The notes beneath the pieces were generated by a model that had not been told where the DNA came from, did not search any database, and saw only the letters and a list, made by a program, of their open reading frames with translations. A stretch of DNA of 64,000 nucleotides from Parahaliea mediterranea (GTDB lineage: Bacteria > Pseudomonadota > Gammaproteobacteria > Pseudomonadales > Halieaceae), in NCBI RefSeq assembly GCF_017255185.1, contig NZ_JAFKCZ010000005.1, forward strand, positions 1 through 64,000, read 5' to 3'. How positions within the stretch are numbered: position 1 is the first letter of the stretch; every line of letters starts with the position of its first letter. Both the position numbers and the translations under genes were made by a program. Positions 1-64,000 of the stretch are shown in pieces.

Positions 1-150
1 AAGCATTATCAAACCCGCGCCGATGCACAGCAGGACATACTGGACTACATTGCGATGTTCTATAACAGCCAACGGCTGCATTCGTACCTGGGTTACACCA
101 GTCCCAGCCAGTACGAAGCGGCTATGCTAGAAATGAAGAAAGCCGCTTAA
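1..150 (+). CDS. IS3-family transposase (OrfB), C-terminal part only
   Basis: The window opens inside this gene; 49 codons and the stop remain. The peptide carries the end of an rve/DDE integrase core: 'YNSQRLHSYLGYTSPSQYE' is the characteristic C-terminal stretch of IS3-family OrfB transposases, next to the catalytic glutamate helix. It would cut and join IS ends through a circular intermediate. The left part of the element lies outside the window, so whether the IS is complete cannot be judged. The right terminal repeat follows directly. Confidence 0.88.
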   Translation, partial: KHYQTRADAQQDILDYIAMFYNSQRLHSYLGYTSPSQYEAAMLEMKKAA

Positions 151-181
151 CTGGGTTGTCACAAATCAGTTGACCACTCCA
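151..181 (+). mobile_element. right terminal inverted repeat of the IS3-family element
   Basis: Between the transposase stop and the next reading frame lies a short sequence ending in TTGACCACTCCA. Read from the outside it begins TGGAGTGGTCAA, like the tips of many IS3-family elements. The left tip is outside the window, so neither the inverted match nor a target-site duplication can be confirmed. Confidence 0.6.
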
Positions 182-294
182 TGATTAGTTGGAGCGGTTT
201 GTTGCTAGGGTTCTTCATTTTATTACTGCCGCTCATATGGTTATATCAGGTTGTATATTTCGTCTACGTCAATTTTGGTGTCAAAAGGATTTAA
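181..294 (+). pseudogene. 37-codon membrane-protein remnant cut by the IS
   Basis: A short frame runs from an ATG at the IS boundary to TAA at 292-294. It encodes one strongly hydrophobic segment (about residues 6-30, rich in Leu, Phe, Ile, Val) and a short basic tail ending KRI. No ribosome binding site is visible, because the sequence before the ATG is the IS end. The most economical reading is that the IS cut off the 5' part of a small cassette gene. The stop codon overlaps the first core of the attC-like site, as is usual in integron cassettes. It could instead be a functional 37-residue membrane peptide. Confidence 0.4.
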
Positions 295-348
295 CGAACG
301 CATCAAAGACGACGGTGTGTAAGGCTGCAGTTTAACGCGGTGTTGGGC
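289..348 (+). other. attC-like integron recombination site
   Basis: The site starts with ATTTAAC (289-295, matching RYYYAAC) and ends with GTTGGGC (342-348, matching GTTRRRY), 60 bp overall. The inner arms (CATCAAA and TTTAACG) are imperfectly complementary, with unequal spacers beside the cores (5 against 4 nt), as in folded attC sites. The stop codon of the upstream frame overlaps the first core, and the next gene starts 25 bp after the second. No integrase gene is in view. Confidence 0.5.
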
Positions 349-372
349 GTGCCGGTGTGTCGGGAGATTTAA

Positions 373-810
373 ATGAGCCATATTGCTTCCCGTGAAGATA
401 AACATTTCCAAAGGGCAGTGGAGTCATGCGAGTTTCCGGTATCGGACTTTGACCATCGGGCTCATCTGCGTTTAGCCTATATTTATCTTGTGGATCAGGA
501 TATTGAAGGGGCTGTCCAGCGTATGCGGGAAACACTGCTTCGTTTACTGCAACACGTCGGTGTCGACCCTTCCGATAAATTCCATGAAACACTAACCAAG
601 GCGTGGGTGCTGGCTGTATACCATTTCATGAACCTCACGGAAACATCCGAATCTGCCGATGAGTTTATTGATGCGAATCCTGTGATGTTGGATTCAAAAA
701 TCATGTTGACCCACTACTCGGCCGAAGTGCTTTTCTCCGATGAGGCCCGACGTGCATTTGTAGAGCCGAATCTTGAGAAGATACCAAGACATGGCAATGA
801 GGATGCTTAG
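373..810 (+). CDS. conserved hypothetical protein, cassette-like
   Basis: A 145-residue soluble acidic protein, predicted mostly helical, with no signal peptide or membrane segment. The N-terminal 'FDHRAHLRLAYIYL' is a striking stretch that I associate with a small widespread family of unknown function, but I cannot name a Pfam entry. It starts 25 bp after an attC-like site and is followed by a second, degraded one, so it is probably an integron-cassette passenger. Base composition is clearly less GC-rich than the core genes to the right, which supports transfer. The function is unknown. Confidence 0.7.
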   Translation: MSHIASREDKHFQRAVESCEFPVSDFDHRAHLRLAYIYLVDQDIEGAVQRMRETLLRLLQHVGVDPSDKFHETLTKAWVLAVYHFMNLTETSESADEFIDANPVMLDSKIMLTHYSAEVLFSDEARRAFVEPNLEKIPRHGNEDA

Positions 811-880
811 CAAAGCAAACAATTGCGCGCCTATGGCGCCGGACACGCTAGCGCCCGCTGAATTCGCACCGCTTTGATTG
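811..880 (+). other. degraded attC-like site (weak)
   Basis: Directly after the 145-residue gene, a 70-bp stretch has the outline of an attC site: AAC then AATTG at its left, a GC-rich imperfect hairpin (GGCGCC, GGACACGCTA, GCGCCC) in the middle, then CCGCTGAATTC and CTTTGAT where the second core would lie. Both cores deviate from consensus, so this is either a decayed site or chance. Confidence 0.3.
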
Positions 881-1324
881 ATGCCAATCAACCCCGACCA
901 GCTTTGTGCGATGGGAGAAAGGCCTTTGCATCGCATGCCTGAAGGGCAGGCTACTTTGCGCCTTATGATTGATAGCAGTTTTGATGACGACGTGGTTATT
1001 CGGGTCGAGCATGATATAGCCGAAACACGATTGGTCAGTACGGTCAGGGAAAAGTCAAGTCTTGGCCACGAAGCGCGCGAACTGGTGACGACCTCAACTA
1101 TAATTTCGGATAAGAAATGGCGCGCGATTGAAGTGCTGTATGAAGATACGCCGTTTTGAGAGCTGGAATCCGCAGATCCACAATGGGCGGGAATGGATGG
1201 TTCCACCTGGGTGTTTGAGATTGCTACTGCTGACCGATATCACGTTGTAAGTCGCTGGGAAGGATTTCGATCTCCTTTAGTGGCAAAGTTCATGGTGTCG
1301 CTTTCAGGCATTAGTATTCAATAA
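881..1324 (+). pseudogene. hypothetical cassette gene broken by an in-frame TGA
   Basis: The frame from the ATG at 881 (or TTG at 878) meets TGA at 1157-1159, then continues open for 54 more codons to TAA at 1322-1324. The part after the stop (GMDGSTWVFE, then YHVVSRWEGF, then a hydrophobic tail) still looks like a coherent protein. The combination 'W.L ... LDG..W..E......YHVVDRW' is one I recognise from a family of small uncharacterised bacterial proteins. In that family a tryptophan follows the phenylalanine just before the stop, so TGG to TGA is the likely mutation. The function is unknown. Confidence 0.6.
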
Positions 1325-1477
1325 GAAGCACGGCGGCAACACCGAAGCTGTTTTCAGCTGTTTGTTTACCGCGCTCCTGAAGTTCGGTTCTCACTGAGAA
1401 TCCAGGTCAATCGAAACCAAACAAGATATATAATCATCATTTTTCGGTGGACAACTGTCATTATTCAGGGAGGGGAA
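1325..1477. other. intergenic stretch with no recognised feature
   Basis: This 153-bp moderately AT-rich gap precedes the DUF2071 gene. No convincing attC site, promoter pair or terminator was found, apart from a purine-rich ribosome binding site (GGGAGGGG) at its end. Confidence 0.4.
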
Positions 1478-2278
1478 TTGCAGGCACATCTGAAATTTAA
1501 GCAGTTTTTGCACCCCAGGCCGCGGCCGAGCGGTATAGACGTTATTTGCAAACTGCAGCATTTTGCAATTATTACCTATGCAGTTGATCCATCCCGCTTT
1601 GCGAAAATATTGCCCGATCGTTTCAAGCTCGATCTCGTCGACATTGGTGGCGAGCTCAAGGGCTTGATATCGGTTGTTCCATTCATTGATGTAGACTTTA
1701 CTTCAGCTGTTTTCCCCTTTCCAAAGTTTCGGATGGGCCAGACAAATTATCGAATCTATATTGTTGATCGTCGGACGGGAGAGCGCTGTGTATGGTTTCT
1801 CGGCACTACTTTGGACTCATGGACCGTGGCGATTCCGCGTTACTTGTGGAATCTGCCTTGGTATTCCGGCGATGTTCGTTTCAATTGCGTAGTTGATACG
1901 CAATCAGGGCGGTACGAGTTATATCACATGACCACGGAGGCTGATTGGGCGCCAGCAGAGGTTCGACTTAACCAGCCCGAAGGTCAGTCGCTCGCATTGG
2001 ACGGGTTCCCTGATATCGAAACCGGGTTGGTCTATCTCACGCACCCGCTTGCCGGCTTTTATCATCGTCGGGATGGAAAGTTGGGCACCTACCGGGTGTG
2101 GCACGAACGGCTGCAGGTGGCCCCGGCCCAACTTGAATCGGCGCGATTTGATTTGCTGGAGCGAAAAGGTCTGGTCACATTGGAAGAGCAGCAGTCTCCA
2201 CATAGTGTTTTGTTGGATCCACTGAATGAGTTTACGATCTATCTACCGCCGAAAGTCCTTCAGGCTGAAGACCAGTAA
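1478..2278 (+). CDS. DUF2071-family (acetoacetate-decarboxylase-like) protein
   Basis: A 266-residue protein that fits the DUF2071/YqjF family, relatives of the acetoacetate decarboxylase fold: an N-terminal 'PDRFKLDL' region, a central beta-rich part (FRMGQTNYRIYI, RCVWFLGTTLDS) and a C-terminal 'THPLAGFY' segment. Enzymatic activity of the family is not established. TTG is used as the start: it sits 2 nt after a strong purine tract (GGGAGGGG), and the next in-frame ATG is far inside the protein. It stands alone in the low-GC island and may be a cassette or island passenger. Confidence 0.7.
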   Translation: MQAHLKFKQFLHPRPRPSGIDVICKLQHFAIITYAVDPSRFAKILPDRFKLDLVDIGGELKGLISVVPFIDVDFTSAVFPFPKFRMGQTNYRIYIVDRRTGERCVWFLGTTLDSWTVAIPRYLWNLPWYSGDVRFNCVVDTQSGRYELYHMTTEADWAPAEVRLNQPEGQSLALDGFPDIETGLVYLTHPLAGFYHRRDGKLGTYRVWHERLQVAPAQLESARFDLLERKGLVTLEEQQSPHSVLLDPLNEFTIYLPPKVLQAEDQ

Positions 2279-2361
2279 TTGTCGCCTGGTCGCCTCGCGG
2301 GAATCAGCTGACGTCACAATTCGGTGATGGGCAGTCAATTGGGTTACCAGTGGGTACCTTC

Positions 2362-3099
2362 ATGAGCGTCAACTACGACACACTGGCAGCAGACTACGTA
2401 AGCTACCGCGTCCCCGACCCTCGTATTGAAGCAGCCATCCGGAGACATATCTCTCCAGGCGACAGTATCCTCAACGTTGGCGCCGGCCAGGGCGCGTACG
2501 AGCCCGATGGCTTTAACGTGGTCGCCTTAGAGCCATCGCGTGAGATGATCGCCAGGCGCTCATCGAAGAAGGCGCCCACAATTCAGGGTATGGCGGAACG
2601 CCTGCCGTTTAAAGACGATAGTTTTGATACTGCACTGGGGGTGCTGACCCTCCACCACTGGCAGGACATTCAACAGGGCCTGAGTGAGCTGAAGCGCGTC
2701 ACTCGCGGCAAGATCATCCTGCTGACCTGGAATGGCGACTATGGGGAGTTCTGGTTGCCTGACTATCTTCCAGAGATCGCGGTCATCGATGTCGGTCTGT
2801 TCCCCTCAATCGGTGCGCTTTCGGAGCTGCTCGGGGGCGCGGTGTCGGTGGAGACCATCGCTATTCCGCACGACTGCACGGATGGCTTTATGTGCGCCTA
2901 CTGGCGCCGGCCTGAAATGTATCTGGATGCATCGGCAAGGCAGGCGATGTCGATGTTCTCGATGCTGGGTAGTGTCGAAGAAGGCCTTATTCAGTTGAGC
3001 GATGATTTGGAGGCGGGGTATTGGCATAAAAAGTACCAATCACTACTGGGCAAAGATCAATTGGATTGTGGATACAGATTGGTGGTTTGCAATAAGTGA
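2362..3099 (+). CDS. class I SAM-dependent methyltransferase
   Basis: A 245-residue protein with a Rossmann-type methyltransferase core. Motif I is 'ILNVGAGQGAY' at residues 36-46, the acidic end of strand 2 is 'VVALEPSREM', motif IV/post-I is 'FDTALGVLTLHHW' near residues 88-100, followed by a strand with 'GKIILLTWN'. This is the Methyltransf_11 pattern. The substrate cannot be deduced. A GTG at 2350 would add four residues; the ATG at 2362 leads straight into the conserved 'YDTLAADY' start common in this family. It is isolated, with no operon partner. Confidence 0.8.
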   Translation: MSVNYDTLAADYVSYRVPDPRIEAAIRRHISPGDSILNVGAGQGAYEPDGFNVVALEPSREMIARRSSKKAPTIQGMAERLPFKDDSFDTALGVLTLHHWQDIQQGLSELKRVTRGKIILLTWNGDYGEFWLPDYLPEIAVIDVGLFPSIGALSELLGGAVSVETIAIPHDCTDGFMCAYWRRPEMYLDASARQAMSMFSMLGSVEEGLIQLSDDLEAGYWHKKYQSLLGKDQLDCGYRLVVCNK

Positions 3100-3157
3100 T
3101 TGGGCGTCACTTGCGCGCATCTAACGTAACACCGTAATTTTCTGCGGAATTTGAAAG

Positions 3158-3472
3158 TTATGTATCTGCTCGAGAGCGCCAATAACCTGGCCGGCGCGCA
3201 TGGTGGGCTAAGGCAATCACGACAATCGAGTCTTGCGAACTCATAGTCACCAATGAAAATGGAAACTTGTGCAGAATGAGCTTTTTGGCTCCAAGCTGTG
3301 CTGCCTGTCCGTGCTTCGGGGTCAGCGGTGGGTTGGGCTCTGACAGTAGGGCCTGGGCGTGATCAAGTGCATCGATAAATCGGCTGCCCAAACCCTTCAG
3401 TTCACTTTCATACCATGCGGCGGCTTCCTCAAGTTTCAGCGCTGCCTCACGGTGTATTTTTACCGAAGGCAT
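3158..3472 (-). CDS. RelE/ParE-type toxin
   Basis: A 104-residue small basic protein with the RelE/ParE layout: an N-terminal amphipathic helix region (EAALKLEEAAAWYES), a middle 'GLGSRFIDALDHA', and a C-terminal beta region 'HKFPFSLV' and 'IVVIALAHHARRPGYW'. The final 'A.aHhrR.PgYW' is typical of ParE-like toxins, which act on gyrase; RelE members cleave mRNA on ribosomes. The start overlaps the antitoxin stop in a TGATG junction, so the two are translationally coupled, antitoxin first. It completes a classic toxin-antitoxin module within the island. Confidence 0.85.
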   Translation of the reverse strand: MPSVKIHREAALKLEEAAAWYESELKGLGSRFIDALDHAQALLSEPNPPLTPKHGQAAQLGAKKLILHKFPFSLVTMSSQDSIVVIALAHHARRPGYWRSRADT

Positions 3473-3711
3473 CAGCCGCGCTGTATTCGTGCGCGCGCTC
3501 GTGCCAGCACTTCACCGGCTTCCATCAGGGTTGCTGCGCCACTGTTTATCTCATTGATTCTACGACATATTTCAGTGTCCCAGGCGGCGGCCGCGTCAGC
3601 ATCCGCCGGGCCGTCCAAGCTGGCTACCAGGTCGCTGGCCAGCTGTGCGCGTTCTGCGTCTGCCAGTTCTAACGCTGCGCTCCGTATGCTTTCAAGTTCG
3701 GCGCTGTTCAT
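3472..3711 (-). CDS. addiction-module antitoxin (Unstab_antitox type)
   Basis: A 79-residue acidic protein placed directly upstream of the ParE-like toxin. It has the pattern of the 'putative addiction module component' family: an N-terminal helix with 'ALELADAERAQLASDLVASLDG', then 'W..EI..RI.EI.SG', then 'EVLARARARI'. It should neutralise the toxin by binding and is expected to be proteolytically unstable. The ATG at 3711 was chosen because an AGGTGGAG ribosome binding site sits 6 nt upstream; a longer in-frame extension to 3786 lacks family features. Confidence 0.83.
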   Translation of the reverse strand: MNSAELESIRSAALELADAERAQLASDLVASLDGPADADAAAAWDTEICRRINEINSGAATLMEAGEVLARARARIQRG

Positions 3712-3836
3712 GGCTGCTCCACCTAGTGCCATTACTTGGTAATTGTTGCACCGCTTAGGTTTCTTTCCAAGCGGCCGTTTCATCATCCGTGGTCGCTTTG
3801 GTCGCTGCGCCCAACCATTGCCGCTTTAGGAATCAA

Positions 3837-3856
3837 CCGCGCCCAGGCGGGCGCGG
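3837..3856 (-). terminator. hairpin downstream of the truncated VWA copy
   Basis: A perfect 8-bp stem (CCGCGCCC / GGGCGCGG) with the 4-nt loop AGGC lies just past the stop of the truncated VWA fragment on the minus strand. The intact VWA gene has an equivalent hairpin at 5662-5681. No T-tract follows, so terminator strength is uncertain. Confidence 0.5.
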
Positions 3857-3871
3857 TAACAATGCAAGACC

Positions 3872-4132
3872 CAATTCACATTCCCGCCGCAATCTCCGCC
3901 TTGCGAATCAACTGCACCAGCTCAGACCGGTAACCATAGGGATCATCCCCGCGATTCTCCTGCGCCAGTTCCAGCGCCTTGTCATAGTCCCAGTCGCCGC
4001 TGTACTTGCCGCCGCGCAGCAGTTCGGCGAAGCCGGCCACGGCGGCGGCGAAGCGGGTTTCGCGCAGGGCGGTGGCGACGCCGGTGCCGTTTCGGGACAG
4101 GGCCTGAATCAGGGTGTCGTGGTAGTTGCCCT
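3872..4132 (-). pseudogene. truncated, internally deleted copy of the VWA gene
   Basis: Positions 3872-4077 match 5696-5901 of the intact VWA gene with about six mismatches in 206 bp. Positions 4075-4132 then match 6316-6373 (five mismatches in 58 bp). The copy therefore joins the last 68 or so codons of the gene to a segment about 140 codons further upstream, with about 414 bp missing. The join lies at a shared GGCG. The frame stays open (104 codons from an ATG at 4190), but the MIDAS motif, membrane anchor and start are gone. Sequence beyond 4133 has no match, so this is an eroded duplicate rather than a working gene. Confidence 0.85.
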
Positions 4133-4298
4133 GGCTGATGGATAAATTTTTCAGGTCCAGAGCGTTGTAGGATATTCTATTGCAATGCAAGACGGTCCAG
4201 AAAACATGGAAGGGCGCGATTTTCTGGGCAATATATGATCGCCTAACGGAGGCAGGTGTTTTTCTGTAGCCTCGTTATTCTTATATAGTAGGTCACGA

Positions 4299-5030
4299 AT
4301 GCTCGATCAACATACCATTATATATGTAATGCGTCATATCGATATTGGCGGACATATTGATATCCCATACAAAAAGGTGGGAATAACTGGTAGAGGCAAC
4401 GCGACGTTGAGTTCACGTTTGCAACAAATTAGCACTACCAAGTCACCTATTCAGGCCCAGTGTATTGCTGCCTGGACGCATGATGACGCCAAGGCCATTG
4501 AAACAGCTTTTCATTTGCTGCTTGATGATAGCCGAGTTGAGGGTGAGTGGTTCTACGATAAGGATGATACTTTGGTGGAGCGATTGCAGCCAATGATGGA
4601 GCTGCTCGGCGCGCAGGAAATTGAAATTGAAAGCGCGGACGACTCATATAGTAAGAATATTCTGAAAAGGGAGGATGATTCAAGGTCTGCTTCAAATCAA
4701 AAGTTGTTGGGGGAAATTTCAGAACTATTGAAAACGCCGTTGAGAACCAGTATTCGAAAAACAGGGCCAACTTTTTTCAGTGACAAAACAAGTCTTACGT
4801 ATTACATAGGCTACAGAAAATCTGGTAATCACAGTCTTTCAATTGGGCGTAGCAAGGATGTTTACGAGTCATTAAGTACTTTCCTCGAAACACAGGGCTA
4901 TGATACTGAGCAACATGCCAGGGGGCATGCTTTGGTCCACGGTCTTTCTGTAGATATGTTGGCCGATCTTATTAATATTACTGAGTCAAGCTTTAACACA
5001 AGTTTTCAATTAGACGGGCAAATTACATGA
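4299..5030 (+). CDS. GIY-YIG (T5orf172-like) domain protein with unknown C-terminal half
   Basis: A 243-residue protein. Residues 7-105 fit a GIY-YIG fold of the T5orf172/MUG113 type: 'IIYVM' (7-11) and 'YKKVGITGR' (24-32) replace the two name-giving strands, followed by an arginine in 'SSRLQQIS' and a glutamate in 'AIETAFHLLL', the usual catalytic positions, and a 'GEWFY' segment. Such domains are single-metal DNA endonucleases. Residues 110-243 resemble nothing I know; they include 'TYYIGYRKSGNHSLSIGRSKDV', in pieces a possible second degenerate GIY-YIG-like strand pair. Codon use is AT-rich, unlike the core genes. It lies between the truncated and intact VWA copies. Confidence 0.65.
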   Translation: MLDQHTIIYVMRHIDIGGHIDIPYKKVGITGRGNATLSSRLQQISTTKSPIQAQCIAAWTHDDAKAIETAFHLLLDDSRVEGEWFYDKDDTLVERLQPMMELLGAQEIEIESADDSYSKNILKREDDSRSASNQKLLGEISELLKTPLRTSIRKTGPTFFSDKTSLTYYIGYRKSGNHSLSIGRSKDVYESLSTFLETQGYDTEQHARGHALVHGLSVDMLADLINITESSFNTSFQLDGQIT

Positions 5031-5053
5031 TTCGATGCTTCTGTCAGTCAGTT

Positions 5054-5323
5054 CTAGCGCCGACTTTCTTTCACGTCCTCCGATAGCCAGACTTTGATCA
5101 AGGACTGATACGGCATATCGCGTTTATTGGCTTCAATCTTAATGCTCTCTAATAAACTCTCAGGCAGTCTTAGTGAAATCGTTTTGGTTGAGGGTTTGAG
5201 GTTTGCCATCAAGACAGGCTGGGCCCGCTTCCAGTCAACATAGTCACTAGAGTCATGACTTTCCCAAAAGGCGCGTTCCTCCGCCTCGGTCTTAAACTTC
5301 GGAATCTTCTTGGCTTTGCTCAT
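5054..5323 (-). CDS. brnA: BrnA-type antitoxin
   Basis: An 89-residue antitoxin with the two-part BrnA/CopG_antitoxin layout: an N-terminal toxin-binding part containing 'F.TEAEERAFWE.HDS.DYVDW' and a C-terminal ribbon-helix-helix 'KTISLRLPESLLESIKIEANKRDMPYQSLIKVWL' (split here into its parts: strand TISLRLP, helix A, turn KRDMPY, helix B). It binds the toxin and should repress its own operon. The ATG at 5323 is preferred; the upstream in-frame extension is toxin-coding sequence. It overlaps the toxin gene by 32 bp, with the toxin first, as in other brnTA operons. Confidence 0.85.
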   Translation of the reverse strand: MSKAKKIPKFKTEAEERAFWESHDSSDYVDWKRAQPVLMANLKPSTKTISLRLPESLLESIKIEANKRDMPYQSLIKVWLSEDVKESRR

Positions 5324-5609
5324 AAACCGTTCTCTCCTTTCGGTGCATGTCGCGCGCCGAAATGACACGAATCAAGGTGTCGGCCGAGCGTAGGGTAAAG
5401 GTGATATGTAAACACCGGGCATTGTCAGTTTTACCCAGAGCGTGGAAGCGTGCTTCTTGCTGGCTATGCTTAGCATCGTCCAAAACCAGCAGCGGCTGGT
5501 TAAAAAACACCTGTTCGGCCTCGAACTGGGTAACGCCATGCTTTTCAACGCTCTTTCGCGCGTTGCCCGTATCCCATTCGAATCCGGCTATTTGCGCCCA
5601 GTCGATCAT
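5292..5609 (-). CDS. brnT: BrnT-family ribonuclease toxin
   Basis: A 105-residue BrnT/DUF497 protein: 'FEWDTGNARKSVEKHGVTQFEAEQVF', then 'RFHALGKTDNARCLHITFTLR', then 'IRVISARDMHRKER' (family landmarks in order; the last one is the diagnostic 'iRiISaR.a...Er'). BrnT is a RelE-fold ribonuclease that stops translation under stress. It is the first gene of the pair, directly under a palindromic promoter region at 5614-5639. No ribosome binding site is visible before ATG at 5609. Confidence 0.88.
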   Translation of the reverse strand: MIDWAQIAGFEWDTGNARKSVEKHGVTQFEAEQVFFNQPLLVLDDAKHSQQEARFHALGKTDNARCLHITFTLRSADTLIRVISARDMHRKERTVYEQSQEDSEV

Positions 5610-5613
5610 TTTT

Positions 5614-5639
5614 GTATATTACCAGCATATACGTGGTAA
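5614..5639 (-). promoter_or_regulatory. candidate brnTA operator and promoter
   Basis: Two interleaved perfect inverted repeats lie just upstream of brnT: GTATAT (5614-5619) with ATATAC (5627-5632), and TTACCA (5619-5624) with TGGTAA (5634-5639). On the minus strand TAATAT (5621-5616) is a good -10 element, only about 6 nt before the ATG, which implies a very short or absent leader. BrnA-type antitoxins are known to repress their own operon, so this is the likely binding site. Confidence 0.5.
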
Positions 5640-5661
5640 GCAAGGCCTTTGAACGAATAAG

Positions 5662-5681
5662 CCGCGCCCTAATGGACGCGG
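5662..5681 (-). terminator. hairpin after the VWA gene
   Basis: CCGCG (5662-5666) pairs with CGCGG (5677-5681), with an inner CC/GG pair and a TAAT loop, just downstream of the VWA stop on the minus strand. It corresponds to the hairpin at 3837-3856 behind the truncated copy. There is no T-tract. Confidence 0.45.
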
Positions 5682-5699
5682 AATTGACGGCACGGCAAT

Positions 5700-7730
5700 T
5701 CACATCCCCGCGGCAATCTCCGCCTTGCGAATCAACTGCACCAGCTCAGACCGGTAACCATAGGGATCATCGCCGCGATTATCCTGCGCCAGTTCCAGCG
5801 CCTTGTTATAGTCCCAGTCGCCGCTGTACTTGCCGCCACGCAGCAGTTCGGCGAAGCCGGCCACGGCGGCGGCGAAGCGGGTTTCGCGCAGGGCGGTGGC
5901 GTCGGTGGTGTCGGCGATGGTGATCGGCTGGCTGATCAGTTGTGACTTATCCTGCTCCGGCAGTTTGTAGCGCAGCTTGAGGAAGCCGTATTCGCCGGCC
6001 TTGGTGTCGGTGGCCTCGTCCGCGCCGCGCTGGTAGCGGGACTCGGAGAAGGCGCCGCTGTTGCTGCCCGCGGGGGTGATTTCGTAGAGGGCGGTGACGC
6101 TGTGTCCGGCGCCGATGTCGCCGGCGTCGACGGCGTCGTTGTTGAAGTCTTCCTCGGCGAGGATGCGGGTTTCATAGCCCAGCAGGCGGTACTCGCTGAC
6201 AGTGGCAGGGTTGAACTCCACCTGGATCTTCACGTCCTTGGCGATGGGGAAGAGGCTGGAGGTGGCCTCGTCCACCAGTACCTTTTGCGCCTCGCCCAGA
6301 GTGTCGATGTAGGCGGCGACGCCGTTGCCGTTTTGGGCCAGGGCCTGCATCAGAGTGTCGTGGTAGTTGCCCTCGCCGAAACCGAGCACCGATAGGAACA
6401 CGCCGGACTCGCGCTTGCGCTCGACAAAGCCCCGAAGCTCTTCGCTGTTCTGGATGCCCACGTTGAAGTCGCCGTCGGTGGCGAGCAGGATGCGGTTGAC
6501 GCCGTCCTCGATGAAGTTGGCCTCCGCCAGCTGGTAGGCAAGTTGAATGCCGGCGCCACCAGCGGTGGAGCCGCCCGCCTGCAGCTGGCCGAGGGCGGCG
6601 AGGATTTTACGTTTTTCCTTGACCGGGGTGGGTTCCAGCACGGTGCCCGCGGCGCCGGCATAGACGACGATGGAAACGGTGTCCTCGGGTTGCAGGCGTG
6701 ACAGTAGCAGGCTCATGGACTGTTTGACCAAGGGCAACTTGTCCGGGCTGTTCATGGAGCCGGAGACATCGAGCAGGAACACCAGGTTGGCGCGCGGTTG
6801 CGGGCCGGACAGCTCATAGCCCTGGATGCCGATGCGCACCAGCTTGTTACCGGCCTTCCAGGGCGCGTCGATCACCGCGATGTCGGTGTTGAAGGGCGTG
6901 CCGCGATCCGCCGGCAGGGGATAGGCGTAGGGGAAGTAGTTGACCATTTCCTCTACGCGCACCGCCGCCTTCTGCGGCAGCACGCCCTGGTTCAGCTGAC
7001 GGCGCACGAAGCTGTAGGCGGCGGTGTCCACATCGATGGAGAAGGTGGAGACCGGCGCCTCGCTTACCCGCTTGATGGGGTTGGCGTCGGTAGTTTCGAA
7101 GCGGTCGCGGCCCTGGTCCTGGTAGTAGGGAGAGGTGGTGTCATCAGCTACCATTTGTTGGCGCGATTCGCTTGCTACGATCTCCTCCAATTGCGGGGCG
7201 CCAGGTACGTTTGCGGAAAAGTCCGCGTTGGCCTGCACACTCGGGGCTAACTTGCGCACCTGCATTTCAACCTGTTGTGTTGGCGGCGGCACGGTAAGTT
7301 TAACGGCGGTGGACTTTCGCTCCTCCCCACGAGACGCTTCGACCTGAACCACTTCGGGGATTGGCGAGGCCTCGCGTGCCGCGGCCCGAGGCCGTTCAAG
7401 CTCATCCGCTCCATCAAACCCACTAAACTGCGGCATCTGCATGGCAATCAACACCCCCACCACCAGCACGGCGGCGCTCGCCATGCCGCTGTACAGCCAG
7501 CGCTGGAAGGGGGATTCGGCGGTAAATACGTTCATGATTCTTCTCCCGATTGACGGTGTGTCGGGAGTGGGACGCCGCGGTTGGGCGAATCCTTGGGTGT
7601 CCGCCGGATTTTTTTCCGCCTGGGTCTCGTCGAAGCTGCGCAGGGCCGCGGCCACGGCGCGCTGCCTGGCGTCTTCGCGGGGCTTGTCGTCGAGTGTGTC
7701 GAACAGCTGTTTCAGGTCGTCGTCATTCAT
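5700..7730 (-). CDS. membrane-anchored VWA-domain protein (YfbK-like)
   Basis: A 676-residue protein. Residues 1-75 are a cytoplasmic acidic/helical segment, 79-97 a single membrane anchor, then a proline-rich linker, a vWA_N-like region (about 200-310) and a von Willebrand A domain. Its metal site DVSGS is at 321-325, with the later 'STAGGAGI' threonine and 'ATDGDFNVG' aspartate, so MIDAS is complete. The C-terminal part matches the DUF3520 region of YfbK-like proteins. The start overlaps the sigma-factor stop (ATGA), so the two are co-translated. The N-terminal cytoplasmic segment plus one membrane anchor is the architecture of an anti-sigma factor, here fused to a periplasmic VWA sensor; this role is inferred. 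Confidence 0.85.
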   Translation of the reverse strand: MNDDDLKQLFDTLDDKPREDARQRAVAAALRSFDETQAEKNPADTQGFAQPRRPTPDTPSIGRRIMNVFTAESPFQRWLYSGMASAAVLVVGVLIAMQMPQFSGFDGADELERPRAAAREASPIPEVVQVEASRGEERKSTAVKLTVPPPTQQVEMQVRKLAPSVQANADFSANVPGAPQLEEIVASESRQQMVADDTTSPYYQDQGRDRFETTDANPIKRVSEAPVSTFSIDVDTAAYSFVRRQLNQGVLPQKAAVRVEEMVNYFPYAYPLPADRGTPFNTDIAVIDAPWKAGNKLVRIGIQGYELSGPQPRANLVFLLDVSGSMNSPDKLPLVKQSMSLLLSRLQPEDTVSIVVYAGAAGTVLEPTPVKEKRKILAALGQLQAGGSTAGGAGIQLAYQLAEANFIEDGVNRILLATDGDFNVGIQNSEELRGFVERKRESGVFLSVLGFGEGNYHDTLMQALAQNGNGVAAYIDTLGEAQKVLVDEATSSLFPIAKDVKIQVEFNPATVSEYRLLGYETRILAEEDFNNDAVDAGDIGAGHSVTALYEITPAGSNSGAFSESRYQRGADEATDTKAGEYGFLKLRYKLPEQDKSQLISQPITIADTTDATALRETRFAAAVAGFAELLRGGKYSGDWDYNKALELAQDNRGDDPYGYRSELVQLIRKAEIAAGM

Positions 7731-8260
7731 ACTTCGGCTCCCGGCTGTACCGTTTCGCGCAGCCGTTTGCGGATTTCGTGCAGCCGCCAGGACACGGTGG
7801 ACTCGCGTAGCCCCAGCACTTCGGCGGCCTCGGCGTGGCTCAGGCCCTCGCCCAGCACCAGTACCAGGGCCTCGTGGTAGCCCTCGCCCATTTGCGCCAC
7901 CAGGGCCAGTACCTGGTCCAGCATCACCGCCGGCTCGGCGCTGTCCGCCGCGGTGAGGGTGTTGGGGTCGGTTCGATCATCCCGGGCCTCGGGCTTCTGC
8001 GCCCGGTACCAGTCCCGGGCACAGTTGATCACCAGGCGGTAGAGCCAGGAGCTAAAGGCGGACTCGAAGCGGAACTGGCCCAGGCCGCGGGCCAGCTTGA
8101 TGCAGGCCTGCTGGGTGATGTCCTCGGCGTCCCGGCGGTTGCCGCAGTATTTGCAGGCAAAGCGCAGCATCGCGTCGTAGTGTTGTTCCACCAGGCGTGC
8201 AAAGGCGTCGCGGTCGCCCCCTTGCGCGCGCCGGATGGTGTCCTCGAGGTCGGGTGTCAT
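7727..8260 (-). CDS. ECF-type RNA polymerase sigma factor
   Basis: A 177-residue sigma-70 family protein with only regions 2 and 4. Region 2 spans about residues 15-85 (FARLVEQHYDAMLRFA, RRDAEDITQQACIKLARGL, FSSWLYRLVINCARDWYR). Region 4 spans about 118-170 (YHEALVLVLGEGLSHAEAAE, LGLRESTVSWRLHEIRKRL). It redirects RNA polymerase to a small regulon. It is the first gene of a two-gene unit with the VWA membrane protein (ATGA overlap). No separate anti-sigma gene is present. Confidence 0.92.
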   Translation of the reverse strand: MTPDLEDTIRRAQGGDRDAFARLVEQHYDAMLRFACKYCGNRRDAEDITQQACIKLARGLGQFRFESAFSSWLYRLVINCARDWYRAQKPEARDDRTDPNTLTAADSAEPAVMLDQVLALVAQMGEGYHEALVLVLGEGLSHAEAAEVLGLRESTVSWRLHEIRKRLRETVQPGAEV

Positions 8261-8466
8261 GGCCGGCCCATGCCGTATTCACCCATGGGACGCGCGGGCG
8301 GCGCGAATCCTTGGGCGAGGCGCGTTTTTTTTGGCCGCCTTGCTTTCCACCGGGAGGCGGCACAAAACGGGAGGTGGACTTTCATGGGCGCGGCGCTTGT
8401 TGTCGTTGCCGCCACTATAGCAGGGTTGTTGCGTGGAGATATGGCGCGGGTATGCCGGGAGGGAAG

Positions 8467-8490
8467 CCGGGGCGCCGCGAAGCGCCCCGG
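8467..8490 (-). terminator. strong hairpin after the TonB receptor gene
   Basis: A perfect 9-bp GC-rich stem (CCGGGGCGC / GCGCCCCGG) with loop CGCGAA lies 10 bp past the stop of the 835-residue receptor on the minus strand. Confidence 0.65.
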
Positions 8491-8500
8491 TGGAGCGGTG

Positions 8501-11008
8501 CTAGAAGCGGTAGTTCGCGGTCAGGCCGATGGTGCGCGGCTGCACGATCATCTGCCGGTTGCCGTTGCCGTACCAGTTCTCGAACACCCCGGTGTCGTAG
8601 CTCCAGTAGGCGGCGGGGAAGGAGCCGGTCACGCCCTCCTCGTCGCCCAGGTTCTTGCCGTAGAGGGTCACGTCCCAGTTGGCCGACACCAGCGACAGGG
8701 AGGCGCCGAACAGCCAGAAGCTGTCGTGGGTCTCGTTGATTACCGAGTCCTGGTTGATGAAGTTCTCCGCCTCGGACTGGAAGTAGGCGTTCACCCGGCC
8801 CACCAGGGACCAGTCGCCGTCCAGCTCCCAGGTGTTGTCCAGGGCGCCGGAGAACACGTTTTCCGGGGTGCCGGGCAGGGTGGAGCCAGAGGGTGCCACC
8901 ACGTTGCCGCTCTGCGGGCTGATGAAGTCCTCGTCCAGCTCGCCCTGCACGTAGGTGTAGCCCAGGCGATAGTGCAGGCTGTTGCCGAGGTAGCCGTCCA
9001 GCTCCAGCTCGATGCCCTGGGTGCTGGCCTCGTCGCCGTTGGCGGCGAGGAAGAAGCCGTACCAGTCGGAGGTGGTGTTGAGCTGGGGGTCGTTCCACTG
9101 CACGTAGAAGGCCGAAGCGCTGTAGGTGACGCTGTCCAGCCGGCCTTTGACGCCCAGCTCGTAGTTGACCACCGTGTCCTTGTCGTAGGTGCGGATGGCC
9201 TCGGCGTTGGGCTCGCCGAAGTTGTCGCCGTTGTCGAAGCTGGGAATGGCGTTGGCGCCGCCGCGGCGGTAGCCCTCCGATACCGTGCCGTAGACCATGG
9301 CGGCGTCGTTCACGTCCCAGCTCACGTTGAGCTTGAGCAGGATATCGCTGTCATCGTCCTTCGACTGCGGCACCTCGGAGGAGGTCCAGCCCTCCACCAG
9401 GGGGAAGCCCATGATGGTGTCGTTGACCGTCTCGTTGTCGAACCAGCGGGCGCCGATGGTGGCGCGCAGGGTGTCGCTGAAGTTGTAGGTGAGGTCGCCG
9501 TAGACGGCCATCTCCTCGAACTGCACGTCGCGGCGGTACTCGAAGTCGCGCTCGGTCAGGCCGCTGTAGAAGCGCGGCCAGAAGTTGTCGCACACCGGGT
9601 CGCCGGTGGCGCGGCAGGCCTCGTTGAAGGCGTTCATGCCGGGGTTCCAGCTGTTCTGGTACACCATCAGGTCCTGGTCCATGTAGAACGCGCCCACCAG
9701 CCAGTCAAAGCCGGCCACGGACTCGTTGGATACCAGGCGCAGTTCCTGCACGAAGGTGTCGTCCTCGTAGCCGCGCTCGGCGCGCTGGGCCGGGCGCGGC
9801 CAGCCGGAGTAGCCGAAGGCGGTGATCCAGTCGCGGCTGGCCTCGGGGTCTTCCTCGCCGCCGCCGACCCACAGGCCGCCGTTGTCGGCGTCACCCACGC
9901 CCTCGTGGTCGTACCAGGAGGAGTTGGAGGTGAGGGTGGCGAAGCCCAGGTCCCACTCCAGGTCCAGGCTGAACAGGTCCACCTCGCGCGAGGACGGCTC
10001 CAGCAGTACCTGGCCGCTCTCGTGGTCGCCGTAGTCCTGATACAGGGGCGAGTCGACGGGCTGGTTGTTGTCCCCCAGGGTGGTGGCGCGGCGGGCGCCC
10101 ACCTCGTCCTCCTGGTGGTGGTAGCTGGCGCGCACGTGCAGGCGGTCGCTGATATCCCAGCCCAGGGCGGCGCGCACGTACTCGATTTCCACGTCGTCGG
10201 CGTCTTCTTCATTGGTGTAGCAGGCGTCGTTGAACAACACCTGCTGGTCGCTGGCGTCGCGGGGGCTGATGCAGCCGCCGCCAGTGTCGATCATCGGCTC
10301 GCCGAACTCGTTGAGGCGGTAGGCGTTCACGTAGTCGATCACGCCGTCGTTGTCGATGCGGCCCATCGAGGCGCGCAGGGCGACGCTGTCGCCAATGGGC
10401 ACGTTGATCATGCCGTACAGGTCGGTGTTGTCGCCCTCGGAACCCTCGGTCTGGCTGTAGGTGCCGCTGATCTGGCCCTCCAGCTCCGCGGGGTTGGGCT
10501 TGCGGGTGATGTAGCGCACGGTACCGCCCAGTGAGCCGGAGCCGTACAGCGTGCCCTGGGGACCGCGCAGCACTTCCACCCGCTCGATGTCGCGCAGCAC
10601 GAAGTTGGCGAACAGCGGGGTGTTGTCCACATAGGTCGACACCGTGGGTACCGCGTTCAGGCTGACGTCGCCGTTGAGGGAGCTGTCCACGTTGAGGCCG
10701 CGGATGATGATGCTGTTCACGGTGCCGGAGTTGCGATAACCGCGGTCCACCACCGACACCCCGGAGATGGCGCGCAGCAGGTCCGCCTGGTCGGTGATCT
10801 GCTGGGCCTCCAGCTCGTTGCCGCTCATTGCCGAGATGTTGTAGGGAATGTCCATCATCGACTGTTCGCGGGCGGAGGCGGTGACCAGGATTTCCTCCAG
10901 TACCACCTCCTGGGCCATGGCCGGCGCGGCGATGGCGCCCGCGGCGGACAGGGCGCCCGCCAGGGCCTTGCGCCGGAAACGGCGGCTGTGTGTGTTGGTT
11001 GTCGTCAT
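8501..11008 (-). CDS. TonB-dependent outer-membrane receptor
   Basis: An 835-residue receptor with a signal peptide (RRFRRKALAGALSAAG ... AMAQ), a TonB box region right after it (EEILVTASARE), a plug domain (near 'QADLLRAISGVSVVDRG', 'IIIRGLN', 'VEVLRGPQGTLYGSGS') and a C-terminal 22-strand barrel ending in a terminal Phe (NYRF). This subfamily (FecA/CirA-like, 'IRGLNVDSS') is common in marine gammaproteobacteria for import of siderophores, carbohydrates or other large ligands; the ligand is unknown. ATG at 11008 has GGGGAGA 7 nt upstream and begins the signal peptide, so a 27-residue upstream extension is rejected. The nitrilase-like gene upstream on the same strand may be co-transcribed. 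Confidence 0.93.
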   Translation of the reverse strand: MTTTNTHSRRFRRKALAGALSAAGAIAAPAMAQEVVLEEILVTASAREQSMMDIPYNISAMSGNELEAQQITDQADLLRAISGVSVVDRGYRNSGTVNSIIIRGLNVDSSLNGDVSLNAVPTVSTYVDNTPLFANFVLRDIERVEVLRGPQGTLYGSGSLGGTVRYITRKPNPAELEGQISGTYSQTEGSEGDNTDLYGMINVPIGDSVALRASMGRIDNDGVIDYVNAYRLNEFGEPMIDTGGGCISPRDASDQQVLFNDACYTNEEDADDVEIEYVRAALGWDISDRLHVRASYHHQEDEVGARRATTLGDNNQPVDSPLYQDYGDHESGQVLLEPSSREVDLFSLDLEWDLGFATLTSNSSWYDHEGVGDADNGGLWVGGGEEDPEASRDWITAFGYSGWPRPAQRAERGYEDDTFVQELRLVSNESVAGFDWLVGAFYMDQDLMVYQNSWNPGMNAFNEACRATGDPVCDNFWPRFYSGLTERDFEYRRDVQFEEMAVYGDLTYNFSDTLRATIGARWFDNETVNDTIMGFPLVEGWTSSEVPQSKDDDSDILLKLNVSWDVNDAAMVYGTVSEGYRRGGANAIPSFDNGDNFGEPNAEAIRTYDKDTVVNYELGVKGRLDSVTYSASAFYVQWNDPQLNTTSDWYGFFLAANGDEASTQGIELELDGYLGNSLHYRLGYTYVQGELDEDFISPQSGNVVAPSGSTLPGTPENVFSGALDNTWELDGDWSLVGRVNAYFQSEAENFINQDSVINETHDSFWLFGASLSLVSANWDVTLYGKNLGDEEGVTGSFPAAYWSYDTGVFENWYGNGNRQMIVQPRTIGLTANYRF

Positions 11009-11113
11009 AGTGTTCTCCCCGGAATACTTTTTATGCGGCTGTCGCGCTGTGTTGGTCATTGAAAACTTAATCGCGCGGGCGCCAAACACCTAGAGCCAGT
11101 TGCCAACTCCGGC

Positions 11114-11974
11114 TTAGTCCAGTTCCTCTCTGTTGGGGGTTGCCAGCTCCCCCAGCTGCGCCAGTGGGCCCTCGGCCCGGGCCCCCGGCGCGTAGGCTGG
11201 GAAGGCCACGGTGCTGTCGCGGAAGCTCTTCAGGGGCTGGCCCAGGCCGTGTACCCCGCGTTCGCGCACGCGGCGCACCAGCCCCAGGTCCACCTCCACC
11301 GGCATGATCTCGTCGCGTTCTCCGGCCTGGTGAATCACCTGGCCGTCCGGGCCCACAATGATCGAGCGGCCGTTGCCCAAATCGCCCGCCACGTTGATGT
11401 TGAAGAAGTAGCACTGGTTGCTGATCGCGTTGGCGCGGGCCAGGCACAGCTCCTGCTCGCGGTCGACGGTGTTGGTCATGGTCGGGCACAGGATCACCTC
11501 GGCCCCCAGCCAGGCCAGGTTGCGGGTGGTCTCCGGGAACCACTGGTCGTAGCAGATCGACACCCCGAAGCGGCCCACATCGGGCACGTCGAACACCAGG
11601 AAGTCCTCCCCCGGCCACACGCCCTTCTCGTAGGGGCAGAAGGGAAACTGCTTGCGGTAGCGGCCCACCGTCTCGCCCTGTGGATTGAACACCAGCGCGG
11701 TGTTGTACACGCGCAGTTCCTCGCGCTCGTAGATCGAGCCGGGCACTAGCCACAGGCCGGTGTCCCGGGCCAGTTCGGCATAGAAGGGCTCCGCCTCCCC
11801 GGGCAGTTCCTGGGCATTGATCGTGTCGGCGCCGTAGGAGGCCAGCTCCCCCAGCACCACCATCTGCACCCAGGGGAAGCGGCTGCGCACCTTGCGGATT
11901 TCCTTTTCGATCAGGTAGCGGTTGTCCCGGCCGGACAGTTCCAGTTGCAGCGCTGCAATGGCGAAGTGGCTCAT
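11114..11974 (-). CDS. nitrilase-superfamily carbon-nitrogen hydrolase
   Basis: A 286-residue CN_hydrolase protein with the complete Glu-Lys-Cys triad: E43 in 'LGELASYGAD', K108 in 'YRKQFPF' and C141 in 'ICYDQWFPE'. These enzymes hydrolyse amides, nitriles or carbamoyl groups through a thioester; the 'CYD.wfPE' form fits aliphatic amidase or N-carbamoyl-type members rather than aromatic nitrilases. The exact substrate is unknown. The ATG at 11974 starts at the conserved first beta strand (FAIAALQLE). It lies between a MocR-type regulator gene and a TonB receptor gene on the same strand, suggesting a regulated import-and-hydrolysis unit. Confidence 0.88.
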   Translation of the reverse strand: MSHFAIAALQLELSGRDNRYLIEKEIRKVRSRFPWVQMVVLGELASYGADTINAQELPGEAEPFYAELARDTGLWLVPGSIYEREELRVYNTALVFNPQGETVGRYRKQFPFCPYEKGVWPGEDFLVFDVPDVGRFGVSICYDQWFPETTRNLAWLGAEVILCPTMTNTVDREQELCLARANAISNQCYFFNINVAGDLGNGRSIIVGPDGQVIHQAGERDEIMPVEVDLGLVRRVRERGVHGLGQPLKSFRDSTVAFPAYAPGARAEGPLAQLGELATPNREELD

Positions 11975-12067
11975 CGGTGCCCCGTGTGTCGTTGCGAGTG
12001 AAGGTAGGTTGCCTGGCACTGTAACCGCGGCCCCGGGCGGGCCATAGTGCCAGTCGCGCGGCCCTTG

Positions 12068-13939
12068 TTAGGCCAGTTCCGTGTCGCCGCCCGGGTCGTC
12101 GTTGTCCGCGGCGTCGTCGCGGCGGTTGCGGCGCAGGATGGCGCGGTCGATCAACCAGCCGTCCTCGTCGAACAGCTTGATGATGTCGCCGTCCAGGCGC
12201 ACGTCGTAGACCCCGGTTTCGCCCCAGGCCCAGCGCGACCAGCGGCGGTGCCAGCGGTTGTTCGCGATCCACCACTGGCCGCTGTCGCGGTCCTCGTTAG
12301 AGTAGCCGGCGATGCCCACCAGGTCGCCGTCGGGGCAGATTTCGATGGTGCAGGGGTCGCCGTAGGCGATGATGCAGATCATGGTGGTGTCGGTCACCGC
12401 CGCGCGCAGGGCCTCGCCGGTGAGGTGCTCGCCGCGGGCGTCGGCGAAGGTCTCGGTCTTGTTGGCGGTGAGGTCGTGGAACAGGTCGCGCAGTTGCAGC
12501 ACGCCCTCGCGGATGCGCTCCACCGGGATGCCGGTGATGCCCAGGCGGAAGCAGTTGCGCGGCGCGTGGTCGGTGGCGTAGTAGTGGCGCACCGGCTCGA
12601 TCAGGATGCCCCGGCGCGCCGCCTCCTTGGCCACGAAGGTGTCGTCCAGGTCCTCGGGGCCGCGCACCCACAGGGCGCTGCCGCCCTGGGCCGGGGCCAG
12701 CTCGGCGTAGAACAGCATGTAGTAGTTGAGCGCCCGCCGCAGGGCGATCCAGCGCTCGCGGAAGGTCTCGTGCAGGTGCATCAGGAAGGTGTCGTAGTGG
12801 CCCAGGGACAGGAAGAAGGCCACCGTGCGCTGGTTGTTCAGGGGCGGGTGGCGCACCATCAGCCGGCGCAGCTTGCGCGCCTCGCGGATCACCTCCGGCG
12901 CCGCCACCATAAAGCCCAGCCGCAGGCCGGGGGAGAGCACCTTGCTCAGGCAGCTCATGTAGATCACCCGGTCCTCGCTGTCGAGGCTGCGCAGGGCGGG
13001 GTGGGGCGCGTTGAGGTAGTTGCTCTCGAACTCGAAGTCGTCCTCGATGATCAGTGCGTCCTGGCGCGAGGCCTGTTCGAGCAGGGCGCGGCGGCGCTCC
13101 ATGCTCATGGTCACCGCGGTGGGGGTCTGGTGGCTGGGGGTGACGTAGATCAGCTGGCAGTCGTCCAGCCGCTCGTCCACCAGCATGCCCTCCTCGTCCA
13201 CCGGCTGGTACACCAGCGGCGCGCCGCGCCGGGCCAGCAGGCGGCGCATCTCCGGGTAGCCCGGCTCCTCCACCGCCACCGGCACCTTCGAGTTCACCAG
13301 CAACTGCACCGCCAGGTACAGGGCCTGCTGGGTGCCCACGGTGACCAGGATTTCCTCCGGCCGCGCCTGGATACCGCGCCGCGGCAGGATGTGGGTGCGG
13401 ATCTGTTCGATCAGCATGGGGTCGTCGGCGTCGCCGGTTTCGCCGGCCCACTCGTTGATCTCGCGCACCCCCAGGGCCAGGCGGCTGGCCTCGCGCCACT
13501 CCTTCACCGGGTACAGGGAGGTGTCGAACTGGCCCTCGATAAAGGGGTAGGGGTATTGCTGCCAGTTGGGCGGGCAGCTGAATTCGGCGTCGGGGGTGAG
13601 GCGCCCCTTGAAACGCTCGCGCCAGCGCGGCGACAGGGTCCGCTCCGGCGGCGGCGCGCCCTCGAAGCCCACCCGGTCCTGGCGCACCTTCTCGTTGACG
13701 TACAGGCCGCTGCGCTCGCGGCTGATCAGGTAGCCCTCGTCCACCAGCTGCTGGTAGGCCAGCACCACGGTGTTGCGGGCCACCCCCAGTTGCTCCGATA
13801 GCTTGCGCGAGGAGGGCAGCCGGCGCCCCTCGGGAAAGGTGCCCAGCATGATCGCGTCCACCAGTTTCTGGCGGATCTGCGCCTGCAAGCTGAGCTCGGA
13901 GTCCGGGTCGAGGTAGATCAGGGTTTCATTCGGGGCCAT
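12068..13939 (-). CDS. MocR/PdxR-type GntR regulator with PLP domain and extra C-terminal domain
   Basis: A 623-residue protein. Residues 15-80 are a GntR winged helix (LPSSRKLSEQLGVARNTVVL). Residues 120-490 are a fold-type I aminotransferase domain with the PLP lysine K333 (SCLSKVLSPGLRLGF) and aspartates in 'IIEDDFEFE'. MocR proteins normally end near 470-500 residues. Here about 115 more follow, rich in Trp and charged residues ('SGQWWIANNRWHRRWSRW', 'DGDIIKLFDEDG'), plus an acidic tail. Such regulators sense amines or amino-acid-derived ligands through PLP. Candidate targets are the adjacent nitrilase and TonB receptor genes or the divergent dehydrogenase. Confidence 0.88.
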   Translation of the reverse strand: MAPNETLIYLDPDSELSLQAQIRQKLVDAIMLGTFPEGRRLPSSRKLSEQLGVARNTVVLAYQQLVDEGYLISRERSGLYVNEKVRQDRVGFEGAPPPERTLSPRWRERFKGRLTPDAEFSCPPNWQQYPYPFIEGQFDTSLYPVKEWREASRLALGVREINEWAGETGDADDPMLIEQIRTHILPRRGIQARPEEILVTVGTQQALYLAVQLLVNSKVPVAVEEPGYPEMRRLLARRGAPLVYQPVDEEGMLVDERLDDCQLIYVTPSHQTPTAVTMSMERRRALLEQASRQDALIIEDDFEFESNYLNAPHPALRSLDSEDRVIYMSCLSKVLSPGLRLGFMVAAPEVIREARKLRRLMVRHPPLNNQRTVAFFLSLGHYDTFLMHLHETFRERWIALRRALNYYMLFYAELAPAQGGSALWVRGPEDLDDTFVAKEAARRGILIEPVRHYYATDHAPRNCFRLGITGIPVERIREGVLQLRDLFHDLTANKTETFADARGEHLTGEALRAAVTDTTMICIIAYGDPCTIEICPDGDLVGIAGYSNEDRDSGQWWIANNRWHRRWSRWAWGETGVYDVRLDGDIIKLFDEDGWLIDRAILRRNRRDDAADNDDPGGDTELA

Positions 13940-14105
13940 GGCCAGATGGTACCCAAGCGCGGCGGCGGTGCAAGCTGCAAGGAAATGCCAGCGCTTTGTG
14001 GCCCCGGCCGCCGTGGTTGCGCGCCGCCGGCTCGCCTAGACTGGGCCGCGACATTGACGCCGCGCCGGCCCGCGCCCGCGCGGCCCGGCCACACAGGTGA
14101 ATCCC
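13940..14105. promoter_or_regulatory. divergent promoter region between the MocR gene and the dehydrogenase gene
   Basis: This 166-bp, very GC-rich region separates two divergently oriented genes and must carry both promoters. No clear -35/-10 pair was seen. An AGGTG ribosome binding site precedes the ATG at 14106. Confidence 0.4.
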
Positions 14106-15905
14106 ATGCCCAGCTATACCGCCCCCCGTCGCGACATCCAGTTCGTGCTGCGCGAATTCCTCGACACCGACACGCACTACGCGGCGCTCGACGGTGGCGA
14201 GGCCGCCGTGACGCCGGACCTGCTCGATGCCATTGTCGACAACGCGGCCAAATTTGCCGAGGAAGTGGTCGCCCCCACTTTCCAGAGCGGCGATGCCCAG
14301 GGCTGTCATTTTGCCAACGGCAAGGTGACCACCCCGGCGGGTTACGCCGAGGCCTTCCGCGCCTGGGGCGAGGGCGGCTGGCAGGGGCTCACCGTGCCGG
14401 TGGCGGAGGGCGGCCAGGGCCTGCCGCCCTCGCTCGGTTTGTGCGTTACCGAGATGGTGGGCGCGGCCAACTGGGCCTGGAGCATGTACACCGGCCTGTC
14501 GGGGGCCCCGGTCACCTGCCTGCTGAACGGCGGCACCGAGGCGCTCAAGGCGCGCTTTTTGCCCAAACTGCTGAGCGGCGAGTGGGCCGGCACCATGTGC
14601 CTCACCGAGGCCCACTGTGGTTCCGACGTGGGCCTGCTGCGCACCCGCGCCAGCGACAACGGCGACGGCACCTGGAATATCAGCGGCACCAAGATCTTTA
14701 TCTCCGGCGGCGAGCAGGACATCACCGACAATATCGTGCACGCCATCCTGGCCCGCACCGAGGGCGCGCCGGCAGGCACGGCGGGCATCTCGCTGTTCAT
14801 CGTGCCCAAATTCTGGGTGGAGGAGGACGGTAGCCTGGGCGCCTTCAACAACATCAGCTGCGGGGCCATCGAGAAGAAGATGGGCCTGAAGGGCTCCGCC
14901 ACCTGCGTCATGCACTACGACGGCGCGCGGGGCTTCATGCTGGGCGGGGAAAACCAGGGGCTGGCGCTGATGTTCAAGCTGATGAACACCGCCCGCATCG
15001 GCACCGCCTTGCAGGGCCTGGCGATGAGCGAGCGCGCTTTCCAGGGCGCCCTGGCCTACGCCCGCGAGCGCCTGCAGATGCGCTCGATCACCGGCCCCAA
15101 GAACCCGGACGGCCCCGCCGACCCGATCATCGTGCACCCCGATGTACGGCGCATGCTGATGACCCAGAAGGCCTTCACCGAGGGCGAGCGCGCCTTCCTC
15201 TACTGGCTGGCCCAGCAGGCCGACCTGGCGATGCGCGGCAGTGAAGCACAGGCCGCCGAGGCCGGCGCCCTGCTGGAGTTGCTCACGCCCATCGCCAAGG
15301 GCTTCTGCACCGAAGCCGCCCAGGAGGTGGCCTACCTCGGCATGCAGGTGTTTGGCGGCCACGGCTACATCGCCGATCACGGCATGGAACAGATCGCCCG
15401 CGACAACCGCATCTCCACGGTCTACGAGGGCACCACCGGCATCCAGTCCCTGGACCTGGTGGGCCGCAAGGTACTGGGCAGCGGCGGCGAGCTGCTGCGC
15501 GGGTTCACCAAACAGATACACAAGTTCTGCCAGGCCTGGGAGGGCGATGCCGGCATGGCGGAATTCGTCGAGCCCCTGGCGCGACTGAACCGCGAGTGGG
15601 GCGAGCTCACCGCCGCCGTGGGCGAGGGCGCGATGGCCGACGCCGAGATGGTGGGTTCGGCCTCGGTGGACTACCTGATGTTCTCCGGCTACGTCACCTT
15701 CGCCTGGATCTGGGCGCGCATCGCCGAGGTGAGCCTGCGGCGGCTGGCGGAGGAACCGGCGGATGCCGCTTTCTACCGCGCCAAGCTGGCCACCGCGCGC
15801 TTCTACTACCAGCGCCTGCTGCCCCGCGCCCGGGCCCACGCCGAGGCCGCGGCGGCGGCACCGGACTCGGTTATGGCGCTGGCGGAGGACGAGTTCGCGT
15901 TCTAA
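14106..15905 (+). CDS. acyl-CoA dehydrogenase of the DmdC (3-methylmercaptopropionyl-CoA dehydrogenase) type
   Basis: A 599-residue dehydrogenase, longer than the usual 380-residue enzymes and matching the large DmdC/FadE5-like group. It begins 'MPSYTAPRRDIQFVLREF', the typical DmdC-family opening, and carries the FAD-domain motifs 'MCLTEAHCGSDVG' and 'ISGTKIFISGGEQD', the 'FGGHGYI' segment and the catalytic glutamate in 'STVYEGTTGIQSLDL'. DmdC oxidises methylmercaptopropionyl-CoA in DMSP demethylation; close relatives act on other acyl-CoAs, and no dmdA, dmdB or dmdD neighbour is visible, so the substrate remains open. The ATG at 14106 is preferred over the GTG at 14097 because of its ribosome binding site. 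Confidence 0.85.
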   Translation: MPSYTAPRRDIQFVLREFLDTDTHYAALDGGEAAVTPDLLDAIVDNAAKFAEEVVAPTFQSGDAQGCHFANGKVTTPAGYAEAFRAWGEGGWQGLTVPVAEGGQGLPPSLGLCVTEMVGAANWAWSMYTGLSGAPVTCLLNGGTEALKARFLPKLLSGEWAGTMCLTEAHCGSDVGLLRTRASDNGDGTWNISGTKIFISGGEQDITDNIVHAILARTEGAPAGTAGISLFIVPKFWVEEDGSLGAFNNISCGAIEKKMGLKGSATCVMHYDGARGFMLGGENQGLALMFKLMNTARIGTALQGLAMSERAFQGALAYARERLQMRSITGPKNPDGPADPIIVHPDVRRMLMTQKAFTEGERAFLYWLAQQADLAMRGSEAQAAEAGALLELLTPIAKGFCTEAAQEVAYLGMQVFGGHGYIADHGMEQIARDNRISTVYEGTTGIQSLDLVGRKVLGSGGELLRGFTKQIHKFCQAWEGDAGMAEFVEPLARLNREWGELTAAVGEGAMADAEMVGSASVDYLMFSGYVTFAWIWARIAEVSLRRLAEEPADAAFYRAKLATARFYYQRLLPRARAHAEAAAAAPDSVMALAEDEFAF

Positions 15906-15989
15906 ACCTGGGGCCGGGCCGGTTGTATGGCATTCCGGGGGGACTGTGCCACAATGGGATAACTGGCAACCAACCGTCCCGGGAGAATA

Positions 15990-16382
15990 ATGATGGACCA
16001 GTTCCTCGCCGCCTGGCGTCCTCGCGTTTTGAGCCTCCTGCGCATCGTCACCGCGTTTTTGTTCATGCAGCACGGCGCGCAGAAAATACTGGGTTTCCCC
16101 GCGCCGCAGAACTACCCCTTCGAGCTGTTCTCCATGTCCGGCGTGGCCGGCGTGCTGGAGCTGTTCGGGGGCGCCCTGGTGCTGGTGGGGCTGTTCACCC
16201 GCCCGCTGTCGTTTTTGCTCTCGGGCCTGATGGCCTTCGCCTACTTCCTGGTGCACGCGGGCCAGGGCTTCTGGCCGCTGAACAACGGCGGCGAGCTGGC
16301 GGCCCTCTTCAGCTTTGTGTTCCTGTACCTGGCGTGCGCCGGGGGCGGTAGCTGGAGCCTGGACGCCCTGCGGCGCCGCTGA
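15990..16382 (+). CDS. DoxX-family membrane protein
   Basis: A 130-residue inner-membrane protein with four predicted hydrophobic segments. It has the DoxX hallmarks 'LRIVTAFLFMQHGAQKILGFP' (in two parts: first helix and HGaqK motif), 'GVLELFGGALVLVGLFTRP' and 'FLLSGLMAFAYFLVHAG'. The family is associated with redox or small-molecule stress functions, but its activity is not firmly known. A GGGAGAA ribosome binding site precedes the double ATG at 15990. It is followed 37 bp later by a DsbA-fold isomerase gene on the same strand. Confidence 0.87.
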   Translation: MMDQFLAAWRPRVLSLLRIVTAFLFMQHGAQKILGFPAPQNYPFELFSMSGVAGVLELFGGALVLVGLFTRPLSFLLSGLMAFAYFLVHAGQGFWPLNNGGELAALFSFVFLYLACAGGGSWSLDALRRR

Positions 16383-16419
16383 GGGGTTACCACGGGTCAC
16401 TGGCCGCAGGGAGAAGCGC

Positions 16420-17061
16420 ATGAGCCATATCGTCGACGTCTACTTTTCATTCCGCAGCCCCTACTCGTATCTCGTCACTCCGGACCTGATGCGGCTGCGC
16501 GACGATTACGCCGTCGAACTGCACCTGCGGCCGGTGCTGCCGATCGCGCTGCGCACCAAGGACACACTGTTTGCCACCGACAGGAAGCCCCTCGATTACA
16601 TCCTTATCGACGTCTTGCGGCGGGCGGAGTTTTTGGGGATGAAGATCGGTTTCCCGTCGCCGGATCCGATCGTCCAGGACATGGGCACCTTCGAGGTCGC
16701 CAAAGAGCAGCCCTATATCCACCGGCTCACGGGGCTCGGCGTCGAAGCCCAGCGGCGCGGCAAGGGTATCGAGCTGGCCTACCATGTCTCGCACCTTATC
16801 TGGGGCGGCGAGCCGGGCTGGGACGAGGGCGACCGGCTGGCCGACGCGGTGGCAAGGGCCGGCCTCGATCTGGCGCAGATGGAGACTGCGCTGGCCGGTT
16901 ACGACCCGATGACGGTTGTGGAAGCCAACCACGCGGCGCTCGATGCCGCCGGGCACTGGGGTGTGCCGACGATGGTCTTCGAGGGCGAGCCCTTTTTCGG
17001 CCAGGACAGGGTGGACACGCTGCGCTGGCGTCTCGACAAGGTGGGCGTGCCGAAGCGCTGA
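16420..17061 (+). CDS. 2-hydroxychromene-2-carboxylate isomerase-like DsbA-family protein
   Basis: A 213-residue protein with a thioredoxin-like core interrupted by a helical insertion: 'VDVYFSFRSPYSYL' at the N-terminus and 'WGVPTMVFEGEPFFGQDR' near the C-terminus, the cis-Pro loop. This is the HCCA isomerase/GST-kappa pattern. A serine (in 'FRSPYSY') occupies the CXXC position, so it is a glutathione-using isomerase-type rather than a disulfide oxidoreductase. Known members act in naphthalene degradation; here no naphthalene genes accompany it. ATG at 16420 has GGGAGAAG upstream. Confidence 0.85.
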   Translation: MSHIVDVYFSFRSPYSYLVTPDLMRLRDDYAVELHLRPVLPIALRTKDTLFATDRKPLDYILIDVLRRAEFLGMKIGFPSPDPIVQDMGTFEVAKEQPYIHRLTGLGVEAQRRGKGIELAYHVSHLIWGGEPGWDEGDRLADAVARAGLDLAQMETALAGYDPMTVVEANHAALDAAGHWGVPTMVFEGEPFFGQDRVDTLRWRLDKVGVPKR

Positions 17062-17176
17062 GCGCCCTTCAAGCGACTCAACATTCGTGGCTTTTTCACT
17101 CGACTTGCCGAGGCGGCATTGGCCGAATTGCGGCGGCTACCGTTCGTTCACAGCGAGTCTTCGCAGGGAGTAAACA

Positions 17177-18247
17177 GTGCGCAAGGTACTTGTCGTTCTC
17201 GGAATCATCGCCGCCATCGGCCTGATTGCCTACCACCATCGCGCCGGCATCGCCGCCCGCCTGATGGCGGCGGGACTGGAATCACGGCTGGGGGCGGACC
17301 GGCTGGCGGAGCTGGGCGAGGGATTGCATCTGGCCCTGTGCGGGGCCGGCGGTCCACTGCCGGGCCCGAGGGCGTCCGGGCCCTGCGTGGCGGTGGTCGC
17401 GGGGCAGCGCCTGTTTATTGTCGACATCGGCACCGACAGCCCGCGGAACCTGGGGCGCATGGGCTTGCCGGTCGGCGATGTCGAGCGCGTCTTCCTCACC
17501 CATTTTCACTCGGATCACATCGACGGCCTGGGCGAACTGGCGACCCTGCGCTGGGCCGGCGGCGACAACAACCAGCCGCTGCCGGTGCACGGCCCCGAGG
17601 GGGTCGGGCAGGTTGTGGCCGGCTTCAATACCGCCTACAGCCAGGATGTCACCTACCGACACGCGCACCACGGCGATACCGTGGCGCCGCTCGCCGGCGC
17701 CGGACTGACGGCGCTGCCCTTCAGCCAACCCGCGGCGGGCGAACTCGCGGTACTGATCGATGACGGTGAGCTGACAGTGGCGGCCCTGGCGGTCGACCAC
17801 GCGCCGGTGGAGCCCGCGGTGGGCTACCGGTTCAGCTACAAGGGGCGCTCACTGTTGATCACCGGCGATACGGTGAAGTCGCCCAACGTGGCGCATTTCG
17901 CCCGGGGTGTCGACCTTTTGGTGCACGAGGCACTGGCGCCCAACCTGGTGGGCATGATGAACCAGGCCGCCACGAAAATGGGTGACCCGGTTCTCGCCAA
18001 AATCACCCACGACATTCCCGACTATCACGCGAGTCCCGTCGAGGCGGCGGAAACCGCGCGCGACGCGGGGGTGGGCCACCTGCTCTATTACCACATCGTG
18101 CCGCCGCTGATCATTCCCGGGCAGAAAGCGCTGTTCCTGGATGGCGCCGGCGATATCTTTCCCGATTACACCATTGGCGAGGACGGTGTTGCGTTCTCGC
18201 TCCCGGTGGATTCCGGAGACATCATCCAGGTCAGCGACGGCCTGTGA
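17177..18247 (+). CDS. exported or membrane-anchored MBL-fold metallohydrolase
   Basis: A 356-residue protein starting at GTG with an N-terminal hydrophobic segment (residues 4-20) that may be an anchor or signal. The metallo-beta-lactamase core carries 'FLTHFHSDHIDG' (HxHxDH), a following glycine-rich loop, a third ligand region 'ALAVDHAP' and 'LLITGDTV'. The C-terminal 'LLYYHIVPP' histidine is also present. The architecture fits the RNase Z/arylsulfatase-like (AtsA-like) subgroup. The substrate is unknown. A GGGAG ribosome binding site lies 6 nt before the GTG. Confidence 0.85.
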   Translation: MRKVLVVLGIIAAIGLIAYHHRAGIAARLMAAGLESRLGADRLAELGEGLHLALCGAGGPLPGPRASGPCVAVVAGQRLFIVDIGTDSPRNLGRMGLPVGDVERVFLTHFHSDHIDGLGELATLRWAGGDNNQPLPVHGPEGVGQVVAGFNTAYSQDVTYRHAHHGDTVAPLAGAGLTALPFSQPAAGELAVLIDDGELTVAALAVDHAPVEPAVGYRFSYKGRSLLITGDTVKSPNVAHFARGVDLLVHEALAPNLVGMMNQAATKMGDPVLAKITHDIPDYHASPVEAAETARDAGVGHLLYYHIVPPLIIPGQKALFLDGAGDIFPDYTIGEDGVAFSLPVDSGDIIQVSDGL

Positions 18248-18266
18248 GTGGCAGGCGCCAACAGTG

Positions 18267-19457
18267 TCAATTGACTTCAATCTCCACGCTTGCCTGGCTG
18301 CTGCCGATGCCGTTGTCGAGTATGTAGTGGAAGGTGTACGTGCCTGGAAGGATCGGGTTTACAAGATCGAACGAGCCGTCCGCGTTGACCGTCAGCATGC
18401 CCCCTGCCAGTGGGCGGGCCGTGCCCGGAGGCCGGTCCACGCTGCCCGAGGCGTCGCCGCCGCCCCAGGCGGTCAGGAGTGTGGCGGGAGAGCCCAGCGT
18501 GTCATTGTTAAGTAGCCCGCTACCCGCGGACACATTCAGGGTGACGCCGACATTGGTCGTATACTCGTTGCCAGCGCCGAGGTTGGAGCGGGTGTCGTCC
18601 CGTGCGAGGGGACTGTCGCCGAAGCGGATGTCCACCTGGCCGCTGTCCGTGGTGGCATTGCCCGCTTCGAGGACATAGTAGGCCGAAATAGCGCCGGTAC
18701 CGGTTGTGCCGTTGGCGAGGACCGTCCACGTACCCGTGGCCGCGACGGAAACATCCAGGGTGCCGCCGCCGGGCGCGGGAAAACTGCCGGTGGTGGCGCC
18801 ATCGGCGGGGTGGGTGTCGGCGTTGGCGACGGTATCCCCAAAGGAGATGACCCGCAGCGGCGCGTCGCCGAGGTCGTTGCCGAGTACGTTGATCTGTGCG
18901 CTGGTTCCGTTGTCGACGCTCATCGCATCGCCGATGGCCTCCGCCGGAACCGGCGGTGTGCAGGTGAAGCTGGTGCCACAGGTGGCGCTGTCTGCGAGCA
19001 CCAGGCCGGCCAGGCACTCACCGGCGGGGCTGTCCGATACGCAGTAGCTGGCCGGTGTCGTGACCGACAGGATCTCGAGGGCGACACCGCTGCGGTTGAT
19101 GTATTCCCGGGCGCCGGTGGGCACCGCAATGTTGCCGCCGGCAGGGTCGGTCAGCTCGACCGGCGGCGGTGGCAGGGCGGTGGCGTCCCGAACCGACATG
19201 CCGGCCGACAGCAGCGTCGCCGCCCCGCCGAGGGTCAGGAGCACGCCGAGAGCCCGCTGTGCATCTCGGCGCCGGACAACGCGCACTCCGATGGCTGCGA
19301 GGGCCAGGCCGAGGGGTATCAATACCATTGTGGGTATGGGAACGGCTTCCGCCAGCGTGGCGGGACCGTAGGACAGCGTGCCGGAGGGTTGCGCCAGGGT
19401 GGCGGCTGGAGCCAGCAGCGCCGCCAAAGCCGTTGAAATCCGTTTCGTAACCGGCAT
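18267..19457 (-). CDS. putative 'midcut-by-XrtH' surface protein with internal sorting signal
   Basis: A 396-residue exported protein: signal peptide (1-22), short segment, then 'VPIPTMVLIPLGLALAAIGV' followed by VRRR (residues 39-64), a second hydrophobic stretch (68-86), and a long Ala/Gly/Thr-rich extracellular part with two cadherin/Ig-like repeats containing 'INVLGNDLG' and 'GLLNNDTLG'. IPTL-like motif, membrane helix and basic cluster are the tripartite signal recognised by exosortase H, normally at the C-terminus; its N-terminal location matches the group called midcut-by-XrtH. No exosortase gene is in the window. The presence of paired cysteines and 'C...C..C' in the region 138-168 is also notable. 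Confidence 0.55.
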   Translation of the reverse strand: MPVTKRISTALAALLAPAATLAQPSGTLSYGPATLAEAVPIPTMVLIPLGLALAAIGVRVVRRRDAQRALGVLLTLGGAATLLSAGMSVRDATALPPPPVELTDPAGGNIAVPTGAREYINRSGVALEILSVTTPASYCVSDSPAGECLAGLVLADSATCGTSFTCTPPVPAEAIGDAMSVDNGTSAQINVLGNDLGDAPLRVISFGDTVANADTHPADGATTGSFPAPGGGTLDVSVAATGTWTVLANGTTGTGAISAYYVLEAGNATTDSGQVDIRFGDSPLARDDTRSNLGAGNEYTTNVGVTLNVSAGSGLLNNDTLGSPATLLTAWGGGDASGSVDRPPGTARPLAGGMLTVNADGSFDLVNPILPGTYTFHYILDNGIGSSQASVEIEVN

Positions 19458-19496
19458 GGTTTTTATCTCCGTTTTTTAATCCATTTGTAACGTAAT

Positions 19497-19516
19497 GAGG
19501 CCCCTCGCGGGGCCTC
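19497..19516 (-). terminator. hairpin after the RND operon
   Basis: A perfect 8-bp stem (GAGGCCCC / GGGGCCTC) with loop TCGC lies between the stop of the RND pump gene and the start of the midcut gene, both on the minus strand. It probably ends the efflux operon transcript. Confidence 0.6.
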
Positions 19517-19584
19517 GCTGCCGGCAGTCTATACGATCGGCGTGGTGGAGAAAATTCCGAAGCGACGGCGGACCGGGCGCTGTC

Positions 19585-22500
19585 TCAGCCCGGCGCCGTT
19601 TCCTTTTGCGTCGCCGTGCGGCCGGCGGAGCGGAGCAGCGCGCGAATATCCCTTGCGATCAACAGGTTGGTGGGCACCAGGATCAGCGTGATCAGGGTGG
19701 CGAAGAGAATGCCGAAGCCCAGCGAGATGGCCATCGGGATCAGGAACTGGGCGTTGGTGGAGCGCTCGGTCAGCAGCGGCAGCAGGCCGAAGAAGGTGGT
19801 CATGGAGGTCAGGAACACTGGCCGGAAGCGGGCCACCCCGGCTTTTACCACCGCCACTTCCAGCGACTCCCCGGCGCGGCGGCGCTGGTTGCAGTAGTCC
19901 ACCAGCACCAGCGAGTCGTTCACCAGCACGCCCACCAGGGCCATCATGCCCAGCAGGCTCTGCAGGGTCAGGGCCTGCCCCAGCAGCCAGTGGCCGAGTA
20001 CCGCGCCGATCAGGCCGAAGGGGATCACCGACATCACCACCAGGGGCTGGAAGTAGGAGCGCAGCGGCAGGGCCAGCAGGCAGTAGATGGCGAACAGCAC
20101 CGCCACCAGGCCGGCCTGCATGCTGCCGAAGGACTCGCGCTGCTCGCGGGCCTCGCCCTCCAGGGTGTAATTGATGCCGGGGTACTGTTGCACCAGCTGG
20201 TCGAGGTAGGCGGTGAGCTCGCCCTGCAGGGCGGTCATGTTCACCTGGCCCTTCTCCACGTCGGCGGTGATGTTCAGTACCCGGTAGCCGTCCACCCGGG
20301 TGATGCGCGAGGGGCCCTTGCCCGGGGTGAGCCGCGCCACGTGGCCCAGGGGGACCCGGCCGCCGGCGGGGGTGTCGATCAACAGGGTATTGAGGGTTTC
20401 CAGGGTGCTGCGCTCGCCGCGGGGTAGGCGCACCAGCACGCGGATGTCGTCGCGCCCGCGCTGGATGCGCTGGGCCTGGGCGCCCTTGTAGGCGCGGCCC
20501 ACCTGGCCCACCACGTCGCTACGGGTCAGGCCCAACACGTGGCCCTGCTCGGTCAGCTCGATGCGCAGCTCCTCCTTGCCGTCGGACAGGCTGTCGGCGA
20601 TATCGAATACCCCGGCATAGGCGGCCAGTTTCGTTTTCACCTCTTCCCCCACCCGGTTCAGGGTGTCCAGCGACTTGCCGCTGAGCTGCACGTCGATGGG
20701 ATCGCCGGCGCGGAACATCGACGAGCGGAAGGTCAGCGACTCGGCCCCCGGCACGGTACCCACCAGCGCGCGCCACTCGTCCACCAGGCGGGTAGTGGTC
20801 ATCTCGGTGGAGCGCTCCTCGGCCGGCGTCGCCTCGAAGGTGACCCGGCCCTCGTTGGCGCTGGCGCCGCGGCCGCCGCCGGAGCCGGTGACGCTGAGGA
20901 TATTGAGGATCGGGCTCTCCCCGGTGGCCGGGTCGCGGTATTGCTCCTGCAGCTGGCGGGCCGCCGCCGCGATGCGCCGGATATAGCTGTCGGTGACCTC
21001 GAAAGGGGTGCCCACCGGCATGGTGAGGGAGACCTCGCCGGTCTCGCCCTCCACGTTGGGGAAGAACACGAAGCGGGTCCAGCCGCTGGCCACCAGCGCC
21101 AACACCAGGATGAACACGCCGGCAAAGCCCGCCAATGTGGTGTAGCGGTGGGCGGTGGCCAGGCGCACCAGGGGCTGGTAATAGCGGGCGATGGCGTGTT
21201 CGAAGCGGGTGGCAAAGCGGTTCTGCCAGCGCGACCACTTGCCCTGGCTGGCCTCGGGCCCCTTCATGCGGATGTGGGCCAGATGGGCCGGCAGCACGAA
21301 CTTGGACTCGATCAGCGAGAACAGCAGCACCGGGATGACCACCGCCGGAATGGGTGCGAACATGGCGCCCATGCGGCCGTCGATAAAGGCGATGGGCAGG
21401 AAGGCGGCGATGGTGGTGAGCACGCCGAAGGTCACCGGCACCGCCACCTCCTCGGTGCCGCGGATCGCCGCCTGCAGCCCGGACTCGCTGCCGCGCATGT
21501 GGGTGTAGACGTTTTCCCCGGTGACGATGGCGTCGTCCACCACCAGGCCCAGGGCGATGATGAAACCGTAGGCGCTCATCACGTTCAGGGTGGTGCCGGT
21601 CATGCCCATGACGATGATGCCGCCGAGGAAGGACACGGGAATGCCGATGAACACCCAGAAGCCGATCGCCGGGCGCAGGAACAGGGTCAGCAGCAGGATC
21701 ACCAGCACCGCCCCCTCCACCGCGCTGTCGAGCATGGTGCCCAGGCGGCTCTTGAGGATGGCCGAGTCGTCGTCCCAGTAGTCCAGATGGACGCCCACCG
21801 GCAGCGAGGCCTGGCGCTGCGCCAGGTAGTTTTTCACCTTGCCGGCGATGTCCAGGGCGCTCTGGTCGCCCACGCGGTAGACCTTGACGAAGGCGGCGCG
21901 GCGGCCGTTGAAGGCCACCTGCATCGACTCCTCCTCGAAGCCGTCGCTGACCCGGGCCACGTCGCCGACGCGGATGATGCTGCCATCGGCATTGGTCTTG
22001 ACCACGATGCGCTCGAAGTCGGCGCGGCGGTAGGCCTGGCCCTTGGAGCGCAGCAGGATGTCGCCGCCGGCGGCGCGCAGGTTGCCGGCGGAGATGTCCA
22101 GGGAACTGTCACCGATGGCCCGCGACAGGTCCGCCAGGCTCAGGCCGTACTGGCGCAGGCGGTCCTGTGAGGCCTCGATGGCGATCTCGTAGTCGCGCAC
22201 CGCGGACAGCTCCACCTGGGTGACGCCGTCGATGCGCAGCAGGTCGTCGCGCACCTGCTCGGCGAAGTTGAGCAGCTCGTCCTCCGCCAGGTCGCCGGCC
22301 ACCACCACGTCGATCACCGCGCGCTTGCGGATGGCCAGGCTGATCACCGGTTTCTCGGTGTCGGCGGGGAAGGTGTTGATGGCGTCCACCCGCGCTTTTA
22401 CATCGTCCAGCACATCGCGGGCGTCGTAGCTGCCGTCCAGCTCCAGCATCACCGAGGTGGAGCCCTCCACCGAGCGGCTGGTGATTTTGTCGATGCCCTC

Positions 22501-22719
22501 CACGTCCTCCACCGATTCCTCGATGCGGGTGGCCACGCCCAGCTCCACATCCTCGGGGGTGGCGCCGCGCAGGGGCACACCGATGCTGATGGTGTCGGGC
22601 TCGGCGTCGGGGAAGATTTCCAGGGTCAGTTCGGTGCGCAGGGCCAACAGGCCGCCGACGATAATGCTGAACATCAGCAGGTTGGCGGCGACCGGGTTGC
22701 GGGCGAACCAGGCGATCAC
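19585..22719 (-). CDS. RND efflux pump, inner-membrane permease
   Basis: A 1044-residue AcrB-type permease of normal family length: a first membrane helix (NLLMFSIIVGGLLAL), two large periplasmic loops, and twelve membrane helices in two halves. The proton-relay aspartates are present in helix 4 (ALGLVVDDAIV). It exports small molecules in exchange for protons; substrate range cannot be read. GTG start overlaps the stop of the adaptor gene (GTGA), so it is translated in coupling. It is the last gene of a three-gene OMF, adaptor, permease operon. Confidence 0.95.
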   Translation of the reverse strand: MIAWFARNPVAANLLMFSIIVGGLLALRTELTLEIFPDAEPDTISIGVPLRGATPEDVELGVATRIEESVEDVEGIDKITSRSVEGSTSVMLELDGSYDARDVLDDVKARVDAINTFPADTEKPVISLAIRKRAVIDVVVAGDLAEDELLNFAEQVRDDLLRIDGVTQVELSAVRDYEIAIEASQDRLRQYGLSLADLSRAIGDSSLDISAGNLRAAGGDILLRSKGQAYRRADFERIVVKTNADGSIIRVGDVARVSDGFEEESMQVAFNGRRAAFVKVYRVGDQSALDIAGKVKNYLAQRQASLPVGVHLDYWDDDSAILKSRLGTMLDSAVEGAVLVILLLTLFLRPAIGFWVFIGIPVSFLGGIIVMGMTGTTLNVMSAYGFIIALGLVVDDAIVTGENVYTHMRGSESGLQAAIRGTEEVAVPVTFGVLTTIAAFLPIAFIDGRMGAMFAPIPAVVIPVLLFSLIESKFVLPAHLAHIRMKGPEASQGKWSRWQNRFATRFEHAIARYYQPLVRLATAHRYTTLAGFAGVFILVLALVASGWTRFVFFPNVEGETGEVSLTMPVGTPFEVTDSYIRRIAAAARQLQEQYRDPATGESPILNILSVTGSGGGRGASANEGRVTFEATPAEERSTEMTTTRLVDEWRALVGTVPGAESLTFRSSMFRAGDPIDVQLSGKSLDTLNRVGEEVKTKLAAYAGVFDIADSLSDGKEELRIELTEQGHVLGLTRSDVVGQVGRAYKGAQAQRIQRGRDDIRVLVRLPRGERSTLETLNTLLIDTPAGGRVPLGHVARLTPGKGPSRITRVDGYRVLNITADVEKGQVNMTALQGELTAYLDQLVQQYPGINYTLEGEAREQRESFGSMQAGLVAVLFAIYCLLALPLRSYFQPLVVMSVIPFGLIGAVLGHWLLGQALTLQSLLGMMALVGVLVNDSLVLVDYCNQRRRAGESLEVAVVKAGVARFRPVFLTSMTTFFGLLPLLTERSTNAQFLIPMAISLGFGILFATLITLILVPTNLLIARDIRALLRSAGRTATQKETAPG

Positions 22720-23963
22720 GGGCGGGCCTCCCCGCTGTCACCGCGCGCCCCGCCGCCACTCCCCACCTGCCGCCGCTCGCCGGTGACCGCCACCGGCGTG
22801 CCGGAGGTCACCTGGCCCAGGGGGGTGGTGACCAGGGCATCACCGGCCCGCAGGCCGCTGGCGATCACCGCGCTGTCGGCGTTTTGCCAGGCGATGGTGA
22901 TCTCACGCCGCTGCAGCAGGCCCTCGCGCACCACGTAGACATAGCTGCCCTGGTAGATGGCGCTGTTGGCAATGACCACGGCGCCGGGCAGGGTGCGTCC
23001 CTCGATCGATGCGGTGACGTACTCGCCGATCTTCAGCGGCTTGCGCCCGCTGTGCTCGGGGCCGCTGTCACCGGCCAGCTGGAAGGGGTCGTCGACCTGT
23101 GCCACCACGTGCAGCTGCCGCGAACTGTCGTCGATGGCGCCCTCGGTGCGCACCAGGAAGCCCTCCCAGGCGGCTCCGGCGGACAGGCTGGAGTGGATGG
23201 TGACCGGGACCCGCTGTTGCTCGCCGCCGTCGGCGCGGGGTTCCGGCAGGTCGACATAGTCGAGGTCGGCGTTGGCCAGGGGCAGGCGGATCTCGACGTA
23301 GTCGGTGGCGTAGATTTCCGCCAGCGCGGTATTGCCGCCCAGCACCTCGCCGAGGTCCACCTCGGTGCTGAGGATGCGGCCGTCGAAGGGCGCGGTCACG
23401 GTGGCGCGCTCGAGGTTCAGCTCCGCCTTGCGCAGCTCGGCCTCCGCCGAGGCCACCCGCGCCTGGGCCGCCATCAACTGCGGTTTGCGCAGCACCAGGG
23501 CGTCGGCTTCGCCGCCGTCGCCCAGGCGCTGCCAGTCGGCCAGGGCCTGCTGGGACTGGGCCTGCTCCTCGGCCAGGACCTGCCTCGCCTCCAGCAGGCT
23601 GGCGCGGGCGATCTGTACGTTGGCCTCGTAGTCCCGCGGATCGATGCGCAGCAGGGCGTCGCCGGCGCCAAACACGCCGCCATCGCGGAACTGGGGGTTT
23701 ACCCAGACCACCTCGCCGCCCACCTGGGACACCAGGGTGCTCTGGGTGCGCGGTTGCACGGTGCCGAAACTGGAGATGCGCATTGCGTAGCGGGTGGGGC
23801 TCACCGTGACGGTGTCCACGGTGAGGCGCGGGCCGCGGTCGGGGCGCGCGCGTTCGGGTGTCGGCGGGTTGAGCAGCGCCAGGGTTGCCAGCACCAGCGG
23901 CGTGGCCACCACCAGGGCGGGCAGCGCTTTTTTGAGGACGGATCGGGCAGTGATGGTTGGCAT
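22716..23963 (-). CDS. RND efflux periplasmic adaptor (membrane fusion protein)
   Basis: A 415-residue HlyD/AcrA-like adaptor: N-terminal membrane anchor (residues 9-29), lipoyl half-motifs around 'SQVGGEVVWVNPQFRDGG' and 'VTAPFDGRILSTEVDLGEVL', a coiled-coil hairpin rich in Ala/Glu/Gln between them (about 115-175), and a beta-barrel/membrane-proximal domain. It bridges the permease and the outer-membrane channel. It is preceded 12 bp upstream by the channel gene and overlaps the permease gene by 4 bp. Confidence 0.93.
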   Translation of the reverse strand: MPTITARSVLKKALPALVVATPLVLATLALLNPPTPERARPDRGPRLTVDTVTVSPTRYAMRISSFGTVQPRTQSTLVSQVGGEVVWVNPQFRDGGVFGAGDALLRIDPRDYEANVQIARASLLEARQVLAEEQAQSQQALADWQRLGDGGEADALVLRKPQLMAAQARVASAEAELRKAELNLERATVTAPFDGRILSTEVDLGEVLGGNTALAEIYATDYVEIRLPLANADLDYVDLPEPRADGGEQQRVPVTIHSSLSAGAAWEGFLVRTEGAIDDSSRQLHVVAQVDDPFQLAGDSGPEHSGRKPLKIGEYVTASIEGRTLPGAVVIANSAIYQGSYVYVVREGLLQRREITIAWQNADSAVIASGLRAGDALVTTPLGQVTSGTPVAVTGERRQVGSGGGARGDSGEARP

Positions 23964-23975
23964 GGGTCCCTAAAC

Positions 23976-25451
23976 TCAGGTGCTCGCGGCGCCGGCGGGG
24001 GCGAAATCGCCGCCCAGGGCGCGGTACAGGTCGATGCGGTTGGCGATCACGCGGTTGTGCAGCCGGATCGCCGCGGTCTGGGCGTCAAAGGCCCGGCGCT
24101 GGGCTTCCAGCACCGTGGTGTAGTCGATGAGGCCGCGCGCGTACTGTTGTAGCGACAGCTCGTAGGCGATGTCGGCGTTGCCCCGGGATTCGCGCTGGGC
24201 GTCGAGCTGGTCGCGCAGGGTGTGCTCGGCGCTCAACAGGCGCTCCACTTCCGCCAGGGCCTGGAATACGATCTCGAGGTAGCCCTGCTCCGCCTGCGCC
24301 ACCCGGGCGCGGGCCTGGGCTTCCAGGGATCCGAGGCGGCCGGCGTCGAACAGCGGCTGCGCGAGGCCGGCGCCGAGGCTCCAGCTGCCCAGGCCCGCGT
24401 CCACCAGCCCGTGCAGGGCGCTGGAGCTGCTGCCGGCGCGGCCCACCAGGGAAAAGCTGGGAAAGCGGTCCTTGTGCGCGGCGGCCAGGCCGGCGTCCGC
24501 CGCCAGAAGGTCGAGCCAGGCGCCCTGAATGTCCGGCCGGCGGCGCAGCAGGCCGGCCGGCGATCCCGCCGGGGTCACCGGGTCCAGCTCCGGCAGGGTG
24601 GCGCTGGTGGCCAGGCCATCGCCGCCGGGGTAGCGCGCCAGCAGCAGTTGCAGGTTTGATCGCGCCTCCTGCAGGTCCTGGCGCTGCTGGGCCAGGTTGG
24701 CGCGGCTGTCGGCCACGGTGTTGCGGCTGAGGTAGACGTCCAGGGCGGGGCTGAGGCCGCGGCGGTAGCCCTGCTCCAGGCTGGCCAGGTCGGTGCTGAC
24801 ATTGTCCAGGCGCTGCTCCAGCAGGGCCTCCAGGCGGGCGTTGGCGATGGCGTTGAACCAACCGGTGGCCACGTCCGCCGCCAGCTGCAGTTGCTGCTGG
24901 CGCAGGGCGGCCAGGGCGGACTGGTAACCCAGCTCCGCCTGGCGCTGGCGGTCGCCCAGCTTGCCCCAGATATCCAGCTCCCAGCTCAGGTCGAGGCCGG
25001 CGCGCCAGGACTCGGTGGTGATGTCGCCACCGTCGTCGCCGGTAATGCCGTTGCGGTCCGCGTCCAGGCCAAGGGAGAGACTGGGCCACAGTGACGAGCC
25101 CTGTGTGGCGGTGGCCTGGCGCAACTCCTCCACGCGTGCCCGCTGCCGCGCCAGCGGGTAGTTTGCGGTCTGCGCCTCGTTCACCAGGGTGTTGAGGGCC
25201 GGGCTTTTCAGTGCCTCCAGCCAGGCTTCGCCCGGGCCCGCCTCCGAGGTGCCGGCCTGGTCCTGGTGCCAGGTCGGGGGCAAATCCAGTTCCCGGGTTG
25301 CGGGGGAGATGGCCGAGCTGGCGCAGCCGGCCAGCCACAGTGCCAGCAGGCCCGCAACCGCCAGTCGGACGCTCGGTGCCGCTTGCGGGCTCGTTTTCTG
25401 GCGGTGGTGGATGGTCACGGGGTTATGTGCGGTTGTTTGAGTTGGGGACAT
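23976..25451 (-). CDS. RND efflux outer-membrane channel lipoprotein (NodT family)
   Basis: A 491-residue TolC-type outer-membrane factor with a lipoprotein signal: hydrophobic stretch then lipobox LAGC (AVAGLLALWLAGCASS). It has the duplicated OEP domains, with the typical 'GLDLSWELDIWGKLGDRQ' and 'LLRRRPDIQGAWLDLLAADA' segments. It forms the trimeric exit duct of the pump encoded downstream. The ATG at 25451 was taken because it precedes the signal peptide closely; a GTG at about 25421 is an alternative. The much longer open frame upstream has no family features. Confidence 0.92.
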   Translation of the reverse strand: MSPTQTTAHNPVTIHHRQKTSPQAAPSVRLAVAGLLALWLAGCASSAISPATRELDLPPTWHQDQAGTSEAGPGEAWLEALKSPALNTLVNEAQTANYPLARQRARVEELRQATATQGSSLWPSLSLGLDADRNGITGDDGGDITTESWRAGLDLSWELDIWGKLGDRQRQAELGYQSALAALRQQQLQLAADVATGWFNAIANARLEALLEQRLDNVSTDLASLEQGYRRGLSPALDVYLSRNTVADSRANLAQQRQDLQEARSNLQLLLARYPGGDGLATSATLPELDPVTPAGSPAGLLRRRPDIQGAWLDLLAADAGLAAAHKDRFPSFSLVGRAGSSSSALHGLVDAGLGSWSLGAGLAQPLFDAGRLGSLEAQARARVAQAEQGYLEIVFQALAEVERLLSAEHTLRDQLDAQRESRGNADIAYELSLQQYARGLIDYTTVLEAQRRAFDAQTAAIRLHNRVIANRIDLYRALGGDFAPAGAAST

Positions 25452-25638
25452 TCTACCGGCAAGTGCGGCGGGAGGGAGGCGGCCTTTACCGAACTTAACA
25501 AATTGACACAGGCTTTCACCCGGTGCGGTGCCGGTACAATTAATCGAGCCGCGCCGGCGCTTCCACCGACGCGGGCTTTTGCGCGCCCGCGCAGTGGGTA
25601 GACTGCTCGCGATAAATTCGCGGTTGAGGCTGATAACA
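25452..25638. promoter_or_regulatory. divergent promoter region between efflux operon and sulfatase gene
   Basis: This 187-bp region separates the RND operon (minus) from the sulfatase gene (plus). A TTGACA (25503-25508) and a TACAAT (25535-25540) are present on the plus strand but are 26 bp apart, too far for a standard sigma-70 promoter. No regulator gene adjoins the operon. Confidence 0.3.
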
Positions 25639-27174
25639 ATGTGCAATACACGCTCTTTCCTGTGCCGTTCCCTGTTGCTGACCCTGCTCCTGTTGCCGGC
25701 GTGGGCCGGCGCCGCCGACAGACCCAATATCCTGGTGATCTGGGGCGACGATATCGGTTGGTCCAATCTCAGCGCCTACCACCAGGGCATGCTCGGCGGG
25801 CGCACGCCCAATATCGACCGCATCGCCGCCGAGGGCGCCCGCTTCACCGATTACTACGGCGAGCAGAGCTGCACCGCCGGTCGTTCCGCCTTTATCACCG
25901 GCCAGCACCCCCTGCGCACCGGGCTGCTCAAGGTGGGCATGCCGGGGGCCGACATCGGCCTGCGGGCGGAGGATCCCACCATCGCCGGGCTGCTCAAGCC
26001 CCTGGGCTACGCCACTGGCCAGTTTGGCAAGAACCACCTGGGGGACAAGGATGAGTTCCTGCCCACCGAGCACGGTTTCGACGAGTTCTTCGGTAACCTC
26101 TATCACCTCAACGCCGAGGAGGAGCCAGAAACCTATTTCTACCCCGACGACCCGGATTTCCGCCGGCAGTTCGCGCCCCGGGGAGTGATCCGCTCCTACG
26201 CCGACGGGCGCGTGGAGGACACCGGGCCGCTGACCCGCAAGCGCATGGAAACGGCGGACCAGGAGTTCACCGATGCCGCGCTCAAGTTCATGACCGTGTC
26301 GGCGACATCCGACAAGCCCTTCTTCGTGTGGTTCAACGCGACCCGCATGCACAACTGGACGCGGCTGTCCGGCCAGTGGGCGGGCAGTACCGGCCACGGT
26401 CTGTACGCCGACGGTCTCAACGAGCACGATCACCACGTGGGCCAGTTGCTGGACAAGCTGGATGAGCTGGGTATCGCCGACAACACCATCGTCATCTACA
26501 GCACCGACAACGGCGCCCAGAGCAACACCTACCCCGACGGCGGCTCCGAGCCCTTCCGCGGCGAGAAGGGCTCCACCTGGGAGGGCGGTTTCCGCGTGCC
26601 GGCGCTGGTGCGCTGGCCCGGCGTGGTTGAGCCCGGCCGGGTAATCAACGATATGTTCTCCCACCTGGACTGGATGCCCACCTTGCTGGCGGCGGCGGGA
26701 GTCGAGGATGTCGCCGGCAAACTGCGCGGCGGCTACCGCGCCGGCGATCGGGAGTACAAGGTCTACCTCGACGGCTACGACCAGGGCGCGCTGCTGGCAG
26801 GCACCGGCCCCGGCTCGCGCGAGGAACTGTTCTACTTCGACGACAACGGCAACCTCAACGCCATGCGCTGGAAGGACTGGAAGATCCACTTCGCCTTCCA
26901 AATGGAGGGCTGGTCGGGTCCGCGCGAACCGCTCAACTTCCCGCGCATCGTGCACTTGCGCAGCGACCCCTACGAAACCTCCATCGACTCGGGGCTGTAC
27001 TCGCGTTTCTTTGCCGACCAGCTGTGGCTGTTCGTGCCGGTACAGAAGGAGGTCGGCAAGTGGCTGGCGACCTTCCGCGAGTTCCCGCCGCGCCAGCCCA
27101 CCGCGAGCTTCTCCATCGACAAGCTGATGAACCGCATGCAGATGATGCTGCAGATGCGCGAGCGCGGCGGCTAG
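25639..27174 (+). CDS. exported type I (formylglycine) sulfatase
   Basis: A 511-residue arylsulfatase-family enzyme with signal peptide (LLLTLLLLPAWAGA) and the metal-binding 'WGDDIGW' at residues 35-41. The catalytic motif is C78-TAGR (residues 78-82), where Cys is converted to formylglycine by a maturase. It also has 'FGKNHLGDKDE', and 'YSTDNGAQSNTYPDGG' for further calcium and sulfate ligands. It would cleave sulfate esters in the periplasm, for instance from sulfated organic matter. ATG at 25639 begins the signal peptide; an extension upstream to 25528 lacks any. No sulfatase-maturing gene is nearby. Confidence 0.92.
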   Translation: MCNTRSFLCRSLLLTLLLLPAWAGAADRPNILVIWGDDIGWSNLSAYHQGMLGGRTPNIDRIAAEGARFTDYYGEQSCTAGRSAFITGQHPLRTGLLKVGMPGADIGLRAEDPTIAGLLKPLGYATGQFGKNHLGDKDEFLPTEHGFDEFFGNLYHLNAEEEPETYFYPDDPDFRRQFAPRGVIRSYADGRVEDTGPLTRKRMETADQEFTDAALKFMTVSATSDKPFFVWFNATRMHNWTRLSGQWAGSTGHGLYADGLNEHDHHVGQLLDKLDELGIADNTIVIYSTDNGAQSNTYPDGGSEPFRGEKGSTWEGGFRVPALVRWPGVVEPGRVINDMFSHLDWMPTLLAAAGVEDVAGKLRGGYRAGDREYKVYLDGYDQGALLAGTGPGSREELFYFDDNGNLNAMRWKDWKIHFAFQMEGWSGPREPLNFPRIVHLRSDPYETSIDSGLYSRFFADQLWLFVPVQKEVGKWLATFREFPPRQPTASFSIDKLMNRMQMMLQMRERGG

Positions 27175-27265
27175 TTCACCGCGCGTCGCCCCGCGGCCGG
27201 GTACCTGTGGCGGCGTGAAGGATGGGGTAGAATCGGCGACTTCTGTCGCAAGATCCGGCCCGCCC

Positions 27266-28177
27266 ATGGAACTGAGACACCTGCGCTACTTCGTCGCGGT
27301 CGCCGAGACACTGCATTTTGGCCGCGCGGCGCGCAAGCTGAACATCTCACAGCCGCCGCTCACCCAGCAGATCCATAACCTTGAGGATGAGCTGGGGGTG
27401 CAGCTCTTTGACCGCAGCAAGCGCCAGGTGGAACTCACCGCCGAGGGGGAGCTGTTCCTCAAGCGTGCCGAGGTCATCCTGCACCAGGCGGAGCAGGCGG
27501 CGGCGGATGTGCGCCGCGTGTCCCAGGGCGGCGGCGAGACCCTGGTCATCGGTTACATGGGCTCGGCGATTCTGCGTGAGATCGTGCCGCTGTTGCGCGA
27601 GTTCCATGCGCGCTTTCCGGCGGTCAGGCTGGAATTCGTCATCATGCGCTCCGACGAGCAATACGAGGCGCTGCTGGACGGGCGTATTGATGTCGGTTTC
27701 GTCGACCTGACCGTGCAGCCGATGTCGGAGCGCTTCCGTACCCATCGGGTGGACTACGAGCTGGTGGTGCACGAGCGCCTGTGCCTGGCGCTCAATCCCG
27801 GACACGCGCTGGCCGACAGGGAGTGCGTCAATGTGTCCGAGCTGCGCGACGAGCCCTTCGTCACCCTGCAACGGCATCTGTTTCCCTCCAACTACGACAA
27901 AATCGTGGGCCAGTGCCAGCAGGCGGGATTTCGCCCGGAGATTGTCGGCATGTCGGAGCAGACCGATGTCCTGCTGGCCTACGTCGCGGCGGGGGTGGGG
28001 GTTGCGCTGGTGCCCTCCTGTACCGAGCCGTCCTGGCATACCCAGGTGAGTTTCGTGGCCCTGGAGCCGGTGGCGACCGTCGATGTCCACCTCATCGTCA
28101 GCGCCGACCACGGCTCCGAGGCGGCGGCGAACTTCCGCCGGGTGAGCGCCGGCTACGCCCGGGGGCGCAACCGCTGA
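27266..28177 (+). CDS. LysR-type transcriptional regulator
   Basis: A 303-residue regulator with the canonical LysR N-terminus (MELRHLRYFVAVAETLHFGR, then AARKLNISQPPLTQQI) and a periplasmic-binding-like effector domain (LVIGYMGSAILREIVPLLREF; ALLDGRIDVGFVD). 'HFGRAARKLNISQPPLT' resembles the CatR/BenM/CbnR group that responds to aromatic-pathway intermediates. It is encoded on the same strand just before the seven-gene operon, and a T-N11-A box (28229-28241) lies between them, so it probably activates that operon. Confidence 0.92.
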   Translation: MELRHLRYFVAVAETLHFGRAARKLNISQPPLTQQIHNLEDELGVQLFDRSKRQVELTAEGELFLKRAEVILHQAEQAAADVRRVSQGGGETLVIGYMGSAILREIVPLLREFHARFPAVRLEFVIMRSDEQYEALLDGRIDVGFVDLTVQPMSERFRTHRVDYELVVHERLCLALNPGHALADRECVNVSELRDEPFVTLQRHLFPSNYDKIVGQCQQAGFRPEIVGMSEQTDVLLAYVAAGVGVALVPSCTEPSWHTQVSFVALEPVATVDVHLIVSADHGSEAAANFRRVSAGYARGRNR

Positions 28178-28223
28178 GGGTGCGCGCCCGTCCACGGGTG
28201 CACTCATACGCCAAAGCTATGAA

Positions 28224-28246
28224 TCCAATACGAAAGCAGTATTGGA
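28224..28246 (+). promoter_or_regulatory. candidate LysR-regulator binding box
   Basis: A perfect 8-bp inverted repeat, TCCAATAC (28224-28231) and GTATTGGA (28239-28246), separated by 7 nt, contains ATAC-N7-GTAT, which fits the T-N11-A rule for LysR boxes. It lies 62 bp before the start of the OCD-like gene and 47 bp after the LysR gene stop. It could also be a weak terminator for the LysR gene, but it lacks GC richness and a T-tract. Confidence 0.55.
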
Positions 28247-28307
28247 CGCCAACGCGGTGATAATTAAATACTTCGCGGCTGTAGTTGTTGCAGTGCGGAG
28301 TATTTGA

Positions 28308-29282
28308 TTGATTGTCCTCAACAAGCGTCATCTCGACGCTATCCTCGACACCGATACCCTGATCGGACTGATGGCCGAGGCCATGCGGCAGGTCAGCAAT
28401 GGCGGCGCCATTCAGCCGCTGCGCTGGGGCATGACCATGCCCACAGGCGGCATGATGGGCATGATGCCGGGCTACATCGCCGAGCCCGAGTGTTTCGGCA
28501 TCAAGGTGGTGAACATGATGCCCGCCAATGTCGGTACCGACTTCTCCTCCCACAGCGGTTGCCTGTTGCTGTTCGACAGCGAACACGGCCAGGCGCTGGC
28601 CCTGCTCGACGCGGGCCGGATCACCGCCCGTCGCACCGCCGCCGCCAGCGCCCTGGCCACGGATCGGCTGGCACGCGAAGACGCCGCGGTATTGACCATC
28701 GTCGGTTCCGGCGAGCAGGCGCTGGCCCATGTGGAAGCGCTGTGCGCGGTGCGCGCGTTTCGCGAAGTGCGGGTGTGCTTTCGCAATCCGGGGCGGGCGC
28801 CGGACTTCCTCGACGCCCTGCCGGAAGCGTTGCGGCCGCGACTGCGGGCCTTCGGCAGCGTCGCGGAGGGCGTGGCCGGGGCCGACGTGGTCTGCGCGGT
28901 GACCGCCTCGCCCACGCCAGTGCTGGAGGCCGCCATGCTCGAACCCGGGATGCATATCAACCTGGTGGGTGCCTGTACCCGGGACCGCCAGGAAATCGCC
29001 AACGACGCCCTGCCGGGTTGCCGCTATTTCGTCGACGCCCGGGCCTCGGCCCGCGACCAGGCCGGCGAACTGCACAGCGCCATTGCCGCGGGAGTGATCG
29101 ACGAAAACTTTCCCCTGGGCGAGATCGGCGAGGTCCTGGGCGGCGGCCTGGCCGGGCGCACCGGCGCCGGCGATATCACCATCTACCGCTCGCTCGGCGT
29201 GGCGGCCCAGGACCTGGTGGTGGCCGACTACGCCTACCGCCAGGCACGTCATTCATCACTTGGCCAGGAGGTGGCATTCTGA
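28308..29282 (+). CDS. ornithine cyclodeaminase / mu-crystallin family protein
   Basis: A 324-residue Rossmann-fold protein of the OCD family: dimerisation part with 'GGMMGMMPGYI', 'FGIKVVNMMP', 'LDAGRITARRTAAASALATD' (in two parts), the NAD-binding 'TIVGSGEQALAHVEAL', and 'LVGACTRDRQEI'. Members include ornithine and lysine cyclodeaminases, alanine dehydrogenase and Delta1-pyrroline-2-carboxylate/imine reductases. TTG is the start, 7 nt after GGAG; no ATG is available without losing the first strand. First gene of the long operon; it overlaps the next gene by one base (TGATG). Confidence 0.88.
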   Translation: MIVLNKRHLDAILDTDTLIGLMAEAMRQVSNGGAIQPLRWGMTMPTGGMMGMMPGYIAEPECFGIKVVNMMPANVGTDFSSHSGCLLLFDSEHGQALALLDAGRITARRTAAASALATDRLAREDAAVLTIVGSGEQALAHVEALCAVRAFREVRVCFRNPGRAPDFLDALPEALRPRLRAFGSVAEGVAGADVVCAVTASPTPVLEAAMLEPGMHINLVGACTRDRQEIANDALPGCRYFVDARASARDQAGELHSAIAAGVIDENFPLGEIGEVLGGGLAGRTGAGDITIYRSLGVAAQDLVVADYAYRQARHSSLGQEVAF

Positions 29283-30646
29283 TGTTGCGAACGTTGTTAC
29301 GGTGGCGCGCGTACCGCCCGTTGTTGCTGGTGTCCGCTTGTGTCGGCCTGTTGTCGGGGGCGCGCGCCGCCGACGCTGCGCGGGTCCAGCTGTATACCAA
29401 CCTGAACCTGATCGACGGCACCGGCGCCGCGGTGCGGCGCGACATGGCGCTGTGGGTGGAAGACGGCGTAATCCGCGCTATTGAGCCGATGCATGCCCTG
29501 GCAAACCCCGATGCCGGTGTCGAGGTGATAGACGGCGAGGGGCGCTACGCCATTCCCGGACTGATCGATACCCACGTGCACATGGCGACCTCGCCGGAGG
29601 ACGAGCAACCGTTGGCGCTGCTTGAGCGGCAGCTCTACAGCGGCATCACCTCGGTGCGGGACATGGCCGGGGATGTGCGCGTGCTGAGCGGCCTGGCGCG
29701 GGATACCCGGCTGGGCCGTATTGCCGGCCCCGACCTGTATTACGTGGCGCTGATGGCGGGGGAGAGTTTTTTTGACGATCCGCGCCCCGCGTCCTCGGCC
29801 CGCGGTGAAACCCCCGGCGCGGTGCCCTGGATGCAGGCCATCGATGCCGATACCGACATGCCGCAGGCGGTGGCGCTGGCGCGCGGCACCTGGGCCACCG
29901 GGATCAAGATCTACGCCGACCTGCCGGCGACCGACGTGCGGCGCATCACCGCCGAGGGACACCGTCAGGGGATGAAGGTGTGGGCCCACTCGACGGTATT
30001 CCCGGCCTCGCCGGGCGAGGTGGTGGAGGCCGGCGTCGACACCATTTCCCACGTCTGCCGGTTGGTGTTTGAAACCGTGGCTATCCCGCCCGCCAATTAC
30101 GATCACGACATGGCGCCCGACTATGCCGGCACCGACCCCGCCGACCCGCGCATTGTCGCGGTACTCGAGGCCATGCGCGAGCGCGGCACCGTGCTCGATG
30201 CGACAGTGGCCCTGTACGCCCGCGCCCTGGCGCGGGCGGAAGCCGAGGCGAGCGCCGAAAGCGAGCCCTATCGCGGTTGCCCGCCGGCCTTCGCCGCGGC
30301 GCTGACCCGCGAGGCTTTGGACCGCGGGGTGGCTGTGTCGACAGGCTCGGATTTCGTGGCCCCGGCCGATAGCCCCTGGCCGGCACTGTTCGAGGAGATG
30401 GTCTTCCTGCAGCGCGAAGTGGGGATGGAGCCGCTGCAGGTGATTCGCGCCGCCACCCTGGTTGGCGCCCGCGTCCTGGGTATCGACGAGAGTGCCGGCT
30501 CGCTGGAGGTCGGCAAGCGCGCGGACCTGGTGTTGCTCGACAGGGACCCCTCGCGGGACCTGGACAACCTGCACTCGGTGTCGCTGACGGTGAAGGCGGG
30601 GGAGCGTTACCCGCGGACCGATTTCCACGGCGTGCGGCACGATTGA
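29282..30646 (+). CDS. exported metal-dependent amidohydrolase
   Basis: A 454-residue amidohydrolase-superfamily enzyme with a signal peptide (LLLVSACVGLLSGARAA). Its metal ligands are present: H98 and H100 in 'DTHVHM', a lysine in 'GIKIYADLP' (the usual carboxylated position), histidines in 'VWAHST' and 'TISHVCRL', and an aspartate in 'STGSDF'. The architecture fits the imidazolonepropionase/prolidase-like exported group that cleaves amide or lactam bonds in the periplasm. It overlaps the OCD-like gene (TGATG) and is followed 80 bp later by a TonB receptor gene, consistent with processing of an imported ligand. Confidence 0.87.
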   Translation: MLRTLLRWRAYRPLLLVSACVGLLSGARAADAARVQLYTNLNLIDGTGAAVRRDMALWVEDGVIRAIEPMHALANPDAGVEVIDGEGRYAIPGLIDTHVHMATSPEDEQPLALLERQLYSGITSVRDMAGDVRVLSGLARDTRLGRIAGPDLYYVALMAGESFFDDPRPASSARGETPGAVPWMQAIDADTDMPQAVALARGTWATGIKIYADLPATDVRRITAEGHRQGMKVWAHSTVFPASPGEVVEAGVDTISHVCRLVFETVAIPPANYDHDMAPDYAGTDPADPRIVAVLEAMRERGTVLDATVALYARALARAEAEASAESEPYRGCPPAFAAALTREALDRGVAVSTGSDFVAPADSPWPALFEEMVFLQREVGMEPLQVIRAATLVGARVLGIDESAGSLEVGKRADLVLLDRDPSRDLDNLHSVSLTVKAGERYPRTDFHGVRHD

Positions 30647-30726
30647 AATCCCGATAGAGGATCATGCACCCACCGGAACGATGCCCGCAAATAGCTAACC
30701 CGGAATACACAGGAGTGAAAAGGAAA

Positions 30727-32880
30727 ATGATCGACACAGGCTGTAAAAAACACTTGTTGGCCCTCGCCCTGGGCGGGCTCGCCGGCACCCAGGCCCTGGC
30801 CCAGGTCGCGCTGGAGGAGGTGGTGGTCACCGCCTCCAAGCGCGGCGCCAGCAGCGTGCAGGATATTCCCACCAACATCTCCGCCATCGGCGGCGCGCTC
30901 CTGCAACAGACCCACGCCATGGGCATCCAGGACATGGCGCGCTTTATCCCCGGCCTCAGCGCGGTGAACAACGGCCCCGGCAACGAACAGATCATTATTC
31001 GCGGCCTGGCGTCCTCGGCGGGCGCGGCCCAGGTCGGTACCTACTTCGATGAAATCCCCGCCACCGGCAACGGCGGCACCAACGTGTCCCAGACCGACCT
31101 GCAACTGTACGACCTGGAGCGGGTGGAGGTGCTGCGCGGCCCCCAGGGCACCCTGTACGGCGCCGGTTCCCAGGGCGGCACCCTGCGCTACATCACCAAC
31201 AAACCGGTGCTGACCGAGGTAGAGGGCGCCATCCAGGCGGACATGGGCACCCGCTCCCGGGATGGCGGCGAGTCCTACGCGGTCAACGGCATGCTCAATA
31301 TGCCGGTGCTGGACGACCGGTTGGGTTTTCGCGCGGTGGGCTTCTACCGCGACAGCGACGGCTACGTGGACCTGCCCGACCTGGGTGAAAGCGGCACCGA
31401 CACAGAGGAAACCTACGGCGGCCGCCTGCTGGGTACCCTGCTGCTGGGGGATCGCACCACCCTGAATGCCTCCGTCTGGTACCAGAACACCGAGGTGGAC
31501 GACCAGCCCCTGGTGAACGAGTACGAAGACAGCCGTCCCGGCCAGGTCAAACTGCCCTTTCAGGACGAGTTGAAAATGTACAACCTGACCCTGGACCACA
31601 GCCTCGCCTTCGGTGACATCACCGCCACCGCGTCCTACTACGACCGCGACACCTTTTTTGTGTTCGACGTGTCCCAGTTCGTACCCGCGCCGGGCAGCGT
31701 CAACCAGAACCGCGCCAACGAGCAGTTGAGTGCCGAATTGCGCTTCGCCTCGAATTTCGACGGGCCGCTGCAGATGATCGTCGGCGCGTTCTACCAGGAG
31801 CGCGATACCAGCAGCACCTCCATCGGCTACTTCGTCGATACCGACACCGGCCTGGTGCCGTCGTCACCGACCAGTTTCTTCGACAATCGCGCCGAGACCG
31901 AATTCAGCAACGAGGCCCTGTTCGGCGAGTTTACCTACCAGGTGACCGACAAACTCGAGCTGCTGGCCGGCGTCCGCGCCTTCCGCATCGATACCTGGTC
32001 CCAGGCCAACGAAGTGGAGACACCCTTTGGCGAGCCGGTTGGCCTGAAGGAGCCCCTGGACTCGGAGGGCGATGACGTCATCTACAAGTTCCAGGCCTCC
32101 TATCGCTTTACCGACGACATCCTCACCTACCTGGTGTATTCCGAGGGTTTCCGCGAGGGCGACGCCAACGTTATCAACCTGAAGACCGCCGGTGGCGCGC
32201 CGGTGCCTGGCGGCTACGCGCCGGATTTTGTCGACAATATCGAGTTTGGCTGGAAGAGCGATTGGCTGGACGGCCAACTGCGGCTGAACGGCGCGGTGTA
32301 CGCCATGCAGTGGCAGGATATCCAGGTGGCCCTGCTGGACCAGACCCAGGCCTTCGAGTACATCATCAACGCCGGCGAGGCGGAGCTGCTGGGTGTCGAG
32401 CTGGAGTCGGTGATCCGGCCCCGGGCGCTGCCGGGCTTTACCGTGCGCCTCAACGCCAATTACTCCGAGCAGGAGCTGACCGAGGACACGCCCGGCTACA
32501 CCGCGGGGGATATGACCGCCGGGCGCGATGGCGACCGCCTGCCGGATACTTCTCCATTCTCCGCCGGTGTGGTGCTCGAGCAGCAGTTCGACCTGGGGGG
32601 CTACGATGCCTACGCCTCGGTTGACGCCTCCTACGTGGGCACCGCCCTGACCACCTTCTCCAAGCGCTCGGCGGATGCCCGCGAGTACGGCGATTACGTG
32701 CTCGCCGGCGCGCGGCTGGGCATGTACCTGGACAACTGGGAGGCCGCGCTGTACGTCACCAACATTGCCGATGTGCGCGAGCCGGTGAACTGGGAAGTGG
32801 AGGCCCGCGAGGGGATCCCCGACCGCATTTACAGCACGCAGCCGCGGACCGTGGGTGTCAGTGTGAACTACACCTTTTAG
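30727..32880 (+). CDS. TonB-dependent outer-membrane receptor of the catabolic operon
   Basis: A 717-residue receptor with signal peptide (HLLALALGGLAGTQALAQ), TonB-box region 'LEEVVVTASKRG', plug domain with 'IIIRGLASSAGAAQVG' and 'VEVLRGPQGTLYGAGS', and a C-terminal barrel ending '...VSVNYTF' (terminal Phe). It moves a substrate across the outer membrane using TonB energy. ATG at 30727 follows AGGAAA and opens the signal peptide; a 21-residue upstream extension is rejected. The position between an exported amidohydrolase and an exported dipeptidase-like protein suggests that the ligand of this operon enters here. Confidence 0.93.
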   Translation: MIDTGCKKHLLALALGGLAGTQALAQVALEEVVVTASKRGASSVQDIPTNISAIGGALLQQTHAMGIQDMARFIPGLSAVNNGPGNEQIIIRGLASSAGAAQVGTYFDEIPATGNGGTNVSQTDLQLYDLERVEVLRGPQGTLYGAGSQGGTLRYITNKPVLTEVEGAIQADMGTRSRDGGESYAVNGMLNMPVLDDRLGFRAVGFYRDSDGYVDLPDLGESGTDTEETYGGRLLGTLLLGDRTTLNASVWYQNTEVDDQPLVNEYEDSRPGQVKLPFQDELKMYNLTLDHSLAFGDITATASYYDRDTFFVFDVSQFVPAPGSVNQNRANEQLSAELRFASNFDGPLQMIVGAFYQERDTSSTSIGYFVDTDTGLVPSSPTSFFDNRAETEFSNEALFGEFTYQVTDKLELLAGVRAFRIDTWSQANEVETPFGEPVGLKEPLDSEGDDVIYKFQASYRFTDDILTYLVYSEGFREGDANVINLKTAGGAPVPGGYAPDFVDNIEFGWKSDWLDGQLRLNGAVYAMQWQDIQVALLDQTQAFEYIINAGEAELLGVELESVIRPRALPGFTVRLNANYSEQELTEDTPGYTAGDMTAGRDGDRLPDTSPFSAGVVLEQQFDLGGYDAYASVDASYVGTALTTFSKRSADAREYGDYVLAGARLGMYLDNWEAALYVTNIADVREPVNWEVEAREGIPDRIYSTQPRTVGVSVNYTF

Positions 32881-32895
32881 GGTTCCGAGGCGCTT

Positions 32896-34080
32896 ATGAC
32901 ACAAAAAGACTTTACACGCAGAACCCTGCTGCGCTACTCGGCGGCGGGTGCGGCTTTCGCCTCCGCCGGCGCCGCGCTGCCGACCGCCGCGGCGGGCCGT
33001 GGCTTTGCCTTCGATGGGGCGCTGGTGATCAACACCCTCGGTGGTATCGGCAACCCCAATCTGCGCCTGGCCGCGGAAGACGGGGCGGCGCCGGCCGCCG
33101 CGGTTGGCAGCAGCTTTGCTACCTTCGACGAGCGCGCGCTGGCGGACCTGCGCGCCTCCGGGACCACCGCCATCAATATCACTCTGGGTCATGTGTCCGG
33201 GGATGCCGAGCCCTTTGAGTACACGGTGGGCGAAATCGCCGCCTGGAACCGGATTATCGAGCGTCACGCCGACAGATTGCTCAAGGTCCGCTCCACCGCG
33301 GATATCCGCGCCGCGCAGAACAGCGGCCGCACCGGGGTGATCTTCGGTTTCCAGAACACCACCATGCTCGGCGGCGACGCCGGGCGCGTGGCGCTGTTCG
33401 CCGGCCTCGGCGTGCGTATCATCCAGCTGACCTACAACGACCGCAACCGCGTGGGCGACGGCTCCATGGTGGCGGACAACGCGGGGCTGAGCGATTTCGG
33501 CCGCGAGGTGGTCGACGAGCTGAACAACGAGCGGGTGCTGGTGGATTTGAGCCACAGCGGCGAACGCACCTGCCTGGAGGCGATCACCGCCTCGCGGGCG
33601 CCGATCTGTATCAGCCACACCGGCGCCCGCGCGCTGAGCGATCTGCCGCGCAACAAGAGCGACCGCGAGCTGCGCCTGCTGGCGGAGCGCGGCGGCGTCG
33701 CGGGGATCTATTTCATGCCGTTTTTGCGGGAGGACAGTTTTCCCGAGGCCGCGGACGTGCTGCGCCACATCGAGCACGCGCTGCAGGTCTGTGGCGAGGA
33801 CCACGTGGGCATCGGCACCGACGGCGGGACCACCCGGGTCGATGACATGGTGGCCTTCCGCGCGGCGATCGACGAGGAAATCCGCCAGCGGCGGGCGGCG
33901 GGCATTTCCGCCCGCGGCGAGAAGCCCGGCGTGGTGCCCTTCGTGCCGGATTTGCAGGGGCCGGAGCAATTTCGCCAGCTGGCCGATATGATGGCCGCCG
34001 CGGGCCACCCCGCGCGGGTGATCGAGAAGGTGCTGGGGCGCAATTTCCTGCGCCTGCAGCGGGAGGTCTGGGGGGCCTAG
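32896..34080 (+). CDS. Tat-exported M19 (renal dipeptidase)-like protein with altered metal site
   Basis: A 394-residue protein with a twin-arginine signal (FTRRTLLRYSAAGAAFAS). The rest follows the peptidase M19 TIM barrel: 'VDLSHSGERT' with H220, 'CISHTGARAL' with H241, then 'DHVGIGTDGG'. However, the first-strand HxD pair of M19 enzymes is absent (the region reads 'VINTLGGIGNPN'), and the bridging glutamate is Q153 in 'IFGFQNTT'. Two of the metal ligands plus the bridging residue are thus missing. The protein either uses a one-metal site or has another function. It lies 15 bp after the receptor gene. Confidence 0.82.
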   Translation: MTQKDFTRRTLLRYSAAGAAFASAGAALPTAAAGRGFAFDGALVINTLGGIGNPNLRLAAEDGAAPAAAVGSSFATFDERALADLRASGTTAINITLGHVSGDAEPFEYTVGEIAAWNRIIERHADRLLKVRSTADIRAAQNSGRTGVIFGFQNTTMLGGDAGRVALFAGLGVRIIQLTYNDRNRVGDGSMVADNAGLSDFGREVVDELNNERVLVDLSHSGERTCLEAITASRAPICISHTGARALSDLPRNKSDRELRLLAERGGVAGIYFMPFLREDSFPEAADVLRHIEHALQVCGEDHVGIGTDGGTTRVDDMVAFRAAIDEEIRQRRAAGISARGEKPGVVPFVPDLQGPEQFRQLADMMAAAGHPARVIEKVLGRNFLRLQREVWGA

Positions 34081-34106
34081 CGCCCCCTTGCAATCGCGGA
34101 GCGCGC

Positions 34107-35006
34107 ATGTCGGAAGAACTGATCAACCTGGTCAATACGCGGGCAGTGCCGCTGGCCCTCATGGCTATTATGTTCAGCCTTGGCCTGTCGCTGGCGCCGG
34201 CGGATTTCGCGCGGCTGCTGCAGCGGCCCCGGGCGACCGCCGTCGGCCTCGGCGGCCAGCTGCTGCTGTTGCCGCTGATCGCCTGGACCCTGGCGTTGCT
34301 GTTCGACCTGCCGCCGGCAATGGCGGTGGGGCTGATCATTCTCGCCGCCTGCCCCGGCGGGGTGACCTCCAACGCCGTGGTGTTCGCCGCCCGGGGGGAC
34401 GTCGCCCTGTCGGTGACCCTCACCGCCTGCGCCAGCCTGGTGACCATTATCAGCACGCCACTGCTGATCGGGCTGGGCCTGGATTACTTCTATGCCGGCG
34501 GCGACGCGCCGACCCTCGATGTGGGCCAGACGATGGCGCGGCTGTTGCAGATGACGGTGATGCCGGTGGCGCTGGGAATGCTGCTGCGGCACCTGCGCGC
34601 GGAACTGGCAATTACGCTGATTCGCTATCTGCGGCCGGTCTCGGTGATTATACTGGTACTGGTAATAGGGTTCTCGGTGGCGATCAGCGTCGATCTGTTG
34701 CTGGAGAACCTGCGCCGCGCGGGGCCGGTGATCTACGCCCTCAACCTGTTGGCCATGGCCGGCGGCCTGTTGCTGGCGCGCCTGGCGCGCCTGGGCGACG
34801 ACGAGGGACTCACCCTCGCCGTGGAGGTTGGGGTGCAGAACGCGACCATGGCCACCTTTTTCAGCCTGTCGGTGCTCAACGACTGGCAGCTGGCCATCGT
34901 GCCGACCATGTACGGTTGCGTGATGTTGTTCAACGCCGGGCTGATGGTGCGCTTGCTGCGCTGGCGCCACGCGATGAAACGAGATGTAGGAGTGGAAACA
35001 CCGTGA
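34107..35006 (+). CDS. bile acid:sodium symporter (BASS) family transporter
   Basis: A 299-residue inner-membrane protein with 8-10 predicted helices. It carries the family motifs 'MFSLGLSLAPADFARLL', the crossover region 'LAACPGGVTSNAVVFAARGDVALSVTLTA' (in two parts; 'CPGG..SN' is diagnostic) and 'EVGVQNATMATFF' in the second repeat. BASS proteins import organic anions such as bile acids, pyruvate or pantoate with sodium. Here it is the inner-membrane step of the operon. It overlaps the next gene by 4 bp (GTGA). Confidence 0.9.
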   Translation: MSEELINLVNTRAVPLALMAIMFSLGLSLAPADFARLLQRPRATAVGLGGQLLLLPLIAWTLALLFDLPPAMAVGLIILAACPGGVTSNAVVFAARGDVALSVTLTACASLVTIISTPLLIGLGLDYFYAGGDAPTLDVGQTMARLLQMTVMPVALGMLLRHLRAELAITLIRYLRPVSVIILVLVIGFSVAISVDLLLENLRRAGPVIYALNLLAMAGGLLLARLARLGDDEGLTLAVEVGVQNATMATFFSLSVLNDWQLAIVPTMYGCVMLFNAGLMVRLLRWRHAMKRDVGVETP

Positions 35007-36181
35007 TAACCCCCAGGGCCGAGGCCTTCGACAATTGGATACGCCGGGATTTCCGGGACATGAATACCGCCCTGGAGGAGCGCTACTTCGCCGAGCGGCG
35101 CTCCGACGTGTCCGGGGTGGGCGATGACATCAAGCAACAACTGCTGGACGAGGGCCGCGCGCATATCGTGGGCCTGCTCGGCGAGGGCAATACCGACGAG
35201 GGCTTTGACGCCGGCTTCGACCTGCTGGGCAATGTGGGCTTTTACATGGCGGCCTGCCGCCGCCACGACCTCACCGAACCCAGTCGCGAGACCCGCTCGC
35301 CGCTGGCCGAGGCCTCGGCGCTGGCGATGCAGCTGGGCGCCTCCCTGGGCACCGTGCCGCGTTTCGCCTCGGCGCATCTGGAAACCCACAACCGCGCCGT
35401 GGACGGTGTGTTCAAGTCCTTCACCACCCTGGAGGACGAGGGCACCTTCATCGCCTACAACACCCGCGGCGCCCTGGCCTATATTCGCGCCTCCGAGGCC
35501 CTGTTGCGCCTGCTGCCGCTGGGGGTGAGCCACCCGGTGGCGGCGGACCTGCTGGACGAGGCCCGCGATGCGCTGGAGGCGGTGTACCGCTATAACGAGG
35601 AACTGTTCCAGATCCTGGACGTGGAGCGCTTCTTCTACTGCGTGCGGCCCTACTACAAGCCCCATCGTGTCGGCCTGCGGGAGTACCGCGGCGCCAACGC
35701 CGGCGACTTCGCCGGCATCAATGTGATCGACCTGCTGCTGGGCGTGTGCCGGGCGGATGACCCCTATTACTCCCAGCTGCTGGTGGACAAGTTCCTGTTC
35801 ATGCGCCCGGAGGACCAGTTGCTGCTGCGGGACTGCATGCGCCGCCAGAGCTTGATGGACGCCTTCCTAGAACACCGCGACAGCGACAGCCCCCCGCTGC
35901 GGGAAAACTTGCGCCGCTTCCTCGCGGTGTGCGATGCCCACGGCAAGGCGGCCCTGCAGCATCACGAGCAGCTGGTGGAGAAGTTCATCGTGCAACCGGC
36001 CGACGAGGGCGATCTGGTCGACAACCAGCAGCTGACCGCCAGCGGCCCGCCGCTGCCGGTGCTGCTCAAGGCCCTGAGGACCCTGTGCGACCTGCGTGCC
36101 GGCGCGGTTCGCGACGACATCCCTTCGCGCCACCGCGACCTGGCGACCCTGCGCGAACTGGCCTCGCAGGTGTCCGCATGA
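35003..36181 (+). CDS. PrnB-like (DUF1864) protein, IDO/TDO-type heme enzyme candidate
   Basis: A 392-residue all-helical protein that resembles the PrnB/DUF1864 family: 'EDEGTFIAYNTRGALAYIRAS' (first part), 'FFYCVRPYYKPHRVGL' and 'EYRGANAGDFAGINVIDLLLG' (in parts), then 'LLVDKFLFMRPEDQ'. PrnB rearranges chlorotryptophan in pyrrolnitrin biosynthesis and belongs to the tryptophan/indoleamine 2,3-dioxygenase superfamily with a heme. The GTG at 35003 overlaps the transporter stop and follows AGGAGTGG; a long frame upstream is only a shadow of the transporter gene. It is coupled by ATGA to a kynureninase-like gene. Confidence 0.7.
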   Translation: MITPRAEAFDNWIRRDFRDMNTALEERYFAERRSDVSGVGDDIKQQLLDEGRAHIVGLLGEGNTDEGFDAGFDLLGNVGFYMAACRRHDLTEPSRETRSPLAEASALAMQLGASLGTVPRFASAHLETHNRAVDGVFKSFTTLEDEGTFIAYNTRGALAYIRASEALLRLLPLGVSHPVAADLLDEARDALEAVYRYNEELFQILDVERFFYCVRPYYKPHRVGLREYRGANAGDFAGINVIDLLLGVCRADDPYYSQLLVDKFLFMRPEDQLLLRDCMRRQSLMDAFLEHRDSDSPPLRENLRRFLAVCDAHGKAALQHHEQLVEKFIVQPADEGDLVDNQQLTASGPPLPVLLKALRTLCDLRAGAVRDDIPSRHRDLATLRELASQVSA

Positions 36182-37326
36182 GCGCCGCGGCGGTAGAGCC
36201 GGCCCCCGAACTGCTGGGCCCGGACTGGCGCGCCTGCTACGCCGACACCCCGGGCATCTACCTGCTGTCGCACTCGGTGGGGCGCACGCCCGCCGACAGC
36301 CTGCAGGCCCTGCAGCGCGGTTTTCTCGACCCCTGGGAGGCCGGCGAGAGCGAGCCCTGGGGCCATTGGTTGCCGGCGCTGGAGGCCTTTCCCCGCGCCC
36401 TGGCGCAATTGCTCAACACCCGGTCGGAGGCGATCTGCCCCCAGGTCAATGTCTCCAGCGGCCTGGTGAAACTGCTCGGCGCCCGGCCGCCGGCGCCGGG
36501 ACGCGCGGCGGTGCTGTTCTCGGCGCAGGACTTTCCCTCCCTGGGCTTTGTGATCGCGCAGGCCCGCCGGCTGGGCTTTGAACCGCGCATGCTGCCGGCG
36601 GACGCCGATGTGCAGGACAGCGCGGTGTGGAGCGACGCCCTCACCGAGGATGTGCACGCGGTGCTGGTGACCCACGCCTTTTCCAATACCGGGCAGCTGG
36701 CGCCGGTGGCCGAAATCCTGGGTATGGCCCGGGCGCGCGGCGTGTTGGGCATCGTCGATGTCGCCCAGTCGCTGGGGGTGATACCGATCGACCTGCAGCA
36801 GTGGCCCGCGGACGCGGTGCTCGGTTCCTGTGTGAAGTGGTGCTGCGGCGGGCCGGGGGCCGGTTTCCTGTGGCTGTCGCCGGAACGCGCCGCCGATTTC
36901 GAGCCTGTCGATGTGGGCTGGTTTTCCCATCGCGATCCCTTCGAGTTCGATATCACCCACTTTGACTACGCCCCCGACGCCGCGCGTTTCATGGGCGGCA
37001 CGCCCTCGGTGATGCCCTTTGTGCTCGCGGCCAACAGCCTGGCGCTGGTCAATCGCATTGGCATCCGCCGCATTCGCGCCCATAACCTCGCCCTCGGTGA
37101 TCGCCTGATCGACGGCCTGGAGCCGCAGTGGCTGCAATCGCCACGGGCGGCGGAACGTCGCAGCGGCACGGTAGTGGTGCGGCCGGCGGACCGCGAGGGT
37201 TGTATCGAACGCCTGCGGGAAGCCGGTGTGGCCTTCGATGAACGCACCGCGGGCCTGCGCCTGTCCCCCCACGTCTACAACAGCGCGGCGGAGATCGATG
37301 CCGTCATCGGCTGCCTGACGGCCTGA
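36178..37326 (+). CDS. kynureninase-like PLP-dependent enzyme (class V aminotransferase fold)
   Basis: A 382-residue fold-type I PLP protein. The Schiff-base lysine is K220 in 'GSCVKWCCGGPGAGFLWL', very close to kynureninase 'YKYLN.GPGA'. The PLP aspartate is D194 in 'GIVDVAQSLG', and 'VTHAFSNTGQ' and 'ARFMGGTPSVMPF' are further class V landmarks. Kynureninase cleaves the side chain of kynurenines to give anthranilates. Length is slightly below the family norm (about 415). It is coupled to the PrnB-like gene by ATGA, the last gene of the operon, and followed by a strong hairpin. Confidence 0.8.
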   Translation: MSAAAVEPAPELLGPDWRACYADTPGIYLLSHSVGRTPADSLQALQRGFLDPWEAGESEPWGHWLPALEAFPRALAQLLNTRSEAICPQVNVSSGLVKLLGARPPAPGRAAVLFSAQDFPSLGFVIAQARRLGFEPRMLPADADVQDSAVWSDALTEDVHAVLVTHAFSNTGQLAPVAEILGMARARGVLGIVDVAQSLGVIPIDLQQWPADAVLGSCVKWCCGGPGAGFLWLSPERAADFEPVDVGWFSHRDPFEFDITHFDYAPDAARFMGGTPSVMPFVLAANSLALVNRIGIRRIRAHNLALGDRLIDGLEPQWLQSPRAAERRSGTVVVRPADREGCIERLREAGVAFDERTAGLRLSPHVYNSAAEIDAVIGCLTA

Positions 37327-37331
37327 ACCGC

Positions 37332-37353
37332 GGCGGCGCCCGCGGGCGCCGCC
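37332..37353. terminator. bidirectional hairpin between the long operon and tetR
   Basis: GGCGGCGCCC and GGGCGCCGCC form a perfect 9-10 bp stem with a very small loop, 5 bp after the kynureninase-like stop and 15 bp before the convergent TetR gene stop. It can serve both directions. Confidence 0.65.
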
Positions 37354-37368
37354 AATCCACGCGCGGCC

Positions 37369-37986
37369 TCAGTCCGCGCAGATCAATGCCTCGAACATGC
37401 CCCGCGCCTCCTCCAATTTGGCGAACACGGGGTAGTCCCGGTCGATGGCCCAGCTCACAGTCAGCGTGTTGAGGGTGCCCACGATCATCGACGCCAGAAT
37501 GTCCGCGGAGAACTGGCGGCGGGCGTCACCGGCTTCCTGCCCGGCGGCGATCAACCTGGAAAAACTGTCGATGGCGCCGCGGCTGATCCGGCGCTGTTGC
37601 TCGGGGTTATTGGCGAAGCTGGCGGGGGCGGAGATCATCAGCTCCCGGTCGATGGTGTCGAAGGCGGCAAACCGCGATTCGATGTAGTCGATCATCGCTT
37701 CCAGCCGCTCCCGGGTGGTGCGGTGTTTTTCCATCAGCTGCCGCAGCATCGGTTCGGCCTGGCTGTACAGTCGCGAGACGCCCAGGCCGCCGAGCAGGGC
37801 GTGCTTGTTGGGAAAGTGGCTGTAGAAGGTGCGCCGGGCCACATCCGCCTCCCGGCAGATCATCTCGATGCTGGTGTCCTCGATCCCCCCGCGTTTGAAC
37901 AGGGTATAGGCGGCCTCCTCGATGCGCGCGCGGGTGGCGAGTTTGCGTTTCTGCCGCCGGTCGATGGGCGTGTCGGGGTTGTTCAT
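37369..37986 (-). CDS. TetR-family transcriptional regulator
   Basis: A 205-residue repressor: an N-terminal helix-turn-helix (RKLATRARIEEAAYTLFK, GIEDTSIEMICREADVARRT, FYSHFPNKHALL) and a ligand-binding helical C-terminal domain. It is encoded divergently from the amidohydrolase/Rieske/SDR operon, with tandem repeats and two palindromes in the 206 bp between them. That arrangement is typical of local repression relieved by a pathway compound. Confidence 0.92.
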   Translation of the reverse strand: MNNPDTPIDRRQKRKLATRARIEEAAYTLFKRGGIEDTSIEMICREADVARRTFYSHFPNKHALLGGLGVSRLYSQAEPMLRQLMEKHRTTRERLEAMIDYIESRFAAFDTIDRELMISAPASFANNPEQQRRISRGAIDSFSRLIAAGQEAGDARRQFSADILASMIVGTLNTLTVSWAIDRDYPVFAKLEEARGMFEALICAD

Positions 37987-38054
37987 AAAAACCGCTCAGG
38001 GCTGCTCATAAAACCCGTTCAGGGCTGTTCGTAAAACCCGCTCAGGGCTGCCCA
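37984..38054. repeat. three tandem copies of a 23-bp repeat in the tetR leader
   Basis: Starting at the tetR start codon and reading plus strand, a unit close to 'CATAAAACCCGCTCAGGGCT' plus 2-3 bases occurs three times in a row with a few substitutions. On the minus strand it forms the 5' leader of the tetR mRNA. It may be an operator array or a duplication that varies the leader length. Confidence 0.7.
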
Positions 38055-38099
38055 TGAATTTTCCGTAAGGTTATTGCAATCACAGGGGCATTAAACTAG

Positions 38100-38137
38100 T
38101 TTGTATACATATGTGCAAATATACCCATATGAGTATA
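38100..38137. promoter_or_regulatory. two adjacent palindromes, candidate TetR operators
   Basis: TATACCCATATGAGTATA (38120-38137) matches its own reverse complement at 16 of 18 positions. Directly before it, a 20-bp stretch (38100-38119) running from TTTG to CAAA is a looser palindrome (14 of 20, all deviations transitions). Both sit in an AT-rich patch between divergent tetR and the amidohydrolase operon, the right place for the operator of a TetR repressor. Confidence 0.6.
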
Positions 38138-38192
38138 TTTCATAAGCGCAGCTTTAAAACTCATACGATGATCATAACGAGAGTGTGCCGCA

Positions 38193-39407
38193 ATGTCTGA
38201 CCGTTTGATCGTGGTGTCTTCCGACTGCCACGCCGGCCTGCGTATCGCCGACTACAAGCCCTACGTCGAATCCAAGTACCACGAGATGATGGACATGGCG
38301 GTGCCGATCCAGATGGAGATGACGCAGAAGGCCGAGCAGAGTTTCCTCATCAAGGAAATCAACGACGCCTGGCGCGCGCCCATCGAGCGCGAGCTCACCG
38401 GCGCCTGGGATTACCGCGAGCGCCTGCGGATGCTGGCCGGGGACGGTATCGCCGCGGAGATCATCTTTCCCGACGGCATCACCGAGATGAACACGCCGCC
38501 CTTCGGCGCGGGCCTTGGCCTGTCGCCTCGCGACGCGGTGCCCGAGTTGCAGTGGGCCGGCGCCATGGCCCATAACCGCTGGCTGGCGGAGTTCTGCGCC
38601 AACGACCCGGCGCGGCACATCGGCGTGGCCTCCATCCCCCTGCTGTGGGACGTGCAGCAGGCGGTGGACGCGGTGCGCTGGTGCGTGGACCACGGCCTGC
38701 GCGCGGTGATGATTCCCACATTGTGGGAGCAGCACGCCCCCTACCACGACCGCAAGTACGATCCCTTCTGGGCGGCCTGCGAGGAGCTGGGGGTGATCAT
38801 CCACTTCCACTCCGGCCCGGCGCCCCATCCGGAATACTTCGGCGGCAACTGGCCGGAGGAGGACCGCGGCGAGGAGTTGCCGGGGGCCATGGGCATCTAT
38901 GTGTCGGAGGTGATGTGGTGGCTGTACCGGCCCCTGACCTTCATGATCTGGGGCGGGGTATTCGAGCGCTTCCCCGGGCTGAAGACGGTGATCACCGAGG
39001 GCGGCACGGTGTTCATGTTGCCGCCCTGGCTGCGCCTGCTGGACCACAACTACACCGATGTGCAGTTCTCCGCCAAGCTCGGGGATTTTCGCAGCCACCT
39101 GTCGATGGCGCCCAGCGAGTACTTCGCGCGCAACGTCGCCGTGGGGGCCTCCTGCGTGCCCCGCCGCGACATCGAGCTGCGCCATGTGCTGGGGGCCGAC
39201 AAGATGATGTGGGGCAGCGACTTTCCACATCCCGAGGGCACCTGGCCCCACACCGCGGACTATTTCAAGGAAACCTTCTCCGGCCTGCCGGAGGACGACG
39301 GTCGCAAGATCCTGGGTGAAAACGCCGTGGCCTGGTACGGCCTGGATCGCGCGCGGTTGCAGCAGGTGGCCGACGAAATCGGCCCGGACACATCCATTTT
39401 TAACTGA
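38193..39407 (+). CDS. amidohydrolase-2 family metal-dependent hydrolase
   Basis: A 404-residue TIM-barrel protein of the ACMSD-like amidohydrolase_2 family: 'VVSSDCHAG' at the first strand, 'IIHFHSGPAPHPEYFGG' with the second-strand histidine, 'FERFPGLKTVITEGGTVF' and 'MMWGSDFPHPEGTWPHT' with the metal aspartate. Members decarboxylate or hydrolyse aromatic and other ring-cleavage products. The usual first HxH appears as D-C-H here, a variant common in this family. It begins an operon with Rieske oxygenase, SDR and decarboxylase-like genes. Confidence 0.87.
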   Translation: MSDRLIVVSSDCHAGLRIADYKPYVESKYHEMMDMAVPIQMEMTQKAEQSFLIKEINDAWRAPIERELTGAWDYRERLRMLAGDGIAAEIIFPDGITEMNTPPFGAGLGLSPRDAVPELQWAGAMAHNRWLAEFCANDPARHIGVASIPLLWDVQQAVDAVRWCVDHGLRAVMIPTLWEQHAPYHDRKYDPFWAACEELGVIIHFHSGPAPHPEYFGGNWPEEDRGEELPGAMGIYVSEVMWWLYRPLTFMIWGGVFERFPGLKTVITEGGTVFMLPPWLRLLDHNYTDVQFSAKLGDFRSHLSMAPSEYFARNVAVGASCVPRRDIELRHVLGADKMMWGSDFPHPEGTWPHTADYFKETFSGLPEDDGRKILGENAVAWYGLDRARLQQVADEIGPDTSIFN

Positions 39408-39437
39408 GGCAAGGTACCGGCGGAAGGGAGATATGCC

Positions 39438-40403
39438 ATGACCCAGATTATTGAAGCCTGCGAATCCAAGACCAATACCACCCCGGACTTTCCGATGGGT
39501 TGGTACTCGGTGGCCCGCAGCCACGAACTCCAGGTGGGCGAGGTGAAGCGCGTGCACGCCTTCGACCGCGAGCTCGCCCTGTACCGCACCCGCAGCGGGG
39601 TGCCGGTGCTGCAGGACGCTTTCTGTCCCCATCTCGGGGCCCACCTGGGCGTGGAGGGCAAGGTGGTGGGCGAGTCCCTGCGCTGCCCCTTCCACGGCTG
39701 GCGCTTCGACACCACGGGCAAGTGCGTGGAGATTCCCTACTGCGAGGAAATACCCGAGCGGGCGCGGATTCGCATGTGGCCCACGCAGGAAAAAAACGGC
39801 GAGGTCTACATCTGGTTCCACCCGGAAAATTCCGCGCCCCGCTTTGAGCTGCCGACGCTGGTGGAACTCGACGATGAGCACTGGACCGCGCCCCGTTACG
39901 CGGAATTCGAGGTGCCGGCGCACGTGCAGGATATCGCGGAAAATTCCTGTGATCCGGTGCACTTTCAGTATGTGCACCGGCAAGCCCATACGCCGGAATC
40001 CACGGTGACGGTGGACGATGATGGCCGCATCCTGCACCTGCGTTCGGACATGCGCGACACGGATCATCCGAACCAGTTACATGCCAAGGTTTTCCAGCCG
40101 GGCCTGGCCATGGTGCGCACCACCTACGCGCCCGAGGCCCAGATGATGGTCTACAACAGCGCCCAGCCCATCGATCGCAACACCACCCTGTTGCGCTGGA
40201 CGCTCACCGTGCGCCGCGAGATCGAGGACCTGGCGGGGGACGAGGTGATGAAGGGCATCATCGAGGGGCTCAGCCAGGATTACCCGATCTGGGCCAACAA
40301 GGTACACAAGCATCGCCCGGTATTCTGCCGTGAGGACAAGACCCTGGTGCAGTTCCGCAAGTGGGTGCGGCAGTTCTACGTGGATGTGAGGGATATCACC
40401 TGA
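39438..40403 (+). CDS. Rieske non-heme iron oxygenase (KshA/Neverland-like)
   Basis: A 321-residue oxygenase component. The Rieske cluster ligands are C63, H65, C83 and H86 ('CPHLGAHLG' and 'CPFHGWRF'). The mononuclear iron ligands are probably H175 and H180, with bridging D172, in 'SCDPVHFQYVH'. The C-terminal 'YPIWANKVHKHRPVFC' and 'FRKWVRQFY' are landmarks of the 3-ketosteroid-9-alpha-hydroxylase/cholesterol-desaturase group. A separate reductase is needed and is not in the window. It shares one base with the SDR gene (TGATG). Confidence 0.9.
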   Translation: MTQIIEACESKTNTTPDFPMGWYSVARSHELQVGEVKRVHAFDRELALYRTRSGVPVLQDAFCPHLGAHLGVEGKVVGESLRCPFHGWRFDTTGKCVEIPYCEEIPERARIRMWPTQEKNGEVYIWFHPENSAPRFELPTLVELDDEHWTAPRYAEFEVPAHVQDIAENSCDPVHFQYVHRQAHTPESTVTVDDDGRILHLRSDMRDTDHPNQLHAKVFQPGLAMVRTTYAPEAQMMVYNSAQPIDRNTTLLRWTLTVRREIEDLAGDEVMKGIIEGLSQDYPIWANKVHKHRPVFCREDKTLVQFRKWVRQFYVDVRDIT

Positions 40404-41284
40404 TGAAGGATTTTACCGGCAAGGTCGCGGTGATCACCGGCGGCGCCAGCGGTGTGGGCCGCTCCCTGGCCTTCGCCCTGGGGCGCCGCGGCGCGAAGAT
40501 CGTGGTGGGCGACGTGGACACCGCGGCGATGGAGCAGGTGGGCAAGGAGTTGGAGGCCGAGGGTATCGCCGCGATGGTGGCCCACTGCGACGTGACCCAG
40601 CTCGACAGCCAGAACGCGCTGGCGGACGCGGCGCAGGAGGCCTTCGGCGGCATCCACCTGGTGTTCGCCAATGCGGGCATCGGCGCCGGCGAGTCGGGGG
40701 CGATGTGGGACTACTCGGAGAAGGACTGGCAGTGGTGCCTGAACGTGAACCTGTGGGGCGTGATCAACGCGATCCGCGCCTTTATGCCGCGGCTGGTGGC
40801 CCAGGGGGAGCCGGCGCACTTTGTGGTGACGGGCTCGGGCAACGGCGCGCTGCTGGTGTACCCGGACCAGCCGATTTACACGGCGACGAAGGCGGCGGTG
40901 CACACGATCACGGAAAACCTGCACTACCAGGTGCAGGCGGGGCAGTTGCCGGTAGCGGTGAGCGCGCTGTTCCCGGGGCCGCACATTGTGGACACGGGGC
41001 TGTTCAACTCGGGCCGGGTGCGGCCGGAGGCGCTGCAGAAGGAGTCCAGTGGGAATGCGTCGGGGATTAACTCGGTAGACGATATGAAGCGCATGGCGGC
41101 GGAGTACGGCATCGAGTTGCAGACGACGCATCCGGACGAGGTGGCGGCGATGGCCATTGCGGGCCTGGAGAAGGACGCGTTCTGGCTGTTGGAGACGACG
41201 CCGGAGACCGACGCCAAGATTCGCGCACGCTGCGAGATGATCATGAACCGGAGCACGCCGGTGCCGGATCAGGTGGGGGGATGA
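40403..41284 (+). CDS. short-chain dehydrogenase/reductase
   Basis: A 293-residue classical SDR: cofactor loop 'TGGASGVG' (residues 10-17), 'FANAGIG', active-site serine in 'VTGSGNGAL', and the YxxxK pair in 'PIYTATKAAVH'. The aspartate after the second strand (GDVDTA) suggests NAD preference. It would oxidise or reduce an alcohol/ketone intermediate of the oxygenase pathway. The start was set at 40403, overlapping the oxygenase stop. The last residues run into a 12-bp sequence repeated downstream in a palindromic element. Confidence 0.92.
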   Translation: MKDFTGKVAVITGGASGVGRSLAFALGRRGAKIVVGDVDTAAMEQVGKELEAEGIAAMVAHCDVTQLDSQNALADAAQEAFGGIHLVFANAGIGAGESGAMWDYSEKDWQWCLNVNLWGVINAIRAFMPRLVAQGEPAHFVVTGSGNGALLVYPDQPIYTATKAAVHTITENLHYQVQAGQLPVAVSALFPGPHIVDTGLFNSGRVRPEALQKESSGNASGINSVDDMKRMAAEYGIELQTTHPDEVAAMAIAGLEKDAFWLLETTPETDAKIRARCEMIMNRSTPVPDQVGG

Positions 41285-41317
41285 TTCTAAGCGGTATTCA
41301 TCGGTGGTTCTTTTCGA

Positions 41318-41442
41318 GCATCGGCGCCGGATCAGGTACCCCATTCCGCGACTCGCCGTGAATCCATCCATGGAGGCTCTTCAGCAACATCCCTGTTGCT
41401 GAAGGTCGCGGAACAGGGCACCTGACCCGGCACCTCGGTGCC
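41318..41442. repeat. long imperfect palindromic element with inner hairpin
   Basis: The arm at about 41320-41352 pairs with the arm at about 41405-41440; for example GGCGCCGGATCAGGTACCC against GGTGCCGGGTCAGGTGCCC (16 of 19), then a perfect TTCCGCGAC / GTCGCGGAA. Inside lies a perfect 10-bp hairpin (CTTCAGCAAC / GTTGCTGAAG, 41379-41404). This looks like a REP/MITE-like mobile repeat inserted between the SDR and the decarboxylase-like gene. GCCGGATCAGGT is shared with the end of the SDR gene (41264-41275). Confidence 0.75.
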
Positions 41443-41502
41443 ACACATCCAGTTTTTCGCAAATATTGAGCTTTGCCAAACCATAACGACGAGGTAACGC
41501 GA

Positions 41503-42285
41503 ATGAGCAACGAATCCAACGCACCCCAAGGCAACCCCGGCGACATCGTCAACTGGCCGATGTTGAAGATCGTCTACCGCACCGACCCGGACAAGATCGC
41601 GGCGCTGCTGCCGCCGGGCATCGAGCCGGGGGCGAAGCCCAACGTGAACCTGACGATCTACAATTTCCCGGTGCCCGACGAGCCGGAGTTCGGCATCGTG
41701 ACCACGGTGGACGCCAACTACAACGGCATCGCCGGGGAGTACACGCTGGGTTACGGGATCGACCAGGAGTCGGCGATTTTTATCAGCCAGGAGACCAACG
41801 GCCAGCCGAAGTATCCCTGCACCACGGAGTACTATCGCCTGGGGCCGCAGGTGACGGCGCGCTGTACCCACCAGGGTTATACCTTCGTGGAGTTCAAGGG
41901 TGTCTCGTCGGGTGAGAACGCGCCGATGGACGAGTGGGAACAGCACGAGTGGTGGATCAAGGTGTCCCGCGCCACCGGGGTGATGCCGGATCCGGCAGCG
42001 GGCTATGATTTTCCGCCCCACGTGGTGCACGTGCGCAGCAAGTACGGCACGGCCTGGCGCGAGGCGGTGCAGGGTGAGCTGGTGCTGCGCGACAGCCCCT
42101 GGGACCCGCTGGCCTCGCGCCTGCCGATGCGCGAGCAGGTGTCGGCCCACCTGTGGTGGCCGATATTCCTGGACCGCGAGATCAAGCTGGCGGGCAAGCT
42201 GGACCCGGAGGGTTTCATGCCCTTCGCCGATACCATCTCCGGCTCGCGCTGGCCGGGCAGCAACGGCGGCCCGCAACGCGGCTGA
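41503..42285 (+). CDS. acetoacetate decarboxylase (ADC) family protein
   Basis: A 260-residue protein of the acetoacetate decarboxylase-like fold, with 'PPGIEPGAKPNVNLTIYNF' and a GEYTLGYGI segment, then 'WWIKVSRA' and the C-terminal 'FADTISGSRWPG'. Known members decarboxylate beta-keto acids through a lysine Schiff base, but many relatives act on other substrates, and I cannot identify the lysine with certainty. ATG at 41503 follows GAGG. It probably belongs to the Rieske/SDR operon although the palindromic element separates it. Confidence 0.7.
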   Translation: MSNESNAPQGNPGDIVNWPMLKIVYRTDPDKIAALLPPGIEPGAKPNVNLTIYNFPVPDEPEFGIVTTVDANYNGIAGEYTLGYGIDQESAIFISQETNGQPKYPCTTEYYRLGPQVTARCTHQGYTFVEFKGVSSGENAPMDEWEQHEWWIKVSRATGVMPDPAAGYDFPPHVVHVRSKYGTAWREAVQGELVLRDSPWDPLASRLPMREQVSAHLWWPIFLDREIKLAGKLDPEGFMPFADTISGSRWPGSNGGPQRG

Positions 42286-42297
42286 GGGGGAGAGCGC

Positions 42298-42317
42298 CGC
42301 GCGCTGGCCGGCGCGCG
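42298..42317 (+). terminator. hairpin after the ADC-like gene
   Basis: CGCGCGC and GCGCGCG form a 7-bp stem around TGGCCG, followed by TTCTGG, 13 bp past the stop. It probably ends the Rieske operon transcript. Confidence 0.5.
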
Positions 42318-42428
42318 TTCTGGCGTTCTCATTTGGTATTCTGTCAGGCTGTTAGCGGTTGAACACGGCCCGCGCGTAGGTAATGATGCACCCCATAATA
42401 ACCAGCGGGTGTTTTATTCCATTAAGTT

Positions 42429-43613
42429 ATGGGCTCGGTGATCAATTATTTGCTGGCATCCCTGGTGGTGATCAGCGCGGTACTGTCGGGGGCCTGTTTC
42501 CTCGGCTATCGCCTGTTCGAGCGCCCTCGCCACGCGCTGATGTGGGCCCTCACCTTCGCGCTGGTGGCGCTGCAGTACAGTGTCAATCTGCTACGTGATT
42601 ATATACCGACGGAGGCCGTGTTCTGGCAGAGCGCTAACATGCTGGCCTTCGCCGCGTCGCTGTTCGCGCTGTGGGGGCATCGCGACCGCTTGGGGCTGGA
42701 GACGCGGCGGCGGCGCCTGACGCTGGCATTCCTGGTCCTGTCGCTGCTTTCCGCGGTGTTCGTTTATTGGTATCCGACGCTGGGCTTGCGCGCTGCGATC
42801 GCCCCCGCCTTCACCTTCCTGGCGATGACCCATATCGCGGTGATCCTGGTGCGCGAGGGCAAGGAGCCCCGGCTCGCTCAGGCGGTGGCGGCGGTGGTGC
42901 ACCTGCTGTTCGGACTGACCCAGGGGCTGGCGGCGGCGATTGCCTTGCGGCTCGGCCAGGGCCCGGAGCCGGAACTGGTCAAGCTCTACAGCGCGGTGAA
43001 TTTTGCCTTCATGCCGACCCTGTTTATCGCCCTGGGTATTTCGGCGATCTTCCTGCTGGCCACCGACCTGTCCCAGCGCCTGGGTACGATGGCGCTGCGC
43101 GACGTGCTCACCGGCCTGTACAACCGGCGCGGTTTTCTCGCCGCCACCGAGAGCCTGTGGGCGCGCTGCCGGCGCAAGGAGCAGCCCCTGTCCCTGATGT
43201 TGGTGGATATCGATTACTTCAAGCGCATCAATGACCGCTACGGTCATTCCTTCGGTGATCGCGCCCTGCAACACTTTGCGCAAATCCTCAGGGATTCGAT
43301 TCGCGCCGAGGACGCCCTGGGCCGTATCGGCGGCGAGGAGTTCGCGGTGACCCTGGGTGAGATGACCAGTGGCGAGGCGGAGCGGGTGGCCAATCGCATT
43401 CGCGACCTGCTCGCGACGCGGCGCCTGGTCTGCGGCCGCCACGAAGTGTTTCTCAAGGCGAGTTTCGGTATCGCCCAGTGGGAGGAGAAGGATGATATCG
43501 CCATTCTGATCAAGCGCGCCGATATCGCGCTTTACGAGGCCAAGGCCTCTGGCCGCGACGCCATTATGATCTCCGGTCGTCGCGGCCTGGTGGGGATGGC
43601 GTCAAACGGCTGA
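42429..43613 (+). CDS. membrane diguanylate cyclase (GGDEF domain)
   Basis: A 394-residue protein. About residues 1-215 contain six or seven hydrophobic segments forming a membrane sensor of no recognised named type. The GGDEF domain follows (about 220-385) with 'DVLTGLYNRRGFLA', 'LMLVDIDYFKRINDRYGH' and an intact active-site GGEEF in 'LGRIGGEEFAVTL'. It makes c-di-GMP from two GTP. No RxxD inhibitory site is obvious five residues before the motif. It stands alone with a weak ribosome binding site. Confidence 0.9.
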   Translation: MGSVINYLLASLVVISAVLSGACFLGYRLFERPRHALMWALTFALVALQYSVNLLRDYIPTEAVFWQSANMLAFAASLFALWGHRDRLGLETRRRRLTLAFLVLSLLSAVFVYWYPTLGLRAAIAPAFTFLAMTHIAVILVREGKEPRLAQAVAAVVHLLFGLTQGLAAAIALRLGQGPEPELVKLYSAVNFAFMPTLFIALGISAIFLLATDLSQRLGTMALRDVLTGLYNRRGFLAATESLWARCRRKEQPLSLMLVDIDYFKRINDRYGHSFGDRALQHFAQILRDSIRAEDALGRIGGEEFAVTLGEMTSGEAERVANRIRDLLATRRLVCGRHEVFLKASFGIAQWEEKDDIAILIKRADIALYEAKASGRDAIMISGRRGLVGMASNG

Positions 43614-43641
43614 ATATTCACAATAAGACCTGGAGTGTTGT

Positions 43642-44850
43642 ATGTCCCCGTTTTTGCGCAACCTGAAACACAAATCCTTTATCGCCCTGGCGAAGTTCAT
43701 GGTGAATTTCGCTCCCTCTGCCAGTTACATGGCTTTCGCCGGCAGGGGCAGCGCGGCGCAGCTGGCGCGGCATATCGTGCGCACCGGCGTTCGCCGGGTG
43801 CTGGTGGTAACCGACAAACCCCTGCGGGAGCTGGGCCTGGTGGACCGGGTGGTGGAGGGGCTGGTCGCGGCGGGGGTCGATGTCGCCTACTACGACGGGG
43901 TGCAGCCCGACCCGACCTTTGACCAGGTCGCCGCGGGCGCCGAGGTGCTGCGGACCCACGGCAGCGAGGCGGTGCTGGCGGTGGGGGGCGGTTCGTCCAT
44001 CGATGCCGCCAAGATCATCGCCGCTTCCGCCACCAGCGCCGAGAATCCGAAAGACTGGGTCGGCTTTGGCAAGGTGAAGCACGAGGTACTGCCGTTGTAC
44101 GCGGTGCCCACCACTTCCGGCACCGGTTCCGAGGCGACCATGGGCGCGGTGATTTCCGACAGTGTCAGCCACGAAAAGGGCATAATTTCCGGGTCATCCC
44201 TGCTGCCGGCGGCCGCGGCCCTGGACCCGGAACTGATCACTGGCCTGCCGGCGCCGATCACCGCCGCCACCGGCATGGACGCGCTGACCCACGGTATCGA
44301 GGCGTATATTTGCACCTGGGATCGCGGCACCCGGCTGGAGCATTCGCGCGCCGCGATCAGGCTGGTGTTCGAGCATTTGCGGACGGCCTGCGCCGACGGC
44401 GGCAACCTCGAGGCCCGGGAGGGCATGTCGATGGCGGCGTACTACGCGGGTATCGCCATCAACCAGGTGAACGTGGGCAATGTGCACGCCATCGCCCATC
44501 AGTTGGGGGGCAAATACGGCATACCTCACGGCCTGGCCAACGCCATGGTGCTGCCTCACGTACTGGAGTTCTGCCGCGAGGAGGCCCGGCCGCGGCTGGC
44601 GGAGCTGGCCCTGTTGGTGGGTGTCGGTTCGCCCGGCGCCAGCGAGGCGCAACTGGCCCAGTCCTTCATCGACGCGGTGCGCGACCTGCGCAGCGCGGTG
44701 GGCATCCCCGAGCGCTCGGACAAAATCCAGGCCGGCGACTACGACTACCTTTGCGACCTGGCCCTGGCCGAGTGCGAGTCCTACCCGGTGCCGCGCCTGC
44801 TGGACCGGGAAAACACCCTGGCCATCCTGGCCAATATCACCGCGTCCTAG
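43642..44850 (+). CDS. iron-containing alcohol dehydrogenase
   Basis: A 402-residue group III alcohol dehydrogenase. NAD-binding 'AVGGGSSIDAAKIIA' and 'PTTSGTGSEAT' are present, then 'GMDALTHGIEAYI' and 'NVGNVHAIAHQLGGKYGIPHG' (in parts), whose histidines and an upstream aspartate bind iron. It oxidises alcohols or reduces aldehydes in the cytoplasm. It lies 28 bp after the diguanylate cyclase gene but is functionally unrelated. Confidence 0.92.
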   Translation: MSPFLRNLKHKSFIALAKFMVNFAPSASYMAFAGRGSAAQLARHIVRTGVRRVLVVTDKPLRELGLVDRVVEGLVAAGVDVAYYDGVQPDPTFDQVAAGAEVLRTHGSEAVLAVGGGSSIDAAKIIAASATSAENPKDWVGFGKVKHEVLPLYAVPTTSGTGSEATMGAVISDSVSHEKGIISGSSLLPAAAALDPELITGLPAPITAATGMDALTHGIEAYICTWDRGTRLEHSRAAIRLVFEHLRTACADGGNLEAREGMSMAAYYAGIAINQVNVGNVHAIAHQLGGKYGIPHGLANAMVLPHVLEFCREEARPRLAELALLVGVGSPGASEAQLAQSFIDAVRDLRSAVGIPERSDKIQAGDYDYLCDLALAECESYPVPRLLDRENTLAILANITAS

Positions 44851-44886
44851 GCCCTCTCCCGGCACGTCGTCTCCCTCCCGCAAAAG

Positions 44887-44914
44887 CCCGTGGCCGAGCG
44901 CGGCCGGTCACGGG
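44887..44914 (+). terminator. hairpin after the alcohol dehydrogenase gene
   Basis: CCCGTG and CACGGG flank a GCCG/CGGC inner stem, giving a composite hairpin about 37 bp past the stop. No T-tract follows. Confidence 0.45.
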
Positions 44915-45007
44915 TACGCCGCCGCCGTGCACGGTGGCAATCCTGCGTTCCTCTCTCGGCGTAGTGATAGCTAAGACTATTATATAAGCGTTTTCCCGCG
45001 ATTGGCC

Positions 45008-45035
45008 TAAAGGCCGCGAAGCGTGGGGCCGATAC
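45008..45035 (+). promoter_or_regulatory. sigma-28 (FliA)-type promoter for the MCP gene
   Basis: TAAA (45008-45011) and GCCGATAC (45028-45035) are separated by 16 bp and match the flagellar sigma consensus TAAA-N15-GCCGATAA in all but one of the -10 bases, with a spacer one base longer. Transcription would begin near 45042, about 40 bp before the MCP start codon. Confidence 0.55.
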
Positions 45036-45081
45036 CTCCGGAGCCACGTTGGCCCCCCCAAGTGAACCAGAGGTTGCTTCG

Positions 45082-46845
45082 ATGAATCGCGCACGCCCCC
45101 GCAAAGGCTTCCAATTCAGTCTACAGTCCAAGGTATTGTTGCTTGCCCTCGCGCCCTTGCTGTTGGTCACCATAGCCCTGGTGACGCTGTCCGCCGTGGA
45201 GCGGGCCCGCGACACCGAAGCGTCCCTGGCGGCCCAGCGCGAGCTGCTGATCGCCACCAAGGTCAAGGGGCTCGAGTATCTCATTACCGCCGCCAAGACC
45301 GCCGTCAACGAGTTGATGGAAGATCCGGAACTGGACCCGGAGCAGGCCCGGGAGCAGGCCCGGGATATGCTTCGCAGCATGCGTTTCGAAGGCAGCAACT
45401 ACATCTTTACCTACTCCTACGACCACTTTGGGGTGGTGATGCCGGATGATCCGCCGGCCGAAGGCAAGGACATCAGCGACCTGCAAACCGTCGACGGCAT
45501 GTACCTGGTCAAGGAAATTGTGCGCCTGGGTCGCGAAGGCGGTGGAGAAATCAATTATCGCCTGGTAAATCTCAATACCGGCGAGATCGAGCAAAAATAC
45601 TCCTACATCGCCGCGATACCGGAGTGGGAGTGGGTGCTGGGCGCCGGTGTCTATGTCACCGAGATCGACAAAGCGATGGCCGACGTGGAAGCGGTGGCGG
45701 CGCAAAACCTGCGTTTCTCCATCATGACCACGGTGGCCGCGGGCCTGATCAGTTTTGTGGTGGTGGCCTTCATCGCCGCGTGGCTGGCGCGCCGCACGGT
45801 GCGCCCGATCCGCGATACCGCGCAGGCCATGGAGGACATCGCCAAGGGCGAGGGCGACCTGACCCGGCGGCTGGCGGTGCACACCCGCGACGAGGTGGGC
45901 GAGCTGGCCAAGCAGTTCAACGCCTTCGTGGAGCGCATGCAGGAAACCCTGGTGCAGGTGCGCGGCAGCACCCGCCACGTGCACCGGGCGGCGGAGGAAA
46001 TCGCCCACGGCAGCGGCGAACTGGCCTCGCGCACCGAGCAGGCCGCGGCCAACCTGCAGGAGACCTCCACCTCCATGGAGGAGATCACGGTTACCGTGAA
46101 GAACACCAGCGACTCGGCACAGCAGGCCAACCAGCTGGCCAGTGACACGGTATCGGTGGCGCGCAACGGCGAGCAGGCCATGGCCCAGGTGGAGAGCACC
46201 ATGGGCGATATCAGTCGCTCCGCCGGCCAGATCGGCGAGATTATCGGCCTGATCGACGGCATCGCCTTCCAGACCAATATTCTCGCCCTCAACGCCTCGG
46301 TCGAGGCCGCGCGCGCGGGTGAGCACGGTCGTGGCTTCGCCGTGGTGGCCCAGGAGGTGCGCACCCTGGCGAGCCGTTCCGCCGACGCCGCGCGCGACAT
46401 CCGCCAGCTGATCGATACCTCGGTGCGTCACACCGAGGAGGGCAGCGACATGGTGCGCCAGGCCGGCGACACCATGCGCGAAATCGTCGGCAGTGTCACC
46501 CGCGTGACCGATGTGATCGGTGAAATCAGCTGTGGTACCCGCGAGCAGAGCGGCGGCATCGGCCAGATCAACACCGCGGTGGCCGAGCTGGATTCGGTCA
46601 CCCAGCAAAACGCGGAAATGGTGCAACAGACCTCCACCGCCGCCGCCGAGATGCGCGTGCACGCCGATCGCCTGAGCCAGCTCATCAACTCCTTCGTGCT
46701 CGGGGATGACGGTGACAAGGGCGAGCCGCGGGCGGCGCCCGCCCCGGTGGCCTCACTGGAGGGCTACCGCAAGCAGCCCGCGGCGACGGCGGCGACAGCG
46801 GCGCGCGAAACCCCCGAGCGGGAAGAGGAATGGGCGGCTTTCTAG
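45082..46845 (+). CDS. methyl-accepting chemotaxis protein
   Basis: A 587-residue chemoreceptor: first membrane helix about 17-40, a periplasmic Cache-type sensor (contains '[20 protein letters not shown]'), second membrane helix about 215-240, HAMP domain ('[22 protein letters not shown]'), and a cytoplasmic signalling domain with the conserved tip '[20 protein letters not shown]'. The C-terminus ends EEWAAF, similar to the W-x-x-F tether that binds CheR and CheB. The small Cache domain type commonly senses short organic acids. The start ATG at 45082 is preceded by AGAGG. Confidence 0.93.
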
Positions 46846-46851
46846 CCGCCC
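46832..46851. terminator. hairpin between convergent MCP and edd genes
   Basis: GGGCGGC and GCCGCCC form a 7-bp stem with loop TTTCTA; the structure overlaps the MCP stop codon. It can act in both directions. Confidence 0.5.
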
Positions 46852-46882
46852 GCGAACGACCGGGCGCGCCGCGCGGGCCTGG

Positions 46883-48696
46883 CTAGAAGACGGTGGCCCC
46901 AGCCTCCGCCCCGCTCACCGCGCGGCGCATAAAGGCGAACAGCTCGCGGCCGGTGCCGTAGTCGCTGTGGTGCCCCGGGCGCGGGGACAGTGAGCGCTCG
47001 CGCCACTCGTCGGCGGGCACCAGCGCGTCCAGCGCGCCGCTGTCGGCATCCAGGCGAATCACGTCGCCGTCGCGGATTTTGGCGATGGGGCCATCCTCCA
47101 GGGCCTCGGGGCTGAGGTGAATGGCCGCCGGCACCTTGCCGGACGCCCCGGACATGCGCCCGTCGGTCACCAGGGCCACCTGGTGGCCGCGGTCCTGCAA
47201 TACGCCCAGGTAGGGGGTGAGCTTGTGCAGCTCCGGCATGCCGTTGGCGCGGGGCCCCTGGAAGCGCACCACCGCCACCACGTCGCAATCCAGCTCGCCG
47301 GCCTCGAAGGCGGCGCGCAGTTCCTCCTGCTCGCTGAACACCCGCGCCGGGGCCTCCACCACGCGGTGCTCGGCGGCCACCGCCGATACCTTGATCACGC
47401 TGCGCCCCAGATTGCCCTCCAGCAGGCGCAGGCCGCCCTCGGCGGCGAACGGCGCGTCGGCGGGGCGCAGTACCTCGGTATCCGCGCTTGCCGAAGCCCC
47501 CTCCACATGGGACAGCCGGCCCTGGGCCAGTCGCGCCTCGCGGGTGTAGTGGCGCAGGCCCTCGCCCCAGACCGTGGTCACGTCCTCGTGCAACAGGCCG
47601 TTGTCCAGCAGGGTGCGAATGGCGAAGGCGGTGCCGCCGGCGGCGTGGAAGTGGTTCACGTCGGCGCTGCCGTTGGGGTAGACCCGGGCGATCAGCGGGG
47701 TGATGGCGGAGAGCTCGCTGAAGTCCTGCCAGTCGACGATGATGCCGGCGGTCCGTGCCACGGCAATCCAGTGAATGGCGTGGTTGGTGGAACCCCCGGT
47801 GGCCAGCAGGGCGACGATGGCGTTGACGATGCATTTCTCGTCCACCACCTTGGCCATCGGCGTATACGCGTTGCCCAGGGCGGTGATCTTGCACAGCCGC
47901 TCCGCGGCGGCCACCGTCAACTGCTCGCGCAGGGCGGTGCCGGGGTTTTCGAAGGCCGCCCCCGGTACGTGCAGGCCCATTACCTCCATCAGCATCTGGT
48001 TGCTGTTGGCGGTGCCGTAGAAGGTGCAGGTGCCCTCGCCGTGGTAGGCCTGCGATTCGGCCTCCAGCAATTCTTCGCGGCCCACCTTGCCCTCGGCGTA
48101 GAGCTGGCGCACGGCCGCCTTCTCCTTGTTGGACAGCCCCGAGGTCATGGGGCCGGCGGGTGCAAAGATCACCGGCAGGTGGCCGAAGCTCAGGGCGCCG
48201 ATCAGCAGCCCCGGCACGATCTTGTCACAGACCCCGAGGCACAGGGCGCCGTCGAACATATTGTGCGACAGGGCGATGGCGGTGGCGCCGGCGATAATAT
48301 CGCGGCTGAACAGGCTCAATTCCATGCCCGCGGTGCCCTGGGTCACGCCGTCACACATCGCCGGTACGCCGCCGGCGACCTGGGCGGTACAGCCCACCGC
48401 GTGGGCGGCGCGCTTGATCAGGTCCGGGAATTCACCCAGGGGCTGGTGGGCCGAGAGCATGTCGTTGTAGGCGTTGACGATGCCGATATTGGCCGCCTCG
48501 GTGAGTTTCAGGCTCTGTTTGTCCTGTTCGCCGCAGGCGGCGAAGCCGTGGGCGAGGTTGCTGCAGGACAGGCCGCCGCGCAGGGGACCGTCGCCGCGCA
48601 TTTCGTCCATGCGCTGCAGGTAGGCCTGCCGCGAATTGGCGCTGCGCTCGATAATGCGCCGGGTAATCGTGTCGAGTTGCTTGTTCATTACGGTCG

Positions 48697-48700
<4 letters not shown>
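46883..48700 (-). CDS. edd: phosphogluconate dehydratase (Entner-Doudoroff)
   Basis: A 605-residue IlvD/Edd-family enzyme. It contains '[18 protein letters not shown]', '[18 protein letters not shown]', '[20 protein letters not shown]' and '[10 protein letters not shown]', the iron-sulfur and substrate regions of 6-phosphogluconate dehydratase. Full length of the family (about 600). It converts 6-phosphogluconate to KDPG. Its start was placed at ATG 48700, which overlaps the pgl stop (ATGA). The next step, KDPG aldolase (eda), is not in the window. Confidence 0.95.
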
Positions 48701-49402
<702 letters not shown>

Positions 49403-49410
<8 letters not shown>

Positions 49411-50857
49411 ACCAGTTCCTGTCGTCGCGCGCGGTGAGGGCGGTGGCGGCATTCGGGCCCATGGTGCCTGAATTATAGGGTTTCACCGGCATCCCGGTTT
49501 CCTCCCAGGCACCGATGATGGTGTCGATCCAGCGCCAGGCGGTCTCCACCTCGTCGCGGCGCATGAACAGGGTCTGGTCGCCGTTGACGGCGTCCAGCAG
49601 CAGGCGCTCGTAGGCGTCGTAGCTGTCGCCCTTGTGGTTGGAGTCGGCGGTCAGGTGCAGCTCCACCGGCTGCAGGCGCAGGTTGCGGGTCAGGCCGGGT
49701 TTCTTGTTCAGGGTGTGCAGGCTGATGGTCTCGTCCGGCTGCAGGCGGATCACCAGCTTGTTGGTCAGCTCGTTGGGGTCGTTGGCGAACAGCGAAAAGG
49801 GCTGTTTCTTGAATTCGATAACGATCTCCGAGTAGCGGCGGCTCAGGCGCTTGCCGGTGCGCAGGTAGAAGGGCACCCCGGCCCAGCGCCAGTTGTTGAT
49901 CAGCGCCTTGATGGCGACAAAGGTCTCGGTGCCCTCGGCGTCCCGGTATTCGGCCTCCTCCAGGAAGCCCTTCACCGCCTGCCCGCCCACGGCGCCGGCG
50001 TCGTAGCGGCCGCGCACGGTGCGCTCCTTGACGTTGCTGGCGGTGATCGGTTCCAGGCAGCGCAGTACCTTCATTTTCTCGTCGCGGATGTCGGCGGCGT
50101 CCAGGCTGGCCGGCGGTTCCATGGCCACGATGGACAGCACCTGCAGCAGGTGATTCTGCACCATGTCCCGCAGCGCCCCGGTCTTGGCGTAGTAGCCGCC
50201 GCGGCCCTCCACGCCGATCTCCTCGGCCACGGTGATCTGCACGTTGTCGACGAAGGTGTTCTTCCACACCGGGTGTAGCAGGGGGTTGCCGAAGCGCACC
50301 GCGAGCAGGTTCTGCACCGTTTCCTTGCCCAGGTAGTGGTCGATGCGGAAGGTGGCTTCCTCGGCGAACACCGCGGCCACCTCCTCGTTGATGGCGCGGC
50401 AGGAGGCGAGGTCGTGGCCCAGGGGTTTTTCCAGCACCACGCGGCTGTGCGTGTTGGCGGCGCCGGTATTCTTCAGCTGCGCGCAGATCGCGCCGTACAG
50501 GGAGGGCAGGGTGGCCAGGTAGAACAGGCGCACCGGCGCGTCGCCCGCGTCCAGCAGCTGCGCCAGTTGCCGGTAGTCGTTGTCATCGTCGGCCTCCACC
50601 TTGACGTAGTGGAGGGTGTCGCGGAAATGCTCCCAGATCGCGCCGTCCCACTGGTCCCGGGGCAGGAAGCGCTCCAGGTTGGCGTGGGCTTCGCTGCGAA
50701 AGCTGTCGGTGTCCAGCTCGCCGCGGCCGGTGGCGATGATGCGCCGCAGCCGGTCGGCGAGACCGTGGCGGTGCAACTGGTAGAGGGCGGGCAGTAGTTT
50801 GCGGGTAGAGAGGTCCCCGGTGCCACCAAAGATCACCAAATCGACCATCTGACTCAT
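49403..50857 (-). CDS. zwf: glucose-6-phosphate 1-dehydrogenase
   Basis: A 484-residue enzyme of standard length: N-terminal NADP loop '[19 protein letters not shown]', active-site '[15 protein letters not shown]', '[21 protein letters not shown]' (in parts), '[14 protein letters not shown]'. It oxidises glucose-6-phosphate as entry to the Entner-Doudoroff and pentose-phosphate routes. Start at 50857 has GAGG 10 nt upstream; the ATG at 50848 is an alternative. First gene of zwf-pgl-edd. Confidence 0.95.
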
Positions 50858-51035
50858 ACACGTCATTCCTCAACAGGGGGTGAGTAAAGGGCGTTGTGTG
50901 TCACTCCCGTTTGCGGGTGCATCCGGGTCGTCTGGCGGTGATTCGGTCCGCGGCATTCTGGTGTACCGCTGTAACGCGGGTCATCTTAGCAGAGATCGGC
51001 GGCACTTGGCGATTGCGCGGCCCTTGCCCGGCGCC
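50858..51035. promoter_or_regulatory. leader region of the zwf operon
   Basis: This 178-bp region between the end of the TMEM220-like gene and zwf (both minus strand) should hold the operon promoter. TAAGAT occurs on the minus strand near 50992, a possible -10, but no matching -35 was found. A HexR-type palindrome was looked for and not seen. Confidence 0.3.
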
Positions 51036-51398
51036 TCATCGCTGGCGGCGGTGTTGTCGAATCAGTAGAATGCCCGACCAGAACGCCACCAGTAACAGGC
51101 CACCGGTTTCGCGACCCCGCTCGACCGCCGCGGTGCGCATGTGCATCGAAGACACCAGGTCGCGCCACTGAACCTGGCCGACGACCTCCGGCAGCAGGAG
51201 CCCCGCCCAGGCCAGGCTGGCCACCAGCAATACGCCGGGCAGCCAGGGGAGGCGCGGTCCGGCAAATTGACTGACGCACATCGCGGCCGCGCAGAGGTAG
51301 GTCACGCCCCAGAGCAGGCCGTCCGGGTCGTTGTACTGGACACCCGCCGACAGCAGGAAAGCCAGTGTGAACAGGGCGTTACATAAAGAAAAAACCAT
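51036..51398 (-). CDS. TMEM220-family small membrane protein
   Basis: A 120-residue protein with about four hydrophobic helices and the family motif 'QYNDPDGLLWGVTYL' near the N-terminus, then conserved 'VSSMHMRTAAVERGRE..G'. This is the bacterial TMEM220 (PF15071) group; function unknown. The start at 51398 was used, giving the typical short N-terminus. It is divergent from the BtuB-like receptor, separated by 54 bp. Confidence 0.75.
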   Translation of the reverse strand: MVFSLCNALFTLAFLLSAGVQYNDPDGLLWGVTYLCAAAMCVSQFAGPRLPWLPGVLLVASLAWAGLLLPEVVGQVQWRDLVSSMHMRTAAVERGRETGGLLLVAFWSGILLIRQHRRQR

Positions 51399-51452
51399 GT
51401 GAATGGAATCCCAAGCCCAATGGGCCGCCGACAAGGAAGAAGCGAGTACATT

Positions 51453-53351
51453 ATGCCGAGCAAAGTCCTGTGGAACATCCCGCTGTCACTGGCAGTGATC
51501 TGCGCCGCGCCCGCGATGGCCGGGGAGGCGGCGGGACTGGAGACTACCCTGGTGACCGGGACCTACAGTCCACTGGCCGCGGAGCAGCTGGTTTCCTCGG
51601 TGTCGGTGCTGGACGCGGGTGAACTGGCGCAGCTCAACAAGCGCAACCTGGGGGATGTGCTGCGCACCGTGCCCGGCCTGCTGGTGGAGGAACAGGGGGG
51701 CCCCGGCGGACTCACCGTGGTTTCGGTGCGCGGCGGCGAGCCCAACTTCACCCAGGTGTTGCTCGACGGGGTGCCGCTGAACGACCCCACCAACTCCCGC
51801 GGCGGCAGCTATGACTTCGGCAATATCGACATCGCCGGTATCGAGCGCATCGAGGTGGTGCGCGGACCGCAGTCGGTGGTTTACGGCTCCGACGCCCTGG
51901 CCGGCGTGATCAACCTGATCAGTCGCGACCCGGGGCAGGCGGGAGCCCCGACCCTGCGGCTGGCCGCCGGCGAGCGCGGCTTCCGGGACTACCGCCTGTC
52001 GGCGGCGGGCGAGCTCGACACCCTGTCGGCGGCGGTGACGCTGGGCCGCCGCGAGAGCGGCGAGCAGGTCGCGGGCAGCACGCGCGACAACGACAGCGCC
52101 AACCTGCGCCTGGCCTGGACACCCGGCGAGCGGCACCGCGTCAGCGCCGGCTACCGCTACCTGGACGGCGAGCGCGGCGCCTACCCGGAGCAGAGCGGGG
52201 GGCCCCTGCTGGCCACCACCGATGCCCTGGATACCAGCGACTACACTGACGAGACCCTGTCCCTGGCCTGGGACGCGGACTGGGCCGGGCACTGGCACAG
52301 TCGCGTCGCCGCCAGCCGCTTCGAGCACGAAGAGTCCTTCGTCTCGCCGGGCGTCGCCCCCTACGCCGCGGTGCCGCCCAACGCCGCCGACACCGAGTTC
52401 CGGCGCGACCTGCTGAGCTGGGTGAACACGCTGGTCCCCGCGGCAGGTTACCGGCTCAATTTGGGCTTCGACTATCGCGACGAGGCCGGCGACAGCGCCG
52501 GCTACTTGGACTACGGCTTTGCGCTGCCGGTCAATTTCGAGCTCGACCGTCAGACCGCCGGCGCCTTCGTCGACCTGCACGCCACGCCCCTGGAGTCCCT
52601 GGTGTTGCAGGCCAGTGTGCGCCGCGATGAACCGGATGACTACGCGGGCGAGACCACGACGCGCCTGGGCCTGCGCTACCAGTTCCATGCCGGACTGGCC
52701 CTGCTCGCCAACTGGGGCGAGGCCTTCAAGCTGCCGAGTTTCTTTGCTCTCGGCCATCCCCTGGTGGGCAACCCCGGCCTGGAACCGGAAACCGGCGAAG
52801 GCTGGGATCTGGGGCTCCAGTGGCGCCCGTCGCCGGCGCTGGAGCTGGGTGTCACCGGCTTTTTCAATCGCTATCGCAACCTGGTGGATTTCGATCCCGA
52901 GGCCTTCGTCAACGTCAACCGGCGCGAAGTGGAGAGTCGCGGTAGCGAGTGGCAGTTGCACTGGACGCCCGCCGAAACCCTGTCGCTGCACGCGCAGGTG
53001 ACCCACACCGACCTGGAGGTGGTCGGCGAGGACGTCGAACTTCTGGGGCGCCCCGAGTGGAAAGCGGGAGCCTGGTTGGCCTGGCGGTTGCGGCCGCGCT
53101 GGCACAGCACCCTCGACTACCAGTGGACCGGCGAGGCCGCGGCGGCCTCCCTGCACAGCGGCGCGACCGTGGTGTCGGAGTTGCCGGACTACCACCGCCT
53201 GGACTGGAACCTGCGCTGGCAGGCCCGGGACAACCTGGGGTTGGAGCTGGGCGTGGACAATCTGCTGGACGAGGATTATCTGACCGGTGTCGGCTTCCCG
53301 GCCCCGGGCCGCACCCTGCGTGTGGCCGTGACCCTGGGGCTTGGAGTCTAG
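51453..53351 (+). CDS. TonB-dependent receptor, BtuB-like
   Basis: A 632-residue receptor with signal peptide (NIPLSLAVICAAPAMA), TonB-box region 'GLETTLVTGTYSP', plug motifs 'VVSVRGGEPNFTQVLLDGVP' and 'IEVVRGPQSVVYGSDALAGV', and a 22-strand barrel ending with Val rather than Phe. Length and the 'SVYGSDALAGVINL' style are BtuB-like, so cobalamin or a small siderophore is possible, but there is no B12 riboswitch upstream. The stop codon overlaps the stop of the convergent c-di-GMP gene within CTAG. Confidence 0.9.
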   Translation: MPSKVLWNIPLSLAVICAAPAMAGEAAGLETTLVTGTYSPLAAEQLVSSVSVLDAGELAQLNKRNLGDVLRTVPGLLVEEQGGPGGLTVVSVRGGEPNFTQVLLDGVPLNDPTNSRGGSYDFGNIDIAGIERIEVVRGPQSVVYGSDALAGVINLISRDPGQAGAPTLRLAAGERGFRDYRLSAAGELDTLSAAVTLGRRESGEQVAGSTRDNDSANLRLAWTPGERHRVSAGYRYLDGERGAYPEQSGGPLLATTDALDTSDYTDETLSLAWDADWAGHWHSRVAASRFEHEESFVSPGVAPYAAVPPNAADTEFRRDLLSWVNTLVPAAGYRLNLGFDYRDEAGDSAGYLDYGFALPVNFELDRQTAGAFVDLHATPLESLVLQASVRRDEPDDYAGETTTRLGLRYQFHAGLALLANWGEAFKLPSFFALGHPLVGNPGLEPETGEGWDLGLQWRPSPALELGVTGFFNRYRNLVDFDPEAFVNVNRREVESRGSEWQLHWTPAETLSLHAQVTHTDLEVVGEDVELLGRPEWKAGAWLAWRLRPRWHSTLDYQWTGEAAAASLHSGATVVSELPDYHRLDWNLRWQARDNLGLELGVDNLLDEDYLTGVGFPAPGRTLRVAVTLGLGV

Positions 53352-55465
53352 TCGGCGATATCGACCTCGGCGTCCGCGGTCGCGGTCGGCGATGGCGCGG
53401 CGGCGTGCAGGCCGAGGAGGTTTTCCAGATCGGCCACCCCCAGGGGCTTGCTGTACAGGTAGCCCTGGTACTGGTTGCCCTTCAGGTTGCGGATGAACTC
53501 GAGCTGTTCGTCGGTTTCGACACCCTCGGCCACCACCTCCAGGTTGAGCGATTGGGCCAGCATGAACATGGCTTTCACGATGGCCGCGTCCTGGAAGTCG
53601 GACGCCACGCCGGCGGTGAAGGAGCGGTCCACCTTGAGGCGGCTGATGGGAAAGCGCTTGAGTTGTGACAGGTTGGAGTAGCCGGTTCCGAAATCGTCGA
53701 TGGACAGGCTGATTCCCAGGCGGCTCAGGCGGTTCAGGATGCGCAGGGCGTTGTCGGGGTCGTGCATGATCGCGGTTTCGGTCAGCTCGAATTCGAGGTA
53801 GCCCGGCGGCAGCCCGGTTTCGTTCAGCACCTCTTCCACCACGGTCACGAAGTGCTTGTGGTTCAACTGGATGGCGGAGACGTTGACCGCGATCGGCAGT
53901 CGGGGCAGCCCGCGCGCGTGCCAGTCCTGCATCTGCCGGCAGGCGCTACTCAGCACCCATTCGCCAATCGGCAGGATGAGCCCGGTGTCCTCGGCGATGG
54001 AGATGATCTCCTCGGGCCTGATCGTACCGAGTTCCTCGTCTTCCCAGCGCAACAGCGCCTCCAGTCCGGTCACTTCGCCGCTGATCACATCGACCTTCGG
54101 CTGGTAGGCGAGCGTCAGCCCGCCGTGTTCCATCGCCAGTCGCAGGCGCTGTTCCAGCAGGTTGCGTCGCGCGGCGACGGAACTCATGCCCCGCTCGTAG
54201 AACTGCAGGTTGTTCCGCCCCATGTCCTTGGCGTGGTACATGGCCGCGTCCGCGTGCACCATCAGGTCGTGGGGAGTGCTGCCGTCACCCGGATAGACGC
54301 TGATGCCGACACTGCAGGAGATGCGCACGATGTGGCCCTCGAGCTGGAAGGGCGTTCCCAGCGATTCGGTGACGCGCTTGGCCAGTGCCTCGCTCTCGGC
54401 GCGGGAGGTGCCCTCGGCGGTGACGATCATGAATTCGTCGCCGCCCACCCGCGAGATGGTGTCGCTGTCGCGGGTGGATGCCTTGAGCCGGGAAGCCACC
54501 AGCTTGAGCAGCAGATCGCCCACGTGGTGGCCCATCGAGTCGTTGACCGCCTTGAAGCGGTCCAGGTCGACGAACAGCACCGACAGGCTGCTGTCGTTGA
54601 GCTGCGCCCGCCGCAGCGCCTGTTCCAGCCGCTGCTCCATCAGCAGGCGGTTGGGCAGACGGGTCAGCGGATCGCGCGAGACCATGGATTTGAGCTCGCG
54701 GTTGGCGTGTTGCAGTGACTTCGCGAGGCGGGCGGTGCGGGAGGCCAGGTGGCTGTCGTACACCGCCATCAGCAGTGCCACCAGCATGACAGTGCTGGCA
54801 ATCAGTGCGATGGCGATCGACAGCTGCGTCGGGGACAGCGCCGATTCCGTCATGATCATCGCCGCGGGATCGTAGTTGGCCGCGGCCATGCCGGTGTAGT
54901 GCATGCCGGTAATGCCCACTGCCATGACCACCGCGGCCAGGAGCCGCAGGCGGAAGCGGGGGCGGCGTTCGGCGGCGGTGGGGTTGAGGTGAAACGCGAG
55001 CCACAGGGCGGCGGTGGACGCCAGCACCGCAATGCCGACGGACAGTAAAAACAGCGAGGGTTTGTAGGTGATCGCCGAGTGGGTCAGCATCGCCTCCATG
55101 CCCAGATAGTGCATTAGGCAGACGCCGCCGCCCATCACGGCGCCGCCGGTGCCGAGGCGGGCTGCGGTGGCCCTGGGGCCGCAGGCCAGCAGCAGCGCCG
55201 CGCAGGAGGCGAAGACCGCGGCGACCATCGACACCAGGGTCATGGCGATGTCGTACTGCATGGCGCCGGCCATTTCCATGGCCAGCATGCCGATGAAATG
55301 CATCGACCAGATGCCGCAGCCCATGGCCAGCGCGCCCCCGCACAGCCAGACACCGCGCGCCCGGCCGGTGGTGGCGCGCAGGCGCCCGGCCAGATCCAGT
55401 GCCGTGAGTGAGGCCAATACCGCGACCGCGAAGGAGAGCGCGACCAGCCAGAAATCGTAGTTCAT
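53348..55465 (-). CDS. MHYT-GGDEF-EAL c-di-GMP regulator
   Basis: A 705-residue membrane protein. Residues 1-240 form an MHYT sensor with seven helices and the motifs MHFIGM, MHYLGM and MHYTGM, thought to bind a metal (copper) and sense O2/CO/NO-like gases. GGDEF domain (about 270-435) keeps 'VGGDEFMIV'. EAL domain (about 450-690) keeps 'GLEALLRW', 'ELTETAIM', 'IDDFGTGYSNL', 'KVDRSF' and 'VAEGVET', so both cyclase and phosphodiesterase sites look intact. ATG at 55465 starts the first helix. It is not operonic. Confidence 0.92.
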   Translation of the reverse strand: MNYDFWLVALSFAVAVLASLTALDLAGRLRATTGRARGVWLCGGALAMGCGIWSMHFIGMLAMEMAGAMQYDIAMTLVSMVAAVFASCAALLLACGPRATAARLGTGGAVMGGGVCLMHYLGMEAMLTHSAITYKPSLFLLSVGIAVLASTAALWLAFHLNPTAAERRPRFRLRLLAAVVMAVGITGMHYTGMAAANYDPAAMIMTESALSPTQLSIAIALIASTVMLVALLMAVYDSHLASRTARLAKSLQHANRELKSMVSRDPLTRLPNRLLMEQRLEQALRRAQLNDSSLSVLFVDLDRFKAVNDSMGHHVGDLLLKLVASRLKASTRDSDTISRVGGDEFMIVTAEGTSRAESEALAKRVTESLGTPFQLEGHIVRISCSVGISVYPGDGSTPHDLMVHADAAMYHAKDMGRNNLQFYERGMSSVAARRNLLEQRLRLAMEHGGLTLAYQPKVDVISGEVTGLEALLRWEDEELGTIRPEEIISIAEDTGLILPIGEWVLSSACRQMQDWHARGLPRLPIAVNVSAIQLNHKHFVTVVEEVLNETGLPPGYLEFELTETAIMHDPDNALRILNRLSRLGISLSIDDFGTGYSNLSQLKRFPISRLKVDRSFTAGVASDFQDAAIVKAMFMLAQSLNLEVVAEGVETDEQLEFIRNLKGNQYQGYLYSKPLGVADLENLLGLHAAAPSPTATADAEVDIAD

Positions 55466-55619
55466 AACGTTGTTGCCAGCTGTTGAGTGGGCCCGGACGA
55501 TCCGTGGCGGACTCGGGGTACACTGACCCCAATACGATATCGGCCGCGCCAGGCAGGGCTTTAGCAGGTTTCGGTGACCGCCGACGGCGCCGCGCCAGCG
55601 GTTCACGGGTGAGGGGAAC

Positions 55620-56696
55620 TCAGTCGAACGCGGCGCACTCCGGCAGTTGCCGGTACCAGTTCACGCCCTGTTCGTCGGCCGCGCAGGTGGCCTGGCGGCG
55701 ACGCAGCAGGCAGTTGAGGTGGGCCAGGGTTTCGCCGGTGGCCAGGCCGAAGTTGTGCCCTTCCAGTTTGCGGTTGAACAGGGCCGGGAAGCAGTCGACC
55801 ACCCGGCGCGGCTCGGCGAGGTACTCGTACAGCGCGGCGAGATCGCGGTTGTGGGACTCGATGATCTGGGTCAGCCGGGTGTGCAGGCCGAAGAAGGGCG
55901 CCTCGTGGGCCGGCAGCACCAGCAGGTCGTCCGGCAGGATGGCCCGAATCCGGTTGCTGGAGGCCAGCCACTCGGACAGTGGGTCGCTGTGGGGTTCGTT
56001 GGGAAAGACGCTGACGTTCGGCGTGATCCGCGGCAGTACCTGGTCGCCGGAGATCAGTATCTTGCGCGCCGGGCAGTAGAGGCAGGCGTGTTCGGGGGAG
56101 TGCCCGCTGCCCACGATCACCTGCCAGTAGTGGCCGCCGATGGTCAGGGTCTCGCGATCCACCAGCCGCCGGTAACTGTCGGGCAGGGCGGACACCGCCT
56201 TGCCGAAGTTGCCGAACATCTGCCGGTAGACGTCCAGCTGTTCCTCGGTGTAGCCGGCGGCGCGGTAGAAGCGCAGCGCGACTTCCGGCGCCGGGCGGCC
56301 GGTGTCGCTCAACAGCGCGCGGCACATCATGAACTCGCCCCGGGTCATCCACAGCTCGCTGTCGAAACGGTCCACCAGCCAGCCCGCGAGACCGACGTGG
56401 TCGGGGTGCATGTGGGTGCAGATCACCCGGGTCACCGGCTTGCCGCCCATGAACCCGCTGAACAATTGCTCCCAGATTTCCCGGCTGCGGGACAGGTCCA
56501 GGCAGGTGTCCACGACCGTCCAGCCGTCGCCGTCCTCCAGCAGCCACAGGTTGATGTGGTCCAGGGACATGGGCATGGGGAAGCGCGCCCAGTAAACGCC
56601 GGGAGCCACTTCCTCCGGTACACCGGGGGCCGGGTCCACGCGCCGGCCCCAGGGGTAGTTCAGGCCGCGGTAGGTTTCAGGGGAGTCGGGGAGCAT
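55620..56696 (-). CDS. MBL-fold metallohydrolase
   Basis: A 358-residue protein with a full metallo-beta-lactamase motif 'ICTHMHPDHVGLAGWL', a second ligand histidine in 'VGSGHSPEHACLYCP', 'LISGDQVLPRI' with the metal aspartate, and 'VLPAHEAPFF' with the last histidine. A C-terminal helical extension follows, as in glyoxalase-II-like/long MBL hydrolases that act on CoA thioesters or similar. Next to an acyl-CoA synthetase gene on the same strand, but the long palindrome between them suggests separate transcripts. Confidence 0.88.
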   Translation of the reverse strand: MLPDSPETYRGLNYPWGRRVDPAPGVPEEVAPGVYWARFPMPMSLDHINLWLLEDGDGWTVVDTCLDLSRSREIWEQLFSGFMGGKPVTRVICTHMHPDHVGLAGWLVDRFDSELWMTRGEFMMCRALLSDTGRPAPEVALRFYRAAGYTEEQLDVYRQMFGNFGKAVSALPDSYRRLVDRETLTIGGHYWQVIVGSGHSPEHACLYCPARKILISGDQVLPRITPNVSVFPNEPHSDPLSEWLASSNRIRAILPDDLLVLPAHEAPFFGLHTRLTQIIESHNRDLAALYEYLAEPRRVVDCFPALFNRKLEGHNFGLATGETLAHLNCLLRRRQATCAADEQGVNWYRQLPECAAFD

Positions 56697-56760
56697 GGTG
56701 GAAATCTGCTATTGCGAGTGAACCGACTATGGTCGGTGTTGGCGCTGGCGATGTCTAGTG

Positions 56761-56798
56761 CCCCGTCAAGGTGATATTGCCGTATCACCTTGACGGGG
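56761..56798. terminator. perfect 16-bp hairpin between acyl-CoA synthetase and MBL genes
   Basis: CCCCGTCAAGGTGATA and TATCACCTTGACGGGG form a perfect 16-bp stem with loop TTGCCG. It lies 8 bp beyond the stop of the acyl-CoA synthetase gene (minus strand). There is no T-tract, so it is either a strong terminator or a structural or protein-binding element. Confidence 0.65.
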
Positions 56799-56806
56799 TA
56801 CCAGTG

Positions 56807-58384
56807 TCAGCCGACGCCGCGATCGACACCCTCCCAGTAGCTGGCGCGCACCGCTTTCTTGTCGGGTTTGCCCACCGGGGTTAGGGGGATGGCGTCCACG
56901 TAGTCGACGCTCTTGGGCGCCTGTACCGAACCCTTGGCGTCCTTGACCCGTCGGATCAGCGCGGAGGTCAGCTCGTCGGAGGCCCGCGCGTCCGGTTTCA
57001 GTACCACCACCGCTTTCACCGCCTCGCCCCAGCGCTCGTCGGGCACGCCCACCACCACCACCTGGGCCACTGCCTCGTGGGTGGCGAGCACGTCCTCCAC
57101 TTCCCGCGGGAAGACGTTGAAGCCGCCGCTGACAATCATGTCCTTGGTGCGGTCCACGATGTACAGAAAACCGTCCTCGTCCAGGCGCCCCACGTCGCCG
57201 GTGTGCAGCCAGCCGCCGGCGAAGGCCTCGGCAGTCTGCTCCGGCAAATCCTTGTAGCCCTTCATCAACAGCGGGCCGCGCACGCAGATCTCGCCGGGCT
57301 CGCCGGGCTCGACGGGATTGCCCTCGCCGTCGAGCAGCGCCAGGTGAATCCAGGGCGAGGGCCGGCCGCAGGAGGCCAGCCGCTCCGGCCGGGCGAGATC
57401 GTGGTCGGCCTTGCGCATGTTGGCGATGACCATGGGGGCCTCGGACTGGCCGAAGAATTGATAGAAGACCTGCCCCCACTTCTCGATGCCCTCCCGCAGG
57501 CGGGCAGGGCTCATGGGGGAGGCGCCGTAGAAGATCGTTTCCATGCTGCTCATGTCGGCGCTGGCCGCGCGCGGCGAATCCAGCAGGAAGTACAGCATCA
57601 CCGGCACCAGCATGGTGGCGGTGATGCGGTGTTGCTCCACCATGTCGAAGAAGGCGTCCGGCGAGAAGCCCTGCATGACATAGAACGCGCCGCCCTTTTG
57701 CAGTACCGGGATGAAAAAGGCCGCCGCGGCATGGGAGAGCGGCGTGGCGATCAGCATGCGCAGCTCTTCGGGGAACTCCCACTCCGCCATCTGGATCTGG
57801 GTCATGTAGGCGGTGGTGCGGTAGGCGCTCATGACACCCTTGGGCCTGCCGGTGGTGCCGCCAGTAAAGTTGACCGAGGCGGTGTCTTCCGGGTCCACCT
57901 CCGGCGCCACCAGGGCCTGGGGTGTGAAGGTGGCCGCCAGCGCCAGGTAGTCCTCGCCCTGTGTCGAGGGGCCGAAGGACAGCAGCTGCAGCCGTGGCAG
58001 CCGCGCTTGCAGCGCCGCCGCCACCTCCTCGAAAGCGCTGGGGTCGAACACCAGGGCGTCGACTTCCGCCGCCTCCAGCACGTAGGCGTGATCGTCCAGG
58101 GAGCCCAGAGGGTGCAGGGGCGTGCCGATGCAGCCGGCCAGCTGCATGGCGGCGATGTTGGACAGTACCTCCGGGCGGTTGCCGGAGATCACCGCCACGC
58201 GGCTGCCCCGGTGCAGGCCCCGGGACTGCAGGGCCTGTACCAGCTGGCTGGTTTGCTCGCGGACCTCCCGGTAGCTGGCCACCTTGTCGCCCAGGAACAG
58301 GCAGGGCTCGTCGTTGTAGCGGTTGAGCCCCTCCACCAGCAGGTGGGGCATGAGGGGAGGGTGGTACAGGGCGCTGTCGTTCAT
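56807..58384 (-). CDS. AMP-forming acyl-CoA synthetase
   Basis: A 525-residue ANL-superfamily ligase: P-loop 'VNFTGGTTGRPKGVMS', 'IFYGASPMSP', 'GGWLHTGDVGRLDEDGFLYI', 'DRTKDMIVSGGFNVFPREVE' (in parts) and the C-terminal lysine in 'LTPVGKPDKKAVRA'. It activates a carboxylic acid to its CoA thioester through an acyl-AMP. Chain length or aromatic specificity cannot be read. It may work with the MBL hydrolase and esterase encoded nearby. Confidence 0.92.
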   Translation of the reverse strand: MNDSALYHPPLMPHLLVEGLNRYNDEPCLFLGDKVASYREVREQTSQLVQALQSRGLHRGSRVAVISGNRPEVLSNIAAMQLAGCIGTPLHPLGSLDDHAYVLEAAEVDALVFDPSAFEEVAAALQARLPRLQLLSFGPSTQGEDYLALAATFTPQALVAPEVDPEDTASVNFTGGTTGRPKGVMSAYRTTAYMTQIQMAEWEFPEELRMLIATPLSHAAAAFFIPVLQKGGAFYVMQGFSPDAFFDMVEQHRITATMLVPVMLYFLLDSPRAASADMSSMETIFYGASPMSPARLREGIEKWGQVFYQFFGQSEAPMVIANMRKADHDLARPERLASCGRPSPWIHLALLDGEGNPVEPGEPGEICVRGPLLMKGYKDLPEQTAEAFAGGWLHTGDVGRLDEDGFLYIVDRTKDMIVSGGFNVFPREVEDVLATHEAVAQVVVVGVPDERWGEAVKAVVVLKPDARASDELTSALIRRVKDAKGSVQAPKSVDYVDAIPLTPVGKPDKKAVRASYWEGVDRGVG

Positions 58385-58495
58385 GGTGGTTCCCCTTGAG
58401 ACTTGAGGTAACAGTGATGGCTTGGCGCCATTCTAGGAACCGCGGTGGGCGGGGAACAGGTACAAAGAGGCCAGAATTAGTGAACTATCCGTCGC

Positions 58496-58550
58496 CCGGC
58501 CCGGCCCGGCCCGGCCCGGCCCGGCTCGGCTCGGCCCGGCTCGGCTCGGC
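58496..58550. repeat. eleven tandem copies of the pentamer YCGGC
   Basis: The sequence consists of 11 consecutive five-base units, seven CCGGC and four TCGGC. It lies upstream of the acyl-CoA synthetase gene, between it and the esterase terminator. Unit number can vary by slippage, so it is a candidate phase-variable or spacing-sensitive promoter element. Confidence 0.85.
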
Positions 58551-58558
58551 CTGCCCAC

Positions 58559-58585
58559 GCCGGGCGCCCCGGTGAGGCGCCCGGC
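58559..58585 (-). terminator. hairpin after the esterase gene
   Basis: GCCGGGCGCC and GGCGCCCGGC form a perfect 10-bp stem with loop CCGGTGA, 11 bp past the esterase stop on the minus strand. Confidence 0.7.
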
Positions 58586-58595
58586 CCAGGGTTGT

Positions 58596-59555
58596 TCAGG
58601 CGGGGGTGTCCAGTCCCAGGCCGCGGCGTAGCACCGCGAGGGTGTCGGCCATTTCCCGCTGGTGAATCCGGGTCTGGGCGAACACGCTGGAACCGTGGAA
58701 GGTGCCGGGGTAGTTGTGGATCTCCGCCTGTACCCCGGCCTGCAGCAGGCGCATGCCGTAGAGCAGGCCCTCGTCGCGCAGGGGGTCGAACTCCATGGTG
58801 GAGATATAGGCCGGCGGCAGGCCCGCCAGGTCGGTGGCGCGCGCCGGGGCGGCGTAGGCGGGAACGTTGTCGGCGCCGGGCGTGTAGGCCTCGCCCAGGT
58901 AGTATCGCCAGCTCAGTTCCGCCTTGCCTCGGTCCCAGCAGGGCGTGTCGGTGAACCGCAGCATGCTGGGACTGTCCATGCGGTCGTCCAGCACCGGGAT
59001 GCCCAGGAGCTGGAAGCACAGGGCCGGGCCCTTTTCATCCCGGGCGCGCAGGGCGCAGGCGGCGGCCAGGCAGCCGCCCGCGCTCTGGCCGCCAATGCCC
59101 AGGCGCTGGGGGTCGAGGCCCAGCTCGCCGGCGTTGGCCGCGGTCCAGGCCAGGGCCGCGTAGCAGTCGTTCAAGGGGCCGGGGTAAGCCGTCTCCGGAC
59201 TCAGGCGGTAGTCAACCGACACAATCACAATGCCCAGGGCCCGGCACAGGTTGACGCAGATGCCGTGCTCGCTGTCCAGGTTGCCCAGCGCGAAACCGCC
59301 GCCGTGGATGTAGACCAGCCCGGGCACCGGGCCGCTGGCCGCCGCCGGCCGGTAGCTGCGTACAGCGACATCGGGTGCTCCGTCCAGGCCCGGAATCGCG
59401 CGGTCCTCGAAGGTCACGCCACTGGTGTCGAGGTCGGCGATCAATGCCTGGGTGGCGCCGGCGAAGGCGGCGCGGGCGGCGGCCGGGTCGGCCATGTCCA
59501 CCGGCGGCATGAAGTCCAGCAGGGGGGCGATTTCGGGGTCGAAGTTATAGGGCAT
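58596..59555 (-). CDS. alpha/beta hydrolase, hormone-sensitive-lipase family esterase
   Basis: A 319-residue cytoplasmic esterase: oxyanion-hole motif HGGG in 'VYIHGGGFALG', nucleophile serine in 'GIGGQSAGGCLA' (GxSxG), aspartate in 'STMEFDPLRDEG', and histidine in 'YPGTFHGSS'. This is the type IV (HSL) family acting on short-chain esters. The ATG at 59555 is preferred over an upstream ATG at 59591 because it begins the conserved start. The terminal hairpin separates it from the synthetase gene. Confidence 0.9.
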   Translation of the reverse strand: MPYNFDPEIAPLLDFMPPVDMADPAAARAAFAGATQALIADLDTSGVTFEDRAIPGLDGAPDVAVRSYRPAAASGPVPGLVYIHGGGFALGNLDSEHGICVNLCRALGIVIVSVDYRLSPETAYPGPLNDCYAALAWTAANAGELGLDPQRLGIGGQSAGGCLAAACALRARDEKGPALCFQLLGIPVLDDRMDSPSMLRFTDTPCWDRGKAELSWRYYLGEAYTPGADNVPAYAAPARATDLAGLPPAYISTMEFDPLRDEGLLYGMRLLQAGVQAEIHNYPGTFHGSSVFAQTRIHQREMADTLAVLRRGLGLDTPA

Positions 59556-59669
59556 GGTAGTGGGCCTGTGGGTTGCGCATGGGAAGATCACAGCATATCC
59601 GCTGGTTCCTCGAAGTGTAGTGCGGCAGGTACAACAATGGATACCTGCCAGCCGGGTTTTTCCCCGCTC

Positions 59670-60776
59670 TCAGTCCAGGCGTTTGTGGAAGCGCGCGGTG
59701 GCGACCAGCAGCATGACCAGGGTAAAGCCGCCGAGCCACAGCATATCGCCGGCGAGTTGCCCGGTCTCCGCGCCGCGCAGCACCACGCCGCGCACCAGGC
59801 GCACGAAGTGGGTGGCGGGGAAGGCCTCGGCGATGTACTGGGCCGCCACCGGCATGGCGTCGTAGGGAAACATAAAGCCGCTGAGCAGGATGGAGGGCAG
59901 CAGAATAAAGATGGTCAGCTGCATGGCCTGCAACTGGGTCCGGGCGATGGTGGAGATCAGCAGGCCCAAGGTCAGGCTGGCGGCGATAAAGACCAGGGTG
60001 GCCAGCGCCAGGGTCCCCAGTCCGCCCAGGAAGGGCACGTCGAACACCACGCGGCCCAGGCCGAGGATGATCGCCACCTGCACCAGTCCCACCAGGATGT
60101 AGGGCACCAGCTTGGCCACCATCAACTCGATGGGATGGATGGGGGTGGTGATCAGCAACTCCATGTTGCCCAGTTCCCGCTCGCGCACCAGGGCCAGGGC
60201 GGTGAACAGGATCATGGTCATGGTGAGCACGATGGCGGTGAGGCCGGGTACGATGTTCACCGCCGAGCGGCGCTCGGGATTGAAAAACAGGCTCACCTCG
60301 AAGGTGGGCGGACTGGCGGTATAGGCCGCCGCCGGGGCAGCGGCGTCGAGCTTGAGGGGCATGGTGCGCAGCGACAGCAGGGCAGAGCTGACCATGGTGT
60401 CCGAGGCGTCCACCAGCCACTGGCCCACGGTGTCGCCCGCGGCGACGCGGCGCGCCAGGTCGCGGGGGAAGACCAGGGCCGCGCGCACTTCGCCGGCGAT
60501 CACCGCGGCCTCGGCCTCCTGGGGCGTATCGAAGCGGGAGACGATGTCCACCACCTGGGTCACCCGCACCTGCTCGGTGATCACCCGCGCCGCGGCGCTG
60601 CCGCTCAAGTCCACCACCGCGATGGGTACGTGGCGCACCACGCTGTTGATGGCGTAGCCGAACAACAGCAACTGCACCAGCGGGATCATGATGATCATGC
60701 CGAAGCTCATGCGGTCCCGGGACAGTTGCAGGAACTCCTTGCGCGATACCGCCGCGATCCGGGTCAGCGCGCTCAC
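59670..60776 (-). CDS. ABC-2 type exporter permease
   Basis: A 368-residue inner-membrane protein: one N-terminal helix, a large extracytoplasmic domain (about 40-175), then five C-terminal helices with 'GLTAIVLTMTMILFTALALV' and 'RERELGNMELLITTPI', typical of YhhJ/YbhR-type ABC-2 permeases. The GTG start overlaps the ATPase stop (GTGA). It is the last gene of an HlyD, ATPase, permease unit that exports a small molecule, perhaps a drug or lipid-like compound. Confidence 0.92.
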   Translation of the reverse strand: MSALTRIAAVSRKEFLQLSRDRMSFGMIIMIPLVQLLLFGYAINSVVRHVPIAVVDLSGSAAARVITEQVRVTQVVDIVSRFDTPQEAEAAVIAGEVRAALVFPRDLARRVAAGDTVGQWLVDASDTMVSSALLSLRTMPLKLDAAAPAAAYTASPPTFEVSLFFNPERRSAVNIVPGLTAIVLTMTMILFTALALVRERELGNMELLITTPIHPIELMVAKLVPYILVGLVQVAIILGLGRVVFDVPFLGGLGTLALATLVFIAASLTLGLLISTIARTQLQAMQLTIFILLPSILLSGFMFPYDAMPVAAQYIAEAFPATHFVRLVRGVVLRGAETGQLAGDMLWLGGFTLVMLLVATARFHKRLD

Positions 60777-61699
60777 GCGGCCCGCTCCCCGCTGGTGGCG
60801 GCCATGAACACGTCCTCGAGGTTGGGCCGCGTCGCCCGCGGCTGTTGCGCCGGGTCGTTGAGTTGCCCGCGCAGGTAGTCGAGGGGCGCGGCGACCGGTT
60901 CGCCCAGCAGTACCCGCAGGCTGCTGCCCTGCTGCGCGGCGGATACCACCTCTGGCTGTGCCATCAGGTGTTGGCGCAATTGTCGCAGGCCGGGGCCGTT
61001 GACTTCGATGACGCGCCCGTCGAGCGCTTGCATCAGGGCGTCGGGGGCGTCGTTGCGGCGCACCTGTCCGCGCTCGAGGATGGCCAGCCGGTGACAGCGT
61101 TCGGCCTCGTCCATGTAGTGGGTGGACACCAGGATGGTGGTGCCGGCCTCGCTGAGGTCGAACAGTTTTTCCCAGAAGTCGCGGCGGTTTTCCGGGTCCA
61201 CCGCCGAGGTGGGTTCGTCGAGAAACAGCAGGGTGGGGCGGTGCAGGGTGGCCGCCGCCAGGGCCACCCGCTGGCGCTGGCCGCCGCTCATCGCGTCCAG
61301 GCGGCGGTCGCGCAGGTCGGTGAGTGTGAACTGCGCCAGCACTTCGTCGATGCGCCGCCATCGGTCGCGCCGATCCAGGCCGTAGATATCGGCCATGAAG
61401 CGCAGGTTTTCGCGGGTGGACAGGTCGGTGTAGAGCGAAAATTTCTGCGTCATGTAGCCGATCCGCTGGCGCAGCTGCTCGGCTTGCTCGGGCACCTTCA
61501 GGCCGAGGACTTCCACGTCGCCGTCACTGGGGGTCAGCAGCCCGCAGAGCATGCGGATGGTGGTGGTCTTGCCGGAGCCGTTGGGGCCGAGGAAGCCGAA
61601 GATGCGACCGCTCTCGACTTCCATGTCGAGGTGGTCGACGGCGGTCAGGTCGCCGAAGCGCTTGCTGATGCCCCTGGCGCGAATGGCGTACTCAGTCAT
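60773..61699 (-). CDS. ABC transporter ATPase
   Basis: A 308-residue nucleotide-binding protein: Walker A 'GPNGSGKTTTIRML', Q-loop in 'GYMTQKFSLY', signature 'DAMSGGQRQRVAL', Walker B 'TLLFLDEPTSAVDP' and the switch histidine in 'VSTHYMDEAERC'. Its C-terminal extension of about 80 residues is normal for this YbhF-like half. It powers the ABC-2 permease. Start at 61699 overlaps the HlyD gene by 8 bp. Confidence 0.94.
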   Translation of the reverse strand: MTEYAIRARGISKRFGDLTAVDHLDMEVESGRIFGFLGPNGSGKTTTIRMLCGLLTPSDGDVEVLGLKVPEQAEQLRQRIGYMTQKFSLYTDLSTRENLRFMADIYGLDRRDRWRRIDEVLAQFTLTDLRDRRLDAMSGGQRQRVALAAATLHRPTLLFLDEPTSAVDPENRRDFWEKLFDLSEAGTTILVSTHYMDEAERCHRLAILERGQVRRNDAPDALMQALDGRVIEVNGPGLRQLRQHLMAQPEVVSAAQQGSSLRVLLGEPVAAPLDYLRGQLNDPAQQPRATRPNLEDVFMAATSGERAA

Positions 61700-62666
61700 G
61701 GCCCAAATCGACCTGCACCGGCACGCCGGTGGGCAGCCCGTCGCCGTCGAGCAGGTCGAACTCGGCCATGTACACCAGCCGCGAACGGTCGGAGGCGTTG
61801 AGGGCGTAGTAGGGTGTAAAGGCGGGATCGGTGGCGACCCAGCGCAGCTGGCCGGTGAGCGCCCCGTCGATACCGTCCACGTGGACCGGTACCTCCATGC
61901 CCACGCGCAGGTGGGCGCGATGGATTTCCGGTACGTAGACACGGGCGAAGGGCCGGCTGTCGGCGAGCATGATCGCGAGGGTCGAGCCCTGGGGGACGCG
62001 CTCGCCCACGTTCCAGGGCAGGCTGTCGAGGAGGGCGTCGCGGGTGGCGGTCACGCTGAGTTCCTCGAGGTGGCGCTGCTCCAGGGCCAGCTGGGCCCGG
62101 GTGGCTTCCAGTTCGGCCCGGCCCTGTTCCAGTTGTTCCGGCCGCGTGCCGTTGGTCAGGCGCAGCAATTCCTCGCGCGCGGACTCGAGGGAGGCCTCGG
62201 CGGCGTCGCGGGTGGCCAGGGCGGTATCCACCGTGGCCTGGGCCGCCAGGTTTTGCGCCAGCAGGCGCCTGGCCCGCTGGTAGTTGGCCTCGGCCTCCAC
62301 CAGGGTGGCCTGCGCGCCGGAGGCGCGGGCACTGGCGGCGGCGATATCTTCCTTGCGCGCGCCGTTGCGCAGTTCCTCCATGCGCGCCGCGGCCCGGGCC
62401 ACCTCGGCCTGGGCCCTTGCCACCACCGCCCGCTGGTTGCGGTCATCGAGCTGCACCAGCAGGTCGCCGCGCTTGACCGGACGGCCCTCTTGGCGGGGCT
62501 GGTCGACAATGATCTCGCTGGCGGTGGCGCGCAGGATGATGCGGTCGCGCTCCAGGGTGCCCAGGGCCAGATCGTTGGCCTCGCCGGCGCAGCCAGCCAG
62601 CAGCGACAGCAACAGGCCGTAGGTGAGCGTGCGAACCGCGAGGAGCAATGGCGTGACAGTCGGCAT
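61692..62666 (-). CDS. HlyD-family exporter adaptor, probable lipoprotein
   Basis: A 324-residue periplasmic adaptor with lipobox LAGC (GLLLSLLAGCAGE), a split lipoyl domain, and a long Ala/Glu/Arg-rich coiled coil (about 85-200) that reaches the outer membrane channel. It resembles YbhG. It starts the three-gene ABC exporter operon (HlyD, ATPase, permease), with overlapping junctions throughout. A cognate outer-membrane channel is not encoded here. Confidence 0.88.
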   Translation of the reverse strand: MPTVTPLLLAVRTLTYGLLLSLLAGCAGEANDLALGTLERDRIILRATASEIIVDQPRQEGRPVKRGDLLVQLDDRNQRAVVARAQAEVARAAARMEELRNGARKEDIAAASARASGAQATLVEAEANYQRARRLLAQNLAAQATVDTALATRDAAEASLESAREELLRLTNGTRPEQLEQGRAELEATRAQLALEQRHLEELSVTATRDALLDSLPWNVGERVPQGSTLAIMLADSRPFARVYVPEIHRAHLRVGMEVPVHVDGIDGALTGQLRWVATDPAFTPYYALNASDRSRLVYMAEFDLLDGDGLPTGVPVQVDLGHD

Positions 62667-62723
62667 GGCGTGACTCCGGCGACAGGTGCCCCGTTTATAG
62701 CACTTGAGGCCGGCGAGGGAAAA

Positions 62724-62747
62724 CCGGGGCCCGGTAACAGGCCCCGG
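62724..62747 (-). terminator. hairpin after the citrate synthase-like gene
   Basis: CCGGGGCC and GGCCCCGG form a perfect 8-bp stem with loop CGGTAACA, 7 bp past the gene's stop on the minus strand. Confidence 0.65.
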
Positions 62748-62754
62748 GGGGCGG

Positions 62755-63867
62755 TCAGTCCAAGTTGGGGTTGTAGCGCGCGCGCGGGCGGATCAGGCGG
62801 CTGTCGCGGCTGAACTCCAGGAAGTGGGCGATGTAGCCGTAGACCCGGGCCATGGCGAACATGGCGGTGAAGAAGTGGCTGGGAATACCCAGGCTGTGGA
62901 ACACCGCGCCCTTGTAGAACTCCACATTGGCCCAGATTTCCTTGCCGCGCTCGGCGAACTCCGCCTGGCAGGCCGCCTCCACCGCCACCAGGGTTTCCAG
63001 AAGCTGCCGGCTTTGGGGCTCGCGGCACAACTGCATGGCCATGGGCTTGAGCAGCTTCGCCCGCGGGTCGACGGTACGGTACTCGCGGTGCCCCATGCCC
63101 ATGATTTTCACCTTGTCCGCCAGGCAGCGGTGCACGTACTCGGCGGCCTGCTCGGGGTGGCCGATGGCCTGGGCCATTTCCAGCGCGGCCTGGTCGGCGC
63201 CGCCGTGCAGGCGCCCGTAGAGGGTGCCGATGGAGGCCGAGATGGATGACTGGATTGGGGCCAGGGTGCTGGCGCAGACACGGCCGGCGAAGGTGCCGGC
63301 GTTGAAGCTGTGCTCCATCTGCAGGATCTGCGCGGCGTCCAGCATGCGCACGGCGTCGGCGTCGGGCGCCTCGCCGTGGAACAGGCTGAGAAAGTTGTAG
63401 TGGAAATCCGTGTCCGAGGTGTTCGCGGCCGGCTCCAGGCCCTGTTCCCGGCGGTAATAGGCGGCGATCAGGCCGGACAGCTTGCCGGCCAGCGCCAGGC
63501 CGTGCTCGGCGTCCAGCCCGAGTCCGAGGCTCTGCTCGGTCGGCAGCTCGATCAGCGGTACCAGGCCCTGCAGCACCAGCATCGGGTGCAGGCCGGAGGG
63601 CAGCTCCGCGAGCAGGGCGCGCTCGCGCTGGTCCAGCTCGGCGTGGGCGCAAAGAAAGCGGGTCAGTTGTTGTTGCTGCGCGCTGTCGGGGCGCTCGCCG
63701 AACAGTACCAGCCAGGCCACCTCGGCGAAGGGGCGTTCGACCAGGTCCACGATGTCCACGCCCCGGTAGCTGAGCCTGCCGGCTTCGCCGTCGACGTCGG
63801 AGATGGCGGTCTCGCCCACGATGACCCCCGCGAGGTCAAAGGATTCCATTGTCATCTGCTGGTTCAT
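62755..63867 (-). CDS. citrate synthase-family protein with Glu at the catalytic Asp position
   Basis: A 370-residue short-type citrate synthase. Substrate histidines are H186 in 'MEHSFNAGTF', H221 in 'GRLHGGADQ' and H260 in 'MGMGHREYRTVDPRA'. The catalytic aspartate of the family lies in 'NVDFY'; here it is glutamate (E316 in 'ANVEFYKGAVFHSLGIP'). It would condense oxaloacetate with acetyl- or propionyl-CoA. The short form and motif style resemble 2-methylcitrate synthases, but no prp genes are visible. ATG at 63867 follows AGAGGAA. Confidence 0.85.
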   Translation of the reverse strand: MNQQMTMESFDLAGVIVGETAISDVDGEAGRLSYRGVDIVDLVERPFAEVAWLVLFGERPDSAQQQQLTRFLCAHAELDQRERALLAELPSGLHPMLVLQGLVPLIELPTEQSLGLGLDAEHGLALAGKLSGLIAAYYRREQGLEPAANTSDTDFHYNFLSLFHGEAPDADAVRMLDAAQILQMEHSFNAGTFAGRVCASTLAPIQSSISASIGTLYGRLHGGADQAALEMAQAIGHPEQAAEYVHRCLADKVKIMGMGHREYRTVDPRAKLLKPMAMQLCREPQSRQLLETLVAVEAACQAEFAERGKEIWANVEFYKGAVFHSLGIPSHFFTAMFAMARVYGYIAHFLEFSRDSRLIRPRARYNPNLD

Positions 63868-64000
63868 GGCGCGTTCCTCTTGCGGTTTGGGCTCGGTATG
63901 GCCCAATGTGCGCGCAAGTATACGGTCGGCCATTTATTCAGTAGAGTTAATTCCACTTATTGCAATATAAGTAAAACTGATATGCGTTTAGAGAACAGCG
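63868..64000. promoter_or_regulatory. AT-rich upstream region and possible start of a divergent gene
   Basis: Upstream of the citrate synthase-like gene the sequence becomes strikingly AT-rich (63930-63980), as expected for promoters. At 63982 an ATG opens a plus-strand frame (MRLENS) that is cut by the window end after six codons. A divergently transcribed regulator is possible, but six codons cannot show this. Confidence 0.3.

Follow-up and report, generated by a model that had tools for sequence, protein, structure and literature searches.

A short region at the start of a Parahaliea mediterranea contig is very probably a cassette-array remnant, now decayed, of a sedentary chromosomal integron. 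It comprises two or three worn cassettes, and an insertion sequence truncates it on its left side. The region covers positions 151–1324 of the window, the 64,000-nucleotide stretch that was analyzed, which is the start of contig C5. Two attC remnants bracket an intact gene, two of the genes have relatives that are borne on cassettes, and the composition is foreign. These observations bear out the sedentary or decayed chromosomal integron that an earlier note had proposed here, as do the attC arrays that five of the other contigs carry, together with a broken integrase on contig C18. The remnant is a genuine but ordinary case of a well-known gene-collecting element. Its features are listed in Table 1.

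The GC content of positions 182–1324 is 48.2% versus 67.2% for positions 5700–64000, and none of the 572 windows of this size beyond 5700 has a GC content as low. The earlier description of two small, AT-richer hypothetical genes is thus correct in composition. The first of them, gene B, is intact. The second, gene C, is a broken pseudogene.

Table 1. Features at the left end of contig C5, with positions in the window.
Feature	Position	Strand	Description
IS3-family element, 3' end	1–181	+	End of the orfB transposase (1–150), followed by the right terminal repeat to 181
Cassette A, remaining 3' part of its gene	181–294	+	Translates into 37 hydrophobic residues; interrupted by the IS; stop codon falls within R'' of site 1
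Site 1, likely degraded attC	289–348	+	R'' 289–295, R' 342–348; in-register match at R'
Cassette B gene	373–810	+	Intact ORF, 145 aa, uncharacterized protein; stop codon in R'' of site 2
Site 2, attC reduced to its left half	805–858	+	R'' 805–811, L'' and GGAC motif; right half lost
Cassette C pseudogene	899–1324	+	First ~92 codons of the homologue missing; in-frame TGA at 1157–1159

Search Model and attC Library

A covariance model, R1, was built from attC sites in arrays of related genomes. A pattern and pairing rule of our own picked 109 sites, of which 83 were left after locus L049, sites over 100 nt, weakly paired sites, and most of locus L050 were dropped. Seven of these were held out (two of L013 and five of L043), and the other 76 formed the training set. 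The rule favors TAACAA/TAACCAG and CGTT and demands pairing; R1 is thus biased to the common type of the family, and its covariation counts arise partly by construction. All held-out sites were recovered (5/5 of L043 and 2/2 of L013), and the attC of L095 was missed. A library of 130 entries was used for blastn: 108 picked sites, 21 R1 sites of P. mediterranea itself (two on C18 listed twice), and one from C28.

Folding was compared with four control attC. Their R boxes are paired, in the best structure for three and in the centroid structure for the fourth, and in folding energy they surpass shuffled sequences by only 1.0 to 2.1 standard deviations.

The attC Remnants

The earlier note had named site 1 as its best evidence. 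Site 1 rests on its register and its context, and the clearer evidence is site 2. This is the degraded site that had been placed between the two genes, and it proved to be real and stronger than claimed. Positions 808–858 match an attC of a relative (L039:1622–1695) at 82% identity over 51 nt with an E value of 3e-8, the best blastn match that any part of the window has in the attC library. The second match of this left half is to an attC on contig C27 of the same genome (E 6e-5). In register, 36 of 43 bases agree, and the other 733 relaxed cores reach at most 25. The R'' box of site 2 has one change from the consensus and contains the stop codon of gene B (TAG, 808–810); no R' can be recognized. 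The best R1 score between 150 and 1480 lies at 821–874 and amounts to only 7.6 bits, within the range of chance, probably because the right half of the site is missing.

Both core motifs of site 1 were found where the earlier note had placed them. R'' (ATTTAAC) and R' (GTTGGGC) fit RYYYAAC ... GTTRRRY. The upstream frame had been described as cut and as ending within the first core, and the frame at 181–294 does so; it has no Pfam match. The imperfectly complementary inner arms that had also been described can be paired by hand at about 7 of 9 positions, and folding does not support them. The strand from 283 to 352 folds no better than its shuffles (167 of 200 as good), and all 200 shuffles of 289–348 alone fold as well. 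A covariance search had been suggested as a check, with a miss at 289–348, or a lack of further sites or of an integrase nearby, to be read against an integron. R1 found nothing at 289–348, either in the whole window with filters off or in 150–1480; a further attC site is present at 805–858.

There is a small, though by no means negligible, probability that the two cores of site 1 are paired by chance. In that case only site 2 and cassette B (and C) would derive from an integron, and 181–294 would not be a gene. The R1 miss and the lack of a hairpin are consistent with this, and site 1 is at background level both in a position-weight scan and in an unanchored alignment to the attC library, where its score is reached by 1296 of 3442 segments. 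Strict core pairs in register also occur at three places in the window, and a scan for them is uninformative by itself. Against chance stands the comparison anchored at R'. The 20 bases 5' of the R' of site 1 match the 3' ends of attC of the same genome (C26, C27, C29, and C18) at 15 of 20 positions in register, and the best of the other GTTRRRY sites (68 elsewhere in the window plus 135 from a 161-kb background) reaches 13, so that site 1 ranks first of 204. As a positive control, an array in genome G014 was compared in the same way, and 2 of its 21 GTTRRRY sites reached 13; the test is therefore specific but not sensitive. The context argues in the same direction. The R'' of site 1 holds the stop codon of the upstream frame, its R' ends 24 nt before the start of gene B, and site 2 lies at the opposite end of that gene. 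Site 1 is therefore likely to be a degraded attC of a type common in the P. mediterranea genome.

The R boxes pair on the bottom strand in neither site 1 nor site 2. Since neither site folds into the hairpin required by the integrase, the cassettes are probably fixed and gene B would be a stranded accessory gene. Judged from these folds, the sites are probably no longer substrates of an integrase. It is very improbable that the sites still work and that an integrase from elsewhere could move cassette B. A functional IntI can mobilize integrase-less cassette arrays in trans (PMC12444791); in the present case, the R boxes that are paired in all four control attC are unpaired in both sites, and site 2 is without its right half.

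Cassette Genes

Gene B has the geometry of a single-gene cassette, with its start just after R' and its stop in R'', and the cassettes point in one direction. No Pfam or NCBIfam family matches its protein over the cut-off; the single Pfam match (E 0.067) is below it. Its relatives are 28–69% identical to it. An alignment used as the query identified relatives at 26 named loci, and a scan of contigs with the single sequence identified nothing. Two of the 26 loci are clear cassette relatives, one in a Marinagarivorans MAG and one in Ca. Endobugula sertula. In Ca. Endobugula sertula, an attC that R1 missed ends 19 nt 5' of the relative, and its L-arm is paired at 13 of 13 positions. Three attC (29.9, 28.6, and 20.7 bits) lie near the relative in the Marinagarivorans MAG, and there is further attC similarity directly 3' of it. 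These scans found no clear flanking attC at the other 24 loci. At one of the 26, L096, a pair of weak sites scoring 20.3 and 18.4 bits lies some 2.2 kb 5' of the relative. Parahaliea maris and Mangrovimicrobium sediminis (Halieaceae, Cellvibrionales) possess relatives (69% and 47% identity) without adjacent attC. Among plasmids, only one weak match, from Streptomyces, was found.

At two loci (L054 and L087), the same interval holds an integron in genome G014 and a small operon with a gene B relative in genome G037, of the same genus. The interval is bounded by the pntB gene (PNTB) on one side and by what we take to be an ABC-transporter-like gene on the other. It is possibly a hot spot for insertion.

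No Pfam or NCBIfam family was found for gene C. Two of its segments match a 233-aa frame of G014, one of 93 aa at 52% identity and one of 41 aa at 49%; the homology begins at about residue 93, numbered from the frame's first start codon. The G014 homologue sits in an array with five attC (38.6–62.9 bits), which also has a broken intI, an rve-type transposase, and a degraded attC 3' of the homologue. No attC was found 3' of cassette C by R1, by blastn against the attC library, or in the position-weight scan. The junction of gene C with site 2 falls between 858 and 899, where the right half of the second attC would be expected, so one deletion event probably removed that half together with the start of gene C.

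Neighboring Genes

Low GC content is also found at 1478–2278 (50.7%) and 2350–3099 (55.9%); the foreign stretch thus extends past the cassette remnant. This acquired part, 1478–3099, carries a DUF2071 gene (1478–2275) and a methyltransferase gene, with 51 and 56% GC. No attC was seen in it. At E 1e-20, none of 116 other genomes has the DUF2071 gene. A search of positions 1–6000 against Rfam gave no match at E ≤ 1.

A toxin–antitoxin-like pair, with a weak ParE match and an addiction-module antitoxin, is encoded on the minus strand at 3158–3786, 1.8 kb after the cassette remnant. The best site of the window in the position-weight scan is at 3667–3744 on the minus strand, with a score of 22.2. 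Scores of at least 20 occur at four places in 179 kb of background, one of them in L060, a locus with a true attC.

The 3' end of a YfbK-like gene (5700–7730, minus strand) is present in duplicate. The two copies, at 3872–4089 and 5696–5913, are 218 bp long, 95% identical, and about 1.8 kb apart. They flank a T5orf172/MUG113 gene and a frame resembling a BrnA antitoxin, whose match is below the cut-off. This looks like an insertion or a duplication at the 3' end of the YfbK-like gene.

Insertion Sequence and Possible Contig Joins

Members of the IS3 family have orfA and orfB with a DDE integrase core, a length of about 1.2–1.3 kb, terminal repeats, and a 3-bp target duplication. The element at the left end of C5 belongs to this family, and the contig begins within it. 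An IS3 element had been noted beside the array, and it is confirmed by an rve_2 match (E 9.3e-11; Pfam, window), by its terminal repeats, and by the same 3' end on C6, C19, and C23. The ends of the element read TGGAGTGG...CCACTCCA. A full internal copy with frames of 97 and 292 aa is present in C4. The 5' end of the element is found on four contig ends (C12, C14, C18, and C28), and the 3' end also on four (C5, C6, C19, and C23). Duplications of 3 bp pair C12 with C6 (AAA) and C18 with C23 (ACT), which gives two inferred copies. Provided that the assembly is right, these pairings leave C28 or C14 to adjoin C5.

There is about an even chance that C28 (reversed), the IS, and C5 are one decayed array, which would refine the cassette-remnant reading rather than oppose it. 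Apart from the pairings, C28 carries attC remnants in matching orientation, and the first 12 kb of C14 are without attC by blastn. One remnant on C28 (397–492) matches an attC on C4 along 93 nt (399–491) with 78% identity, and another (7028–7112) matches attC on C26 at 7032–7115; weaker sites are at 7668–7706 and 8261–8341. On the other side, there is no clean target duplication for C5 with either C28 or C14; the full copy in C4 shows none either. For a gene fragment on C28, a search of 116 other genomes also found no homologue at E ≤ 0.01.

Integrons Elsewhere in the Genome

The P. mediterranea assembly has 5.03 Mb in 45 contigs. At least 20 attC were found with R1 at E ≤ 2.5e-4, on C4, C18, C26, C27, and C29; this list may be short, since scoring covered 150 of the 4017 first-look candidates. 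Unlike the two sites on C5, these attC score 33.5–62.9 bits. The attC on C4 (L060, 12639–12734) is solitary, lies about 2.7 kb from the full IS3-family copy, and is the site that has 78% identity over 93 nt to positions 399–491 of C28. On C26 (L063, 688–2297), five attC are spaced by exactly 380 bases, a tandemly repeated cassette.

No integrase had been visible to the earlier note, and a search with TIGR02249 found none on C5, where the contig edge is at position 1. As the contig ends inside the IS, the absence of intI may partly reflect the assembly. Seven pieces in the genome match TIGR02249, none of them over the cut-off; at the same threshold, all 14 control genomes have matches, also never over the cut-off. 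The strong match, split into three pieces, comes from C18. When the C18 intI is aligned with intact relatives, it shows a frameshift and a gap that spans 32 residues, and Ser replaces the Tyr of the (Y)THV motif, a position that is presumably catalytic. The frameshift could be a sequencing error; this is less likely for the gap and the Ser. Among 117 genomes, a set that includes P. mediterranea, 55 have an integrase match at E ≤ 1e-30 and 45 are over the cut-off. An integrase on C28 was rejected as an IntI. It is without the middle part of the model, is a plain phage-type integrase by Pfam, and adjoins an IS91-type Y2 transposase.

The arrays on C4, C18, C26, C27, C28, and C29 and the start of C5 might stem from a single large integron that was shattered after losing its integrase, its pieces being interspersed with insertion sequences and repeated attC. 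This is put forward tentatively and is rather doubtful at present.

A history can be proposed for the remnant on C5. An ancestral integron integrase would have assembled the array by attC recombination. The sole recognizable integron integrase of the genome is now broken, which would leave the attC sites unselected and drifting. One deletion would have removed the right half of the second attC with the start of cassette C, and an insertion of the IS3-family element would have cut cassette A.

Relation to Known Integrons

A complete integron has an intact intI beside its array, and none lies beside this one. Arrays without an integrase (CALIN) are defined by at least two model-called attC and no intI, and have been proposed to be degraded integrons, their numbers being inflated by draft assemblies (PMC9024848). 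The remnant on C5 resembles them as described there, as its attC are without a neighboring integrase. It differs in that both sites are uncalled by the covariance model R1 and that the contig ends inside an IS; judged with R1, there are only remnants of attC.

In Xanthomonas, intI has been inactivated by frameshifts, stops, or deletions, the arrays are stable, and transposases are found around some of them (PMC12444791). P. mediterranea is similar to these sedentary integrons in its chromosomal arrays, its inactivated intI, and the transposases near some arrays. Unlike the Xanthomonas cases, this is a Halieaceae genome with arrays over several contigs, and the attC on C5 are degraded beyond detection by R1.

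Such attC remnants, missed by a covariance model, can be found by eye from their core motifs. If the arrays of P. mediterranea are indeed pieces of one shattered integron, a single genome would hold a graded series of attC from intact to half-deleted, in which one could trace how attC decay once intI is lost. Members of the protein family of gene B occur as cassette genes more than once. The region at the start of C5 adds one more decayed chromosomal integron, in the marine family Halieaceae.
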